Origin: Liolophura sinensis
Taxonomy: Eukaryota; Mollusca; Polyplacophora; Chitonida; Chitonidae
Direction: 5' to 3'
DNA: 64,000 nucleotides
Assembly (NCBI RefSeq): GCF_032854445.1
Contig: NC_088297.1
Coordinates: forward strand, 11,060,163 to 11,124,162
This document shows, piece by piece, positions 1-64,000 of the stretch (the stretch's first letter is position 1; the number at the start of each line of letters is the position of its first letter). The translations under genes were made by a program, and so were the position numbers. Under the pieces are notes generated by a model, which worked only from the letters and a program-made list of their open reading frames with translations, was not told the DNA's origin and searched no databases.

Positions 1-69
1 CAGGCTCATTATATAATATCATTGTAATGTAAAATATAATGTTTTACATCGTACTTAACAATTTTTCAG

Positions 70-240
70 TCATATGACGAAGACCGAGTCATTAGAGGTG
101 TGTACATATACTGCGCTTTCTTTTGGTACGGCGAGTCCATATGTTGTCAAAGTGCGGAAGCTCTAAAAGAGTTGTCGATTTGCGGAACATTAATCGCCAG
201 TACAAGACATTTCGAACCTTTCTCTTTTGTTACACAGTAA
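70..240 (+). CDS. possible terminal coding exon of a gene entering from the left
   Basis: A T-rich tract ending in TTTTTCAG at 62-69 is followed by an open frame of 56 codons beginning S-Y-D-E-D-R-V-I and ending F-S-F-V-T-Q before TAA at 238-240. It is read in phase 0 from the splice site. The composition (YIYCAFFWYGE, CGTLIASTRHF) looks more protein-like than nearby chance frames, but I do not recognise the family and see no polyadenylation signal close behind. A donor-like GTGTGT at 98 would instead make a 28-nt microexon. Weak call. Confidence 0.25.
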   Translation, partial: SYDEDRVIRGVYIYCAFFWYGESICCQSAEALKELSICGTLIASTRHFEPFSFVTQ

Positions 241-343
241 ACTGTTTGCTTTTCGTGTGCAATTATACAGAGACAGTGATCTATTACACAAAAGAACAAA
301 AATACACAATTATGGGTATTTAATTCGTCTTTTAGGCGAGTTA
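241..343. other. unassigned AT-rich spacer
   Basis: Short AT-rich stretch between the possible exon and the first MITE. Nothing recognisable. Confidence 0.5.
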
Positions 344-592
344 CACTCAAAAAATTAATCTGTTAATTTTAGCAGAAGTCTGAGTGATGCTGGAATGTAT
401 TTCGCTATTGTAAAACATATTTCTGTTAAATATAACGCACGTACTCTATTAATTCGACACAAAGGTTATAGTTAGATTAACAGAATGCTATGCTGAATAT
501 TACAGAATATTACGTTGTGGTAACAGAATACATTCTAGCATCACTCAGAGAACAGACTCTCTTTCAAATAAACGGATTAATTTTTTTGAGTT
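344..592. mobile_element. MITE-A copy 1, nearly complete
   Basis: About 249 bp with terminal inverted repeats: the left end reads CACTCAAAAAATTAATCTGT and the right end is the complement of the same sequence (GGATTAATTTTTTTGAGT). Internal halves are also partly inverted (TGATGCTGGAATGTAT against ATACATTCTAGCATCA). No coding capacity, so a non-autonomous DNA element. Both flanks read TTA, a possible target duplication. Other copies are at 17434, 19059, 19345 and 35550. Confidence 0.75.
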
Positions 593-658
593 TATATATT
601 CCACTTTGACAGATAATTGCCCAGCCTTACCAATTAGTGATGCATCTAAATATATAGA

Positions 659-840
659 CATGCTGCCTTCCTCTCCGCCCGTATGTGGGAAGGTCTGTCA
701 GCAACCTGCGGATGGTCGTGGGTTTCCCCCGGGCTGTGCCCGGTTTCCACCCACCATAATGCTGACCGCCGTCGTATAAGTGAAATATTCTTGAGTACGG
801 CGTAAAACACCAATCAAAAAAAAAAAAAAAATAAATAAAT
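659..840 (+). mobile_element. SINE-A copy, 5'-truncated
   Basis: Starts in the middle of the consensus (CTTCCTCTCC), then carries the GC-rich body with CCCCCGGGCTGTGCCCGG, the conserved tail domain with GTATAAGTGAAATATTCTTG and CGTAAAACACCAATC, then poly(A) and (AAAT)n. It lacks the tRNA-like head. Confidence 0.85.
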
Positions 841-930
841 ATATAGATATATAATGGCCTTGTGTGAAGGTTACATTTTATAATCCGTCAGTATTAGGAG
901 ATGCACGGAAGTTCATCAGCAACGTGTGTC

Positions 931-1283
931 ATTACTATAATGGCACATCACGAAACGTGGCTTTAATGACACTACATAAAATTTGAATCTTGTTACACAA
1001 CATTGAATTTATAGTGTCAAAACATGCAATGTGACTAGATTGGGACAACATGGAATGTGACTATAATGACACGACATGAAATGTGACTATGATGACACGA
1101 CATGAAATGTGACTACATGTGTAATGGAACAACATGAAATGTGACTATAATGACACATCATGGGATGTGACTAAAATGGGTCAACATGGAATGTGACTAT
1201 AATCGGACAAACTAAAACACTGGTACAACGAGACAGCGTAAATGGCTGCCTTTATAATGGGACAACATAGAATGTGACCATAA
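931..1283 (+). repeat. degenerate ~26-bp tandem array
   Basis: About a dozen imperfect units built on ACATGGAATGTGACTATAAT plus a variable ACACG/GGACA segment. Unit spacing is close to 26 bp, and the ends fade into the flanks. Confidence 0.7.
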
Positions 1284-1528
1284 TAGCACACAAAGAAGTA
1301 TGGCTACAACTGCGGGGGATGAAGAAAATGAGCTCTTATATTATCATTGGATTAAAGTAGAATTAAATCGTATGGATTATTTTCTCAAACTCAGACCTGA
1401 GGTAAAAAAAAAAAAACAAAAAAAAAAAAACATTAGACTGAATAGTAGAGATTCACATGATTCAACATTCTGCTGTTTACAGCTAAAATTATTAACACAA
1501 TGATCTCAGATTTATGTAGCCTATTTTC

Positions 1529-2160
1529 CTGTCAGTGTATTGAAGAAACGTTATATGTAGCAAATGTTTGTGTCAGTGTATTGAAGAAACGTTATATGTA
1601 GCAAATGTTTGTGTCAGTGTATTGAAGAAACGTTATATCTAGACTATTGCTGTGTCAGTGTATTGAAGAAACGTTATATGTAGCAAGTGTTTGTGTCAGT
1701 GTATTGAAGAAACGTTATATGTAGCAAATGTTTGTGTCAGTATATTGAAGAAACGTTATATCTAGCCTATTGCTGTGTCAGTGTATTGAAGAAACGTTAT
1801 ATGTAGCAAATGTTTGTGTCAGTGTATTGAAGAAACGTTATATCTAGCCTATTGCTGTGTCAGTGTATTGAAGAAACGTTATATGTAGCAAATGTTTGTG
1901 TCAGTGTATTGAAGAAACGTTATATCTAGACTATTGCTGTGTCAGTGTATTGAAGAAACGTTATATGTAGCAAGTGTTTGTGTCAGTGTATTGAAGAAAC
2001 GTTATATGTGGCAAATGTTTGTGTCAGTGTATTGAAGAAACGTTATATCTAGCCTATTGCTGTGTCAGTGTATTGAAGAAACGTTATATGTAGCAAATGT
2101 TTGTGTCAGTTTATTGAAGAAACGTTATATCTAGCCTATTGCTGTGTCAATGTATTGAAG
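1529..2160 (+). repeat. 41-bp satellite with alternating variants and a 287-bp higher-order period
   Basis: Fifteen full units and one decayed unit of exactly 41 bp share the core TGTCAGTGTATTGAAGAAAC. Each unit has one of two endings: type A (GTAGCAAATGTTT, or the subtype AAGTG) or type B (CTAGCCTATTGCT, or the subtype CTAGACTATTGCT). The order A A B A' A B A B A B A' A B A B repeats every seven units: the GACT-subtype B and AAGTG-subtype A' recur together at 1611/1652 and 1898/1939. That shows amplification of a seven-unit block. Confidence 0.92.
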
Positions 2161-3954
2161 AAGGCGTTACCAGTGGTGAAATAAAGTTTGATGTAGCCCC
2201 TATAATGAACCGATTCCAATCTAAAAACTTTAATAGTTTATATATAAAATTCTTCTATCGTAAACTTTTGTACAATTTTGTTTCTTTGAGAGTTCATATA
2301 GGCTTATATGCATGCACAATGCCATTATGCTTTTTTTAACACTAAGTTCGTGTTTTGCAGAAACTCTCTTTGCGCGTCTGTCACTGTTTTCATGCCACTG
2401 AAAAGGTCGCGTGTTCAGCCGTAGATAAACTCAGAGGCTCTTTTGTGAAAAATGAGGCCATTAAAATATAAGACGTATTTTCCAGAAAGGTCAGTTGGAA
2501 GCGAGGCTTTGAATAAATGAATTGGAGGCCCAAACATAACGGGTCTGTGAGACGCAAGGCACCTTGTGGAACTATGGCAGATGTTCATACGCGTGGCGGA
2601 ACGTCGCTCGCGTCCGAGGAAAAAAGTAGCTCCAATTGCGTAGACTATAGAGAGTGGAATTAACAGTCAAACACTGGGTCCCGTTTATAGATACGGTTAT
2701 CGTGAACAGCATTCGGAGCGTCGCTCTGGCGTGCGTTTGCTCGGGTATTTTCGGACAGCGCACTCGTCCGGCACGTGGCCACCAGTGGGCCGAGACTGGA
2801 GCTGTCGGTTGAAATGACTACCAGCTTCCACAGAGGTATAATTGTGTCCCCTCCCCCAATGTTAAGGTCACTATTCGGTCGAAGAACTAGCCTGTATATA
2901 CATGCATATCTTCTTTCCTGCCTGACGCTGAATATACCCTACTTCTTAGACAAACGAAAAAAAAAAAAGGTTGGGAACAAACCTGTCAAGCGCTATAGTG
3001 TTGGTGGGAGGTGGAAACGGCACCAAAGCAGACGATGGATGGGTCACGTGACCTCGCTGCGCGTGCGCCCCGTCTGCGCCTTGTCATTAGCCGCACGTGA
3101 CCCTCTTCGTTTATATTTTCAGGGTGATGTGCGGTTTGTGAAATTAAATCATGTGAACTTTTCATATTAACGGCCATAAAGATGGATGGATGGACGCAAT
3201 CTTCAGTGCCAAGTGTATAGCCTAGGATAATAAGGCCTTAATGCTTGAGCCCTCGTTTCTGCAATACATGAATTGTAACAGCACACGTTCGTTCTCAGAC
3301 GAGACGGATATGAGCCCAATCAGCTGGCACCTGTCGGCAAATAGGGACAGAAACGGAAGTGATTGTGAAGTGGCTTCTTCACCGCCAATAGCCTTTTATA
3401 TTCATGGGCAAGAAAGTCAACTAGCCGGCTATAAAAGCCGGTGATCTTCCCAAAGTAGTGTGGTCTATTGAGGCGTTGGGGGAGGGATGCAAATCAAGTT
3501 ATAGGTTATAGCTGGCCCGCTCTTTGGGTCATCGATATGACAATCATTCAATAATTCGATCATAAATCTTATTAATCAAATCAGTTCAGGTATCCAATTA
3601 CTTACCATTCTTATGTTTCTTGATATAACATTAATTGCATGTTTTCCTGTGTATTAGGAGAGAGCAATGGCTATCATTATGCCTTAGAGTAAAAGTTGCC
3701 GCCTGAGTTTCATTGCATGCAAATAAGTAAGAATTTGCTCTTTTACTCCACTTTTAGGAACATCAAGTCCATTTCAAAACATCTTTGCACATGTAATTTA
3801 CGTATATGCAATATAGTCGTATATGAACTAGTTGTTTCGTAAAATATATGAAAAATAAAACTTAAGAAAGAATAAAGTGGTCCTACTCCTACTCCTACCT
3901 CGTCGGCATAGACATGTATCATGGCTTGTATATAGGCCATTAACCTGTCACGCA
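2161..3954. other. intergenic, no gene supported
   Basis: Unique-looking DNA. A TTTTGCAG at 2353-2360 is followed by 36 open codons, and a 131-codon frame lies at 2775-3170, but neither shows a recognisable domain and the latter runs through an A-rich tract. The stretch 2560-3120 has more CG dinucleotides than its surroundings, so an unrecognised first exon or promoter is possible but not shown. Confidence 0.4.
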
Positions 3955-3956
3955 TT

Positions 3957-3987
<31 letters not shown>

Positions 3988-4212
3988 CTTGAGTGGAGTT
4001 ACATGTAGTATGTATATGCTTAAGAATATGTCAACAATGCGAAACCGGGGAAAATCCAGGACCATCCACAGGTTGATGACAGAAATTCCCTCGTACGACG
4101 GGACAGGAAGCCAGCGTTGGATTTAAACTCACAGCGATCGCATTGGTGAGAGAGAGGCTCCTGTATTTTTGTTGAGCGCTAGCGCACTTATCGCTGGGTC
4201 ATGCAAGGGAGG
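3955..4212 (-). mobile_element. SINE-A copy, diverged, near full length
   Basis: Minus-strand copy opening with a (TTTA)n run (the element's A/T tail), followed by diverged body (CCAGGACCATCCACAGGTTG) and ending in the tRNA-like head (CACAGCGATCGCATTGGTGA, GCGCTAGCGC). Confidence 0.75.
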
Positions 4213-4334
4213 ACCCCATATCCAGTTAGAAGCTAAGGCAATAAAATGTTTACGTCCACAGTACATCAAGAATTCGACAAAAATGCCTTTAATATTATTA
4301 TGATAGTCCAGTTCTTAGCATATTAATGTATTTA

Positions 4335-4480
4335 TTTTGTTTGATATGTGTTTAACGCCGCATACTCAAAACTTTTTCACCCCTGTATAACGGCAATCAG
4401 GTTTTACTTCCTTTCGCCAGGCACTTTACCTACCTCCAGACTAAAGCCACAGACGAAACAACGAGTACCGGATTCGAACA
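4335..4480 (-). mobile_element. diverged SINE-A-like remnant
   Basis: GTGTTTAACGCCGCATACTC matches the family's tail domain on the minus strand, and CCGGATTCGAACACC further on looks like a tRNA B box. Between these the body is hardly recognisable, so this could be a different tRNA-derived family. Confidence 0.35.
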
Positions 4481-4924
4481 CCTGTACGACTAAAACTCGC
4501 TATGGAGAAATTCCATTTTGTCCAAAATTCATGCTCAGCATTATATTATGTGTCCTCCCCGGAAGTGCATCAACAACTGAAATGACCAATGAACGTGTGC
4601 AACACCATCCGTGATCACAAAGTAGCAGCCGCATCGCACGTGCAACGGTGAATATGCTTTAATCACAATGACATCATCCGATGACGTTGTGGCAAAAGAA
4701 AAAAAGAAAAAACGAATTTTCCACTTTGGATGAACATGTAGTTTGCTAAAATGAAGATGCGCGTGCCCTGCGCGTGTCTGCGCTTGATCATTCCTTCGTA
4801 TTCATGTCGTGCAGTACTCGTTTGCCTAGAGTGAGTATAAACTATCATTAAATGTGACAGTCATGTCAAATATCGTCTCAGTGATTCTATGAAAAAAAGT
4901 TAGTGTTTCGGTTATTAATTTATA
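4481..4924. other. intergenic, nothing recognised
   Basis: No open frame with a recognisable domain and no tandem repeat seen. Confidence 0.45.
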
Positions 4925-5036
4925 TATTTATTTCATATTTCATTTATACGACGGCGGCCAGCATTATGGTGGGAGGAAATTGGGCAGGGCGCGGGGGAAC
5001 CACACGACTCTCCGCAGATTGCTGGAAGACCTTAAT
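4925..5036 (-). mobile_element. SINE-A fragment
   Basis: Minus-strand 3' half: ATTTATACGACGGCGGCCAG, CATTATGGTGGGAGGAAA and a diverged GGTTGCTGGAAGACCTT equivalent. It ends before the head. Confidence 0.75.
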
Positions 5037-5420
5037 GCGTTCGAGGACCCCTGTTTTCGTTACAGATATATTTGTGTCACACAAATTACACAAATACTCC
5101 ACTAAACATGAATTTGTTTTATTAAGTGTAACAAGTCGAGAAACATGTCAAATGTTTATTACAGTAAACACTTTTAAATTTTTATCGGCGTTTTACGCTG
5201 AATAACAGTTAATAAAGTCATGTTTACTGGATTATATGTGTTTATTTAAAATATCCACCACATTACCATAATAAACACACCTCTTTAATTAGCAGGGCTA
5301 TCCTATATGAATAAACACCAGAACGCATTTAATAAGTGTAATAGATATACGTAATAAAGATATGTTTATTAATGAAACACTTATTTTTATTGTGTACCCT
5401 TACACGCACAAGTAACTGTG
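5037..5420. repeat. AT-rich block dense in GTGTTTATT / AATAAACAC motifs
   Basis: GTTTATT-type and AATAAACA-type motifs occur repeatedly in both orientations (near 5155, 5235, 5270, 5310, 5365), as in a decayed hairpin-type element. Shorter patches with the same motif lie at 11225-11260, 13610-13640 and 16190-16290. No clear ends, so the element call is tentative. Confidence 0.35.
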
Positions 5421-5536
5421 CACGTCAAGGGGACATGGTCATTTTCCTGCAACATTTTCCTTATGCATACATTCTTGGTGGGATTAACGAAATAGTCATT
5501 CTGACGACAATGGATCGTGATTGTGATTGTTTGTTT

Positions 5537-5697
5537 TTATTTGTTTATTAGATTGGTGTTTTACACCGCACTCCGCGTAGAGGTGGAGAGGAAGTCAGCA
5601 AGAGCTGGACTTGAACTCACAGCAACCACTCTGGTGAGCGGATCCTGGGGAATTGCGCCTCGCTGGCACGCCAACTACCTCGGCCACGGCACCCCCG
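5537..5697 (-). mobile_element. SINE-A copy with internal deletion
   Basis: Minus-strand copy: the tail end ATTGGTGTTTTACACCGC runs directly into the head-proximal part (GAGAGGAAGTCAGCAAGAGC, then CTTGAACTCACAGCAACC) and the inverted A-box side CCACGGCACCCCC. The central GC-rich body is missing. Confidence 0.8.
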
Positions 5698-5849
5698 ATT
5701 ATGTGTTAAAGGTGATGACAGCGTAGCATTCTGAATAATTCCATACCGGTGACGTGTAAAAAATTACAAGTAACGCCACTGCGTTCTATTATTTACCTAA
5801 TTCTGTTTTAGCCATAATGCTAGGGGCGTGCACCTTTTTAGGCATATAT

Positions 5850-5905
5850 ATGAACAACTGGAATAAAACCCTAACTGAGGTAAACTGACAATTGACAGGA
5901 ATTCG
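5850..5905 (+). repeat. dispersed repeat, pair with 45010-45060
   Basis: The segment around GGAATAAAACCCTAACTGAG GTAAACTGAC is nearly the same as one near 45016 (AGAATAAAACACTGACTGAG then GTAAACTGAC). Short remnant of an unnamed interspersed family. Confidence 0.5.
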
Positions 5906-6029
5906 AGTCTGCCCAAGACTAAGCCCATCTTCATATACGGAAATGAAGCAGCGGAAAATATCGTCCCAGATTTTTGGGCAGGGCCGAGTGTAGTAGCTGA
6001 TGGCATTTTTAATCAGAATGGAATCAGTG

Positions 6030-6140
6030 CCCTATTACGAATGCAAGTGTGATTTTGTGTATTTTAGGGTGTAAAGCATTTTTTCGCCGCTAGTCTAGTT
6101 TTTTGTCATTTTTGGTACATGCTTGGTACCAAAGTCATGG
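6030..6140 (+). repeat. dispersed repeat, pair with 54470-54580
   Basis: Shares TGTGTATTTTAGGGTGTAAA and a following GGTACATGCTTGGTA stretch with 54490-54560. Old interspersed element without visible ends. Confidence 0.55.
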
Positions 6141-6284
6141 TAACTCTCTGAAGTATGAGGCGGGTACTTTTTCACAGGCTGAAAAAGGTATACATAAATG
6201 CTTACTGGGCACGGAACGTTTGTGGCTGATTTACATTAAACGTTAACATTGTCGCTTATGGGAAATAAATAGGGGTCTGAGGTC

Positions 6285-6416
6285 ACGTGGGAAGGTCTGG
6301 GTCGTGCGTTTCCCCCGGGATCTCACCGGTTTCCTCTCACCATCATACTGGCCGAAGTTGCATGTCAAGTAGTCTTGAGTACGGCGTAAAACTCCAATCA
6401 AAATAAATAAATAAAT
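6285..6416 (+). mobile_element. SINE-A copy, 5'-truncated
   Basis: Begins at ACGTGGGAAGGTCTGG, lacks the rinsed AACCTGCGGATG part, keeps CCCCCGGG and CGGTTTCCTC, then the diverged tail domain, ending CGTAAAACTCCAATC and (AAAT)n. Confidence 0.8.
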
Positions 6417-7132
6417 CCATCATTCCCAACATTTTAGGGAATTACCCCCCTTGAGACCACTTTCTCATTGAAAAGATGCGTTTTTAGGGGTAAGATGTGG
6501 TTAGGTGGAACCTCAGAAAACGGCCTATAGGAAGTTTCGGAGTTAAAAGCTACATAAGCTAGTTGAAGACTCAGACTTTTATTTTACAAACTTATCTGGA
6601 AAATCCATTATAAACTTTATGTATTTTTCAATCCATGTTTTGTAGTATTTTAAAACCATTGCCCCATATAAATGCAATAGACAGATTCGGAGAACTCTTA
6701 AGCTGAACAACATGGACTTCATTCAAGATCTCTCAACATTTATGACTCTTAAAGACTGGTATGTCTTTTAGGTTCTATTGCCGAGAAAATATTCGTCAAT
6801 ATCGTGACGTCACCTGTATACTGCATGCTTTTATATTTGAGTCCCCTCTTTTCGTATTTTCACGCCTAAAAGACTTTTTGCGCGTAACGTCATCGTCGCT
6901 GTCTTGTGACATAGGAGGTAGTTAAGAATAGGGCTGTTGACTATGAATCACTTTCGAATGATTGAATGAAAATAGGACGAATGCTATTTCATAGGCCTAA
7001 GTCTTGTGGAATTCGACACAATCGCATAATCTAAACATGGCTTATTAAATAAATCTTTCCCTGTTTTTATTCTTCTTCTAGCCGAGAGACAATTCACATT
7101 TGTATTTCCCGCCCAAGGTTGTAGTTGCTTAA
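6417..7132. other. intergenic, nothing recognised
   Basis: AT-rich DNA with no supported frame. Confidence 0.45.
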
Positions 7133-7311
7133 ATGCAAAGAAAGACGAAAGGCCATTCAACATTGTCAAGGAAAATAGTTCAATACATTTTTTCCCCAGT
7201 TTTTCCAATCTATTTTAATGGTTTTAAAATCTGCAGATTCTACGGTGATCCGTAGTGACCGGGAGAGCATCAGTGATGTCACATCCATATTCAGTGCTTG
7301 GAATAGTTCAC
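7133..7311 (+). repeat. dispersed repeat, pair with 17811-18010
   Basis: Collinear similarity with 17811-18010: GCAAAGAAA, then GAAAGGCCATTCAACATTGT (GAAAGACCATTAAACATTGT there), a T-rich run, GTTTTAAAA, and the CAGTGATGTCACA / GAGTGACGTCACA block. No coding capacity seen. Confidence 0.6.
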
Positions 7312-8004
7312 CTCAAAGTGAAAGAGAGAGTTCGAACCCAACACAATTTAGTGTCCCTAAACGTGTTTTTGAAAGGAAGCAATCGGGTACGTATCTGGTT
7401 TTAACATTTACACATTTCGACCTACAACGTCTAGGGTAAATTTCTTTCATAGGACCGGAAATTGGATACAATTGCCAGTGGAGTTTCAAACAGATGCAGG
7501 CTTTGTTATGTGTTTCTTTATCACATTTAGTAAACCACACACGCCTGTATATCCTGCCATTCACAGCTCGAGTTTCACCGTGTGCATTGTTATCTCTTCT
7601 CGCTTCGACGCTCTCTTGCGTGCGCCAACAATATGCGTTGATATTAGAGTTTTGCAAATATTACATAATCGCATAACAGTATTGTGAATTAGGTTGGAAG
7701 CAGACTCTCAGAGTTAGCCAAATGTAATCGTGGATTAACAAAAGTGAACAGCTTCCTTTGAGGACGACCAACGGGAAAGTGCTCGGTGCCCTGTGAAAAA
7801 GTGGGGTTGTCTTTCTCCAACCGGCAGCTTTTGACTTCACGACAATAGAACGGATTACGGCTGAACGGTCTCGCGTGGTTGATCACATGACAGGATGATT
7901 CCAGCGGAACAAAAACAAGCATTTTGTCGTGTGAATGAGTTGGAAAGAGTGAGCACTCGGGGAAAATCATCTGTTTTTCTCTTGGGGAAATATGCAATTG
8001 GAAA
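7312..8004. other. intergenic, nothing recognised
   Basis: Overlapping frames of 60-115 codons exist on both strands here but none has a recognisable motif, and they shadow each other. Confidence 0.4.
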
Positions 8005-8490
8005 CATTGACTCTACAACAGCTAAAGTGTAGCGATCTCAAGTGGACATTGCCTCTACATTTGTGTCAGTATAGCTATAGTGAAGCGATCTCCTGCGGAC
8101 ATTGCCTCAACACATGTACCACTATAGCTAAAGTGCAGCGATCTCCTTCGGACAATGTCTTTACACCTGTGTCACTATAGCTATAGTGCAGCGATCTCCT
8201 TCGGACATTGCCTCTTCACCTGTGTCACTATAGCTAACTTGCAGCGTTCTCTTGTGAACATTGCCTCTACACCTGTGTCACTATAGGTAAAACACAGCGT
8301 TCTCCTGTGGACATTGCCTCTACAACAGCTAAAATGTAGCAATCTGCAGTGGACATTGCCTCTACATATGTGTTGGTATAGCTATAGTGCAGCGATCTCT
8401 TGTGGACATCGCCTCTACATATATGTTAGTATCGTTAAAGTGCAGCTCTCTCTTCCAGACATGGCTTTTACACCTGTGTCCACTACATAC
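8005..8490 (+). repeat. 53-bp imperfect minisatellite, about nine units
   Basis: Units of about 53 bp built on GACATTGCCTCTACACCTGT, GTCACTATAGCTAAAGTGCA and GCGATCTCCTGTG. Units differ by several substitutions and one has an internal deletion (near 8310-8352), so the array is old. Confidence 0.88.
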
Positions 8491-8797
8491 AGCTAAAGTT
8501 ACAGTGCATTGGTTAGCTTCAGGTGTCTCTATTAGTGTTTCAACATTGCCGCGAAAAATTTTTGCAGTCTGTATAAGAATATATACGTCCAAAGAAAATC
8601 TAAATATATATATTGTTATACGCATATAAATGTACCAAATGCTATGCCGCCGTATAAGCTTATATTGTTCAGATACTTCAGATTTATTGTCCGAGAATGA
8701 CATATACAAACTTGCAACACATTTATAAGCTTATAAATCAAACAAACTAAATATTTAAGGTATGCATGCATATCCGTATACGTAATGTATCCATGTT

Positions 8798-9089
8798 TTA
8801 AAGGATCGAGGGGGCCTCCGTAACTCAGGTTGTTAGCGCGCTGGCGCAGCATAATGACCCGAAGGCTCTCAGACTAAATATGTCGCTGTGAGTACAAGTC
8901 CAGCTCATGCTGGCTTCCTCTCCGGCAGTACGTGGGAAGGTCTGGCAGCAACCTACGGATGGTCGTGGTTTTCCCCCGGGCTCTGCCCGGTTTCCTCCCA
9001 CCATAATGCTGGCTGCCGTCGTATAAGTGAAATATTCTTGAGTGCGACGTAAAACACCAATCAAATAAATAAATAAATTAAAGGATCGA
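8798..9089 (+). mobile_element. SINE-A copy, full length with 12-bp target duplication
   Basis: Element 8810-9077 lies between two copies of TTAAAGGATCGA (8798-8809 and 9078-9089), a clear target site duplication. Order: tRNA-like head (GGGGCCTCCGTAACTCAGG, GTTAGCGCGCTGGCGCAG, B-box-like GAGTACAAGTCC), GC-rich body (CCCCCGGGCTCTGCCCGG), conserved tail domain (GTCGTATAAGTGAAATATTC), then (AAAT)n. This layout is that of a tRNA-derived SINE mobilised by L1/RTE-type machinery. It resembles RUDI/V-SINE or Meta-SINE families reported from molluscs, but I cannot say which. Best reference copy in the window. Confidence 0.93.
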
Positions 9090-10920
9090 TAGGGTATCGA
9101 CAACACACAAAACGGTTTATGTTTTTTTCTCATGCACGTTTTAGTTCTGATTTATAAGTGACCTTAACTGTAGTCTGTAAGTATAAAATTTATGTTAACA
9201 ATTAGGATAGTGCGCGTGTTTAACAGACACAATCATGCTGAGTGATGTTTTCAACCTAATTAGGAGTAATGACACTATACGAGAGACTACAGTTGCATAC
9301 GTCACATGGCCCAGGCTAATGTCTCAGTTGCATGAACGACCCATTGTTGGCAAATCCTGAAAACAAAATGCAATCATAAGAATCATAAAATCTTGCATAA
9401 TAAAATGTCATTACCTAATATGATTGTGCATGTTGTTATTAGTTTTGAAATTTTAAATAAACGGGATTATTTAATCCATTACGCTGTTTATATTTTACTT
9501 GTGAAAATTATTTTTATTTTTTGTCTTTGCATAATCGGCCTTCTTTAAAAGAATTCACTAAAAAGGCGTTGTGGTTTGTGCGTGAAACCGAGCGTCTAAT
9601 TTGAGATATCATTAAAGGTATACAAGCATTTAAACAGCTTTGTCGAGTCGTTGGTTTATCTGAAATGATAGCCCAACGGAAAACACTTAATTGGTGTGCT
9701 AATGGCTTTCTAGCATGTCGAGGTCTTATATCCGTGACTGGCTCATTTCATCATCACAGCTGTCGGACAAATTCAGCTTTCACATTTAGCAAAAATATTG
9801 GCAATATATTTCTTTCGGTGGCAATTACTCAATGAAGCCCAGAGACTTGGACGTAATTCAATTATGAATCAAAGCAAAGTATTAATGGCTTTTGCGATGA
9901 AAAGAACCGCGAACGTGGATAAAACTTCCTATGCGGACATTGTTATTTCCTTTGCCAATGAGGACATATATTTTTCGCTGCGTTTATTTGTCTGTCTGTC
10001 CCTCATTCTGTCTGTCCGTCAGCAACTTCAGGGAAAAAAAGCTATGCACAGTGTTGGATGTAATTGTGGGAACAGTTTGGTTTTGTACCAAGTTCATGGT
10101 GAATTTGAATTTGCGATCTAGGAATAATCTGGTTCTCACGATTTCGCGTTTGGAACGTGAATAAAGTCAGGTGGTGCTAGTGGACCATTCAATGAGCGGT
10201 GTTTGGTTGCGATGACATTGGTTTAACCAATCCTACCTCTTTTCAGAATGCTGACAGTTGGTTTATGTTCTAAACAGTGACCTATAGTGACCGTATATAA
10301 AGCGACACTGTAAACTCGTCTGTTTTTTAAATGATCTTTCCCCATTACGATGTAAAATTAAAGTAATATCCAGGATTTGTACGTTTTGCTCAGGCACATG
10401 TTGGTGATCTCCAACTGCCTTCTGGCTGACAACATTTTGGTCACAAAATTAAAATACAAAGTAGCACAGCGATGCATTAAATCCCAACGTGTGCTTTTGT
10501 TGTTGTATAAAATACACAGTAGATTAAGACATCATTTGAAACTATAGATCCATTTATTCAGTTGATGTCTTATTTTTTGGACAGTCATATGGCCTAATTT
10601 TTCATTTGTCAAATCCGCAACTCGAATCAGCCGTTTCCTGTTTGGAGTATTTTCAGTATCAATCAATAGCTATAAAAATTTAATGCATTATAAGTGAACC
10701 ATAAATGATTGATCTCTTTGACAAATTTATTGTCCCTCTCAATAAATGAATTTTGGGTTTTGCAAATACAAAAATCATGGCGCGTGTACTAAACATCTCG
10801 GGTTTTACAAACGTTCATACTGGGTGTGGATGGTGACCAGTACTCCAATTGATTTTGTTTACCATCAACTACTAAACATACATGAGTATACGACGCATGG
10901 CGTCTAGTTATATTTAAATT
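9090..10920. other. intergenic, nothing recognised
   Basis: AT-rich DNA. A 107-codon frame at 9798-10121 has no recognisable domain and overlaps another frame that spells a low-complexity SVCPSFCLSV stretch. No repeat structure seen. Confidence 0.4.
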
Positions 10921-11170
10921 AGGATATGTGGTCTAGTGGTTAAAGTTACATGCACTAGGCTTTCAGTCGCTGGGACACACGAGGCTCAGGTTCAAACCTG
11001 GTATAAGGTTGCCCTATGCTGTCTTTGTTTGTAGGGTCTTGATGCTAATATAGCAGGCGACCGCGCTCGTATGGCCGATTACGCTGTCTAACGTCCGATG
11101 AAGAGCAATGAAGGGCACCAGTGCGATGTGTATTTGTAGGTTTAAAGAGTTAATAAATAAATAAAATAAC
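10921..11170 (+). mobile_element. SINE-B, second tRNA-derived family
   Basis: The A-box-like TGGTCTAGTGGTTAAAG and a good B box (GGTTCAAACC) sit about 55 bp apart, as in a tRNA gene, but the spacer is too long and the stems do not fold as a clean tRNA. A unique body follows and it ends in AATAAATAAATAAA. Different from SINE-A in head, body and tail. A head fragment is at 27715. Confidence 0.7.
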
Positions 11171-12400
11171 TAAATAACAAAAAAGAATAAGCCAATATGT
11201 TATAAATAAATACATACAAAAGACATATTCTAGATGTGTTTATGAATAAACACTTGGGTTGTTTTACAATGGTTTGCGCAGAAAAGGAGACGTTGGTATC
11301 CAGGGTGTTAAATTCAGTGAAAAAGATTTAATTTAATCCAATGCAGTGACATATGTAGAGTAATGGGGCAACACATGGCTTTGTGACCTTACGACCAGAG
11401 AAACACCACCTCCTGACGGTTTCTGGTATCGTTCACGGGATTTTGTATTCATATGGGCTAAATTATTATGAGTTTGCCCGCTAGACTTGTTTTCTTTTGA
11501 CAATATGTTTAAGAGAAATCTGTTTACTTCCATTTCGTGGTCTGGTTGAGCCGTTGAAATCGTATTCGTGATCACGTAACTTGTGTAATTATTCTGCGGT
11601 GAACTCCCCTCGGTGTAGGCCTACCTGGTCCGCTCTCGGATTACAACCTAATCGTATATTGCTCGAGAGAAATTGATCCGGGAGTTTCAAGGGTTGACCT
11701 GAAACGGTTTATTCTTAACAAAGCTACAGATGATGTAGCTAAGCAGGAAAATATAACTAAGCAGGGTTACATGATCTATTGTGATTAGAAATCACGACAG
11801 ATTTTTGACAGAGAGAAAAAAAAATAGACATGGTAATTAACGGTATATTCTCAAGAAACCTGCGCGTGAAATAATTACGACTCAGGTGACAGATGTAAGT
11901 GGGATATCCCCTGACAAACTTCTAGCAAAACATTTTTTGCGGGTGGGGTGAAGGAAAAGTTGCGTAAGTAACTAAGTGAGTAATAAATTAGGCCAATGTT
12001 ACAAGATATAGAATTTCAAAAATTTGTCTCGCTTGATGGACAAGTATGTATAGCCATTTATAGAGCTGTTTCTTGCAGCTCATTTGAGTGTCCACTCCAT
12101 GCAAATCTTGTGTATGTCGCCCTCAAAGTACAATGACACATTTCAATGCTGACCCACAATTCGAAACCAGCTCACGCTGTCTTATACATATGTTGGTATA
12201 AAACGATATTTATAATAGTATAATTTAAGGGCATAATGTTTTTCCACGTTTTTCCTCTTCTTAACGGATTAGTGTCCATATTTAGCTACTGGTCCTGATC
12301 ATAATGATTATAACCTGTTTAAACAGTATGTTACCCGGAGGGCTCCTGAGAAGTGTAATAATGACTTTAAATCCACCAAAAGCAATAGATTTATTGCGCT
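11171..12400. other. intergenic, nothing recognised
   Basis: Contains an AATAAACAC-motif patch near 11235. Otherwise no supported feature. Confidence 0.4.
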
Positions 12401-12564
12401 AGCCTATCTCAGCCTAGTTTCTCTAAACCAGAGCCTCCTAACCTACCGGTTGACTTACGGCTACAGTCCTCTGCATAAAGAGAGCCTATCTCAGCCTAGT
12501 TTCTCTAAACCAGAGCCTCCTAACCTACCGGTTGACTTACGGCTACAGTCCTCTGCATAAAGAG
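12401..12564 (+). repeat. perfect or near-perfect 82-bp tandem duplication
   Basis: Two adjacent copies beginning AGCCTATCTCAGCCTAGTTT (12401 and 12483) and ending CTCTGCATAAAGAG. The copies look identical by eye, so the duplication is recent. Confidence 0.93.
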
Positions 12565-13148
12565 AGTAACCTCAGCCGGCTGCCTGGTACGGTTCAGCGG
12601 GTGACGGCCAACATAAGTCTAGCTGGCCTAAAGAACCTGGGAATTCGTATCAAAGCGATGTAATTTTCCAGATGAATTTTAGCTACACAGTAAAGAATAT
12701 ACAGTCAACACTCAACTCGATCCCATACTGGAAGACATTAAAGTTCAGATTTATGACAGTGACATCTCTGGCCAGACCCCTGGTTCTGGGTTTTCAGACG
12801 GACTTACGGACTGGTAAGCTATAGCTTAATTTATCCTGTGTTACACCGTGCATTTCGCGTGTTTATCGTAAGATTTATTATTTATTTACAATTCTCTCCC
12901 TCCGACCGCTTCACAGTAAATACCATTCTATTTTCTAAGGGATTCTAAACCGATACCAGTATGTGATGACACCTAGCGGTACATGTTATTGTCGGCATCC
13001 AGAATTGTCCATTCCTATATCTAGGAGCATATAGTCATTTACAATATAAATAAATGTATGATGAGGGGGTCGGAGTTAGTGTACAAAAATTTAGTATCTA
13101 TCAAATTTCAGCTGAGTTAATAGTATTCCAAAGCTACTGTGTAGAGTG
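12565..13148. other. intergenic, nothing recognised
   Basis: No supported feature between the duplication and the THAP reading frame. Confidence 0.4.
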
Positions 13149-13361
13149 TCATTTTGGAAGTTCAGCTGTTTTCCTCTCGTAGCTTTCAGATGCGTAATGG
13201 CTAGAGCAGATACGGGTGTTTTTAGTGGGTACAAAATCTTTCCGTCTTGCGCTGTAAATCCACGTCGTCATCCAGGACAAATCGTCTAGAAACTTGAAAA
13301 AACTAACTCCTGGGTTCTTCGACAATCCGTTTTTACAACCGTCTGCAGAACAGCAAACCAT
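13149..13361 (-). CDS. THAP-type C2CH zinc finger, single short ORF or gene fragment
   Basis: From the ATG at 13361 the 70 residues begin M-V-C-C-S-A-D-G-C, the usual start of THAP domains, which lie at the extreme N terminus. Then come FFKF, a central Trp (SWMTTW), and the second zinc half CSSH in RICSSHYASESYE: C-x4-C ... C-x2-H. These are the zinc ligands and invariant Trp of the family, a DNA-binding finger found in cellular regulators and P-element-type transposases. The frame stops right after the finger (AELPK then TGA), before the expected AVPTIF end of the domain. I see no good donor before the stop, so it may be a truncated copy, a transposase remnant, or the first exon of an unresolved gene. 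An in-frame ATG at 13424 would add 21 residues. Confidence 0.6.
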   Translation of the reverse strand: MVCCSADGCKNGLSKNPGVSFFKFLDDLSWMTTWIYSARRKDFVPTKNTRICSSHYASESYERKTAELPK

Positions 13362-13804
13362 TTCGTGGAGAAATTCGATGTGCTTGTTGTCACTCTTGTA
13401 GCTTTTTGTTAACACTGAACCCAATGGCGAAGCTCCGACAGGTGGTAACGGTTGAACTTGTATAGCGTAGTTCGGCGGCGACTACCGGGTGTTGGCGAAA
13501 AAAATGCATAAAAGCAGCCTCATTATCTGGTGATTTTAAGTGCCATATTACTCAGATTTATGTACCCGTTTTCAATGCTTGTTTACACTCAGTTTAACAA
13601 TATATACAGGGGTATCTGTTTATGAATAAATAGTAAATCTGTGCACTAAAGCTTTAAAAATGTGCTGTTTGCGTTTGTGTTTGGCTTGGTCTGCAATTGA
13701 ACAATTTTACATTTGCAAACACGTGTAATCTGTCTTGATCAGTTGTTTATACATCGCGAAAACCATCGCCCTTCGCCATGATACTAACAGGCTGTCTCAC
13801 ATAA
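13362..13804. other. upstream region of the THAP frame, no gene supported
   Basis: Unannotated. A short GTTTATGAATAAATA patch near 13618 resembles the motif-dense block at 5037. Confidence 0.35.
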
Positions 13805-13902
13805 AGCCACGGTTGGAACAGCGAGAGCTGGATTAGAACTCGCATCCTCTTTGGTCAAGGGTCTGACGATAGGCGCAAACCAACGCTCTAACCATATAAG
13901 CC
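13805..13902 (-). mobile_element. tRNA-derived SINE head, cut by the assembly gap
   Basis: Minus strand: B-box-like AGCTGGATTAGAACTCGCAT reads as a tRNA TpsiC arm in reverse, and CGCTCTAACCATATAAGCC as the A box. The element runs into the N block, so family and length are unknown. Confidence 0.45.
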
Positions 13903-14102
13903 NNNNNNNNNNNNNNNNNNNNNNNNNNNNNNNNNNNNNNNNNNNNNNNNNNNNNNNNNNNNNNNNNNNNNNNNNNNNNNNNNNNNNNNNNNNNNNNNNN
14001 NNNNNNNNNNNNNNNNNNNNNNNNNNNNNNNNNNNNNNNNNNNNNNNNNNNNNNNNNNNNNNNNNNNNNNNNNNNNNNNNNNNNNNNNNNNNNNNNNNNN
14101 NN
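13903..14102. other. assembly gap, exactly 200 N
   Basis: A block of 200 undetermined bases. The round number suggests a placeholder gap, so true distance across it is unknown. Frames drawn through it have no meaning. Confidence 0.99.
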
Positions 14103-16781
14103 TTCTATGGAGCCCATCTCATCAGCCTGAATGACCAGGGGATCTGCGCAAAGGCCGTGGGACGAGCAGACTTCAGACAAATCCTTTCAGCCCGGGTCAA
14201 AGGTTGAGATATTAACCAAGTGTCCGATCGTTTGCCTCGCTTGACACGCGCGTAGCTATTTTCCACTGTAAACGTTCGGCCGATTTACGGAGCTAGCTAT
14301 GCCGGTATAACAAGCCTGGGCATGAATATTCAACCAAGAACTCTAGTATGCATTTAAGCAAGACATGTAGGCGAAGCGAAATGAAATTTGTAGCAATCTA
14401 CTATTTTCACCCATCCCGTTACACATTAGGCCTTTGACTAATTTTCAATTCGATAGGAGCAGACGACACACACCCCTGCACGTGACTGGAATCCCGTCGG
14501 CTAATTATCACCTGATTATCCTAAACCTGTTCTGTGACTCTGACAAAACGTTCAGGATAATTTTTGTCCATTTTATTTTATTTTCTGATTTCCGTGCCCT
14601 TTTTACTAAAGGAAGGTCAATCGACAATCGTTAAAAAGTGGCATCAACTCGCCATGAATGAATTACAATAAGATATTCGCTGTCCACTGCTAATTTCTTT
14701 TATTTATTAATGAAAATGCAGGGCAATAATACTCAAATACTACAAAAGACAAATGTTACCGAGGTGCAAATCATACCTTGCTGCACAGAATAATGCAAAA
14801 AATCCATATTTCAACACAAATACAACTTTATCAGACACAAGGAAAATAAATTTCGGTTGCATCTTTGCACAGCGTGACCTCTCTATACCAGACAGCAATC
14901 ACTGAACACTTGTGTTATCATACTACACTAAATTATTTAAGTGTACACATTTTCTATATGTGAAAAGTCAGCACTAAAGCCGACAATCATACAATAACGT
15001 GTATTTAGACAAATATGTTAAACATTAATTTAAAATGCCATAATTCTTCTAATTTACTACTAAATTCTACTAATATTAGTAGCACTGAAGGCATAGACCT
15101 ACATTTCTCTCTCATTTTTTTTTGAAAAGTAAAGGTATGAATATATTGATATGTAGATGACTAGCCACGTGAAAACATGAAACTGAATATTCATGGCTAC
15201 AATTACATGTTTATTGGCTAAAATGAGCAGATCAAGTGTCCCGGAAATAAGAAGAATTATGCGTATAATTCATATTTTAGGGCATGTCTAACACTTCAAA
15301 ATTGTCAATCTTTTTACATATGCCTACATTACTAGACGCTTAGCGTTAAAAGACAGGGCTGACACAAGAGCTATGACACCGTCGTGAAAAAAAAATGTTA
15401 AGGCGACTTTATACACACGAAACAAAATAGGAATTTAGGTATTTTTCGCAATATTACTTGTGTATTAATACCATGTGCTTACAATGTGTTATGGGAACAT
15501 AGTTTAGCAGGCTGCACAAAAATGTTGATGCTTTTTGCAATTAATCCGCATCCATGCCTGACTCTTAGTCAGCAAATAGGAGCTTTTTCTGGTAAATGAA
15601 ATCCATATACTGTATTCTAAGTTCAGTAAAAAGTGTGAGAGCCAACTTCCTGAAACATCAAATATAAAAAGGATTTACCATACAGATGGCCAGTGGTCTT
15701 AGGTCTAGTTCACCACCCGCTCAAACAATACTGTAGAAATTATTGACTGAAAACCGAAAGGAGCTGAAAAACCGACCCTTGTCGCACGCCTCAAATTGCC
15801 GACCACTTGACCAGTAATGTTTTTCTTTCTGCTTCTCGCCCGCGCTTGAGTGCTTTCAGTCGTTAGGGGGCTTCAAAACCACTCCGTTTATCGAGTGGCA
15901 CTCGAAGGCTTATACACTCGCTCTAGGTTTATTTTTTCTGCACACCCAGGAAATTTTGTCTCCCAGTTTATTAATTAAAAGCCCTGCTCTTCGGATAGCT
16001 TTGATCAGAACAATCAGTTTTGCTGATGAAATATTCATTAAAACCGTTACCCTGCAATCCAACTGTTAAATGTTCAGGGGTCTGTTCTAAGCGATGTGTA
16101 TTTTATTTATTTTTTTTATTGATTTGATTGGTGTTTTACGCCGTACTCAAGATTAAGGCGTATTTTAAGCACACTAACTACTTGGCCTGGTTTAAAATAA
16201 ATACACGCAGTTATGTTCCCTACCATAGTGTATATTTTTTTGCGTTGTATAAATACATAGGTCAGGTGTATTTATAAACATAATTTTTAAGGATTACATT
16301 TACCTCGCCGATAATATTGACCTCTGTCGTATTGAATGAAAAGTTTGAGTATCAAAATCAATCAATCAATCAATCAGTATTAAGTTTATGTGATTTATAT
16401 AAGGAGCAGCTCCGATCTGTTTCATGTACGTATTAAGATATATATATATTTTTTCTGCCAAATTAAAATCAGTTTGAAAAATAGCTCAAATTACTGCATG
16501 TACATAGATGAAGCATAACTTCAAATTTAAGAACACTTTGCTAATTACTTCAAGCCTAATTTTTGCTCGTAAAATTTAATAATAATTTAATAACAAACTG
16601 TGTTTATATTAGCCTATTTTAGCAAATAACAACCAGTGAACTACAGCTGGCATGTTTCTGCATGTTGATATCGGGATCATTTAAGAGGAAGTTAAAGGAG
16701 CGACACTTGATATACTGATTGCTGGTCGCGTCTACAAAATTGAAGATTATGCTTCAGTTCTTAAACTGAATTTCGTTTCAT
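14103..16781. other. intergenic, AT-rich
   Basis: No supported gene. Apart from the short SINE-A tail at 16111 this stretch holds only AT-rich DNA with an (ATCA)n run near 16360 and an AT run near 16440. Confidence 0.4.
16111..16150 (-). mobile_element. SINE-A tail fragment
   Basis: GATTTGATTGGTGTTTTACG then CCGTACTCAAGA, the extreme 3' end of the family on the minus strand, and nothing more. Confidence 0.75.
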
Positions 16782-17036
16782 TATTTATTTATTTTATTGA
16801 TGTTTCAAGCCGTATAAATGAGTACTTCACTTATACAACGGCGACAATGCAGCAATCAGGGCAGTATCTGAGGTAAACCGACGGCCACCCGAGGTTGTTG
16901 ACAACTTCCCACGTATACGAGCAAGAGAGTGAAATCAACATGAGCTGGACTTGAACTAAAAGCAACCGTGTTGGAAAAGTGCTCTGGGTCATTGTGCTGC
17001 ACTAGCAGGCTAATCACTCCGCCACTGAGGCCCCCA
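16782..17036 (-). mobile_element. SINE-A copy, near full length, diverged
   Basis: Minus strand: tail (TTTATTTATTTTATTGATGT), CACTTATACAACGGCGAC, body with CCACCCGAGGTTGTTG, then AACATGAGCTGGACTTGAAC and the inverted head ending CCACTGAGGCCCCC. Confidence 0.85.
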
Positions 17037-17433
17037 GTGAGTTTTACGTTAGTACACGTACAGTTCAGCGGTCATATATTTGTCACCAGTCGCAATTTAA
17101 CCGATCGCCATTTATCTGACTGATAAAAACGAAAAAGGAATCATTTGCTAGCAGTATACAGGTGGGTAAAGAACCGTAAACGGACAAGTACGAGAGTGAA
17201 TTCCCACGTAATCAGCCAGTTTTATGTAAGCTGTACAAAATTACACCATTCTCTTGCGTTACACTTCATTGCCTGTGGACCACGTCTTTGATTTAGGACC
17301 ACAGAAATAGTGACGTACAAGTATTACAGAAAGGAACAAAAGAGTATACAGCTTGGACCGGGTTGTTTTTGGGCTGGCATTGTTCTCCATGGCATGCATG
17401 CATATCGCCCATAACCGTTGACGTCATGTATCT
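17037..17433. other. spacer, nothing recognised
   Basis: Unique sequence between a SINE and a MITE. Confidence 0.4.
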
Positions 17434-17660
17434 ACACTCAAAAAATTAATCTGTTAATTTTCATAGAAAGTCTTTTTTGAGTGACGCTAGAATATATATT
17501 GTTATCATAACACAGTACTATGTCATATTCAACATATTATCCTGTTATTCTAATAGAATCTTTATGTTGAATTAACAGAATATGTGTGTTATGTTGAACA
17601 GAATAATATGCTGCGATAGCACAATACATCCTAGTACCACTCGGACAGCAGATTGTTTGT
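17434..17660. mobile_element. MITE-A copy 2, right end decayed
   Basis: Left terminal repeat ACACTCAAAAAATTAATCTG is intact, followed by GAGTGACGCTAGAATATA and, near the end, ACATCCTAGTACCACTC. The right terminal repeat is not recognisable. Confidence 0.75.
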
Positions 17661-17810
17661 GTGTTGTTCGCTATGGTACATATATCCACAACCGATGACG
17701 TCATATATACACTGATGACCTCATGGAGGTTTTATGTTGGCACATGCGTTAATTCCGACGCTCAGAGAGTAAATCAGCCGTTATTTATCTGAGACAAAAC
17801 TGATTTTAAA

Positions 17811-18010
17811 GGCAAAGAAAACATTAAAATAAGGTATATATCCGATGAAAGACCATTAAACATTGTAAGGCAAATAGTTTGATCTATTCTTTTTACAATT
17901 TTTCTGACAAACTGAAATCCGTTTAAAACATAGTGTTCTATGGTAGTCTGTTGGGATCCAGCGGGTATGAGTGACGTCACAGCAATATGTTTGGCTTGAA
18001 ATAGTATGTT
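17811..18010 (+). repeat. dispersed repeat, pair with 7133-7311
   Basis: Collinear with 7133-7311 over AAGACCATTAAACATTGT and the AGTGACGTCACA block, with moderate divergence. Confidence 0.6.
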
Positions 18011-18350
18011 AGCTCTAAATGAAGGCGTGTTTTGAATGATGATATATAGCAATCTCTGTGGGTCAACTGGCAAACAGCTGAAATGGCATCACTGATCATA
18101 ATATGGTTAAAAAGGCCACGGCAAAATCCAAAGTTTTAAATGCATTCTAGTAGGTTGAAAAATATTCTTAAAAAATAGAAAAAAAAAATATTTTTCCGGA
18201 CAATATTTAATGGACTTTCATCTGACAAGTACTTCATGTTAGTGTTTTCTTTGTCTTTAAGTCAACTATACATAAAAAGTCGGACATCTGGTAAAACCAT
18301 GCGCAAGCTGTGGTATCCTGAAAAAATTCCACGTCGTCTTGTACCTTACT

Positions 18351-18578
18351 TTAGGAAAGAGATGTAGGACGCCCGACAGACGAACATACTAAACGCCTAC
18401 GCAGAGCTGCTAAACACGCAATGCACAAACCGCCGTTTGCCTGATCATCACAACTTGGCAACATCTTGTACTGTGAATGGTTCACTACACCGACTCTGTA
18501 CTGTTTCTGTGCTACTGCTTTCGAAATTTCAACTCCGATCCGATCTTTCCTGTTTTGTCGAGGTCTCTCAGGTGACAT
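18351..18578 (-). CDS. 75-codon unrecognised ORF, coding-like
   Basis: Open frame starting MSPERPRQNRKDRIGVEISK and ending VGRPTSLS before TAA. The composition is basic, with two Cys clusters (MLPSCDD, LCIACLA). The DNA has more CG dinucleotides than its surroundings. GTAAGG follows two bases after the stop, which is a good donor, so a 3'UTR intron or a misjudged reading frame is possible. A divergent short frame (MAINGFSPRRYRSPAF) starts at 18704 on the plus strand. I do not recognise either. Confidence 0.25.
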   Translation of the reverse strand: MSPERPRQNRKDRIGVEISKAVAQKQYRVGVVNHSQYKMLPSCDDQANGGLCIACLAALRRRLVCSSVGRPTSLS

Positions 18579-19058
18579 TACACTGTCCCATTAAAAACTA
18601 GCCGATTAAATCTTAAGCAGAAGCCGACGATCTAGAAATAACGGCTTCCTCTTCGGGAGATTTTATGTAGCGAAAAAATTCTAGCACGTGCTTTACAATT
18701 CAAATGGCGATCAATGGCTTTTCTCCACGTCGCTATAGATCGCCCGCCTTCAACACAGGACGTTTTCTGCTTTCACCTCAAACTGAGTTCTGGATAAAGG
18801 GATAAAAATGCTGTTTGGTATGTTTAATCTGTGAAAATACCTTTTTTTCCCCGTGGATGCTCCTGTGAGATATGTTCGGCTGTTTCCGGCCATTTCCGAT
18901 GTAACACAGTTCACCGCGCAACTCACGTGATGGGCTCAAAGAAGTTGTGCGATTAACGGGTTAATAGGCATAAAGCCATTAACATCTGTACACATTCGCC
19001 AATGTAAGCCATTTCACCATTTGCCGGACAGATTATATAGATTGTCCATTACAATATA
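18579..19058. other. relatively CG-rich spacer
   Basis: Contains CACGTG (near 18683) and several CG dinucleotides (18700-18780, 18890-18940), unlike the AT-rich surroundings. It could be a promoter region between the two small divergent frames. No TATA box or other decisive signal. Confidence 0.3.
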
Positions 19059-19158
19059 CTCTCGAAAAAAACAATCTGTTAATGTCAGTGATGCTAAAAT
19101 GTATTCTGTTATTACAACGCAATATTCTGTCATATTAACAGATTAACTTTTTGAGTGT
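19059..19158. mobile_element. MITE-A copy 3, internally deleted
   Basis: Only 100 bp: ACTCTCGAAAAAAACAATCT at the left, AACAGATTAACTTTTTGAGT at the right, and between them one arm (TGATGCTAAAATGTATTCTG). Nearly all of the second half is missing. Confidence 0.75.
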
Positions 19159-19344
19159 ATATACAATTTATACAACGATCCTATGGCAGGCCTACGGCGC
19201 ATTTTCACTTTATTATTGATATGATAAAGCTATATCGGGTATATAATACTATTTTCATTTAATCAAGCTAGCGAGATTAGGAAGCCTATAGCGAAATATA
19301 TCAACCACGCTGACAAAAAAAAAATGTAATACCGAAGTGCATGC

Positions 19345-19583
19345 ACACTTAAAAGACGAATCTGTTAATTTTAACAGAAAGTCTGTTGTTTGAGTGACGC
19401 TAGAATGTATTCTGTTATTATAACACAATAGATGATGTGCTGCCTGACAGAATCGTTATGTTGAATTAATAGAATACGTGATGTTATATTTAACACAATA
19501 ATCAGCTGCTATAACATAATACATTCTAGCATCACTTAGATAACAAACGTTCTCTTAAATATAACATATTATTTTTTTGCACT
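19345..19583. mobile_element. MITE-A copy 4, near full length
   Basis: ACACTTAAAAGACGAATCTG on the left, GTGACGCTAGAATGTATTCT, a centre with TATGTTGAATTAATAGAATA, then ACATTCTAGCATCACTTAG and TATTATTTTTTTGCAC on the right. Both terminal repeats have decayed by a few bases. Confidence 0.75.
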
Positions 19584-19587
19584 AACC

Positions 19588-19700
19588 AACATGTCCTATG
19601 TTGGACAGTATGTGTTGGACAACATGTCCTATGTTGGACAGTATGTGTTGGACATCATGTCCTATGTTGGACAGTATGTGTTGGACAACATGCCCTACGT
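19588..19700 (+). repeat. 36-bp tandem repeat, three units
   Basis: ATGTCCTATGTTGGACAGTA followed by TGTGTTGGACAACA, three units of 36 bp; being a multiple of three it keeps an open frame (MSYVGQYVLDN repeated). It directly abuts the right end of MITE-A copy 4. The frame is a by-product of the repeat, not evidence for a gene. Confidence 0.85.
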
Positions 19701-20860
19701 TGAAACAATATCCTTAGGATACTGTTTCAACGGAAATGATATTGAAAATGGCATTAATCCCCAAATTCTAGCAGACCACAATTTTCAGTCCAGAAATTCT
19801 TGCGCTCGACAAGCTTCTACCTGCGTTTGATACCAGTAAATTGGAGAAGAGAAGACTGAATTTCTTAGAAATGCACCAAGCTCGCTGATAATGAGAAGAT
19901 CCCAATTCAGTACGCTGTTGCATGTTCGTGCTTATTAAATTGTAGAATTTGTCATATACCTTCAACATGTATGCATGCTCGCTAAGAGTATTTCTTAAAA
20001 AAAAAACATTTCTCAACAAAAGTGTAATATATTTCCTTTGTGTAAAATGTATGCTTCCTTTCTGCGCATTAAATAAAATATTCGATTCCAAAATCACAGC
20101 CGTTTGATTTTTTCCTTTAGACTGACGTGTGCTAGCTAGACCGATATATATGAAATTGCTTTCTGTGTGAATGACCTCTGGGTAATAATGGTCTTGACTC
20201 CTGTAGCTTCTGGCCGCCATTCGCAATTCGTGTACCTAAATATAGGTAGGCGAAATGCAAAGTCGGCGAGTTGCGAAGACACCATGTCAGTTGCGTGTCA
20301 ATTAACTTGCCCGGAAACTGGAATGTTTTATAGAGAATCATTTGAGTTTTATCAGCTTCATCGAAATAGTGCCTATTCAACAAACTGGCAATTTTCTACA
20401 CAATTAAGACTGGACGAGTTAGAACAGAAGTAACTTGTCCTAAAATAGTGAATATTATTCGTATTTTCCCCACTTACATGTAGCCTACGTCTCACACTTA
20501 TTTTTACTACAAAAATCAAACCAGTTTACTGTATGCACCTTTAACAGTCCGTAAGGACACGTTAGGTTCTCTTGGATGGACATTGGTTGTATCTTACAAC
20601 AAGCTTACAGATAAATTGCTGTTCCTTTCGGCTGTAAGTTATACAGTACATTTTGCATCAGAATCCTCATACCAAGGCAAAAGAATGTTTTATTTTGAGG
20701 ATCATTTGAGTGATATCACTGTTTGCTTAGGAAAAAACAATGAAATTAGGCCCATTCAATAAAATAGCCTCTACATTGAAACATTTGTGCTGTATTACTT
20801 TCGTTCATGACTTGTTTTCCACCACAACGATTTGTCCGTAGCTCGCTAAAGGTCACTAGG
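19701..20860. other. intergenic, no gene supported
   Basis: A 152-codon minus frame (20226-19768) begins MRMAARSYRSQDHYYPEV. The start context is plausible but the later part is low-complexity and matches no family I know. Overlapping frames on both strands at 20130-20430 make each of them doubtful. Confidence 0.35.
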
Positions 20861-20867
20861 CCTGGAA

Positions 20868-20915
20868 TGGTTTCTTAAGTATGGAGTAAAACCCCAATTA
20901 AATACAAATACATTA
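20868..20915 (+). mobile_element. SINE-A tail fragment, diverged
   Basis: TTTCTTAAGTATGGAGTAAA followed by ACCCCAATTAAATAC corresponds to the last part of the family's tail domain. Confidence 0.5.
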
Positions 20916-21039
20916 ATTCCGTAAACAAATAAAATTATCAAGGTATATATGGAAGTATTCTTCAGTATTCGGCTCAAGATATCAATATATCAATAAAATC
21001 TTTATATCGCCATCCAGCTTCACAAAAAATTTTCTTTCG

Positions 21040-21100
21040 CATGAACCCGCGGGAAACCCACGACCATTCGCAGGTTGCTGGGAGACCTTCCCACGGAGTT
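21040..21100 (-). mobile_element. SINE-A body fragment
   Basis: CGCGGGAAACCCACGACCAT, GCAGGTTGCTGGGAGACC and TTCCCACG, the central GC-rich part of the family on the minus strand. Confidence 0.75.
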
Positions 21101-21160
21101 GAAAATAGATGGTACTATACCAGGTCCGGAAGATTGCAGCTTATACCTATAAAGTAGGCA

Positions 21161-21907
21161 TAATGCATAGCTTATTGTAAAATGTATTACTTTGTCCGAC
21201 GATACCTTCACCACGAACTAGCAAGGCAGATTGTTCTGTTGGATAATGCATAGCTTATTGTAAAATGTATTACTTTTTCCGACAACACCTTCACCACGAA
21301 CTAGCAAGGCAGATTGTTCTGTTGGATAATGCATAGCTTATTGTAAAATGTATTACTTTGTCCGACGACACCTTCACCACGAACTAGCAAGGCAGATTGT
21401 TCTGTTGGATAATGCATAGCTTATTGTAAAATGTATTACTTTGTCCGACGACACCTTCACCACGAACTAGCAAGGCAGATTGTTCTGTTGGATAATGCAT
21501 AGCTTATTGTAAAATGTATTACTTTGTCCGACAACACCTTCACCACGAACTAGCAAGGCAGATTGTTCTGTTGGATAATGCATAGCTTATTGTAAAATGT
21601 ATTACTTTGTCCGACAACACCTTCACCACGAACTAGCAAGGCAGATTGTTCTGTTGGATAATGCATAGCTTATTGTAAAATGTATTACTTTGTCCGACGA
21701 CACCTTCACCACGAACTAGCAAGGCAGATTGTTCTGTTGGATAATGCATAGCTTATTGTAAAATGTATTACTTTGTCCGACGACACCTTCACCACGAACT
21801 AGCAAGGCAGATTGTTCTGTTGGATAATGCATAGCTTATTGTAAAATGTATTACTTTGTCCGACGACACCTTCACCACGAACTAGCAAGGCAGATTGTTC
21901 TGTTGGA
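21161..21907 (+). repeat. 83-bp tandem array, nine near-identical units
   Basis: Nine units of exactly 83 bp begin TAATGCATAGCTTATTGTAA at 21161, 21244, 21327, 21410, 21493, 21576, 21659, 21742 and 21825. Each continues through TTACTTTGTCCGAC, CACGAACTAGCAAGGCAG and TTCTGTTGGA. Only a few substitutions separate units, so the array is young or homogenised. The last unit leads into a MITE-A-like segment. Confidence 0.95.
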
Positions 21908-22022
21908 TATAACACACATATTCTATTAATTTACCATAAAGATTCTATTATATGTTATTGAAGCAGATTGTTCTGTTGGATATAACACACATATTCTATT
22001 AATTCAACACAAGATTCTATTT
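21908..22022. repeat. MITE-A-like segment tandemly duplicated at the end of the 83-bp array
   Basis: TATAACACACATATTCTATT (then AATTTACC / AATTCAAC) occurs twice, joined by a copy of the array's CAGATTGTTCTGTTGGA. The same wording (inverted) lies inside MITE-A at 17570-17610. So the array appears to have grown out of, or next to, a MITE-A insertion. Confidence 0.6.
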
Positions 22023-23279
22023 AGCAAGGTTGGATTTTTATCAAACGGATGTAGGCCTGTACCACTGCGTGTTGCAAGCAGATTAAAGACTGCCGATCAC
22101 CGTGGACAACCTAATCATTGTAACATTACACGTCTCAGCTTTTCATTCCAGCTGACATCATGCCAGTCACAACTCGGGTAAAAAACTAAATAGTTTAAGA
22201 TAATTAGTTACGCTTATCAGCCCGACAATAGCGTAACCACAGCCATGCTAATCTCTTAACCTCTTGCCGCTAGGGTACATCGGTTTTGTCGTAAAGCTCC
22301 AGGGGAGATAACTGACCATTATATTTAAGGGCCGTGGAGTAGCTTCCCTTGATACACTGTTTGCTCTCACCAGAAACTTGCACTTGAGGAAAGTTCATTT
22401 TGAGAGGCGAAGACAATACTTTTGGTGCTGAAACTTCAGCAGAATACCATAATACCTCCAAACAAACATTAAAACACCTAAAATCTCTGAGAACCACTCA
22501 AAATGAATAAGTTTGTCATGGATGAAATTTAGGTCATTTAGAGTAGTTTACATATGGGCCGAGTCACCTAAACCATACACCCAGATCGTCCACATATTTT
22601 CTCAATGGGGAAAAATCCTTAACTTCAGTAACATGTAGGACCCGTTAGTGTCACGATTTACATGTTACACTTGGAAGAGAGTGTAATTCTCTTCATTAGT
22701 TTCTGTGACTGAATGGTGAACTTAAATTTTGGCAAAAAATGTAGGCTAACCTGTCCGCATCAAACGTTGTTTTGAACGAAGTTGAACACAGAGATGAAGG
22801 GGAATAACTTCAATAAACTCACTTTAACTACAGAGTTATCTCCCTTGAATAGTCTTGTTCTGGGTTTTTTCTCAAAGAAAATACGGACATCAAACTTACT
22901 ATACAAGAGGCTTCGCAAAAAATCAAGTGGAGTTAGAAAAGGGCAAAAATAAAATAACCAGTCACAATAATAAAAAGGAAATAAACAAAGTATACTTTAA
23001 AATTCATTTACTCCATAAAACATCACACAATTAAATCAAAACAATAATTCAAATTCCTTTCTTTGCACACCCATACCTTACAGGTTCAACATAATGACTT
23101 TTTCCTCTGTTGACAGTGCATACACTTGCATACATTTGATGAATACATCATTTTACAATACTTCAGATTTTAGTCTGGAAAATGAATATGAAGTCAAACT
23201 TTTTTTTAGGTACTGTTCATGTGCAGAAACCTGTGAACATATTTATCAAGCAACTTCAGACTTCAGTCAAAAACTGAAT
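22023..23279. other. intergenic, no gene supported
   Basis: Holds two of the window's GTTATCTCCCTT-type motifs (22302-22312 inverted, 22835-22846). A 75-codon minus frame at 22270-22497 has no recognisable domain. Confidence 0.4.
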
Positions 23280-23400
23280 ATGCTTAAAATCGCCACCTCA
23301 GAAAAGGAAAGAACTCAAATTGTGGTTGGAACATTGTTCAAAACGTTTTCCTTCTTGCTGTATTTAAATTTTTGGCTGAAGTCTTACAATGCTTGATAAC
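23280..23400 (+). repeat. dispersed repeat, pair with 48035-48185
   Basis: CTCAGAAAAGGAAAGAACTC, AAATTGTGGTTGGAACATTG and a later TTAAATTTTTGGCTGA / CTTGATAA...TGGCCCC match 48055-48175 in order. Lies downstream of MRPS28 here and within an intron of the CARD gene there. Non-coding old repeat. Confidence 0.6.
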
Positions 23401-23987
23401 TATGGCCCCTTGCCTTAAAGACAGGAGACTCACAACCAGGTTTTTCAAGATGAATTTAGATACCTGGTCACTCCACTAACACAAATTTATGTATCCAGAA
23501 CAAAATGCAGATGTTTTTAATTTGGGCACTGTTTTAGTAGCCTAACTTTGGCTAAAATAACTTTAGATCCAGTATTCCTAAATTTAACGCCAAAATATAA
23601 CAAATTGTACAGCCCAATTACCTGTACATCTTTGTATTGTCAGTGCATATGATTATAATGTCTCTTTTTTTTTTTATAATTGAAGTTAGAATGAATCATG
23701 CAATATTCCCATAATGTGGTCTTTTTCTTAGGGTTTGTTGTAATTTGGGCTATCAAAATATCCTTGCACTTGATCCTGGTATTGCACAGATTCAATATAT
23801 TACACAAATCTATAACCAGGTGAGGATGACAAAAATCTGCACACAAATGTCCCACGAAGCCTCGTGCCCTACCCAGTGATGAAGATGTTTACTACTCAAT
23901 CATGACAGCTTTCTATGACTCCACTGTAGATCATACCATCTAATTTAAATGTAGAAGGTCATGATATTGTCAAAGAACAGTGTTTCA
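23401..23987 (-). other. region downstream of MRPS28, probably including its 3'UTR
   Basis: AT-rich sequence after the MRPS28 stop. A possible ATTAAA signal on the minus strand is at 23516-23521, but nothing fixes the transcript end. Confidence 0.35.
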
Positions 23988-25231
23988 TCATTTAATATCT
24001 GTCTTAGCCCATTGGCTGGATCTGTGTATTCCAATAATAGAGCCGTCTGCCTCCAATAACGTCACATGTTTATCAGAACCAAGAAATGCTGATGTCATCT
24101 CCAGATCTTTCAGTTTCAATTTGACACGAGTTCCATATGTGTACTCACTGAAAAATCAAAAACAACTGAGATATATGATAAATGTAACGATTCAATTTTC
24201 TTCTTTCTGAATGTTTTCTGCTGGAGTTAAAAAAAAAAAAAAATTCAACGTAACCATGGTAACCATACTTGACGATATACTGAATGGCAGTAAAACTGGG
24301 GATTCAGTAGGGATTCAGCACACGCACTGAAAAAGGTTCTCACATGGAAACACAAGACTTATATTAAAAATTAATAATATAATAATAATAATTATTATGT
24401 ACATGTATGTCGCACTGGGTGGCTTATAACTTTTCAGCTCAATCATAAGTCACTGGGTCCAGAAAATGTAAGAAATTATTCAAAGCAGACAACAATTAAT
24501 GAGGAATTAAACTGAATTATGCAGAAAATAGTGTGTATTTGTGTGTGAACAATGGTTCACTGTAAATCTGACACATTCTTGTTGTCTACCTGATGTTTCA
24601 TAGTCTTTTTGCATTTATTAAGTTAGAAGTAGCACTCATCTAAAAATACTCTACATCACTGGCCCAGTATCTGATTCTATATTATGTTTACATGTCTGTA
24701 TTATGTTTACATGTACCTTGCTCGGTGTTTTGGTCTTGCACAAACGCAGTGAAATTTCCCCCCGAAATCAACATAGAGATCGTCCTCGACTACATCAATG
24801 ACAGTACCCAATACAATCCGCCCGTCAGGATTCCCAATCTGTGTCAATTTACAGTTTCGGATCAGACTGGCAAAGCTTTGTGTGTCTTCTGTGGCGTCGT
24901 CTCTTCCCATTTTATCTATTTTCTCAAAAGCTCTCATATAACTACTCTGTTCAGGCGTAGAACCTAAATGAAGATCACCAGCCGAAGATGAAGTATTGAC
25001 TGAGGCGATGTTGTTGTTACTACCGGTATCGTTCGAGTTCAAGATCTGATCTTGTTTTCCTGGGTCAGACGTTCTCCGGGCGTTATTACTTGCATTGTCG
25101 CTGTCACCCTTTGAAGCAATCGGACCGGTTGAATCAGATGTTGTCGACGTTGACAGTTTCAAAAAACATCGTGGATGTAAAACCAAATTTCTAAACGCGG
25201 CTATCCGCGTGCTGTACATGATGGCAGACAT
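23988..25231 (-). CDS. MRPS28: mitochondrial small ribosomal subunit protein bS1m (MRPS28), two exons
   Basis: Exon 1 is 25231-24717 and exon 2 is 24147-23988; joined they give 224 residues (human about 187). The donor CAAG|GTACAT and acceptor TTTTTCAG|T join in phase 2. Residues 1-35 lack acidic residues and carry Arg/Lys and Ser, as in a mitochondrial targeting peptide. A Ser/Asn-rich linker follows. From about residue 115 the S1-like core reads SFASLIRNCKLTQIG, GTVIDVVEDDLYVDFGGKFH and, over the splice, GTRVKLKLKDLEMTSAFLG, which are the family hallmarks. The protein is a structural component of the mitoribosome small subunit. It lies head-to-head with HDDC2 and the two probably share a promoter. 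The first ATG in frame (AAGATGT context) is chosen; an ATG four codons on is an alternative. Nothing broken. Confidence 0.95.
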
Positions 25232-25400
25232 CTTAATGTTGGCAACTAGTCAAATCCCCTGTAACAAACACAACGGTGAGACACGGATTTTCATTGGCTG
25301 ATCTCTGCCGGCAGCTGTCTTCCGGCGTTCAGACCGCGTGCATTTGTTGTTGGAAGAACGAAGACAAACTGTCAGAATTTATCCATCTTCAAACGTCAAA
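25232..25400. promoter_or_regulatory. bidirectional promoter between MRPS28 and HDDC2
   Basis: Only 169 bp separate the two start codons, so both 5'UTRs and core promoters lie here. I see an inverted CCAAT box (ATTGG, 25293-25297) and an ETS/NRF-2-type CTTCCGG (25319-25325), and no TATA box. ETS/NRF-2 sites are typical of promoters of nuclear genes for mitochondrial proteins, and TATA-less, CCAAT-bearing short spacers are typical of divergent housekeeping pairs. Start sites were not determinable. Confidence 0.7.
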
Positions 25401-28400
25401 ATGGCATCGAAATCATTCGCCAACATGATTGAGTTCATGTCACTTGTGGGCCAACTTAAGGTGTGTGGAATGTAAACATTTCGTATCGTTTTAATTCCGT
25501 GGATAGTTTCTGTAAACGTTTGTCTCAGAGTTCTTTGATTTGAAATTATCGGAATCGTACATGGTCGATGACCTTAAGGCATAAAAATAAGGCTAGCCTG
25601 TTAAAAAGAAATATTTTATTAGTTAGTAAGACTCGTAACCTAACTGGAATTGTGAAATATATCTCCATTCACCAAGTTTAATATGTGACAATACAATTTT
25701 AATATTTTGTGCACAACGTTTTCACATAGTAACATTTTCACTTCAGAAAAAAAAGCAAGTGCAAATTGGCAATACCCTAATTGCTCAACTTTTTGGCATA
25801 TGGAAGAGCAAATTTCATTGAGCATTTATAATTATATTTTGAAGACAAAACTACATTGGTTGGATTGGCCAATCCCAGAGCCTCCACAAGGTATAATTTT
25901 GTCAGTCAGCACAGATAATGCCTTCAGAAAATGCCTAAATAAACATCTTGCAAACATGTGAAGAGGTTGGAGAATTAGAGGATGTGCATTATCCAAGAAA
26001 GTGCATTTGGATTTGCACTCAGTCTCTGAGAATGTACACTGAATGGCTTACTGACAAACTGCTCATTATATCAGTGACAATAGCTCGCATTGCTTCAGTT
26101 CGTTATAGATATAATAAACTGAAGCATTGTGAAGTATTGCTGCTGATGTTATGAGCAGAGCTAGAGTGATGTATAAAACTACTTGTCAAAGGAAAAATGA
26201 AGGGAGGACAATCCCCATTCTGTAGGCAACCCTCCTTGCGTCGCTTGAGGTCATCCAGAAGCATTCAGCATACTAATACAGTTTTTTAAATTTTGCCACC
26301 CTTTATTAGTTTAACTTGGCCAAAAATTTTTTCAGCTTTTAAAAACCCTGCTTGCTGAATTAATTTTAGTGTCAAAATTGCACATAAACATTTGTACATT
26401 AAGTTCACATGAATACAGTGAATATTTCCAAACATTTAAATTAAATTTATGAGGCAATATCCCTCATTGTTTGCACTTTTTATGGGTTTGCTGACCTACA
26501 ATTTGGTCATGACATAGTCTCATAATTGACTCTGATACTGTTACAGAGATCAATAGTGTAAATACTTTCAAGAATATTTCACTTATTCAACAGCAGTTCC
26601 CATCGTGATAAAAATAAGCAAGAGAAACCTCTGACCTTTGCCAGGCATCTGACAAACCTCCTAACTTAAAGTTGAGCCAAACAATTTTAAATGATTTATC
26701 ATTCTCACCATTGGAAATATGCAGTATTCTCCGTTTGTCAACGTTTAACTGTGCTGTTTGCCCTATTTGTGTGCCGTATAGTTTTTGAGTATTTTTTATA
26801 TTTTATTCCATCAGCATGTGAAAAGGACAGGCTGGGTGCGGAAAAAAGTACAGGACCCCGAGAGTGTGGCTGGGCACATGTACCGCATGGCAGTTCTCTC
26901 CCTTTGCTTTAGCAGCTCTGCGGGTGTTGATAAGGACAAGTAAGAGAAGTTTGTTGTTCATGTATATACTGTATGTCACCTGCGAAGGAGAGTTGGTAAG
27001 TTTTGTACGTAAAAATTCACTTTTCAGAAGCACATAAAAGCCTTAAAATGATGCTTTTGATTTCATCACTCAAGCTTTTCTGACAAGAAGTGAATCCAAC
27101 TTTTGAGCGTCGGAATCGTGTGAAACGTGTCACATGAAAAACGTTAACCTTTGGGGTAAAATACATGTACAGTATCAATCAAGGAAATAGTTTATAAGTC
27201 TCTCTCCCTTAGGCTAAGAAGTATTTGTTATGGCCCTGCCTGTCGATCAGTCCCCGTCTGTTTCACCATCATATTTCATAACTTATTCAGAGGAAATTTA
27301 TGAAATCATTTGTGAATGACATCTTGGCCTTTTCAGGTCTATTCTTGCTTTGATCAGCCTGTTATGTACTGCTTTATACTTGTAGTCGTTTTTCATTTGT
27401 TACTGAATTAAGTGCAGAACACATGCGATAACACATGCAAATGTGTTTACAGTTTAATTGACAAGAGAACCAGGAATTTTGTTTGCAAACTTTTAATACA
27501 TACTTGTAATTTTATATTTCTAGATGTCTAAAACTGAGCTTGGTTCATGACCTGGCAGAGAGCATTGTGGGAGATATAGCCCCATCGGATGGTGTCAGTA
27601 AGCAGGAGAAGCAGAAACGAGAAGAGGTTAGATAGTTTTCATAATTCTTTATCTGTCAAGGCATTTCCAAGCCATATGTAACCTACTCATATATACATTT
27701 CAGACTAGGGAGCAAACTGTTGTCTAGTGGTAAGAACAGATGCTTGCTGCCCAGTCACTGGGGACACATGAGTACTCGTGGGGCATGGTGACAATTACCT
27801 GAAATTGCAATTTATGAGCCAAACAAATGTCATAAATTGTCACTTTTGGTGCTGAAAATTGCACATTTCTAGCAGGATGTACATATAAGAACTTTTCAAA
27901 CAATTCTCTGAACACCTTTGTAAGATCAACAGAGCTTAATGTCATAATCAGGCAACGTGGCAAAATTTTAGGTCATTATTTACCCCAAAACATCCGTAGG
28001 GGAGTTTCGAGTTGGAACTCTTTTGTCGTCAAAGGTAAAAACAGTCTGACTGTGTCATGTGAGTTGTGAAAAATGTTTCAGGAACATTTAACTGAACTTT
28101 TCGTGCACAAAAAATTTACTGATCACCTGTCTCACCCTTTTCCAGAGGCACAGATGAGAGTTCTTTCCTTTTAGAACTTCTCAAGTTCACACATGTTCGG
28201 ATTCTTAATTTTTTCCATCATTCGTCTCCTCTAAATTACTTTTATGACACTATTTGCTTACGCCCATGTCATAGTGAATGTGATCAAAAATGGTTGCTTA
28301 ACATTTTTTGACAGTTCACACAATACAGCTGGGCTTTTTCTACCTTCCTTAATAACTCCTTTTTTGTACACAGTATTACTTATTTCACAGGCAATGAAAG

Positions 28401-31102
28401 GCCAGTCTTTAAATACAGTTTATTATCACATCTACCTTCTTCATGAAGGTGATCTCTACATGTGTAAATCCATTTTAAATGCTAGCTAGTGATTTGTTTT
28501 CATGTAGGCTGCCATGAAGTACATCTGCAGGTTAGTGAATCCAGACCTGGGGACAGAGCTGTACTCAATCTGGGAAGTGAGTTTACTTTAAAGAACACTT
28601 GAAAAGATATTATAAAATGAAGATTATTGTTGTAACTAAAAATGGAATAAGACATATTTGGTGTTTCTTGCTATCCTCTCTATTCTATGCAGACTTTCTG
28701 TCAGTGGTCGGAAATATTCAGAAATGACATAATTGATGAACATACGAGGACCGCAGGTCCAGCTTAGCGCCCCCAATTCAGGTTTTTCTCCCAACAAAGT
28801 TGTTTTGACAGCTATCATTGGTGACGTCACCACAGCAGTCAACTTCACTTCTGAACTGAACATCTTCAGAGGAAAACTGAAGTTTAAAGCAGTTTTTATA
28901 CCTCAAGAAGAAAGCTGAGAAGTTTTTTTTTTTGTACTTTTATATGTTAGGTCACATCATATACTCCATGTTAAGAAATAAAAATATAGCGTTTCATGTA
29001 TCCTTGAATTTATATCCTGTAGCCGTTCAGGATGGAGTCGAATCAAAATCTCACATGCCAATAAGGCCAGATATGCAGATCTTCACCAGTATGTACATGT
29101 ATATGTGGCTTGTCCTTCAGTTAAATTGAGGAAAATATGATCAAACTATTCTTTGACTTATTTTCATCTCTGTGTGATTATATGCAGCATTTGGTGGAGA
29201 CCATATGTTTAGATAATTTTTTGTTTATAAATGATGGCACAGTCAGTGGTGACTGAATTATATTTCAATAAATCAATGGTCAGTAAAATCAGTGCTTACT
29301 TCAGCCCTGCCATGTCTGCTAGCCAAATCAAAATTCTACTGGCATCAGACCAGCAGATCAGTTTTAAAGTTCAAGACCTGGTAGGAACATTTTTGTCACA
29401 TGGTGTATGAATATTTTGAATGACCTCAGATTATTTTAGGTGACCTCAGATTATTTTAGATGACCTCAAATCCTGCTGAGGTCTTCAGTGGACATTAAAT
29501 TTGAAACATTCGACATTATACTCGAACTCACATTTAAAAAGAACTAAATCCAAATTCTCAATCATTATTCTTTTGAAGCAGGGCAATGCTGGTGTATTTT
29601 AAACTTGAACTATTTGTGGCGGACTGTCCAGTGAATGTGTATTTATAAAGTTTTGTTGGATGATTTATTTATTTATTTGATTGGTGTTTTACTCCGTACT
29701 CAAGAATATTTCATTTATATGACGGCAGCCAGCATTATGCTGGAAGGAACCGAGAAGAGCCCGGGGGAAATCCATGACCATCTGCAGGTTGCTGAGAGAC
29801 CTTCCAACGTATGGCCGGAGAGGAAGCCAGCATGAGATGGAGTTGAACTCACAGCAACCGCATTGGTGGGAGGCTCCTGGGTCATAGCGCTACAATACTG
29901 CGCTAAACAACTGAGCCACTGACGCCCCTTTATTTGATGAAGTTTCCTGATTAATTTGTATCAGACTGTATGTCATTTACCATGTATTTAAATGTTTACC
30001 AGGAGTACGAGAATCAGACGAGTAAAGAGGCAGAGTTTGTGAAGGATTTAGATCGGTTTGAGATGATCCTCCAGGCTCATGAATATGAACAGGACGATCA
30101 GCAGAAGGTCAACCTTCAAGAGTTTTTTGACTCGACAAGAGGTGAGCCATTGAAACATTTATTTATTTTATTTGTTTGTTTTATGTATTTACTTATTTAT
30201 TTAGTTATTTATTAGATTGTTGTTGAGCTGTTATAATCATATAAACTTAAAAATTTGTCACTGGTTTGATGGCGACCAGTTTTATGGGTGAAGGAGTGGT
30301 CCAAATAAACCACTGATGTTTAATAACTTCCATATTTGTGGTTACGGATAATTCCCAGTTAGAGCATGCTCGTTACGCTGTCAAACCAGTGCCCTATGAA
30401 TCATACTCACGCTCTTTTGGCTACGATTTTAGGTCATGCCTTTTGTCAGGTAGCTGCTGAAGGCCGGTGGTTTACATCAGGTACTCTGGTTTCCTCCATT
30501 TGTAAACCATACCGTCTCCATGTAGGTGAAAAATTCTTAAACACAATGTTAAAAATAATGAAACAAATAAATAAATCATATGGTTCTTTTTATTTTAAAT
30601 ACACAGTGTATTCCTTGGTAGAACTGTAAATTACATGTATGTATACCTGTAGAAACAATAGACCATTTACATGTCAAAGTGTACATTAAAGTGTACAATG
30701 TACATGTCAAAGAGTACATTAAAAGTGTACATGTATCTCAAAGTGTACATAAAAGAAGAAATACACCTTCTGGAATAATATACCAACTTTAAGTCTTATA
30801 CCAGTGTCGGAGAAGGGTATGAAATTAAAAATTTGCAACTTTCCCTGTTCAAGACAGATTTACATGATGAGAAAGTCAAGAGAAAAATAAAATCATTAAA
30901 GCAATGATATCAGACAAAATATGTTTACGAAGTTTTTTGGAGTGGGAAATGTGCGAATATGTATCTGCAGTCATTATAAGCGTTCATTGTATGTTTTGTT
31001 CCAGGAAAATTTCAAACAAAAACTGTCGATGAATGGTCTAAAGGTTTAGAAGAGATAAGGAATTCATGTAAGATTGCATGTAAAGAAGATCCCACGAGTT
31101 GA
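25401..31102 (+). CDS. HDDC2: HD-domain 5'-deoxynucleotidase HDDC2 (YfbR-like), six exons
   Basis: Exons 25401-25460, 26815-26939, 27524-27626, 28508-28576, 30003-30141 and 31005-31102 all have GT-AG borders and consistent phases, giving 197 residues (human about 204). The protein removes phosphate from deoxynucleoside 5'-monophosphates, judging from YfbR relatives. Metal ligands are all present: H41 ([10 protein letters not shown]), H70-D71 ([13 protein letters not shown]) and D136 ([13 protein letters not shown]), with spacing as in Escherichia coli YfbR (H33, H68/D69, D137). Other landmarks are VGQLK, RTGWV, the [13 protein letters not shown] segment and FFDST near the C terminus. Exon 1 encodes 20 residues starting at the ATG in a CAAAATGG context. 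SINEs sit close on both sides of exon 5. An AATAAA 644 bases past the stop may end the transcript. Confidence 0.95.
27715..27775 (+). mobile_element. SINE-B head fragment in HDDC2 intron 3
   Basis: GTTGTCTAGTGGTAAGAACA followed by CAGTCACTGGGGACACATGA matches the head region of SINE-B at 10928-10990. The B box and body are absent. Confidence 0.5.
29425..29478 (+). repeat. 20-bp triplicate in HDDC2 intron 4
   Basis: GACCTCAGATTATTTTAG(G/A)T is repeated twice, with a third partial copy GACCTCAAATCC. Confidence 0.75.
29659..29930 (-). mobile_element. SINE-A copy, full length, 72 bp upstream of HDDC2 exon 5
   Basis: Complete minus-strand copy: (TTTA)n, GATTGGTGTTTTACTCCGTA, body with AGCCCGGGGGAAATCC, GAGTTGAACTCACAGCAACC and an inverted head ending GAGCCACTGACGCCCC. 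Its head end lies 72 bp from the exon 5 boundary, inside the region where the branch point is expected. Confidence 0.9.
30150..30375 (-). mobile_element. strongly diverged SINE-A copy in HDDC2 intron 5
   Basis: A TTTA-rich tail starts within 15 bp of the exon 5 donor. GATGGCGACCAGTTTTATGG then GTGAAGGA keeps the family's GACGGCGACCAGCATTATGG core. The rest is hard to follow. Confidence 0.5.
30440..30577 (+). mobile_element. strongly diverged SINE-A copy in HDDC2 intron 5
   Basis: CTGGTTTCCTCCA, then GTAGGTGAAAAATTCTTAAA and a terminal AACAAATAAATAAAT follow the family's order with heavy substitution. Confidence 0.5.
30660..30755 (+). repeat. GTACATTAAAGTGTACA-type short repeats
   Basis: Four close variants of AAAGTGTACAT within 95 bp, spaced about 20-28 bp. 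Small degenerate array in intron 5. Confidence 0.6.
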
Positions 31103-31745
31103 CTGGAGACATTGGCCAGAGATTGTGCAAAATCGCAATTCGGTCATTTGACCACTTCACAGTGAAATCACGAAGCGTTACATGAACTTCATGTAAATCG
31201 GCCATAGAATGCTATTGCGCTGTTGTTTTTTTTGTTTACGAAAGTGTAAAAGTGTTCAAAGTCATGAATACAACTCAGTGTCACGTTGTCCTGGACTGTG
31301 CTCCTCGCTATGTGCATATATGTATGCTACCTTTATTACAGAGAAGGTGAAGAAATTGTCTCATGAACACTAAATGTTGGGTAATATAATCAGAAGTACA
31401 AAAATGGAGAGAAGTGTGCTTCTTTTTGGGTGTCTTTTGGGGGATTCCCCATCTGAGTACTCCCATTTCACGTAGATCGGTGTAGACGGTCACAGCATTG
31501 GTCGATCGGACATTTCTGTTTATAGACGAATTATTTCTTGTAACTGTGTATTTTCGGTAACATCATCCCAGTGACCTATCAGTTAAGAGGGAGTAAAGAC
31601 TAACTACCATATTACACGGTATGAGTGGCAAACTTATCTCGGTTTATGTAATTCTAGAATGGTATAGTGTGCTGAAGCTTTGTTTTTAAAATGGCAGCCC
31701 GTGGTGTTTGCAATCAGCATACATGTCTATGATTGTTTGTAAGTC

Positions 31746-31751
31746 AATAAA
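31746..31751 (+). terminator. candidate polyadenylation signal of HDDC2
   Basis: AATAAA, 644 bases after the HDDC2 stop, the first perfect hexamer after it that I noticed. No transcript evidence. Confidence 0.4.
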
Positions 31752-32360
31752 GAATGTATAGGAAACCGTATAGGCATTAAACTACAGCTATCGCAAAGCG
31801 CCATCAGCGGCCAGTCCGGAAATTATGAAGACGATGTATTCCCGAGCATTGACGGAAAATTTGCATAAAACGGATCGGTTATTAAAAATATAAAATTTGT
31901 CTCAAAATGAAAAAAGGATCTCGTTGTTTTGACACATCTTTCTTCGTTTGCCTTAAAATTATACCCGTAGTTTTACAGTACCTTTTCATGTATCCTTCAA
32001 GAATCTTGGCAAATACCAGATATCTCCCAATTTATATTTGACCATACTTTGATGTACACTAAACATTGCAAAAGAAAAGACATCAAAATTACAAATGATA
32101 TCATTGGTTGCTTGTTGTGCTGTGTTAAGGGACAGGGACAAAGAATAAATATACAGATCTGCAAACAACGTCCAGATAGATTCATTTCTGTTATACAGTC
32201 ATTTTGAGCTGTAACAATCAGCTATGAAGTCTGTCGACAATTATACAGGTATCACCTAGTTCATACAGCTCTGGGAGATCTTTGGAAGTCATGGAATTTA
32301 AAATTATTATTGTCAGACCTTGCAAGCCATGGAATGTGTGTGTAGCTTATTGAATTTCTC
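31752..32360. other. intergenic, nothing recognised
   Basis: No gene or repeat supported. Confidence 0.4.
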
Positions 32361-32630
32361 GGGTGCCTCCGTGGCTCAGCTCCTCAGCGCGCTAGCACAG
32401 TGTACTGACCCCCAGGGACCTCTCACCAATGCGGTCGCTGTCAGTTTAAGTCCAGCTCATGCTGGCTTCCTCTCCGGCCATATGTGAGAAGGTCTGCCAG
32501 AAGCTGGACGGTCGTGGGTTTCCGCCGGGCTCTGCCCGGTTTCCTACCACCATAATGCCGGCCGCCTTCGTATACGTGAATTATTCTTGAGTACGGCATA
32601 AAACACCAATCAAATAAAAAATAAATAAAT
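32361..32630 (+). mobile_element. SINE-A copy, full length
   Basis: Head GGGTGCCTCCGTGGCTCAGC, GCGCGCTAGCACAG, body GTGGGTTTCCGCCGGGC, tail GAGTACGGCATAAAACACCA and AAATAAATAAAT. TTGAATTT on both sides (32350 and 32630) may be the target duplication. Confidence 0.92.
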
Positions 32631-32760
32631 TGAATTTATTTGGAAGTTGTGGAAATTCATCAACATGACAAAAAACTTTATACATTTATAAACTTCATAT
32701 ACAACTTTATACACCGCCTGTTTTACTTCTGAAATTCTGGACATTTAAACGAAAAAAGGG

Positions 32761-32765
<5 letters not shown>

Positions 32766-32815
<50 letters not shown>
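32766..32815. repeat. (TA)n microsatellite
   Basis: About 25 uninterrupted TA dinucleotides. Confidence 0.97.
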
Positions 32816-32817
<2 letters not shown>

Positions 32818-33427
32818 CAAATCGTGAAATGGTCAAATTTCCGCCAAAAAGTGGAAATCACTATACAAGTGTTAAATGTCAGTGAAATGGCAATGAATGT
32901 CTTGGAAAAGTGATGGAATTTTAGTTATCAGAAAATGTTCTGGAAAGTCCTGCATAAAGTTTATCCAGTATGTTGTGCTATATGAACGCCGAAAGAAGTG
33001 ACAAGAGTTCATTTTCGTCGGACACCAGTTTTGAAAGGTCGTTTTTGAGTCTTTTTTTTGTAACAAAAATCCGGTGATCTCGATACTGGTGATTGATCGT
33101 AGTTGGTCGTAGTGTTACCGCAGTTTACTTTCAACTTGTGTGCAAGTGGGGTTTTCATACTTACTGAATGCATACTCAACAAAAATGTACACGCACTAAG
33201 CAATTTTATGCTGTTTTCTCTCAGTATTTAACAACGTGTTAACAATCAGAGTAAGTACTCATTGTCCATTGTGGCTTTAACTTCCACAAGATTTTCACAT
33301 TTTAATGATCCAGGAGCTATGGCAGCGTGAAAACAGAGTGGTTCCTTCACGCTCTTTGGAGTGCTAACGGTGGATATTCTGTACTGAGTACTGTGAACTG
33401 TGATTACCGACCACCCTGTTTTTCATA
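32816..33427. other. intergenic, nothing recognised
   Basis: No supported feature. Confidence 0.4.
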
Positions 33428-33503
33428 TCGACCGCATTGGGGGGAAACCCCTGGTTCATTGCGCCGTGCCGGCGTGCTAACCTCGTTCACGGAGGTCCCC
33501 GCA
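33428..33503 (-). mobile_element. SINE-A head fragment
   Basis: CGACCGCATTGGGGGG, TTCATTGCGCCGTGCC and ACGGAGGTCCCC: the inverted tRNA-like head only. Confidence 0.7.
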
Positions 33504-33800
33504 TAGCCGTTTAAAATCTTGCATTCCTGGCCGATACATGGATATAATTTGAGTCGGTGCTGGGCTTGGCCGTGTGAGAATAAAAAAATTGATTGATCTC
33601 ACGATAGTGTTATTTTTTTTTATCGTTAAAAGTATAGTCACCTAATCTAAGCACACCAGAGGTTTCCCATGTGTGTCTTCTGTTGTTGGGTACTGGCATG
33701 TCAAAGAGGAAGAAATGCGAAACAACATATAGTAACCATAAAACTGAAGTTTCCTTTCAATTTGACGGCAATTTAGTTCCAAAAATTAAAAATAATATCT

Positions 33801-33945
33801 CCCCAATGCGGTCACTGTGAATTCAAGTCCAGCTCAAGCTGGCTTCCTCTCCGTCCGCAAGTGGGAAGGTCTGCCAGCTGGCTGCCGTCGTATAAGTGAA
33901 ATATTCTTGAGTATGGTGTAAAACACCAATAAAAAAAACAATAAT
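33801..33945 (+). mobile_element. SINE-A copy with deleted centre
   Basis: CCCAATGCGGTCACTGTGAA, CTCAAGCTGGCTTCCTCTCC, then GGTCTGCCAGCTGGCTGCCG joins head-side to tail-side, skipping the GGGCTCTGCCC body. Ends with ATGGTGTAAAACACCAAT and poly(A). Confidence 0.85.
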
Positions 33946-34474
33946 ATCCGCAAACAAGTTTATTACTAGGCATGCATGTAGTTTAAGAAAACCTTCCTTA
34001 TCAGGCGATAAGTTTGGAAACTGGATATTGTCTTGTTTTGAATGTTTTCCCATTTGGCATTGCATTGGTCACATAGGATTTTGATTTAGGACACAAGCAA
34101 GCGACCAGCAAGCCAGCAGTAATTTTCGTGTACTGGAGCGTGAAGGCCTGAGAAAAATCCAGAAACTTTGTGATATATACCTGAATATTGGATGTCATGT
34201 TAAATCTCAGTTTAAACAACTCTAGCAAAAGAAACGCGCCAAAGCGATAGCGCAAACCTCCGCCACATCGAAATGTACAAATTCCCACACGACAGACAAA
34301 GGGAGAATACTCTCCATTTCTGTAATATGTGTGAATGGTAAACAATCGTTTTGACAAAAAAAAAAAAAATATGGATTCTATGGTCACCACCAAAATGTAG
34401 TGGATGGTCCCCAGCCTAAGACCATCCTGTGCACAACACTTATCTTACTTCCAGCATAACTTTGTCATAAGTCT
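33946..34474. other. intergenic, nothing recognised
   Basis: Two long minus-strand frames (80 and 130 codons) here match no domain, and the longer crosses a poly(A) tract. Confidence 0.4.
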
Positions 34475-34720
34475 CTAACAGAGAGACAGACAGACTGACA
34501 CACAGGCAGATAGATATAGACTGACAGGCAGATGGATAGAGAGACAGGCAGATAGGCAGATAGATAGAGAGACAGGCAGATAGGCAGGAATGGGTGTAGG
34601 CAGAGAGATAGACAGGCAAGCAGACAGGCAGAAAGATCAATAAATAGACAGGCAGAAAGGTAGATAAATAGACAGACAGGCAGGGAAGCAGACAGACAGG
34701 CAGGCAGATAGACAAATAAA
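34475..34720. repeat. GACA/GATA-rich simple repeat
   Basis: Interrupted tetranucleotide DNA of the type GACAGGCAGATAGATAGA over about 245 bp, related to Bkm-type GATA/GACA satellites. The minus strand spells long Leu/Cys/Pro/Val/Tyr frames (LPVCLPVYLSA) that are artefacts of the repeat. Confidence 0.95.
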
Positions 34721-35072
34721 CGCGGGTTAGCACATAACCAAAATCCTTCGCCATCTCTCACTTCTCCCTCGAGCAATGTTTATGGTATAGGCCCTGTTTG
34801 AAATTTACGCTTCAATGCCTTCTAATGTAGCATGAATTATTATATCAGGCATTAAACAAAAATTCGCGCCTCGCCCAATATGAGAGTAACTGACATCATG
34901 TATTTCAGTGTCCTGTCACGGAGTAACTGTGCAACTAAACTGATATTCAAGGAGAAGAAGATATAAAAATTATGCCAAAAATCAGATGAAAGAGCATGGA
35001 AACTTATTTCTAAATATGATCTTTAATATTTCTTTCAATTTTTTTTCATGAGAAAAAAATTGTATTTTGGTA
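34721..35072. other. intergenic, nothing recognised
   Basis: AT-rich spacer before MITE-B. Confidence 0.4.
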
Positions 35073-35389
35073 CGGTGGGTATATTTGGGACCACTTCTTG
35101 GTATAGATCGTCTTTGCATAATAATATTCTAGATAAGGATGTAATGCAGGTTTAATAAATTTATTTGAATATGTATTTCTTGTTTATGTTCAAAGACATG
35201 GATTTAGTCTGAATTATGATAACAGTTATGAATATATTGAAAATATGAATAAAATCCAGATTAAACATTTGTTATCTGAAAAGACCAAATTCTAGTGCAA
35301 ATATATTTATGTAACACCTATTACATCTTCATTTATAACATTATTACGCAAAGACAATATATACCAAGAAATGGTCCCAAATACCGGGG
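35073..35389. mobile_element. MITE-B, ~317 bp with ~80-bp inverted termini
   Basis: Left arm from 35073 (CGGTGGGTATATTTGGGACC, ACTTCTTGGTATAGATCG, TCTTTGCATAATAAT) is repeated inverted at the right arm ending 35389 (CAAAGACAATATATACCAAG, AAATGGTCCCAAATACCGGG). Pairing extends through GGATGTAATGCAGG and its partner. AT-rich centre, no coding capacity: a hairpin-type non-autonomous element. A right-arm relic is near 50880. Confidence 0.85.
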
Positions 35390-35549
35390 CATATGCAACA
35401 TTATTTTCAGTGTCCTTTTCTCTTAAAAGAAAAATCGATACAAAATACTGAACACAACTTTACAACTAAGTTTTCGCACTCTTTTTATCTGAGTTCATGT
35501 GATTGTTATATTTTCTCCACCGTTAAAGAAGTTAAGGTATTCATGCTGC

Positions 35550-35728
35550 GAGTAACGAGTGCCGTCATTTTTGCAATTATGTGCGTCACACTGGGCATTG
35601 TATTCTGTTATTGAAGAAGATCATTCTGAATACTACAGATACATCATGTTAAAAAACAAAGGATACATTCTAGCATCACCCAGAAAAGTCATTCTGTTAC
35701 AATTAACAGATTATTTTTTTTTAGTGTA
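35550..35728. mobile_element. MITE-A copy 5, left end lost
   Basis: GTGCGTCACACTGGGCATTG, then TATTCTGTTATTG, CATTCTAGCATCACCCAG and the right terminus AATTAACAGATTATTTTTTT with TAGTG. The left terminal repeat is not visible. Confidence 0.65.
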
Positions 35729-35964
35729 CTGTTTTCGTTGAGACACTGGTCCAAACACATGGGTACATGTATCTTCATTCTCCATATGTGAGAACTTCTC
35801 ATGAAACTTCACGTCACATGCTCAATAATTTGACATTTGAATCGCGCAATTCTGCATTTGATTGGTCAGTTTCAGAGATCACAGATATGGCGTACAATAA
35901 AATGCTCTGTTTTTTTTTCCTTTTAACCCGCTACTACAGCTTACTGAAACAATTTTATTTTTAC

Positions 35965-36090
35965 GAATTTGTGTGGTCGTGGGTTGTCCCTGGCACTACC
36001 CAGATTCCTCATCCGCCATAATGTTGACCGCTTTCGTATAAATGAAATACTCTTGAGTACGACTTAAGCATCAATCAACTAAATAACTAA
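35965..36090 (+). mobile_element. SINE-A copy, 5'-truncated, diverged
   Basis: GTGGTCGTGGGTTGTCCCTG, CATCCGCCATAATGTTGACC, GTATAAATGAAATACTCTTG and a changed 3' end (GACTTAAGCATCAATCAAC). Confidence 0.75.
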
Positions 36091-36564
36091 CTTTGCAACC
36101 TACAAATCAAAGGGAATTTACCAGTCTAAGGTTTTCGAAAATCCTTACCATTAAGAAGTTTATCACAAGAGAGCGCAGGCAGAGCTATACATGTATATGT
36201 ATATCGAGGAATATATATGGGGATAAAGGTACGCTACCTGTTACGAGTGGGGTTGTAAAAGACGTGCATGCGAGCTTATAGAGCTAACAAAAGACAGGTC
36301 ACTAACAAGCGAAGGAAGAGCAAATAACAGATCTTTACCTAAGATTTAAAACCGGTTTGAACTTGCTTGGTATATGCCTCTATTGCGTCACTAGCAGGCT
36401 GGTTAAGAATTTACCTCTATATTCTGTTGTCTTCAGCAATCAGCAGTTGTTTTAAACAAAGCGTCGTCTCTTCAATCCAGAAAAGGTAGGTTTTATTTGC
36501 ATATCCTTGTAAAAAGTTGCGATTTGACCAGGTACGATCAAAATCTGCCCAGCAGGGAGCGGTT
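36091..36564. other. intergenic, nothing recognised
   Basis: Unique DNA. TCCAGAAAAG|GTAGGT near 36476-36492 looks like an isolated donor. Confidence 0.35.
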
Positions 36565-36762
36565 TTAGTGGGTCAGATCGAGGCTTGTACAAGACACCGA
36601 TATGTTTGTATCTGGTCGGCCATATTGAATGTTGTAATTTGGAAAGTGCATATGTGCATATTGCAACGGAGGCTGAATTGCAGTTAAATTGTCCGGAGAC
36701 ATTGTATTATTTTTGTTGTTAGAAAAATATGGGCTTGAAACATACGTCTTGGAATATGACAT
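36565..36762 (-). CDS. 65-codon orphan ORF, possible first exon
   Basis: Starts MSYSKTYVSSPYFSNN and runs through a Pro/Gln/Tyr/His-rich part (AIQPPLQYAHMHFPNYN) to SCTSLDLTH. Even composition and low repeat content make it more protein-like than its neighbours. A donor-like GTGTCT lies at about codon 55 (after DTNIS). No partner exon found downstream on the minus strand, and no family recognised. Confidence 0.22.
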   Translation of the reverse strand: MSYSKTYVSSPYFSNNKNNTMSPDNLTAIQPPLQYAHMHFPNYNIQYGRPDTNISVSCTSLDLTH

Positions 36763-38165
36763 TTTACGCCGATGCGCTGTAATTATACAGACATATCTAT
36801 CTAAGGGTTATCACCAGAGCTTGAGGTGTTTTTATCAGGGCTATTCACCTAATAAGCGGTGACATAGTAAACAGGCGGCATTAGCGCCGTTAAGCATGTA
36901 ACCCGTCATCGAACACCTCAAGCGAATGGCGATACCCTACTCACATATTGACGCCAATATTCGCCACGGGGTGCTTTATTTTGCATATTCTCCAATTTCG
37001 AGGGGCAGCTCTTAGGACATGTATTTATAACAGTATGAGAAATAATCACTGTCTCTTGTATTAGCTAATACTTGTATTAAGTGATATTTTATATTTAAAA
37101 TTTTAGCCAAACTGTTCTCCAATGTCAAAATATAACAGCAGCAGTTCTAGTTCACATTTAATTTTTTGTTTATCTAGATACACAATTGAAGACTTGATTT
37201 AAAGCTAAATCAGATAATAACTTTAAACCAATTTTGAACAACGGGAACCTGAAGTCAGTTTGGCTTCGTCAAGACATGTGCAGTGATGACGCGATTTCAA
37301 ATTGAAAACTTCTATGTATTCTAGATAAATTGACACTTTTTTATGTCGACAAACAGTCTTTGCCAAAGCCACGGACTCGAAGCTATCAGTTTAGATCGGA
37401 CCCGAAGACTAGTGAAAGTATGAATAAGGATATCCAAATGTGACATTTACTAGAAAATGTCTAAACCTTGATTCATCTCTTATCTTTGTGCCTATTTTAC
37501 ATATCACAAAAACAGTATATTCAAATAACTCTCAGAGCACTTCGTATATACAGTATCCAGACCATAATCTAATTAAATCCTTTCTAATTCTGTCTAATTA
37601 TTTTGTAAGATGATGGCATGGGTTGGAGCCTACCTGAAGAGACTATTTGAATTGCACGCCTAAAGACTTTTGTTCCCCTCGGCCAACATTTTGGAATTTT
37701 ATGATAACAGTCCTCTGTGAAATCAATGGATACTTTCTGTGTCAGTAACATGCCCTTAGTTCAGGGGTATTAAAGATCATATTTTCAACAAAAAAGGCGA
37801 ACAGTGTGCCCTAGATGGACACAGTGCTGTGCTATATACATGCTAATTTAGACACATCAGAGCAGAGAAAAAGATTTGTCCGCTTTTCGCAGGTATTTGT
37901 GACCATGATGTATGTAAATGATATTGTAATGTATGGTCATGGGCAAAGTGGCCGCCTGCAATGAAGTTCATTCATTTATCTGCGGATTGTATCAGGATTA
38001 TTTTGAGATTTTTTTTATTGATTTATTGATTTTTTTAAACACTAGGAAACGCTGAAATATATACGTTGATTCTACGCCCCAGGCGACAGGGTAAAATGGA
38101 AATTTCAGAAGTATATGAGTCTAGAAAGGAGCATGTCTGTTCTGTATGAATGGAGAAGTATTGAT
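36763..38165. other. intergenic, repeat-poor
   Basis: No SINE, MITE or tandem array seen in 1.4 kb. The part 36840-36990 has several CG dinucleotides and short palindromic stretches (GGCGGCATTAGCGCCG), so it may be regulatory DNA. No gene supported. Confidence 0.35.
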
Positions 38166-38360
38166 AATTATAGTTTACATCCAGAGAAAAACGAATTATA
38201 GTTTAGATCCAGAGAAGAACAAATTATAGTTTAGATCCAGAGAAGAACGAATTATAGTTTAGATCCAGAGAAGAACGAATTATAGTTTACATCCAGAGAA
38301 GAACGAATTATAGTTTACATCCAGAGAAGAACGAATTATAGTTTACATCCAGAGAAAAAG
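38166..38360 (+). repeat. 28-bp tandem array, seven units
   Basis: AATTATAGTTTACATCCAGA followed by GAAGAACG, seven units of 28 bp; variants differ by ACATCC/AGATCC and GAAAAA/GAAGAA. Confidence 0.93.
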
Positions 38361-38394
38361 GGGATCAGAATGATAATTAACTGATATCAGAGGC

Positions 38395-38505
38395 TTTTTC
38401 TACAAGGAGAGCTTTCTCTACAACTAGAGCTTTCTCTACAACGAGAGCTTTTTCTACAACTAGAGCTTTTTCTACAACTAGAGCTTTTTCTACAATGAGA
38501 AGATT
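38395..38505 (+). repeat. 18-bp tandem array, six units
   Basis: TTTTTCTACAACTAGAGC, six units of 18 bp, 35 bp after the 28-bp array. Being a multiple of three, its complement encodes SSCRKS repeats, which is incidental. Confidence 0.93.
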
Positions 38506-38721
38506 CTGAAACATTCTTTAAATGCACCTCATTGCCAGCAGTGTTTAAAAGAAAAACCAAACAAACCTCTCCCCCCCCCCAAAAAAAACAAAACAACAAC
38601 AACAAAACAATGTACTGAAAGTAATAGTTAGATAATGAATCTAGAATGTCCCTTTACCGTCATTGATATACCAGGAACTTGGCCAGAATGCCTGAGCTTA
38701 TTACAATATATGTCAACATCA

Positions 38722-38785
38722 TTTATCTGATTTATTTGTTTAATTGTTATTTTACGACATACTCAAGAGTATTTCACTTATACAA
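38722..38785 (-). mobile_element. SINE-A tail fragment
   Basis: TTTAATTGTTATTTTACGAC, CATACTCAAGAGTATTTCAC and TTATACAA: diverged minus-strand tail. Confidence 0.65.
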
Positions 38786-39038
38786 ATAAGTATGTATATA
38801 TGTATTAGCTATACTATCGCATAACTTAATGATATATGCGTGAAACAAATTAATGAATGCAGGTCGACATGTGTTGTGTTTTAAAGTCTGACATAAAGCG
38901 TGTTTGCGCTTTAATTTCTAAGTCTTAATAATAAACTATACTACAGTTATGAACATGTGCCACTAAATTTTGATTTTAATCAAATGCCTCGGTATTTACA
39001 ATTGCTTACTGATTGAAAGTGGAAAAAGGAATAGTTTA

Positions 39039-39140
39039 ATGCCCGGTTTCCTCCCACAATAATGCTGCCTACCGTCGTATAAATGAAATATTCTTAATTA
39101 TCGAGTAAAACAGCAATCAAATTAATAAATAAATAAATAG
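39039..39140 (+). mobile_element. SINE-A copy, 5'-truncated
   Basis: TGCCCGGTTTCCTCCCACAA, GTCGTATAAATGAAATATTC, then AAATTAATAAATAAATAAAT. Confidence 0.85.
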
Positions 39141-39744
39141 TGTAATATTTCATCGGGGTAATGCTGATTTTAAGATATAACTGACGACACCATTTCACGC
39201 TGAGCATACAATGGCTTTCATTTTGCAACCCTCATTCTGTTCTCTTCTTACTGACCCGGGGGGGAAAAACCCATGCAAAATAACGTTCTAATTTTAGAAA
39301 AGTAAGGTGAGAATGACTCACATCAAGTAAATGTAAATATACATGCCGATGTAGCAGCTATTGTGACCACGTGGTCTTAAAATCGTTGTTCATTGGCTGT
39401 CGCAGGTATTAAGGTATATCAGACTGTAGAGATTTTATTACACAAAAATAAAACATTTTCATGTCATAGGACTAAGATGGAAATCTTGACACAGACTCAC
39501 CGCACATGGATACAACCGCTACGTAGTGAGACCAGTCTGTTTAAAGTTATCTGGGGTTTGTTTATGCTGCACTGTTTGCAGAATAAAGACAAATATTCGC
39601 CCATAAAAATGTTCCGGAGAGTTCACGTCGAACTAAGCAAGTGTCGACAAACAAAAAACAAATTTTTTTTTGACTGATATCGTTAACATACGATATAAGC
39701 ACACGCTGGTGTATTGCTATATCAGTAAGGGGGATATGCACGCG
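39141..39744. other. intergenic, nothing recognised
   Basis: A 94-codon plus frame at 39393-39677 has no recognisable domain. Confidence 0.4.
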
Positions 39745-39986
39745 AGTGGGGCGCAATGACCCAGGAGCCTCCCCCCAATGTGATCGCTGTGAGTTCCAGT
39801 TCAGCTCACGCTGGCTTCCTATCCGGCCGTGTACGTGGGAAGGTCTGCCAGCAGCCTGCGGACGTTTGTGGGTTTCCCCCGGGCTCTGCTCGGTTTCCTA
39901 CCATCATAACGCTGGTCGCCTTCGTATCAGTGATATATTCTTGAGTACGAAGTAAAACACCAATCAAATAACATAAATAAATATAT
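39745..39986 (+). mobile_element. SINE-A copy, nearly full length, lacks the first ~30 bp
   Basis: CAATGACCCAGGAGCCTCCC, CTCACGCTGGCTTCCTATCC, GTGGGTTTCCCCCGGGCTCT, CTTGAGTACGAAGTAAAACA. Confidence 0.9.
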
Positions 39987-41282
39987 GTGAGTGTAATAAA
40001 CAGTATCGAAACAAAATATACCTCACGTCATGTCGGTGTGACAGGAAATAACTGAAGTCTTTATACAAATAACCATGCACGATGTACCATTTGGATAGGC
40101 GTTTCGGCTGATTTTAATTTCTGGGCCTATTTGAAATATATTTCACATGGTAGTTGTCCTAGACATATTTGTGATACATTGGTTTTCGTAATTTGCTTTT
40201 TTTTACCAAGAAAAGAAAATACCTAACTAAAGGACCTGGTATGGTAAGGTGGGGAATCGGACCGAGTGCATGAAACTTGGCGCCTCAAGAATCGAAACTG
40301 ACTATAGCTTGTGAGTGACAGCTACAAAGGGACCCATAATGCTAGTTCTGTTTCCAGTTATGTTTTACTCTTGTTTTCCTGTTATATGACAAGCATGCGA
40401 CTTATAAAACTCAAAAACCTTGCACTGAAGCAATGTATAGGTCATAAAATGGAAAAGTGGTAGCCTGCTGGAGTCACACTGGAATATTTTTTGTTTCTGC
40501 ATTAGACACTGCCAAGTGGGGAAAATGTTTTCCACCACAAATGTAACTTTCTGAAACATTCTTGACCACACAGTTATGCACTAATTAATTAAGTGAATAT
40601 ATAATCAAATGTAACTTTCAGCCTTAAACTTCCGCTACGCATAACATGTTAATGTTTATGATAGCTAGAGAACGGCGTGTTCTCTCAACCTGGATTCACG
40701 TATGATGTCGCTGTAGTTGCCAAATGTTAAGTAATGCCATAGCTTATTCATTCTAATTGATGACAACACTTATTTCATGCAAAACGGTTATATCTTTACT
40801 TACACAAGAGTATGTTTCCAATGAAAAGAAAAAAAAGAAAGAAAAAAATAACCACAAAGATTTGAACACTTCTTCAAGGTGCTACCTGTTTCCCGTTAGT
40901 CCACTGTAAAGGATGTCTGAGTCTATAGCAGGAATGCGGGTTTTAAGCTTATGAAAATATGACAAAAGTGATTTCATTATAAAGTTATTGCCTCATTTGG
41001 ACGAGAAATTGTACTTAGTGGGAGTGCATTTTTGGTGGGTTATTACTAAGCAACCATCTATTTTATGGCCATATAACTTTAGTGAGTGTTTCGATCTTCG
41101 GAAAAGAATTTTATACTTCTAATTTGGAAATCGACAGAATTGTGCTGGGATTTTGAAATTTGCCCTTTCTTATCGTTCTTCTTTGCGGCCTATTCTCAGC
41201 CTTATGGTACCAGGTCCTGTGTGTTCGGCACTTCTATGCTGTCTACCTAAATTTTACAAATCAAGGAAAATTAACTTATTAA
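39987..41282. other. intergenic, nothing recognised
   Basis: AT-rich, no gene or repeat supported. Confidence 0.4.
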
Positions 41283-41495
41283 CTATTTTTGATTTGAACT
41301 TTACGTCGCACTCATGAATATTTCACATATACGACAGCGGCCCGCATTATCGTGGGAGGAAACCAGGCGCAGCCTGGGGGAAACCCTCTGCAATCCGCAG
41401 GTTCTTAGCGTACTTTCCTCACGTATACGACCTGAGAAGAGGCCAGCATAGTGCTGCGATAGCACTCCATAACCATTCTACCGTGACGGCCTCCA
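41283..41495 (-). mobile_element. SINE-A copy, diverged
   Basis: TTTACGTCGCACTCATGAAT, GCATTATCGTGGGAGGAAAC, GCAATCCGCAGGTTCTTAGC, and a damaged head ending CCGTGACGGCCTCC. Confidence 0.85.
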
Positions 41496-43410
41496 ATCGA
41501 AATTAAAACTGCTGTTCAAAAGAGCAAGACTTACTGTTCACAAGCACAAAATAAATAACGGAAACCATTTTCCCCGTTAGCAGACGATTTAGACTCTGTG
41601 CATGTCTTCACGTCTGATGCTTTACCGTCAATTCGTTTTATCCTGAGATGAAAATCAATCTTTAATAGGTTTTTTAACAAGGTTTATTTATCGACAAGTA
41701 TAAACAAAGTTTGTATATATTAAATCACCAAGTGTAACTTGTTCACATGTCCTGAGATAAAGTCACGAACATATGAATTTGAAAAATGGGCGCACTGTTG
41801 CACAACAAATGTGAGTTGTTTGGTGTTAATCATAGTTTACTATCTTCGGGTTCTGGAAACTTTCGACTTCGGAGTATTTCAGAAAATCTTTGTTGCCACT
41901 CGTAGCTTTTCAAGCTGTTTTGTTCTTTCTATATGTAACGGGTATCTACTGTGTGTAGATGCGATGGTTGATTGTGAGTTACCTCCCTTGATGTTAGTTC
42001 TCCTATGTTGTTGTGGTTTTGCTGGGTAGCGGAAGGCGGGGAGACGACGCCGGGATTGCTACGAGCAAACTGATAAGATACGGCCAATGTAGAACATGGT
42101 TAAACCCTTCGGATATAGAGGGTTTTTTCCATCTGGACAATAAAAAGAAATCTGAACTGGAGTTGGAGTAATTGCTTCCCTTGAATCCTCCCAACTAACA
42201 TATATATTTTAGTTGTACCTATAAAATTCCCTCGGACTATGTCTTGGGATGAATTTAATGACAAGTTATTATTTTCATTTTGAGCGCTCATCCCTTTTTT
42301 GGCAATCTATACTTTGAGAAGCCTTTTGCACCCGTCTCGTGGTGTTCACAATTCGTAGGTGATATCTTTAAATGCCTTTAAAGATTACCTTTACCTACTC
42401 CGTCATTCTCTTAAATAGTTCATTGATTTTTTGTTTTTTTGTATTTACTGGGGTATTATCCTGTTCAAGAGTGTTTGAAATTGTTCGGTGGTTGTATGTA
42501 TAGCCTACCTATAAAGCCCAATGTCTGCTGATATCCGAAAATTGCGTTGTTACATGTACGTGCATATCTTTCACGAGGTACAATTGTTATGTGCACGACT
42601 GCCGTCAGTTTCTACAATTTAGCTTGCCACTGTTTACATATGCTGAGTTCGGCGCCTGCTGTCTGCCTCTGCCTTAGAGTGTTCCAGAATGCGCTCAGTT
42701 CGGTGCCTGTTTGTTTACATCAAGTGTTCAGGAATTTTCTTATTCTAGACAATTCCGCCAGGCTATATAAGACCTATGAAAGCAGGTCAAAAGGGAAAGA
42801 GAGCGAAGAATTATTGAGAGTTTTGGATGCTTTCGCTGTGTATTACTTTAGTAGGCCTTTTGTGCTGAATTTTGGTGTCTTTATAGCCTCTGGCTTTGTT
42901 ATATCTCCACCGAGCATTTGTTCAGTCTGAGCTTGTATATTTGATTCGTGCTCTTGTGTACACAGTGCTTATTAGTACACACGGACCATGTCTGTGGAAT
43001 TTTGTGTATATTTCGTCATACACTCAGTTATACTGTGGATTTTCCCTCTTGTGAATTTGCCTCTGAGCATTTATGCCTGTGTGGTATATAGGCCTATTGT
43101 GGAATATATGCGTCCGTTTGGACTTGACGCCGTAAGTACTTTAGTATTTGTACACATACTGCTATCCTTTCTTGTTAAACTTAAGTACTTTAGTATTTGT
43201 ATAAGTCTTATTATCTGTTCTTGTTAAAGCTAATAAATTGTTGTAAAATAAAATCTGCTGGTTTTGGTTACTTTTTTGTGCGACTAAACTGTCGTGTATT
43301 TCGAACAAGCCATCTCTTTATAATACAGACAGTTTGGGTTGTAACACAATTCTTGTTTGAAAAGCAAATATATGTTATCAACGTTTTGATAATATATTGT
43401 CAGCTTGAAC
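41496..43410. other. intergenic, no gene supported
   Basis: Long T-rich plus-strand frames (41739-42029, 42547-42930, 42988-43227) encode Cys/Phe/Val-rich text without recognisable domains. A ~55-bp tandem duplication (AAGTACTTTAGTATTTGTA at 43134 and 43181) lies inside the last one. A GTTACCTCCCTTG motif is at 41979-41990. The CARD gene's upstream exon or promoter may lie in or after this stretch but I could not find it. Confidence 0.35.
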
Positions 43411-43588
43411 TAGATTTCTTCCGGTCGTAAGTGGGAAGGTCTCTCAGCAACCTGCGGATGGTAGTGGGTTCACCCCAGGCTCTGCCCGGTTTCCTCCCAC
43501 TATAATGCTGGCCGCCGTCGTATAAGTGAAATATTCTTGAGTACGGCGTAAAACACCAATCAAATAAATAAAAAAATAGATTTCTTCC
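43411..43588 (+). mobile_element. SINE-A copy, 5'-truncated, with 12-bp target duplication
   Basis: Element 43423-43576 is flanked by TAGATTTCTTCC at 43411-43422 and 43577-43588. Body and tail (GTGGGTTCACCCCAGGCTCT, GTCGTATAAGTGAAATATTC) are close to consensus. A 5'-truncated copy with a target duplication points to target-primed reverse transcription. Confidence 0.93.
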
Positions 43589-44081
43589 ACATGCACACAT
43601 CTGATTCAAAGTAGGCTTATGTGGTTGTATATTAAGTGTAATGCCGACAGTTAAACAACCTATCTGAATTGAAAATAAAGGCAAATCCAAGGGCAGTCAC
43701 TTATTCAACACCCGTGAAACTAAACACTGATCCAACGTTAAAAAAATGACATTAGAGCAAATGTATATATGCGGAGAGCATCCTTGCCCTTTTTGTTAGG
43801 GCAACGATTCATTTCTGCCAGACCCATCGACTCAAACGTACACCTCCCATACGCCCCAACAGTTCACCCACCATTTATCCCTTTTCCCACAACCATGGTC
43901 GTTGGGATTTGCCCGGCCACAAGAAAGCATGTTATACATACCGAATGACTCCTCGTCGCATCGTGATTAATAATAGCTCATTATGACGAAAAAACCCCAA
44001 GCATACATACACGCGTGCACACACTCGTACACACACACCCATACCCTGGATGTGTAATGAGTTAAGCCTGTTCCTTTGCAG
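43589..44081. other. spacer upstream of the first CARD exon
   Basis: Contains a short interrupted CA-rich run (44010-44040). No exon recognised. Confidence 0.35.
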
Positions 44082-47000
44082 ATGGTTTCGTGCCTGGTAA
44101 ATAGAAACCGCCTCAAACTTGTGGACAATGGAGATTTCCAATACCTTCGGGATTACATGTTACAATACAACGTGTTTTTTCCAGACGAAGTGGAAACTAT
44201 GGAGAGTAAGGGAGAAAGGCGTAGGATTATGTCTGCGTAAGTATATTTCAATACAGCGGAGTATGCCAGCTATCATGAGTGCCATATAACCGATCATATC
44301 GCATTGCAGGACAGATATTGTTACCCTGTGATTCTGGGGTAGACCATATATAGCCTAACACAGAAGTTTAGATTAGTTTGAAACATCCAGCTTGTATGTC
44401 CATTCGAATGAAAGGCAAGAATTTCTGACCACCGTTCGTTTAATGAGCCACGACAAAAGATGGCAATGACAGTATCGGCATGCACTACTGCTTGTGTAAG
44501 CAACATTTAAAGGACAAGACCAACGCATTTTGAGTGGGCAGGAGTTGTTTCTAGATGCTTTTTTTATGACAAGACCTGCATTCACTTAAATCAGTTTTAA
44601 TATAAGCGATTAACTAACTCATTTTTAAAACGGAAGTGACGCACGTTGTGTATGTTGGCAGTTCAACAACAACATAATTCTAATGTCAGCTTACATGCAT
44701 TTTTAGTCGCACGCGTGTGACGATGAACTAACGTGCCACACAGTATAGAGACACACCCATCCCTGGCAGAAATGAGACAAGTAGCAGTTTTTACGATCAC
44801 GTGACATGGGGATTTACCTAAGATACGTCTTCACTCTGTAGGTCGGGTACATGCATGTAGGTCGGGTATATGTATGTAGATCGGGTATATGTACGTAGTA
44901 ACTCATACATTCAGGTGCCCAACGACACTGACTATATAAATACATTCTCAGGTGGGAAAGCTGTTGTGACTTAAGCCATGGAGCAAGGGGTCGTGTAACT
45001 TGCTACTGTTAGGTAGCTAGAATAAAACACTGACTGAGGTAAACTGACAAGAGGTCGCATTTCACCCGTTAGGCCTACGTCCAATATTGGACTCGCTAAA
45101 GCAGAGTTTAACTCTGGATATATGTATATTTCAATCATTGTGGTTGCATATTATATTTTGTGTATATATGGGCGTAACTCCATTACTGTTTGATTGATAA
45201 TGTCAATATAGTATTTGACATTTAATAGTTGTTGCTACAATTATAAGAGATCGGGTTTCTTGTAAGTACTATTTTTTTCAGCATGAATGTAGATTATCAT
45301 AGTCACTTGCTGTTTAAAAGATAATAATTGGTAACGTTTTAAACAGTAACATTAGCTGAGTTTTTATTAGGTCAATTCTTGTGACCTAGATTTTGTTGTT
45401 AGTTCCCTTTTATTGGACATTTAGGACAAGAAGTAACCATAGTTTTATCCTTGAGATCATTCTGAGACTGGAATAGGGTAGTGAATGGTGATTCTCACGT
45501 AGAAATAGTCTTGAACGTCGGTTTATAGTAGGATTTGTGCGGTTATAACAACGACATCGGTCGAAGAATTTAGCATTACGTTGTTGTTGTTGTTGTGGAT
45601 ATTCCCCGGTTGTAAACTCATGGCAATGCTTTCTTTGAAATCTAAGTGTTGTGATTGATGAAATATGGTTGAGTATGTAGTAGATATACTCTAGGAAGCG
45701 TTTGATAGCAGTACTTACTCATGATGGCATCGTTTTAATGTACATTTTTCGTGAAGTTTACCCTTGAAAATTAGGTCCTACCGTTTTCTTAACCATCCAT
45801 TTTGCGCGTAAGCAAGTTTCGTGCATATGATAATTTTTATGCATACATCGACTCTTGTAGATGTGAGATAAGCTTTTAAATTAAAATCATGGATAAAGGG
45901 AATTATTACGTCTTTTGGTGATTTTCATTGTTGACTTTTTAAGGCAACAGTAAATGACTTGAGAAGGTTTAAACGTTTGGAGAGAAAACCCCATTTTCCA
46001 CGTCAGTGATAGTGATATTATTTTAGGTTTGTGATTGACGTGCAGCTGTTTTGTTGGTTAGCCAATCACATAGCGGGATTCCGTACTTAAGCTCCGCCTA
46101 CTTTGTTGAAAATGTATAAAGGGAGCATCAGCGTGAAAACTGATGAGATGATCTCGAAGGCCGAACACTAGACATGGTAGGTATCTGTGCTAAAGCCAAA
46201 ATTTAATCTAATAACTCAGTAAAAACCTACCATAAAGTGTTGAACAAGTGGTGCCAAACCATTTTGGTGAATTCATAAAAGTTGGATGCCATTAGATGTA
46301 GTCCTTGACCGATGCTCAGCAAAATGGTTCTGTCGTCTGTCACAGCTAAAATTCCCTAGTGCATATGCACTAGGATCCACGGACGATAGGTTGATGGAAT
46401 CAGCCGGTGAAGAATCTCTAGTGAAATTTCGGCAGTGTTAAACGTTAGTGTGAATGGAGTCTCTGTAGCCACTAGGTGAAGTATCAAGAGTGCAGACGCA
46501 CTAGGACCCACAGGAAATACATTAATGGGATCGGCCGATGTAGAATCTTTCTAGAGGAAGTTTCGGCAGTGTTTAAACGTTAGTGTGGATAGAGTGTCTG
46601 TAAATACTAGATGAAGTATTAGGAACTGAGGAGCGTCTGGGGTAATAGGCTCACCATAATGATATGTAGTGCTGTGTTTTGATGAATTAGAAACACCACC
46701 ACATCCCTGTCATCAATCTACTTGAATATAGGGGAAATAAAACTGTTGTTGTTCAATGATGAACTAAACATTCTGTCTGGACCTTCATCAATGCATATTT
46801 ATTTCACCACTGGAATTCATGGTTTTTCTTCAGTCTCTAATATGGCCGTCCCGATTATTTAAATAAGGAAGAATCGAATATACCTGGAACTTAAAATCAT
46901 GTCGCGGTGCCTCTTCAAGTTTGGTGTAAATGCTTACATCATCCCATGGTTTGTACCAAACTTCACAAGGCGCTATCAAAGGGGGAATGAGTTCACGAGA

Positions 47001-50000
47001 ACTGGTACTCACCATAGATTTTCAGAGTGAAAAGGAAATGTAATTGCTCTACACTTGAACAGTGATAAGGAAGAATTACCCGCGACAATATGTATATAAT
47101 ATATATATATTTACAATGAAAGCTCAGTACGGAAAAAAAATTGTATACGTGGTGTCCACGTTGTCAGTCCGATTCGACGTGCCACGTGTTGAGTGTGTGT
47201 CACCATGTCGTAAAGGTAAAAGCACTGACATGAGTTTATCTGTTCAACATCTTAATAAATATCCCACAAACGCTCGGTCATATATATACGATATGACTCG
47301 CAAGACAAATTTGGTTTCAAAAACCAACCTCTTATAGATTTGAGAAAAAGAAATGTTAATCCATGCATGTAAAATATTCATTAGGCCCATTGTTAGCGAC
47401 AAATACTCTTCAGTTGGCCTATTTTATCGGATATACTTCTTGCGTATCCACCATCAGCGCATAGCGGATAAGCCTTCGAGTTACACTGTAGACGATTTGT
47501 CACTATGAGCGGGTTTGTCGTCAGCATGATCAAGATTGGGACGATTTCCGGTTCGTAGCTGCAATGAAATCCTTTACTGAGAATTCAGTATTATGCTACA
47601 ACAGACTGTATTTATTAAAAGGAAGTGTACAGAAGCGGAATATTTAGATTTTGCTCTGATACTACACACTATCTAGTCACATGGACAGGCGAACACACCA
47701 TCAAATTTGAACCATTCATCTCCTTTTCCAGTCTCTTAATTGCAGATATATGAAAACAAAAAACAGTTACTAATGTATTGTCTCGCCGATCCTTATCTCT
47801 TTGTAGGTGTGTGGACCGTCTTTATCAGAAGCCGCCCGAAGTGATTATGAAGTTCTTTAAAGTTCTGAGAGAAGCGGACAAACATCTTCACGATCAACTT
47901 GATTTAAGAGTCCCTACAATACGTCAACCTCCTGAAAATTCCGAAGACAGGATAGTGGCATTTGCCCTTTCTTTAAATGGTACATCTAAGCCCGTATTTA
48001 TCAAACGACTTATGACTTAAGTCATAAATTGCAATTGCTTGAAAAGCCAAACTCAGAAAAGGAAAGAATTCAAATTATGGTTGGTACATCGTTCTGCTGC
48101 AGAAAATTAGCGTACGTATTGTAAACTTTACAGAACAAAACATTTCATTTGTAACCGCATGTGCTTGAATTTTTGACTTGAATTTTTAAGACTCTTGATA
48201 AATTTAGCCCCTGGACTACGTTGTTGTTGTTTTTTTTCTCATGGAATTGTAAGACAGCTCCCTGCATTGAAACGAAACGACTTCACAGTGAAGTAGTTTG
48301 AAGTGAAGATTCAGTCTAACTTTAGTCCAAGATAGTCTAACTTAAGTCTAAGATAGTTGTGTGATCCTGAGGCGAGTATAACTTTTTTCTTCCTTTCCAT
48401 TTGCGGAAGTACAGCCACAGCTATCAAAGGCCAACAGTCGCAAAGGTATGTCTTAATGCTTGTCATAAATATCGTCGAATCGTTCCAAAATTTATACGTT
48501 TCCTTTATGGCAAACTGTGTAGAAACAACAACAGAATTCAGTTCCACTTCAATATTTTGCCAAGATTTTCGTGTCAAGTTTATCAAGAATCACACAATAA
48601 ACAGGTAAATGTTGGTATTTGCTCATATGCCTAGACGTGTTCGGATCGTGTATGATAGATCATTTCGGAACAAACCTTTTTTGAAAACAAATTCAGCCAG
48701 ATGTCCGAAATATGTATATTACATTTGCATAATTCTCTCCTCCTATCCCATACCTCTTACGTAAAAGGTTGGCAAATGGTTCACATATGAATCTGCGATG
48801 TAATGTCCCTCTGTGCGCAATATTATAGTCGTGGAAATAGTTATGAAAAGAAACAATAAAGTGAAATTACTGAATTCCGAAGCCCCCCTATTTTTGTTGC
48901 AGTATGTTTTATATTATATTCTTTTTAAATTGAAAAGGATAAAACGGTAAACTGAAGTAAGAAGTAATCATCAGTAGAAATACCATTGGAAAGCTTATCT
49001 AAAAATACCTTTAGTTGTGTTTTTAGATTTGTTTTCACTGTATTAAATGTTGTCAAATATATCACGCCAACCATTTTCTGGACATAAAACAGGTATTTAA
49101 AAGTTTCGTGTACAGGCACTAATTACACATATCAAAATTCACACGAATATTATTCACACCGTAACATATAAAACTGTAGGCAAAAGTGCGTCATCACTGT
49201 CACTTTATCATTATAACCATAAAAACTACTTTCAGATTTAATTCTGTCAAAAAATCTAACAAAGTAAGTATATAATAAGAAGATAATTTTGATAAGATAT
49301 TTTCAAATGTAGTCTTTAATGATCGTTCTACTGATGTTTACTTCACTTTAAATGGTTGTTTCCATTTAAACAATTTAAGTGTCGAGAGCAAATATATCTT
49401 AAATCACCAAAAATCTCGTCCATGACTAACTTGTCTAATTTTCATGATTCTGGGAGTTCTATGAATTTTAGAAAGATGTTTTGAGGTTTACTTGGAACAT
49501 AGGGTGATATTCTACTGGAAATTTTTTAGTTTTGGCACCAAAACTATTTTGTGGCCTTTTTTTGCCAGTCTAAAAATGCACTTTTGTGGGCGAAATTTTA
49601 GATCATTTCGGGCTATAAACATACCCGTCCCATCAAGCTATTCTCACATGTTCCTAGGGGGCCTCCTTGGCTCAGTTTGTTAGCGCGCTAGCGCAGGATA
49701 ATGACCCAGGAGCATCTCACCACTGCGGTCTCTATGAGTTCAAGCTGGCTTACTCTGCGGTCGTACGTGAGAAGGTCATACCAGCAACCTGCGAATGGTC
49801 GTGGGTTTCCCCCGGGCTGTGCCCGGATTCCTTCCACCATAATGTTGGCCGCAGTCGTATAAGTGAAATATTCTTGAGTACAGCGTAAAACACCAATGGA
49901 ATAAATAAATAAATAAATAAATAAATGTAGCTCATATTCTCTTACATATATATTTCATAAAATTAATCTGTTTTAGATTAACGGGACAAAATGAAAAAGT

Positions 50001-53000
50001 TTACGACTACAATGTGAGTATGACGAACAGTTAAAAGAGGCCTTGATCTTATGACTTCGGTCGCTTCAGTGGCCTAATGATTTACCCGACCAGGGATCAA
50101 ACAAAAACACTTTAAAAAATGATACTTATTGTTGCCTCGCCTGGAGCTCAGCACTGAGAGTTTAGAGCAAGGAAACAGGGCTGATTAGCCCGGTGTCAGT
50201 ATAATGTGACTGGGTGGGGTGTCAAACTTTGGCAGTACTATCACCTTGCTATACAGAGACATAATACATATATATGTACTCACACTTAATGACTTCTGAT
50301 CATCAGATGGTTGAAAAATGTTAAGTACGACAGGAAACCTCAAGAATACATCCATTCATTCTTGTCGCTTTGTTCTGGATTTATTGGAAAGGAAATATAT
50401 CCACTTTCAAAGTGACATTTGAACCCCTTTCAAACCCTTAGATGAATACTAGTTCATGATTAAAAAAGTAAATTGTGTACGGAACCGAAGACACGAGACA
50501 TGACACTCAACCCTGTGACATTATAATGATACCGGTCCAACCAATCCATTTTACTGTCTTTAATCTCTCAATGCTGAGCGCCAAGCGAGGCAGCAGCAAG
50601 AACCATTTTTATGAACCGAACCGGGTTTGATCCCATTTCTCAAAATATCGAGGCGGACGCTCTAACCTCTAGGCCACCGGTATGGTCCACTTTTCAGCAG
50701 ATGACCCTGTCTGCCAAAACCCTGTATTTGTGCCCTCACTCTCTCTCTCATTTTTTTCTCACAGCATCTCAAGATGTGTCTACGCCCACTTGCAACATGC
50801 ATTTACAGTAGATACACACGACAGATTTTGAGCATCCATACAATCTTATTACTACTCTCTAATCTAATTTACATCATTTTAATTTCAAAGACAATATACA
50901 GCAACAGGTGTTCCCAAATACCCACCATTTAATAATTATTTTCAACTCTTTTTCTTCTCAACGTAATGATCTAACGTAATGAAAACCACATTTCCAAGTA
51001 ACTACATATTTCACTTTTCCTTTCAGAACGACGAAAGGTCAGATGTGAAGGTCACAATAATGCGGAAATCTTCCGAATTACAAGGCTATGAACATAGGAG
51101 AGAAAACAAATTAATGCAATATTTCAATGCCGTTGGGATTGAAGAAACGGGCCAGTTCATACATTTGAGAGTGTATCAAATACATCGGTTAGATTTTGTC
51201 AAAACGGAAAGAACGTACAATTTGGGAAATGTCATCAAAAAGAGTAAGAACAACTATTGGATTGTTAGAGATTCCACAATTGGTCTTACCGGCAGTTCGT
51301 GTGAAAATTTTGAAGTGGCAAAACTGAACTGCCCTCTTCTACCAGAGGACGAGTCCGGTTTCAGGACACTGGAGGAGGCACTGGAATCGTACGAAAGGTC
51401 AACCGTTACAGTAAAGGTGGCACAGGTGAATATTTTGTTTGATCCCAGGATATTGTTAAGTTCGCTTTGAATGATACTTCGGAGGCCTCTGTGGCCGAGG
51501 TGATTGGCACGCCTGCGCGTCAATGACTCTGGAGCCCTCCCATCTATGATGTCAGTTCAAGGCCAACTCATGCTGGTTTCGTTTCCGGCCATACGTGGGA
51601 AGGTCTGCCAGAAATTATGGATGGCCGTGGGTTTCCCCAGGTGACCAGTTTATTCTAACCATCATGGCTGCAGCCGTCGTAGAAGTGAAATATTCTTGAG
51701 CTCGGCATAAAACACCAATCAAATAAATAAACAAACTAAACATGCTTCTTGACTGAGCATTTGAAAAGTTAAAAACTGTTACTCATTTGACATGACTCCA
51801 TACCTGCATCAACATTTGTGAATTTCTAACTACATAACTACATTTGCACATTTTATTGTTGTTCGGCTACTTTTAATATTTTTGTACTGTTACTTTATTA
51901 ACGAAACAGCTAATCTAATTTCATTGAAAATAACAGTTTGGAACAACATGAATTACAATCAAAGATCATGAGTGTCGATGTCCCTGAGCAGCAACATTTG
52001 CTAGCAATACAACATAACACACATGTCTGCTCGAGTACATTCAGAGAGAGAAGGTAAAGTCGTTCAGGTAATCGCGTTTCAGTCGTTGTGACATGTACCT
52101 TATATTCCATGTCTATCAATGACGGCCGAACCCAAAACTATACACGAACCACAAGCGCCTTGCGCACTCATTGTTTGCTTTCGTGATTCTTGTGGAATGG
52201 GTTTTCGCGATATTTATTTTATTTGATTCATTTGATTGGTGTTTTACGCCGTACTCACGAATATTTCACTTATACGACGGCGACCAGCATTACGGTGGGA
52301 GGAAGCTGGACAGAGCACGAGGGAAACCCACGACCATCGGCAGTTTGCTAACACCTTCCCACGCACGCCCAGAGAGGAATACATTTTAAGCTGGACTTGA
52401 ACTGACAGTGCATTCACTGGGATGATAATTTGAATTCGTGGAATTGATTATCTCCCTTGCATGTTTATATTGCCCTCTTGCTACATCTAGCTAAAATCCA
52501 TCTTCTCAGATCCTATATTCTTGTGTCATTCCCGTCCACAGGTTTCGCCAGTCAAATATCGAGACAATTTTCTGGCAATAAGAAGCTTGTCCGCCAAAGA
52601 CTCTAGTAACAAAACGGTGAAAATTGACTTGTTTGGTAATCATGCAGAAAAAAATTATGCTAAGAATGATGTGGTGAAATTAACGAGTGTTTACAAGAAG
52701 GTGTACCGAAACAGAATACAGCTTAGCCTTTCCAAGACATCAGATGTTCAGGTAACGTTTTACATTTTTAGTTTGAGATTTGAATTTGTAAACCTCCCAT
52801 CCCGATTACATTCAAGGTTTCCGAAGCAATGCAAAGAGTATAAGAGTAATCTGGGTTTATTCATTACCGGAAGGGTTACAGCACGTTCCAACAAAACGAA
52901 TATCGCCTCCATGCACCGAAGAGTTTCGTTGCACTCAGCGCATATTATTACCTCCCTTTAATACTCCACATGGCACTGTGATGACTATGCCGACTTTACC

Positions 53001-55382
53001 AGTTCCTATTTACATTTTGACCAAATTACGAAAATTAGCACAAAAGGAGAAACATCTGTATATTACCAACCTTTAGAAATGATATATTCATATCTCAATA
53101 ACACAATGTTGCCGACATGGTGCATTTAATAGATCTTTATATCCTTATGTCAGGCTTCTGGTCAGGGAAAAATGTGTACAGTTTCAGAATTGATCATTTT
53201 ATATCTGGAGAAGTGCCCAACAAGTACAATAAATCTGTTTATTTACGATCTGTTGATATTGATTTAGGGTTTTGAATCACGGAATAAATCATAATAGGTC
53301 AGGGTTGTTATTTCACGTTACCTGTCTGAAATATGAGTATTAACAACCGTAAAATATGAACATGTTTGTCAACTTTGAACAGATGAAGGAGATTTGTGGT
53401 AAAAAATTTACATTCGCTGATCAAACCAAATGTTGTTTACTTACCAACTTTTAGCTCACAAAATTGTCTTTCTTTTAGTAATCTGTTACACATGGGTAAA
53501 GAGAATTATTCCAACATTCGATATCGTGATTAGAGTCGGAAAAACTTCCTGTGACGTCAGAGTCCCTAAACTCTTATAATATGGACCATTAAGCCCACCA
53601 TAGAATTCAAATGATTGAAGGCCTTTAACTCTTTTCACACAAATCTATATAAAATAAATGAAGGTATATGTATGCATAGTTTGAAATGGTTTATGTAGTG
53701 ATACCTGTTTTGATTTTTAGAGGTCTTTTCCTTTAAAGGGATACAAAATCAATGTTGATTGGCTCACAGTGAAGATAGGCTTTTAAGGGTTAAACTCTAC
53801 AGGATTAGTCACGCTTCAATAAATCTACCATAGCTAAAATTCAGCTCAGGTTAGGCATAGCCTGGACTTGCCTATCTCTTACACCAACCAATCATAAACG
53901 ATTCTATATTCCTTTAGGCTGCACCTTAATTTATACTTATCAATTTTTAAAAGTCTTTTTAGAAATGTATTGGAGTAATCAGTTACATGTATTTGCCACA
54001 TTGCAACTGCTTGATGAAATATTCTATACCTTACAGTATTTTACAGCTTACGGAATGCTGAATGACACTATTGTGTGGACAGAATCATTTGCTTTGTAAT
54101 TTATTTTCAGTTCATGCCTCCTGAGAGCTTGCAAATAGCAATCGGAGACGACGATTATCTTTCCGATAGTGATTTCGAGGATACACCACTGGACACATTT
54201 AAAATCACGGAATGTCTGGGGTGCCACATCTACAACTGCTGTGATAAACCAGGTGAACGTAATACTCACAGCGCATGTGTCGCTACTCTCGCTTTACATT
54301 GCTGCTGGCACTAGCATACTCCTTATGGGGCATTTGTCCCTCTCTTCCCTCGCTTTACATAACTGTCACCGATACCATACTCCTTACAGCCCATGTGTCA
54401 CTCTCTACCCTCGCTATACCACTATATCACTGCCACCGATACGGACAAAGACCCCCATCACTACTTCCGTTTTTCGGTACGAATGTAATTCTGTGTATTT
54501 TAGGGTGTAAAGTCTTTTTTTTTGCTGCCAGCCTGCTGTTTTTGGTGTACAGGTACATGCTTAGTATCAAAATGCTGGAAATTGTGTAAGCTTTGGGCAG
54601 GTATCAGCAGGAACAAAACTTGGAAGTGCTGACAGTGATGTAATGGTATACAATGCCAAGGTTTTGGAGCCTGGGTCACGCTTGAGAACTTTATCCCTTA
54701 CTTACTTAGTTAACGCGATGACAACCACTTATTATATACATACGCATTTTAGCCTAAACAATCAAGAGTATAATTTTGTAATTATTATCACTTCCATTTC
54801 TTGTCAGAAATGCTACTGGTCCCAACTGTTTTATTTTTAATTATCGAATTACGTGCCTATGCCCATTTATCACGACAGTGCGCAGTTTTAAAGCTTTTTG
54901 CATTGACAATTCCAAATTCAGCATGTCTCATTCCTGATAGAATTTATTCAAGAATATTTCACTTATACCACGGCGACCAGCATTATAGTGGGAGGAAACC
55001 GGACAGACCTTCCCACGTACGGCCGAGATAGAAGGTAAACGTCCTCCCTGCAAAACATTTTATTTACTTTAATTTGTTCGATTTAATTTAAATTTCAGCT
55101 TGTTATGAGAAAAAGTTAAATGATGATGGAACGTGCCGGACGTGTGCCGAGCGCCCGGAAAGACAAATGAAGACGTGTCGGGCCACTTTTAAATACCTAA
55201 CAGAGGCCAGCAGATCTCCCATACAGATCACTCTGTTTAAGCCTACTCTATCCATACTCTTACAGGAGAATGTGGACTTGACCAGTTGGGATACTTTTGA
55301 AACACAGATTGCAAATGCTCTCCCGATTTGCTTCAAGTGTAAAATCAGTGAGGGGAAGTTTTACAACATTACAATGCAGTGA
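44082..55382 (+). CDS. CARD domain joined to RPA70-like OB folds with zinc ribbon; candidate nucleic-acid sensor
   Basis: Exons 44082-44236, 47807-~47993, 51027-51425, 52542-52751, 54111-54252 and 55099-55382 give about 458 residues. Exons 1-2 form a CARD (residues 5-85): NRNRLKLVDNGDFQYLRDYM, FFPDEVETMES, ERRRIMSACVDRLY and IMKFFKVLREADKHLHDQL. Exon 3 (115-247) holds a probable OB fold (QFIHLRVYQ, YNLGNVI). Exon 4 completes a second one: VTVKVAQVSPVKYRDN, VKIDLFGNHAEK, IQLSLSKTSDVQ. Exons 5-6 match the RPA70 DBD-C layout: C361-x4-C366-x10-C377-x2-C380, then ATFKYL and PIQITLF. Death folds recruit signalling partners and RPA-type OB folds bind single strands, so sensing of nucleic acid is inferred. 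The exon 2 donor is uncertain: CCC|GTATTT keeps phase 0, while G|GTACAT would require another exon. An acceptor abuts the first ATG, so a 5' exon is missing. Poly(A) signals follow at 55557 and 55798. Confidence 0.8.
44838..44900 (+). repeat. 20-bp tandem triplicate in CARD gene intron 1
   Basis: GTAGGTCGGGTACATGCAT, three close copies about 20 bp apart. Confidence 0.85.
45010..45060 (+). repeat. dispersed repeat, pair with 5850-5905
   Basis: AGAATAAAACACTGACTGAG followed by GTAAACTGACAA, nearly the same as near 5860. In intron 1 of the CARD gene. Confidence 0.5.
46367..46626 (+). repeat. ~130-bp tandem duplication in CARD gene intron 1
   Basis: Two copies starting GCACTAGGATCCACGG (46368) and GCACTAGGACCCACAG (46498), both with GAATC, TTTCGGCAGTGTT, AACGTTAGTGTG and ACTAG-TGAAGTAT in the same order. 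Copies have diverged noticeably, so the duplication is old. Confidence 0.85.
48035..48185 (+). repeat. dispersed repeat, pair with 23280-23400
   Basis: CTCAGAAAAGGAAAGAATTC, AAATTATGGTTGGTACATCG and TTGATAAATTTAGCCCC match 23296-23410 in order. It begins shortly after CARD exon 2. Confidence 0.6.
48186..49656. other. intron 2 of the CARD gene, nothing further recognised
   Basis: AT-rich. A possible 31-nt microexon (GTACAG|CCACAG ... GCAAAG|GTATGT, about 48414-48444) has reasonable borders but does not fit the phases of the neighbouring exons with the donors I can see. Confidence 0.35.
49657..49926 (+). mobile_element. SINE-A copy, full length, in CARD gene intron 2
   Basis: GGGGCCTCCTTGGCTCAG, GTTAGCGCGCTAGCGCAG, GACCCAGGAGC, GTGGGTTTCCCCCGGGC, GTATAAGTGAAATATTCTTG, then a long (AAAT)n. 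Confidence 0.93.
50130..50236 (+). mobile_element. SINE-C body fragment
   Basis: TTTAGAGCAAGGAAACAGG, GTGTCAGTATAATGTGACTG and GGTGGGGTGTCA match the inverted body at 56835-56915. Confidence 0.6.
50618..50690 (-). mobile_element. SINE-C head fragment
   Basis: Minus strand: GGGTTTGATCCCA reads as a B box and GACGCTCTAACCTCTAGGCC as an A box. Matches 56955-57010. Confidence 0.6.
50880..50930. mobile_element. MITE-B right-arm relic
   Basis: TTCAAAGACAATATACAGCA followed by GTTCCCAAATACCCACC matches the right arm of MITE-B at 35348-35389 with a few changes. The left arm is not found. Confidence 0.5.
51481..51739 (+). mobile_element. SINE-A copy, full length, in CARD gene intron 3
   Basis: GGAGGCCTCTGTGGCCGAGG, GCGTCAATGACTCTGGAGCC, GTGGGTTTCCCCAGG, GAAGTGAAATATTCTTGAGC, CAAATAAATAAACAAAC. 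It starts only 55 bp after the exon 3 donor. The central GGGCTCTGCCC is changed. Confidence 0.88.
52207..52425 (-). mobile_element. SINE-A copy in CARD gene intron 3
   Basis: GATTGGTGTTTTACGCCGTA, ACTTATACGACGGCGACCAG, ACGACCATCGGCAGTTTGCT, AGCTGGACTTGAACTGACAG. The head is truncated. Confidence 0.88.
53480..53765 (+). repeat. dispersed repeat in CARD gene intron 4, pair with 61535-61790
   Basis: About 280 bp collinear with 61535-61790: TCGTGATTAGAGTCGGAAAA, CTTCCTGTGACGTCAGAG, GAAGGCCTTTAACTCTTTTC, AATAAATGAAGGTATAT and AGGTCTTTTCCTTTAAA. Non-coding old interspersed element. Confidence 0.7.
54470..54580 (+). repeat. dispersed repeat, pair with 6030-6140
   Basis: TGTGTATTTTAGGGTGTAAA and GGTACATGCTTAGTATCAAA match 6055-6130. 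In intron 5 of the CARD gene. Confidence 0.55.
54940..55036 (-). mobile_element. SINE-A fragment with deletion, 62 bp before CARD gene exon 6
   Basis: TTCAAGAATATTTCACTTAT, CGGCGACCAGCATTATAGTG, then ACCGGACAGACCTTCCCACG joins two parts across the missing body. Confidence 0.85.
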
Positions 55383-55556
55383 CAATGACAAGAGATTCAC
55401 TAAGAAGGTACTATAATAACCTTGTATAGGGACGTAATTTTTTTTAAAGAAATTCACACAAAAATGTTGTTATGCAAATTCTCAGAAATGTCCTCGCTTG
55501 GACCGCAAAACATGTTAATGTGTCACCTTCCATATTTGTCTATCCTAAGTGTAAAT

Positions 55557-55562
55557 AATAAA
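55557..55562 (+). terminator. candidate polyadenylation signal of the CARD-OB gene
   Basis: AATAAA 175 bases after the stop codon. A second AATAAA is at 55798-55803. Confidence 0.6.
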
Positions 55563-55803
55563 GTTGTTATTTAACTTAAATTAAATTTCTGTCTGTGTAT
55601 CGGTTGGTCATGCTTTAGTTTATTCATGCTCGAATGTATTGTCCGAATTCGTTAAACGTTTGTTTCCAAGCACATTTATTTTTTTGAAACCTCACGTGAA
55701 ATCTGAAAATAAGCTGGATTCCTGCATACGTTTTGCATGCTTATATTAATTTTTATGTTTCTGAATTTTTGTCAGTTTGTGTGTGTTAACTGTTCTTAAT
55801 AAA

Positions 55804-56784
55804 AGTTTTTCGATTTTAATGAAATTTTGTGTTCAAGTTCATTTCGTGGTCCTTAGGATCAGGTTCGAAATTCAGCTTGCTCCATTCATAAGCCAGCAAA
55901 TTAAGCTGGATTATCAGTTTCCCCAAATTGGTGATAATTGGTGAAACTGATACTTTAGCATGAACGTTTTAACACAGCCCTAAACAACATGACGGTGATT
56001 TGGGGTAATTTTTAACAAAAGCTAGTAAATCAAATTTCTTGTAACCTTTCTCCTAAATGAATTAAAAAAAAAGACAACTAAAAAATATAACCAGATTTAT
56101 TTCAGAAGAGGGGTCCATACAATCTAAATGAACATGGGCACTTTTTTTTTATACCGTGCTTGGTATCTATAAATTACCTTTTAATCTGGAATGCTCACGA
56201 GGTATTTTAGAGAAAGTGGAAACAAGATGGCGCGCCATCCGTACACTCGCTCTTCAGTATCAGAGGCGAGAAACTACTTTGTCATGCAAAGTACGCCCTC
56301 TTCACCCTATACATATTAGAACCGAAGGCCACGCATTGTGGCATCCTTGTTTGAAACCTTGGGGATAAAGCCTGGCGTATTCCACTACCACTTTCGCGAT
56401 GAACGGGGGACACCACAGAGGAACCGATGCCTTCTCGGGTGTTAGAAACATGTCGGGATTGACTGGTTAATAATGAAAGCGTGGAGGCCCGTTCAATTTT
56501 CCCCATGTGGGCGTTTCTGTTCACTTTGAACTCTCGGTTATCCCACATAACAAAAAAAAAAAAAATAATAATAATAAGTGACGCGTTGCCTACTGAGAAA
56601 ACAACACTTATGTTGTACACTTATGGTGAATGAGCAAGCTGCTGCCCTTTGCAGCTTTTAAAATGATTTTTCGTGTCGTAAAAGTGGTTTTCTTTAGTTG
56701 TATGATAATACACTCAAAGAGATAAATATATGTATCTTTATTTTCTGTGTGTACATATAATTTGTCTTCTTGTGGCATGGCGAA
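55804..56784. other. intergenic, nothing recognised
   Basis: AT-rich with (AAT)n near 56565. A 112-codon minus frame at 56282-56620 crosses the poly(A) tract and has no domain. Confidence 0.4.
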
Positions 56785-57015
56785 CCCATGCCGCCAATGT
56801 GCTGACGTCACTGCCGTATCATGCCGAAAACATCAGGCATGACACCCACCCAGACACATTATACTGACCCAGTGAATCCTGTTTCCTTGCTCTAACCATT
56901 CAGGATTGACTGACATGCGACAAGTGGGAAAGTCTTTGGTGTGACCCCTACCTGGGTTTGATCCCAGGTCTCCCTATTTCGAGGCGGTCGCTCTAAGCAT
57001 TAGGACCAGCGAAGC
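56785..57015 (-). mobile_element. SINE-C, third tRNA-derived family, longest copy
   Basis: Read on the minus strand: head CCTAATGCTTAGAGCGACCG, B box GGGATCAAACCC, then body with GGTTAGAGCAAGGAAACAGG, GGTCAGTATAATGTGTCTGG and GTGGGTGTCATGCC. Parts recur at 50130-50236 and 50618-50690. The 3' end is not clear. Confidence 0.65.
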
Positions 57016-57199
57016 CGTCAATATGTATACAGACCTATACTGCACATACAATCGCAAGTTTCCAATTTTAGGCCTCTTATCCGTGGTGAATTTACACTCG
57101 ATCTAGTTTAATGCTCAAGGGGTGGTGGTTTGGTTTGAGGTAGTCTGGGTCTTAAGGCAGACGAGGGCCGGAGGACGGCGCTCTGGATTAAAACAGACT

Positions 57200-57415
57200 T
57201 GGGGCCTCCGTGGCCGAGACGGTTAGCGTGCCAGTGCGGCACAACACAGGGGCCTCTCATCCATGCGGTCGCTGTGGGTTCAAGTCCAGCTCATGCTGGC
57301 TTCCACTCCGGCCCTACATTGGAAGGTCGTAGGTTTCCCCTGGGCTCTGCCCGGTTTCCTCCTACCATAATGAAATATTCTTAAGTACGACGTAAAATAC
57401 CAATCAAACCAAACA
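57200..57415 (+). mobile_element. SINE-A copy, head intact, tail partly deleted
   Basis: GGGGCCTCCGTGGCCGAGAC, GGTTAGCGTGCCAGTGCGGC, GTGGGTTCAAGTCCAGCTCA, body, then CTACCATAATGAAATATTCT: the GCTGGCCGCCGTCGTATAAG segment is missing. Confidence 0.9.
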
Positions 57416-58854
57416 CCAATCAGGACAGGAAAGTTAAGAACACTGATGCCACGAGAACGCTCGACTCAATTACGGTGCAGGCTATAACGTACACAGAGGA
57501 AAAAATGTATGTCAGACAATGAACTCGAAACAAATAAAAAATATAATACAATATTTAAAGACAGGGTTCGTAACAGCTGCCGAATCGAGTAATACTTATT
57601 GTGACCCTGTCTGTAATGCATTTTGTCTGTTTCATTGTTATACATTATGATTGGACTCAGCCGGTTTGATGCTAACCGGGTCAGCGTTTGACAGAGATCT
57701 TGGCTGTTTACCATTACATATTGAGGGCTTGTCCGGGAAAGTAATATACTACTTTTGTATTAAGTAAGTTAACTCTACACCTTATCTCCCACAATCCCAG
57801 GGCGCTTTAGAAAGGTGCCGCCAAACCATGAAAAATGCTCTTCGAGCTCATTGTGTGGAATATTTGGATGGCTGAGATAAGTGAATTCCATTTGTATTGT
57901 TTGCCACTTGGGATACTCCTAACGAATTTTTGCAACAAAGCAGACATTCGTGTACCAGCTATTGATCATTAAGGACGTTTCAGGGTAATAACTGCAATTC
58001 CCCAAAACGACATAAATCAAGTGTATGAAGTACGAAATTAGGACGGAATCACCTTGCGTCTTTCCAACATCATTGAAAACTGTTGAATACTTCTTTTTGT
58101 ACTATTTTCCTACCTTATATACTGTTTTTTAGTGTTAAAGGTCGTTTTGGGAATTGGCCTTGAGATTATTAACCTGGAAGGTCCTTACTGGTTGAGGGCT
58201 GGTATACGAATGTCTGTTTCGACCCACAGATTCATAAAAAAGGGAAGCAGCTTACAGCTTTCAATAATTTTGGAAAATCGCAAGGTGTGTTAGCGGGAAT
58301 GAGTGAAATCAGTATTCACTGGTTCACTGGTTTAAGTCCATTTGAGTTGTCCTTTAGGTTTGATTAAAGAGTCAATCAGGAGTCAGAGGCAAACTTAATG
58401 GATTATGTTTCACAGTTTCTGAAAAGGTATTTTGCGGTAGCTCGTGATAATTTAAGGACTTCACATGAGAAAAGATCTGATCTGACCTGAACAATGTCTG
58501 CTGTCATATCCATTTGGTGCTTTACTGCCAATGTAAATTTCTAAAAAGAGTTTAGGTAACTGGATTTCGAACATGGAACATACCAGTGATTTGTACCGTC
58601 TGAGGTGGGTGACGGAGGCTACCAGATCTTCCCACCGTATTTCAGTTGGCCACAGAGTGATCCAGACCTGCTTTCGACACCAGTCATAAATAATGATCAA
58701 TCATCACCAATCAATATACCTGCCATGAAGGATTACTCGTCATGAATGGGCGGTGATACAGACGGCCAGGGACGGAGGTGGAAACCGTGGAAGATGACAG
58801 AGTAACGGAGTTGGATTCATGATTGACCAGACCTGTTGTAGACCCCGTGTCTTA
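57416..58854. other. intergenic, nothing recognised
   Basis: A 79-codon minus frame at 58461-58700 (MIIIYDWCRKQVWITLWP) reads somewhat like degraded coding sequence, but I recognise no family. No repeats seen. Confidence 0.35.
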
Positions 58855-58985
58855 TGTTGGCTTTGCCGGTTTACTCTAGCTTCTACCACAATGATGATGA
58901 CCGTCGAATAAGCAAAACATTCTTGAGCACGGCGTAAAACACGAATCGAATGAATACATGCAATTGTAATAAAATAAATAAATAC
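58855..58985 (+). mobile_element. SINE-A copy, diverged
   Basis: TTGGCTTTGCCGGTTTACTC, TACCACAATGATGATGACCG, TTCTTGAGCACGGCGTAAAA, with an AATAAATAAAT end. Confidence 0.7.
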
Positions 58986-59217
58986 TAGTATTTCACTTAT
59001 ACTACGATGAACAGCAATTTGGTGGGAGTAAACCGGGCAGAACCCGGGGGAAACCCACAACCATTGGTAAACTGCTGCGATTTCCTCCCACGGAGAGGAT
59101 GTGAGGATGAGCTGAGCTGGAATTCACAGCGAATCGCATTGTTGACAGGCTCCTGGGTCTCTGTACTGCACTACCACGCTAGCAACTATGCCACGGAGGC
59201 TCCCAGATAAATAAATA
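58986..59217 (-). mobile_element. SINE-A copy, near full length, tail-to-tail with the preceding copy
   Basis: ATTTCACTTATACTACGATG, GGGCAGAACCCGGGGGAAAC, GCTGGAATTCACAGCGAATC, head ending GCCACGGAGGCTCCC. The two copies together make an imperfect palindrome. Confidence 0.85.
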
Positions 59218-59658
59218 AATCAATCAAAACACACCATCAACAACAAACACACAGTATATGTTTTTTAAGACTTTACTTCTCACGAACAAATACAAGATAC
59301 AGGAACTCCAGAATAAACGATGGTCACCAAAAAAAAAAAAAAAAAACACAAACAAAAAAAAAAACTGCCAAACGATTACATAACATCAAATTTCATATCT
59401 TTCTAGTCATATGACATTAAATCTTTCCAACCTATGCATAAGGCATATTTACTAACTTGAATTCTTCATTATCTGACTAGAGAATGTTACCTAGTCGTCA
59501 GTTATAAACTCAAGGAGATTTGTTGTATGAATTTACGGGGCACTTATGAAACCTTTCAAGGAAACAAGAAATACACAATATTAAACATTAGTGACATTTT
59601 GATGATCTATTGCATGTCCCACTGATTTACGCAACGGCGGAAAAGCGAACGAAAAAAT
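59218..59658. other. intergenic with A-rich run
   Basis: Interrupted poly(A) at about 59330-59365. Nothing else recognised. Confidence 0.4.
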
Positions 59659-60113
59659 CTAAAAATCATCAATGAGCATCAGTTTTGTCAGTCGGCACAC
59701 CACAAGAGATTTCAGCAGGAAAGGTTTAGAAAATTCTAGTTTCTCCCGCTGTCTGACGTCAACACATTGAAGAAACTTGCACACGGCCGTGTATCTGACG
59801 TGATCGCTGAAAAGTTCTGACTTTTCATCCACACTGAAGAGCTCTGTGAGCATGGCTTATGGTACATCTCTCCGGCTCAGGAAAACGTATCTTCTCGCAG
59901 AATTGCATTTTTCTTTTATCCGACCTTGATCTTGCAGATAATCATATGACTATGATTGAACACCGAAAAGATGTTATTAACGAGATCGTAGTCTTGAATT
60001 TTCAAAACATGATACAAGATAAAGACTAGAGTAAAATCATCTCGTTCTATTTTCAAAACGCCATAAAAGGGTGTCACTTCCATGTTTATGAAATGATAAT
60101 TTCTTAAAAGCAA
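59659..60113 (-). pseudogene. two coding-like frames of unknown identity downstream of the GPCR
   Basis: 60113-59916 reads FYGVLKIERDDFTLVFILYH and further to KIKVG; 59853-59659 reads MLTELFSVDEKSELFSDHVR and further to LIDDF. They lie on the same strand in different frames, 62 bp apart. Composition suggests protein origin, as a decayed gene or GPCR 3'UTR with chance frames. I do not recognise a family. Confidence 0.2.
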
Positions 60114-60179
60114 TGTCAGGATTCAGTCACAAGTTCATACTATCACACTGCTTTGGCTCATCCGTTTGCTCTGTACCAC

Positions 60180-61217
60180 TTATCTGGTGCATTCGAGAGG
60201 GTATGACATTAATGGTGATATAGGTGCGGATATGGGAACTATTCTGTTAGCGCAGCACGGGAAGCACATGCCTTTCAAAGCGTCTTTAAAATGCTTTACT
60301 ATGTAGCTATGCACAATATGGTCGATGCAGTAGTTCATTTGCAGCAGAGATACCAAACATTGTTCCACAACATTCATGATACCATTCGTTGAACCTTTCT
60401 TTTTTTCGGACGTTACATATAATGCCAATAAAGAAACTAGACAACATACAGCAAATACAACTAGAAGAGAGAAAAGTGTCTCGGACAGTTTTGTCTCTCT
60501 TATGTTTGTCAAATGTAAACTTAATGGATTCCGACGTACAAATTTAATGAGCATTCCATAAAACGTGAAAGTCATTGCACGTTATATTACACTACGCCTG
60601 ACCAATATCAGTTGGTGAGTCCGCCTTGTTCTGGTTACATCAGATATGGTGTTGCAGTTTTCAGTTATGACGTCAACAGGTCCTTCTACTAAACAGGCCT
60701 GGAGCACTATCATTGTTATAGCGAATGCCCATCCTACGGCAATGTACAATGCACTGCGTTTGCTACTGAACCACATGTTGTAGACAGGCCTGGCTTTTGT
60801 AGTGAGGAAATACCGGTTGCAGCTTATGAGGTACTGTGCTTGCATAGATAGATGGGCAAAGAAAAAGATCCGTATTGCTTCTAAATAACAGGAAACACTA
60901 GACACTGATCCGGCTTTCACAGTGAGGCTCCAGGGGATAACCAAACAGCAAATCAACATGTCTACAAACGCCAAATAACAAATGAGATAGTTGGACATAG
61001 TCTTTAGTCTTATGTCCTTGAAAAGGCAAAGAATAAACAATAAATTGCTCAGTGTTCCGAAAATGGATATGCAGCTTCCCATTACAATAGGTACGATTAG
61101 CTCCTTGAGAAATCTGTTAGCTGTCGGTATGTGGATGCGTAAATCATTTGTTGTCGCATCCGATGGATTGGACACCACATTGGAGGGACTGGACACCACC
61201 TGGTCAGCGTTCATCAT
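60180..61217 (-). pseudogene. rhodopsin-class (class A) GPCR with one in-frame stop
   Basis: A single frame of about 345 codons covers seven membrane segments but is cut by TAA at 60584-60582. Seen: TM1 FGTLSNLLFILCLF (G-x3-N), TM2 YLAFVDMLICC (LAxxD type), the TM3 Cys (SVSCYLEA) and SCNRYF in place of D/ERY, TM4 with Trp (VGWAFAI), an extracellular-loop Cys (TENCNTI), TM5 end TFTFYGMLIKFV, TM6 ETLFSLLVVFAVCC without the usual CWxP, and TM7 with DHIVHSY in place of NPxxY, then a Cys pair (FPCC) for possible palmitoylation. The stop falls about where the conserved TM5 proline belongs, next to two unexpected Arg. A receptor gene recently inactivated is most likely; a sequencing error is possible. 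TTCCTTTCAG just before the ATG at 61217 suggests a 5'UTR intron; an upstream ATG at 61316 is less likely. Ligand unknown. Confidence 0.75.
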
Positions 61218-61226
61218 GACTTCGAT

Positions 61227-61534
61227 CTGAAAGGAACACCGCTGATTAGATGTATCACGCCGATATGGGATAGTCGTTAAAGTCAAAAAGCCAAAATATG
61301 AAGTAAGGTTCATCATAAGGATAACTGAAAACTATGGATGAAAATACTTTCACTTAGTTTTTTCACATTTTATAAAAGTGTTGAAAGGCATTCAAATATT
61401 TGAATACTATGGTGGGCTTTATGAGCCATACTGGCGGTATGTAGGAGTTCTGGCGTCACATCGCCATTCTTTCTTGATGTTGACCAGAAGAAAAGAATTG
61501 TTTGGAACATTATTTCAGTAATGTTTTACTGATT
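61227..61534. other. region upstream of the GPCR, no feature supported
   Basis: Probably 5' intron or promoter of the receptor gene. No upstream exon recognised. Confidence 0.35.
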
Positions 61535-61790
61535 GGTAAAAAGAGTTATTCAAACATTCAGTGTCGTGATTAGGGTTGGAAAAACTTCCTGTGACGTCAG
61601 AGTTCCTAAAATCTGATAGTACGGTTCATAAAATCTACCTTACAATTCAAATGTTTGAACGCCTTTAACTTTTTCCACAAAAATCTAAAAAGAAAATAAA
61701 TGAAAGTATATTTGTGTATAGTTATAAGTGGTCTATTTAGTGATGCCTTCTTCTATTTTTACAGGTCTTTTACCTTTAAACAAGCTCAGT
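61535..61790 (+). repeat. dispersed repeat, pair with 53480-53765
   Basis: GTCGTGATTAGGGTTGGAAA, CTTCCTGTGACGTCAGAG, TTGAACGCCTTTAACTTTTT and AGGTCTTTTACCTTTAAA are in the same order as in the copy inside the CARD gene. Confidence 0.7.
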
Positions 61791-62608
61791 TTACTTATTT
61801 TGGTGGAAAGTTATCCTTACAAGGGATGGATGGCCGACCCGACGTTCTGCCCGTTGGTCGTCTTTTGACTAAGACGTTGAGGGTTGAGGACTGCTGAGTT
61901 TTAAGTAATCAAACGTGGCGAATATGCCGTGATGAACGCTGTTCTACTTGCTTGTCAAATTGTCAAAGCTGGTGAATGCAGAATCGACCGCTATACTTTT
62001 GTCCTATGTAACTAAGATGAATCCAGGGTCTCGCTAGTTCTAGCTTTCGCAAAGGAACCGTGAATGTATACGGCAGCCCAACTCTCTTACTTTAACGACA
62101 TGCGATCAGCCAATTGTTCAGCCTACCCAAACATCGTCAATGTACGTACCAGCTCACGAAATCGATGACAATGGATGAATCGAAGAATGAGAAATCCTTC
62201 TTTTTTATGAATGTTCTCCTGATGTATTCGAAGTTCGGAAAACCTGCTCGAACCAGTCACGAATGAAATAATGATGAAAGCACTGTACTAATAGCATATC
62301 AATAACAGAGAGCAATGTACGAGGGGCGCAACCTACACAGAGTAAATAGGATCAACACGTTCTCGTTAGTGTGAAGGCCAGGTTAAGTCGGAGGTGCTAG
62401 ACGATCATCACTTCTTTTGATTAAATAGATCGTAGAATATTGCTAAGTGAGGCCGTTGTTACAGAAGTGTTGAAATGCACCTGATGTAATTTGGCGAAAA
62501 ACAGCCACACCTCGCGAATTATCGGGATTTAGCCAATCACGAAGCGGGTCAAAACACCTCTGTAATTACTAACATCTTGTCCAACAGTCTGCGGTTGACA
62601 GTGTACGT
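61791..62608. other. intergenic, nothing recognised
   Basis: No gene, SINE or tandem array seen. Confidence 0.4.
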
Positions 62609-62891
62609 TACACGTTAAGGAAAAGCCAGTAGAGCACTTAGCTGAGGTTACAAAATAAGGAAAAGCCAGTACGGCACCGAGCTCAGGTTACAAAATGAGG
62701 AAAAGCCAGTTGAGCACCTAGCTCAGGTTACAAAATAAGAAAAAGCCAGTTGAGCACCTAGCTCAGGTTACAAACTAAGAAAAAGCCAGTACAGCACCGA
62801 GCTCAGGTTACAAAATAAGGAAAAGCCAATAGAGGACCTAGCTCAGGTTACAAAATAAAGAAAAGCCAATACTGCATCTACATCAGGTTAC
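62609..62891 (+). repeat. 40-bp tandem array, seven units
   Basis: AAAATAAGGAAAAGCCAGTA followed by CAGCACCGAGCTCAGGTTAC, seven units of 40 bp. The variants CACCGAG/CACCTAG and GTACAG/GTTGAG mix along the array, and both ends are more diverged than the middle. Confidence 0.93.
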
Positions 62892-63287
62892 AACAGCAAT
62901 AGAAGTTACACAAAAAATCTCTAGAGAAAATCGCCAATCAAATAAATGGTGCAACAGAATTGTTGAAATTTTTTTTTTGAAAATTTACGTATCAAGTTTT
63001 TACATGCATGTCCGAGAATAAATAAACAAAGATATGGCAAGTTTTTAGTATATTCTGGAACCAAATACTTTCTGTTTTAAAGCAGAAGTGTTTGTAGCCT
63101 CTGTATACGGTGGGTAAGTAAGTGGGCCCACAGTCGGACAGGAGTGTGGAAAGCTGCATAAAAATGAACTTTGTCAGTAAAACCAAGTCTTGCATGTCTT
63201 AGAGTAAATAGGTCGTGTTGTAGGCCGGATAAACCTGAAAGTACATCCGTATAATTATAATATCTATAAATGTTTCAAATCGACATA
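62892..63287. other. intergenic, nothing recognised
   Basis: No supported feature. Confidence 0.4.
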
Positions 63288-63509
63288 TTCTGTTTATTTC
63301 ATTGATGTTTGACGCCCTATTCAAGAATATTTCACTAGCATAGTTGTGGGAGGAAACCGGGAAGAGGCCGGGGGACACCCACGAGCATCCGAAGGTTGGA
63401 AAAGAAGCCAACATGACCTGGGCTTGAACTCACAGCGACCGCATTGTTGAGAGCCTCCTGGGTCATTACACTGCGCTAGCGCGCTATTCAACTGAGCCAG
63501 GGAGGCCCC
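63288..63509 (-). mobile_element. SINE-A copy, near full length with body deletion
   Basis: TTGATGTTTGACGCCCTATT, AGTTGTGGGAGGAAACCGGG, ACCTGGGCTTGAACTCACAG, CTGCGCTAGCGCGCTATTCA, GAGCCAGGGAGGCCCC. The ACGGCGGCCAGCATTATG part is shortened. Confidence 0.9.
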
Positions 63510-64000
63510 ACAACATATTCAATTGTACTATGGGTAGGATAGAACGTTTTCCATCTCAGTTACTTTTCAGTTATTTTACAGAAGAAAATCTTTTATTTTA
63601 CTGTTCAAGTAATGGATTTAAACGAAGGTGAAAGTTTATTCCATTCTCGAGGACAACTATGTGAGAAAAGTGTTGGTAGAGATTGTGGGGATTTGATCTT
63701 GTGCGATAAAATTGTGCTACATTCTGTCTGCTAAATTAGCGACGAAAATCAGCCGAAGGTTGGTATAGGTGATGTTAAGAGCTATTAAGACTGGAGAGAA
63801 AATGTTTAGCTTATAGATTTTAAGTATTTTCATAAATAGCGGTTCAAATTTTTCAACGGTTATGCTAAACCGGAATACATGTTCATGACTGTTATTTTTT
63901 TAAAACAAGGTCTTGCCCGGTAGTTTGAGGAAGAATAATAATTCAGAGTTTTATACAGAGACGCATTGTTCAGTATAATTTCTATACTACAGGTGGATAC
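63510..64000. other. right edge, no gene supported
   Basis: A 42-codon frame from 63611 (MDLNEGESLFHSRGQLCEKS) is open but unrecognised. The last bases, TATACTACAG|GTGGATAC, could be an acceptor leading into an exon outside the window. Confidence 0.3.

Follow-up and report, generated by a model that had tools for sequence, protein, structure and literature searches.

Do the CARD exons and the RPA1-type OB-fold exons that follow one another on the plus strand of contig C3 of Liolophura sinensis form a single gene, or do two genes lie side by side? The initial annotation had read six exons here as one possible AIM2-like receptor. We analyzed the surrounding stretch of 64,000 nucleotides (C3:11060163-11124162, hereafter the window) within a genome of 609 Mb in 632 contigs. 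All six plus-strand exons were located at the positions claimed for them (Table 1). GT-AG borders and matching phases were confirmed for E1/E2 (2/2), E3/E4 (0/0), E4/E5 (0/0) and E5/E6 (1/1), but not for the E2/E3 join, where the best sites that keep the CARD clash in phase. Read in frame, E3-E6 encode an uninterrupted 344 residues across GT-AG introns.

Table 1 Features of the window (positions counted from its first nucleotide).
Feature	Position	Strand	Content
E1	44082-44236	+	CARD first half (MVSCLVNRNRLKLVDNGDFQYLRDYMLQYNVFFPDEVETMESKGERRRIMSA), last codon split
E2	47807-47979	+	CARD second half and tail, up to donor AATG|GTACAT, phase 1
E3	51027-51425	+	OB1 and start of OB2; acceptor TTTCCTTTCAG strong, phase 0; donor CAG|GTGAAT, phase 0
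E4	52542-52751	+	Remainder of OB2 (RPA1 DBD-B-like)
E5	54111-54252	+	Acidic linker and first cysteines of putative zinc ribbon (CLGCHIYNCCDKP)
E6	55099-55382	+	Other ribbon cysteines (ACYEKK...CRTC), C-terminal OB-like segment, stop TGA
THAP domain exon	13152-13481	-	
Tandem copies	21290-21850		Period 83 bases, from the spacing of repeated chance matches
Mitochondrial ribosomal protein exon	24710-25249	-	PF10246
HD-domain protein exon	29955-30212	+	PF13023
Interspersed repeat	49658-49954, 52123-52389		Examples of an abundant repeat with recurrent translation, seen at several other loci
Rhodopsin-family GPCR exon	60585-61331	-	

The splice-site scores used here were built on assumed splice frequencies. 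On both strands of the window, E3 and E4 were the only exons to pass cut-offs that were chosen after these two had been seen (acceptor at least 5.5, donor at least 4, at least 200 nt open), and no exon passed them in 20 first-order Markov windows (0/20, one strand each). Weak sites also occur at other exons of this locus (E6 acceptor, -0.2; E1 donor, 0.0). As the ATG of E1 lies directly 3' of an acceptor-like CAG (site score 2.9), a 5' exon is probably present upstream; a search for a conserved exon 5' of E1 found none, and its matches looked like interspersed repeats. If E2 is left unspliced, it stays open until a stop at 48018-48020, giving a CARD-only product of 122 aa.

The "convincing CARD" of the initial annotation was borne out by a Pfam CARD match of E1 plus E2 above the curated cut-off (PF00619; E = 3.1e-8, 34 bits vs a cut-off of 23.9, profile positions 4-82 of 85). 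A profile from six CARDs matched CARD8, BIRC2, NOD1 and caspase-1 in the PDB, and APAF1 CARDs more weakly; a weak library match on the CARD (Catalase-rel, 0.089) was taken as chance. Searching the genome with E1 and E2 (E<=10) yielded 12 matches: the two exons themselves, four further matches elsewhere on C3 (11.137-11.140 Mb and 11.168-11.169 Mb), another four on C1 (64.93-64.99 Mb), and single matches on C2 and C6. Leaving out the C2 and C6 matches, we read five paralogues (L015, L016, L019, L020 and L022), all of which share the two-exon CARD split with the window copy (5/5). In four of them (L015, L019, L020, L022), the CARD is followed by a linker exon and then by a P-loop open frame of 662-675 codons. 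The L015 frame, the only one scanned, contains a NACHT (Pfam, 6.9e-21). Judged by homology and exon structure, the window CARD belongs to this local CARD-linker-NACHT (NLR-like) family, a kinship that is new here and was missed by the initial annotation. Two neighboring genes, one coding for the CARD alone and the other for the OB module, are therefore a real rival to the single-receptor reading.

The closest paralogue of the window CARD is L016 (62% identity), followed by L015 on C3 and L019, L020 and L022 on C1 (35-46%). Neither the linker nor a NACHT was found in about 40 kb read downstream of L016. In the window, there is no P-loop ORF of at least 40 aa, and a NACHT search at E<=1 gave no match downstream of the CARD; the best match (E = 0.089) lies at 4386-4556, far upstream, and a further search gave one chance-level match at 0.68. 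The NACHT 3' of the CARD that characterizes an NLR-like CARD-NACHT receptor is thus absent from the window copy, in which the NACHT part is lost or was never present, and a NACHT remnant after the CARD was rejected for want of a downstream match above chance level. The window CARD nonetheless appears to be under purifying selection: dN/dS against L016 is 0.23 (dN 0.29, dS 1.30; NG86, 89 codons), and the comparisons with the other four paralogues are saturated.

Several further features of this family were recorded. The conserved linker exon, of about 50 residues, separates CARD exon 2 from the P-loop exon in L015, L019, L020 and L022, and has the pattern LxxxQTELxxWYKxxLSxLxPIPW...LDHVFTNL; two copies scanned against Pfam gave no match at E<=1, and it could be an element peculiar to this NLR-like family. 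At L020:1540 and L022:1406, the CARD exon starts without an ATG, so a coding exon is probably located further upstream; a search for it found none. Downstream of the NACHT-less L016, an 842-codon open frame (L017:2946-5474) is possibly a mobile element, its first 371 residues matching no Pfam family above cut-off. C3 also carries a duplication of roughly 11 kb, with the same EF-hand-like frame at L027:5389-6054 and L028:7006-7548 and shared neighbors, which adjoins retroelement-like frames (domain names assigned by eye).

For E3-E6, the clearest relationship is that of OB2. The whole module matched REPA_OB_2 at 0.0099 and OB2 alone at 0.00069, with 20 bits against a cut-off of 27; in a whole-genome REPA_OB_2 search the OB2 exon reached 19 bits (E = 0.56). 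In NCBIfam, the module matched a model of replication factor A best, and after it two models of single-stranded DNA-binding proteins (0.0027-0.024); an unrelated ATP synthase gamma model (0.032) and a STAS match on OB2 (0.072) were taken as chance. Using hhalign with this genome's RPA1 and a fungal RPA70 as reference (60 shuffles), OB2 aligned with DBD-B at a score of 25.7, which none of the shuffles equaled (0/60), compared with 17/60 as good for DBD-A and 38/60 for DBD-C. The whole module aligned at the same place with a score of 25.1 (shuffle maximum 23.1, n=60). OB1 scored best with DBD-A and zinc/OB with DBD-C, in each case the top raw score being with the collinear RPA1 domain and neither being significant (16/60 and 15/60 shuffles as good, respectively). 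The ribbon cysteines (C-x4-C...C-x2-C) are in register with the DBD-C zinc ribbon. OB1 alone and zinc/OB alone matched no Pfam family, the window exons were not among the matches of a Rep_fac-A_C genome search, and AlphaFold2 without an alignment gave no usable model (pLDDT 31.6 for the module, 34.5 for OB1 alone).

The profile searches that the initial annotation had proposed thus placed the CARD above its cut-off and OB2 below that of REPA_OB_2, and left the window exons out of Rep_fac-A_C. Its RPA70-like OB-OB-zinc-OB order held for OB2 by score, and for OB1 and zinc/OB by domain order and cysteine register only. By these alignments, OB2 is kin to RPA1 DBD-B, although below the Pfam cut-off, and E3-E6, which a genome search at E<=1 recovered at this locus alone (5 candidates scored), would encode a single-copy divergent RPA1-type protein with an OB1, a DBD-B-like OB2, and a zinc ribbon with a third OB-like segment, the folds of OB1 and zinc/OB being predicted. 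Such a protein would be expected to bind single-stranded DNA or RNA. Two known genes were considered for the module and rejected. RPA1 of this genome maps to about C10:861-868.5 kb, and an N-terminal OB of MEIOB type to C1:14.06 Mb, so the window module is neither; in addition, the window protein has no PF24903 (OB_MEIOB_N) match. Elsewhere, a weak Rep_fac-A_C match (20.9 bits) on the minus strand at L029 (C8:43.93 Mb) adjoins an open frame that runs off the locus after 757 codons or more, and may mark another gene whose zinc OB resembles RPA DBD-C.

Whether the two modules are joined depends on the E2 donor and the E3 acceptor. E2 contains 13 GTs, of which the best that keeps the CARD whole is the phase-1 donor at 47979 (score -0.6), a score reached by 12.8% of the 3,932 GTs in the window. 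The donor is also in phase 1 in all four of the five paralogues in which it was read (L015, L016, L020 and L022), and in L016 it lies at a similar place. Nine family donors, of E1 and E2, scored between -1.5 and 7.2 (omitting a second L015 E1 donor reading at -3.6), and the -0.6 of the window compares with 5.7, 7.2 and 1.2 for the E2 donor in the three NACHT-bearing paralogues scored. The E3 acceptor, in phase 0, scores 6.8, a value that 4 of 3,522 window AGs attain. The phase-0 donors of E2 that follow the CARD core score -7.2, -4.8 and -4.4, which is at chance level (46.7% of GTs reach -4.4). The 458 residues of the initial annotation fit a donor at 47993 (114 + 344), which scores like a random GT. 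A further phase-0 donor at 47840 (-0.0) lies inside the CARD, and splicing there would cost the domain its conserved last third. On the acceptor side, the nearby sites compatible with phase 1, judged from their distance to E3, are 51043 (-10.8), 51085 (-2.4) and 51103 (-12.7), and that at 51085 would drop about 20 residues of OB1. No exon with both sites above 0 bridges phase 1 to phase 0 between E2 and E3. With lax cut-offs there were 20 candidates, the best sum belonging to a microexon of 11 nt (50765-50775; acceptor 6.7, donor -2.7). Together, the phase clash, the chance-level donors and the lack of a bridging exon speak against a simple fusion.

An E3 acceptor of this strength needs some coding exon upstream. 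The 48.0-51.0 kb interval contains a single ATG exon with a phase-0 donor above 2; it looks repeat-derived, since it weakly resembles a frame close to L016 (E = 0.065), and the OB gene is therefore left without an evident start of its own. The strong acceptor and the lack of a better OB start favor the presence of a coding exon somewhere upstream. The tail of E2 bears on the same point. As protein, the part before the donor is marginally similar to L016 (91/2000 shuffles scored as well), unlike the part behind the donor (1801/2000). This hints, in protein only, at onward splicing of E2; at the DNA level the tail gave no signal (469/1000). We also looked for OB exons beside other members of the CARD family. 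None were detected near the paralogues, including within about 40 kb downstream of L016, or in the 86 kb downstream of the window that holds the C3 CARD paralogues (at E<=5; two chance-level matches, 2.2 and 3.0), and genome searches with the CARD and OB exons found no second locus that ties both modules together. The claim of one AIM2-like receptor was therefore not demonstrated: no in-frame join with good sites keeps the CARD whole, and the nearest relative of the CARD has no detectable OB exons.

Two real coding modules stand side by side on the same strand, and on this evidence we lean slightly, from near parity, toward two adjacent transcripts, a CARD-only gene (E1-E2) and an RPA1-like gene (E3-E6). 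The CARD-only protein would modulate CARD filament assembly by the neighboring NLR-like receptors, and the E3-E6 product would act as an RPA1-like ssDNA-binding protein. This arrangement agrees with the match of the CARD exons to five paralogous CARDs, four of which continue into linker and P-loop ORF, with the shared phase-1 donor of E2 set against a phase-0 E3 and no good bridging exon, with the single occurrence of the OB exons and their absence from the downstream 86 kb, with the self-consistent frame of E3-E6, and with the constraint between two CARDs, those of the window and L016, that both go without linker and NACHT. It has to accommodate, however, the E3 acceptor that demands an upstream exon while the OB gene shows no start, the position of the CARD exons only 3 kb upstream of E3 on the same strand, the onward splicing hinted at by the E2 tail, and two in-frame routes, one weak via the microexon and the other, from 47840, at the CARD's cost.

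The rival reading is one gene encoding a CARD-OB-OB-zinc/OB receptor, which we regard as somewhat less probable yet a serious contender. In its favor, the modules share a strand and the 3-kb gap is comparable to intron 1 (3.6 kb), no convincing separate exon was found to serve the E3 acceptor, the CARD is constrained though NACHT-less, and the grafting of death-fold domains by exon gain and exonization has been described for lophotrochozoan RLRs (PMC8998645). In such a receptor, the RPA1-type module would bind exposed ssDNA (viral, retroelement- or damage-derived) so that molecules align on the strand, and the aligned CARDs would seed a filament recruiting a CARD caspase or adaptor, as in the logic of AIM2; the CARD itself would come from the neighboring NLR-like family via exon duplication. 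Against a single gene stand the phase clash at the best CARD-keeping sites, the phase-0 donors at chance level after the CARD core, the nearest paralogue without detectable OB exons and the lack of a second example in the genome. A full reading of this kind, in which an NLR-family CARD was grafted onto a divergent RPA1-type module to give a receptor for ssDNA (or RNA) that signals via its CARD and arose independently of AIM2/IFI16, is offered tentatively. It is improbable that E3-E6 alone is a working gene and that the CARD exons are what is left of an NLR-like gene yielding no working transcript: the missing downstream NACHT and linker exons would fit, as would the E2 donor, which scores lower than its counterparts in three NACHT-bearing paralogues, but the open frames, the GT-AG borders and the dN/dS of 0.23 against L016 do not. 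To any other explanation we give next to no weight.

What follows differs between the two main readings. Fused, the exons would represent a second, independent invention of a death-fold-plus-OB DNA sensor, which would probably recognize single-stranded DNA and would have diverted an RPA1-type module from genome maintenance to immunity; a novel CARD-plus-OB DNA sensor is possible. As separate genes, they would mean that NLR-like CARDs persist without NACHT under apparent selection, and that a single-copy divergent RPA1-type gene, distinct from RPA1 and MEIOB, adjoins an NLR-like cluster. RPA and Rad51 have been reported to draw short ssDNA out of the cytosol and into the nucleus (PMC4895045). 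In the open-licence literature, we found no description of a CARD with an RPA1-type OB module, which is no proof of absence, and the available text of a survey of death-like domains mentions OB folds only for bacterial systems (PMC8195603). External sequence searches gave 8 stretches of viral contigs that matched a pattern, none of them a relative, no match in phage genomes, three weak PHROGs matches (best E = 0.007) taken as chance, and a single PDB chain of no use (1wev, E = 0.47).

Among known systems, the CARD-NACHT genes of the same genome share the homologous CARD and its split with the window copy but have linker and P-loop exons, which the window copy lacks. The OB-OB-zinc/OB order is that of RPA1 (RPA70) DBD-A/B/C, and OB2 scores with DBD-B; OB1 and zinc/OB, in contrast, are not significant, and the locus is separate from that of RPA1. 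MEIOB has an RPA1-like OB-OB-OB layout; its locus is likewise separate from the window module, and OB_MEIOB_N is absent from the window protein matches. Apaf-1-like proteins combine a CARD with NB-ARC and WD40 and are not known to have OB folds. Apaf-1-like molecules, death-fold ATPases, have been reported as DNA sensors in species from lancelets and flies to mice and humans (PMC11747288). In the SAMD9 family, some invertebrate and fish members are reported to combine an OB-fold with a CARD, Death or Pyrin domain; these have a STAND-like NTPase and TPR core, however, and their OB is nearest to cold-shock proteins, not RPA1 (PMC5445408). The cited study detected no PYHIN genes in monotremes or outside mammals (PMC3458909), and no PYHIN orthologue was identified in Aplysia in the reported comparison (PMC9334734). 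In the window protein, HIN (PF02760) was absent at E<=10, filters dropping most matches above about 0.1, and a genome search for HIN gave none over cut-off, the best (16.5 bits) lying elsewhere. OB1 may resemble HIN OB1 by eye, a likeness not used as evidence. Membership of PYHIN was rejected, as there is no HIN-200 and the N-terminal death fold is a CARD, not a Pyrin. AIM2 and IFI16 are nevertheless alike in joining a death fold to tandem OB folds, if the window exons are one gene, and the window differs from them in its CARD instead of a PYD, in having no HIN match and in its added zinc/OB.
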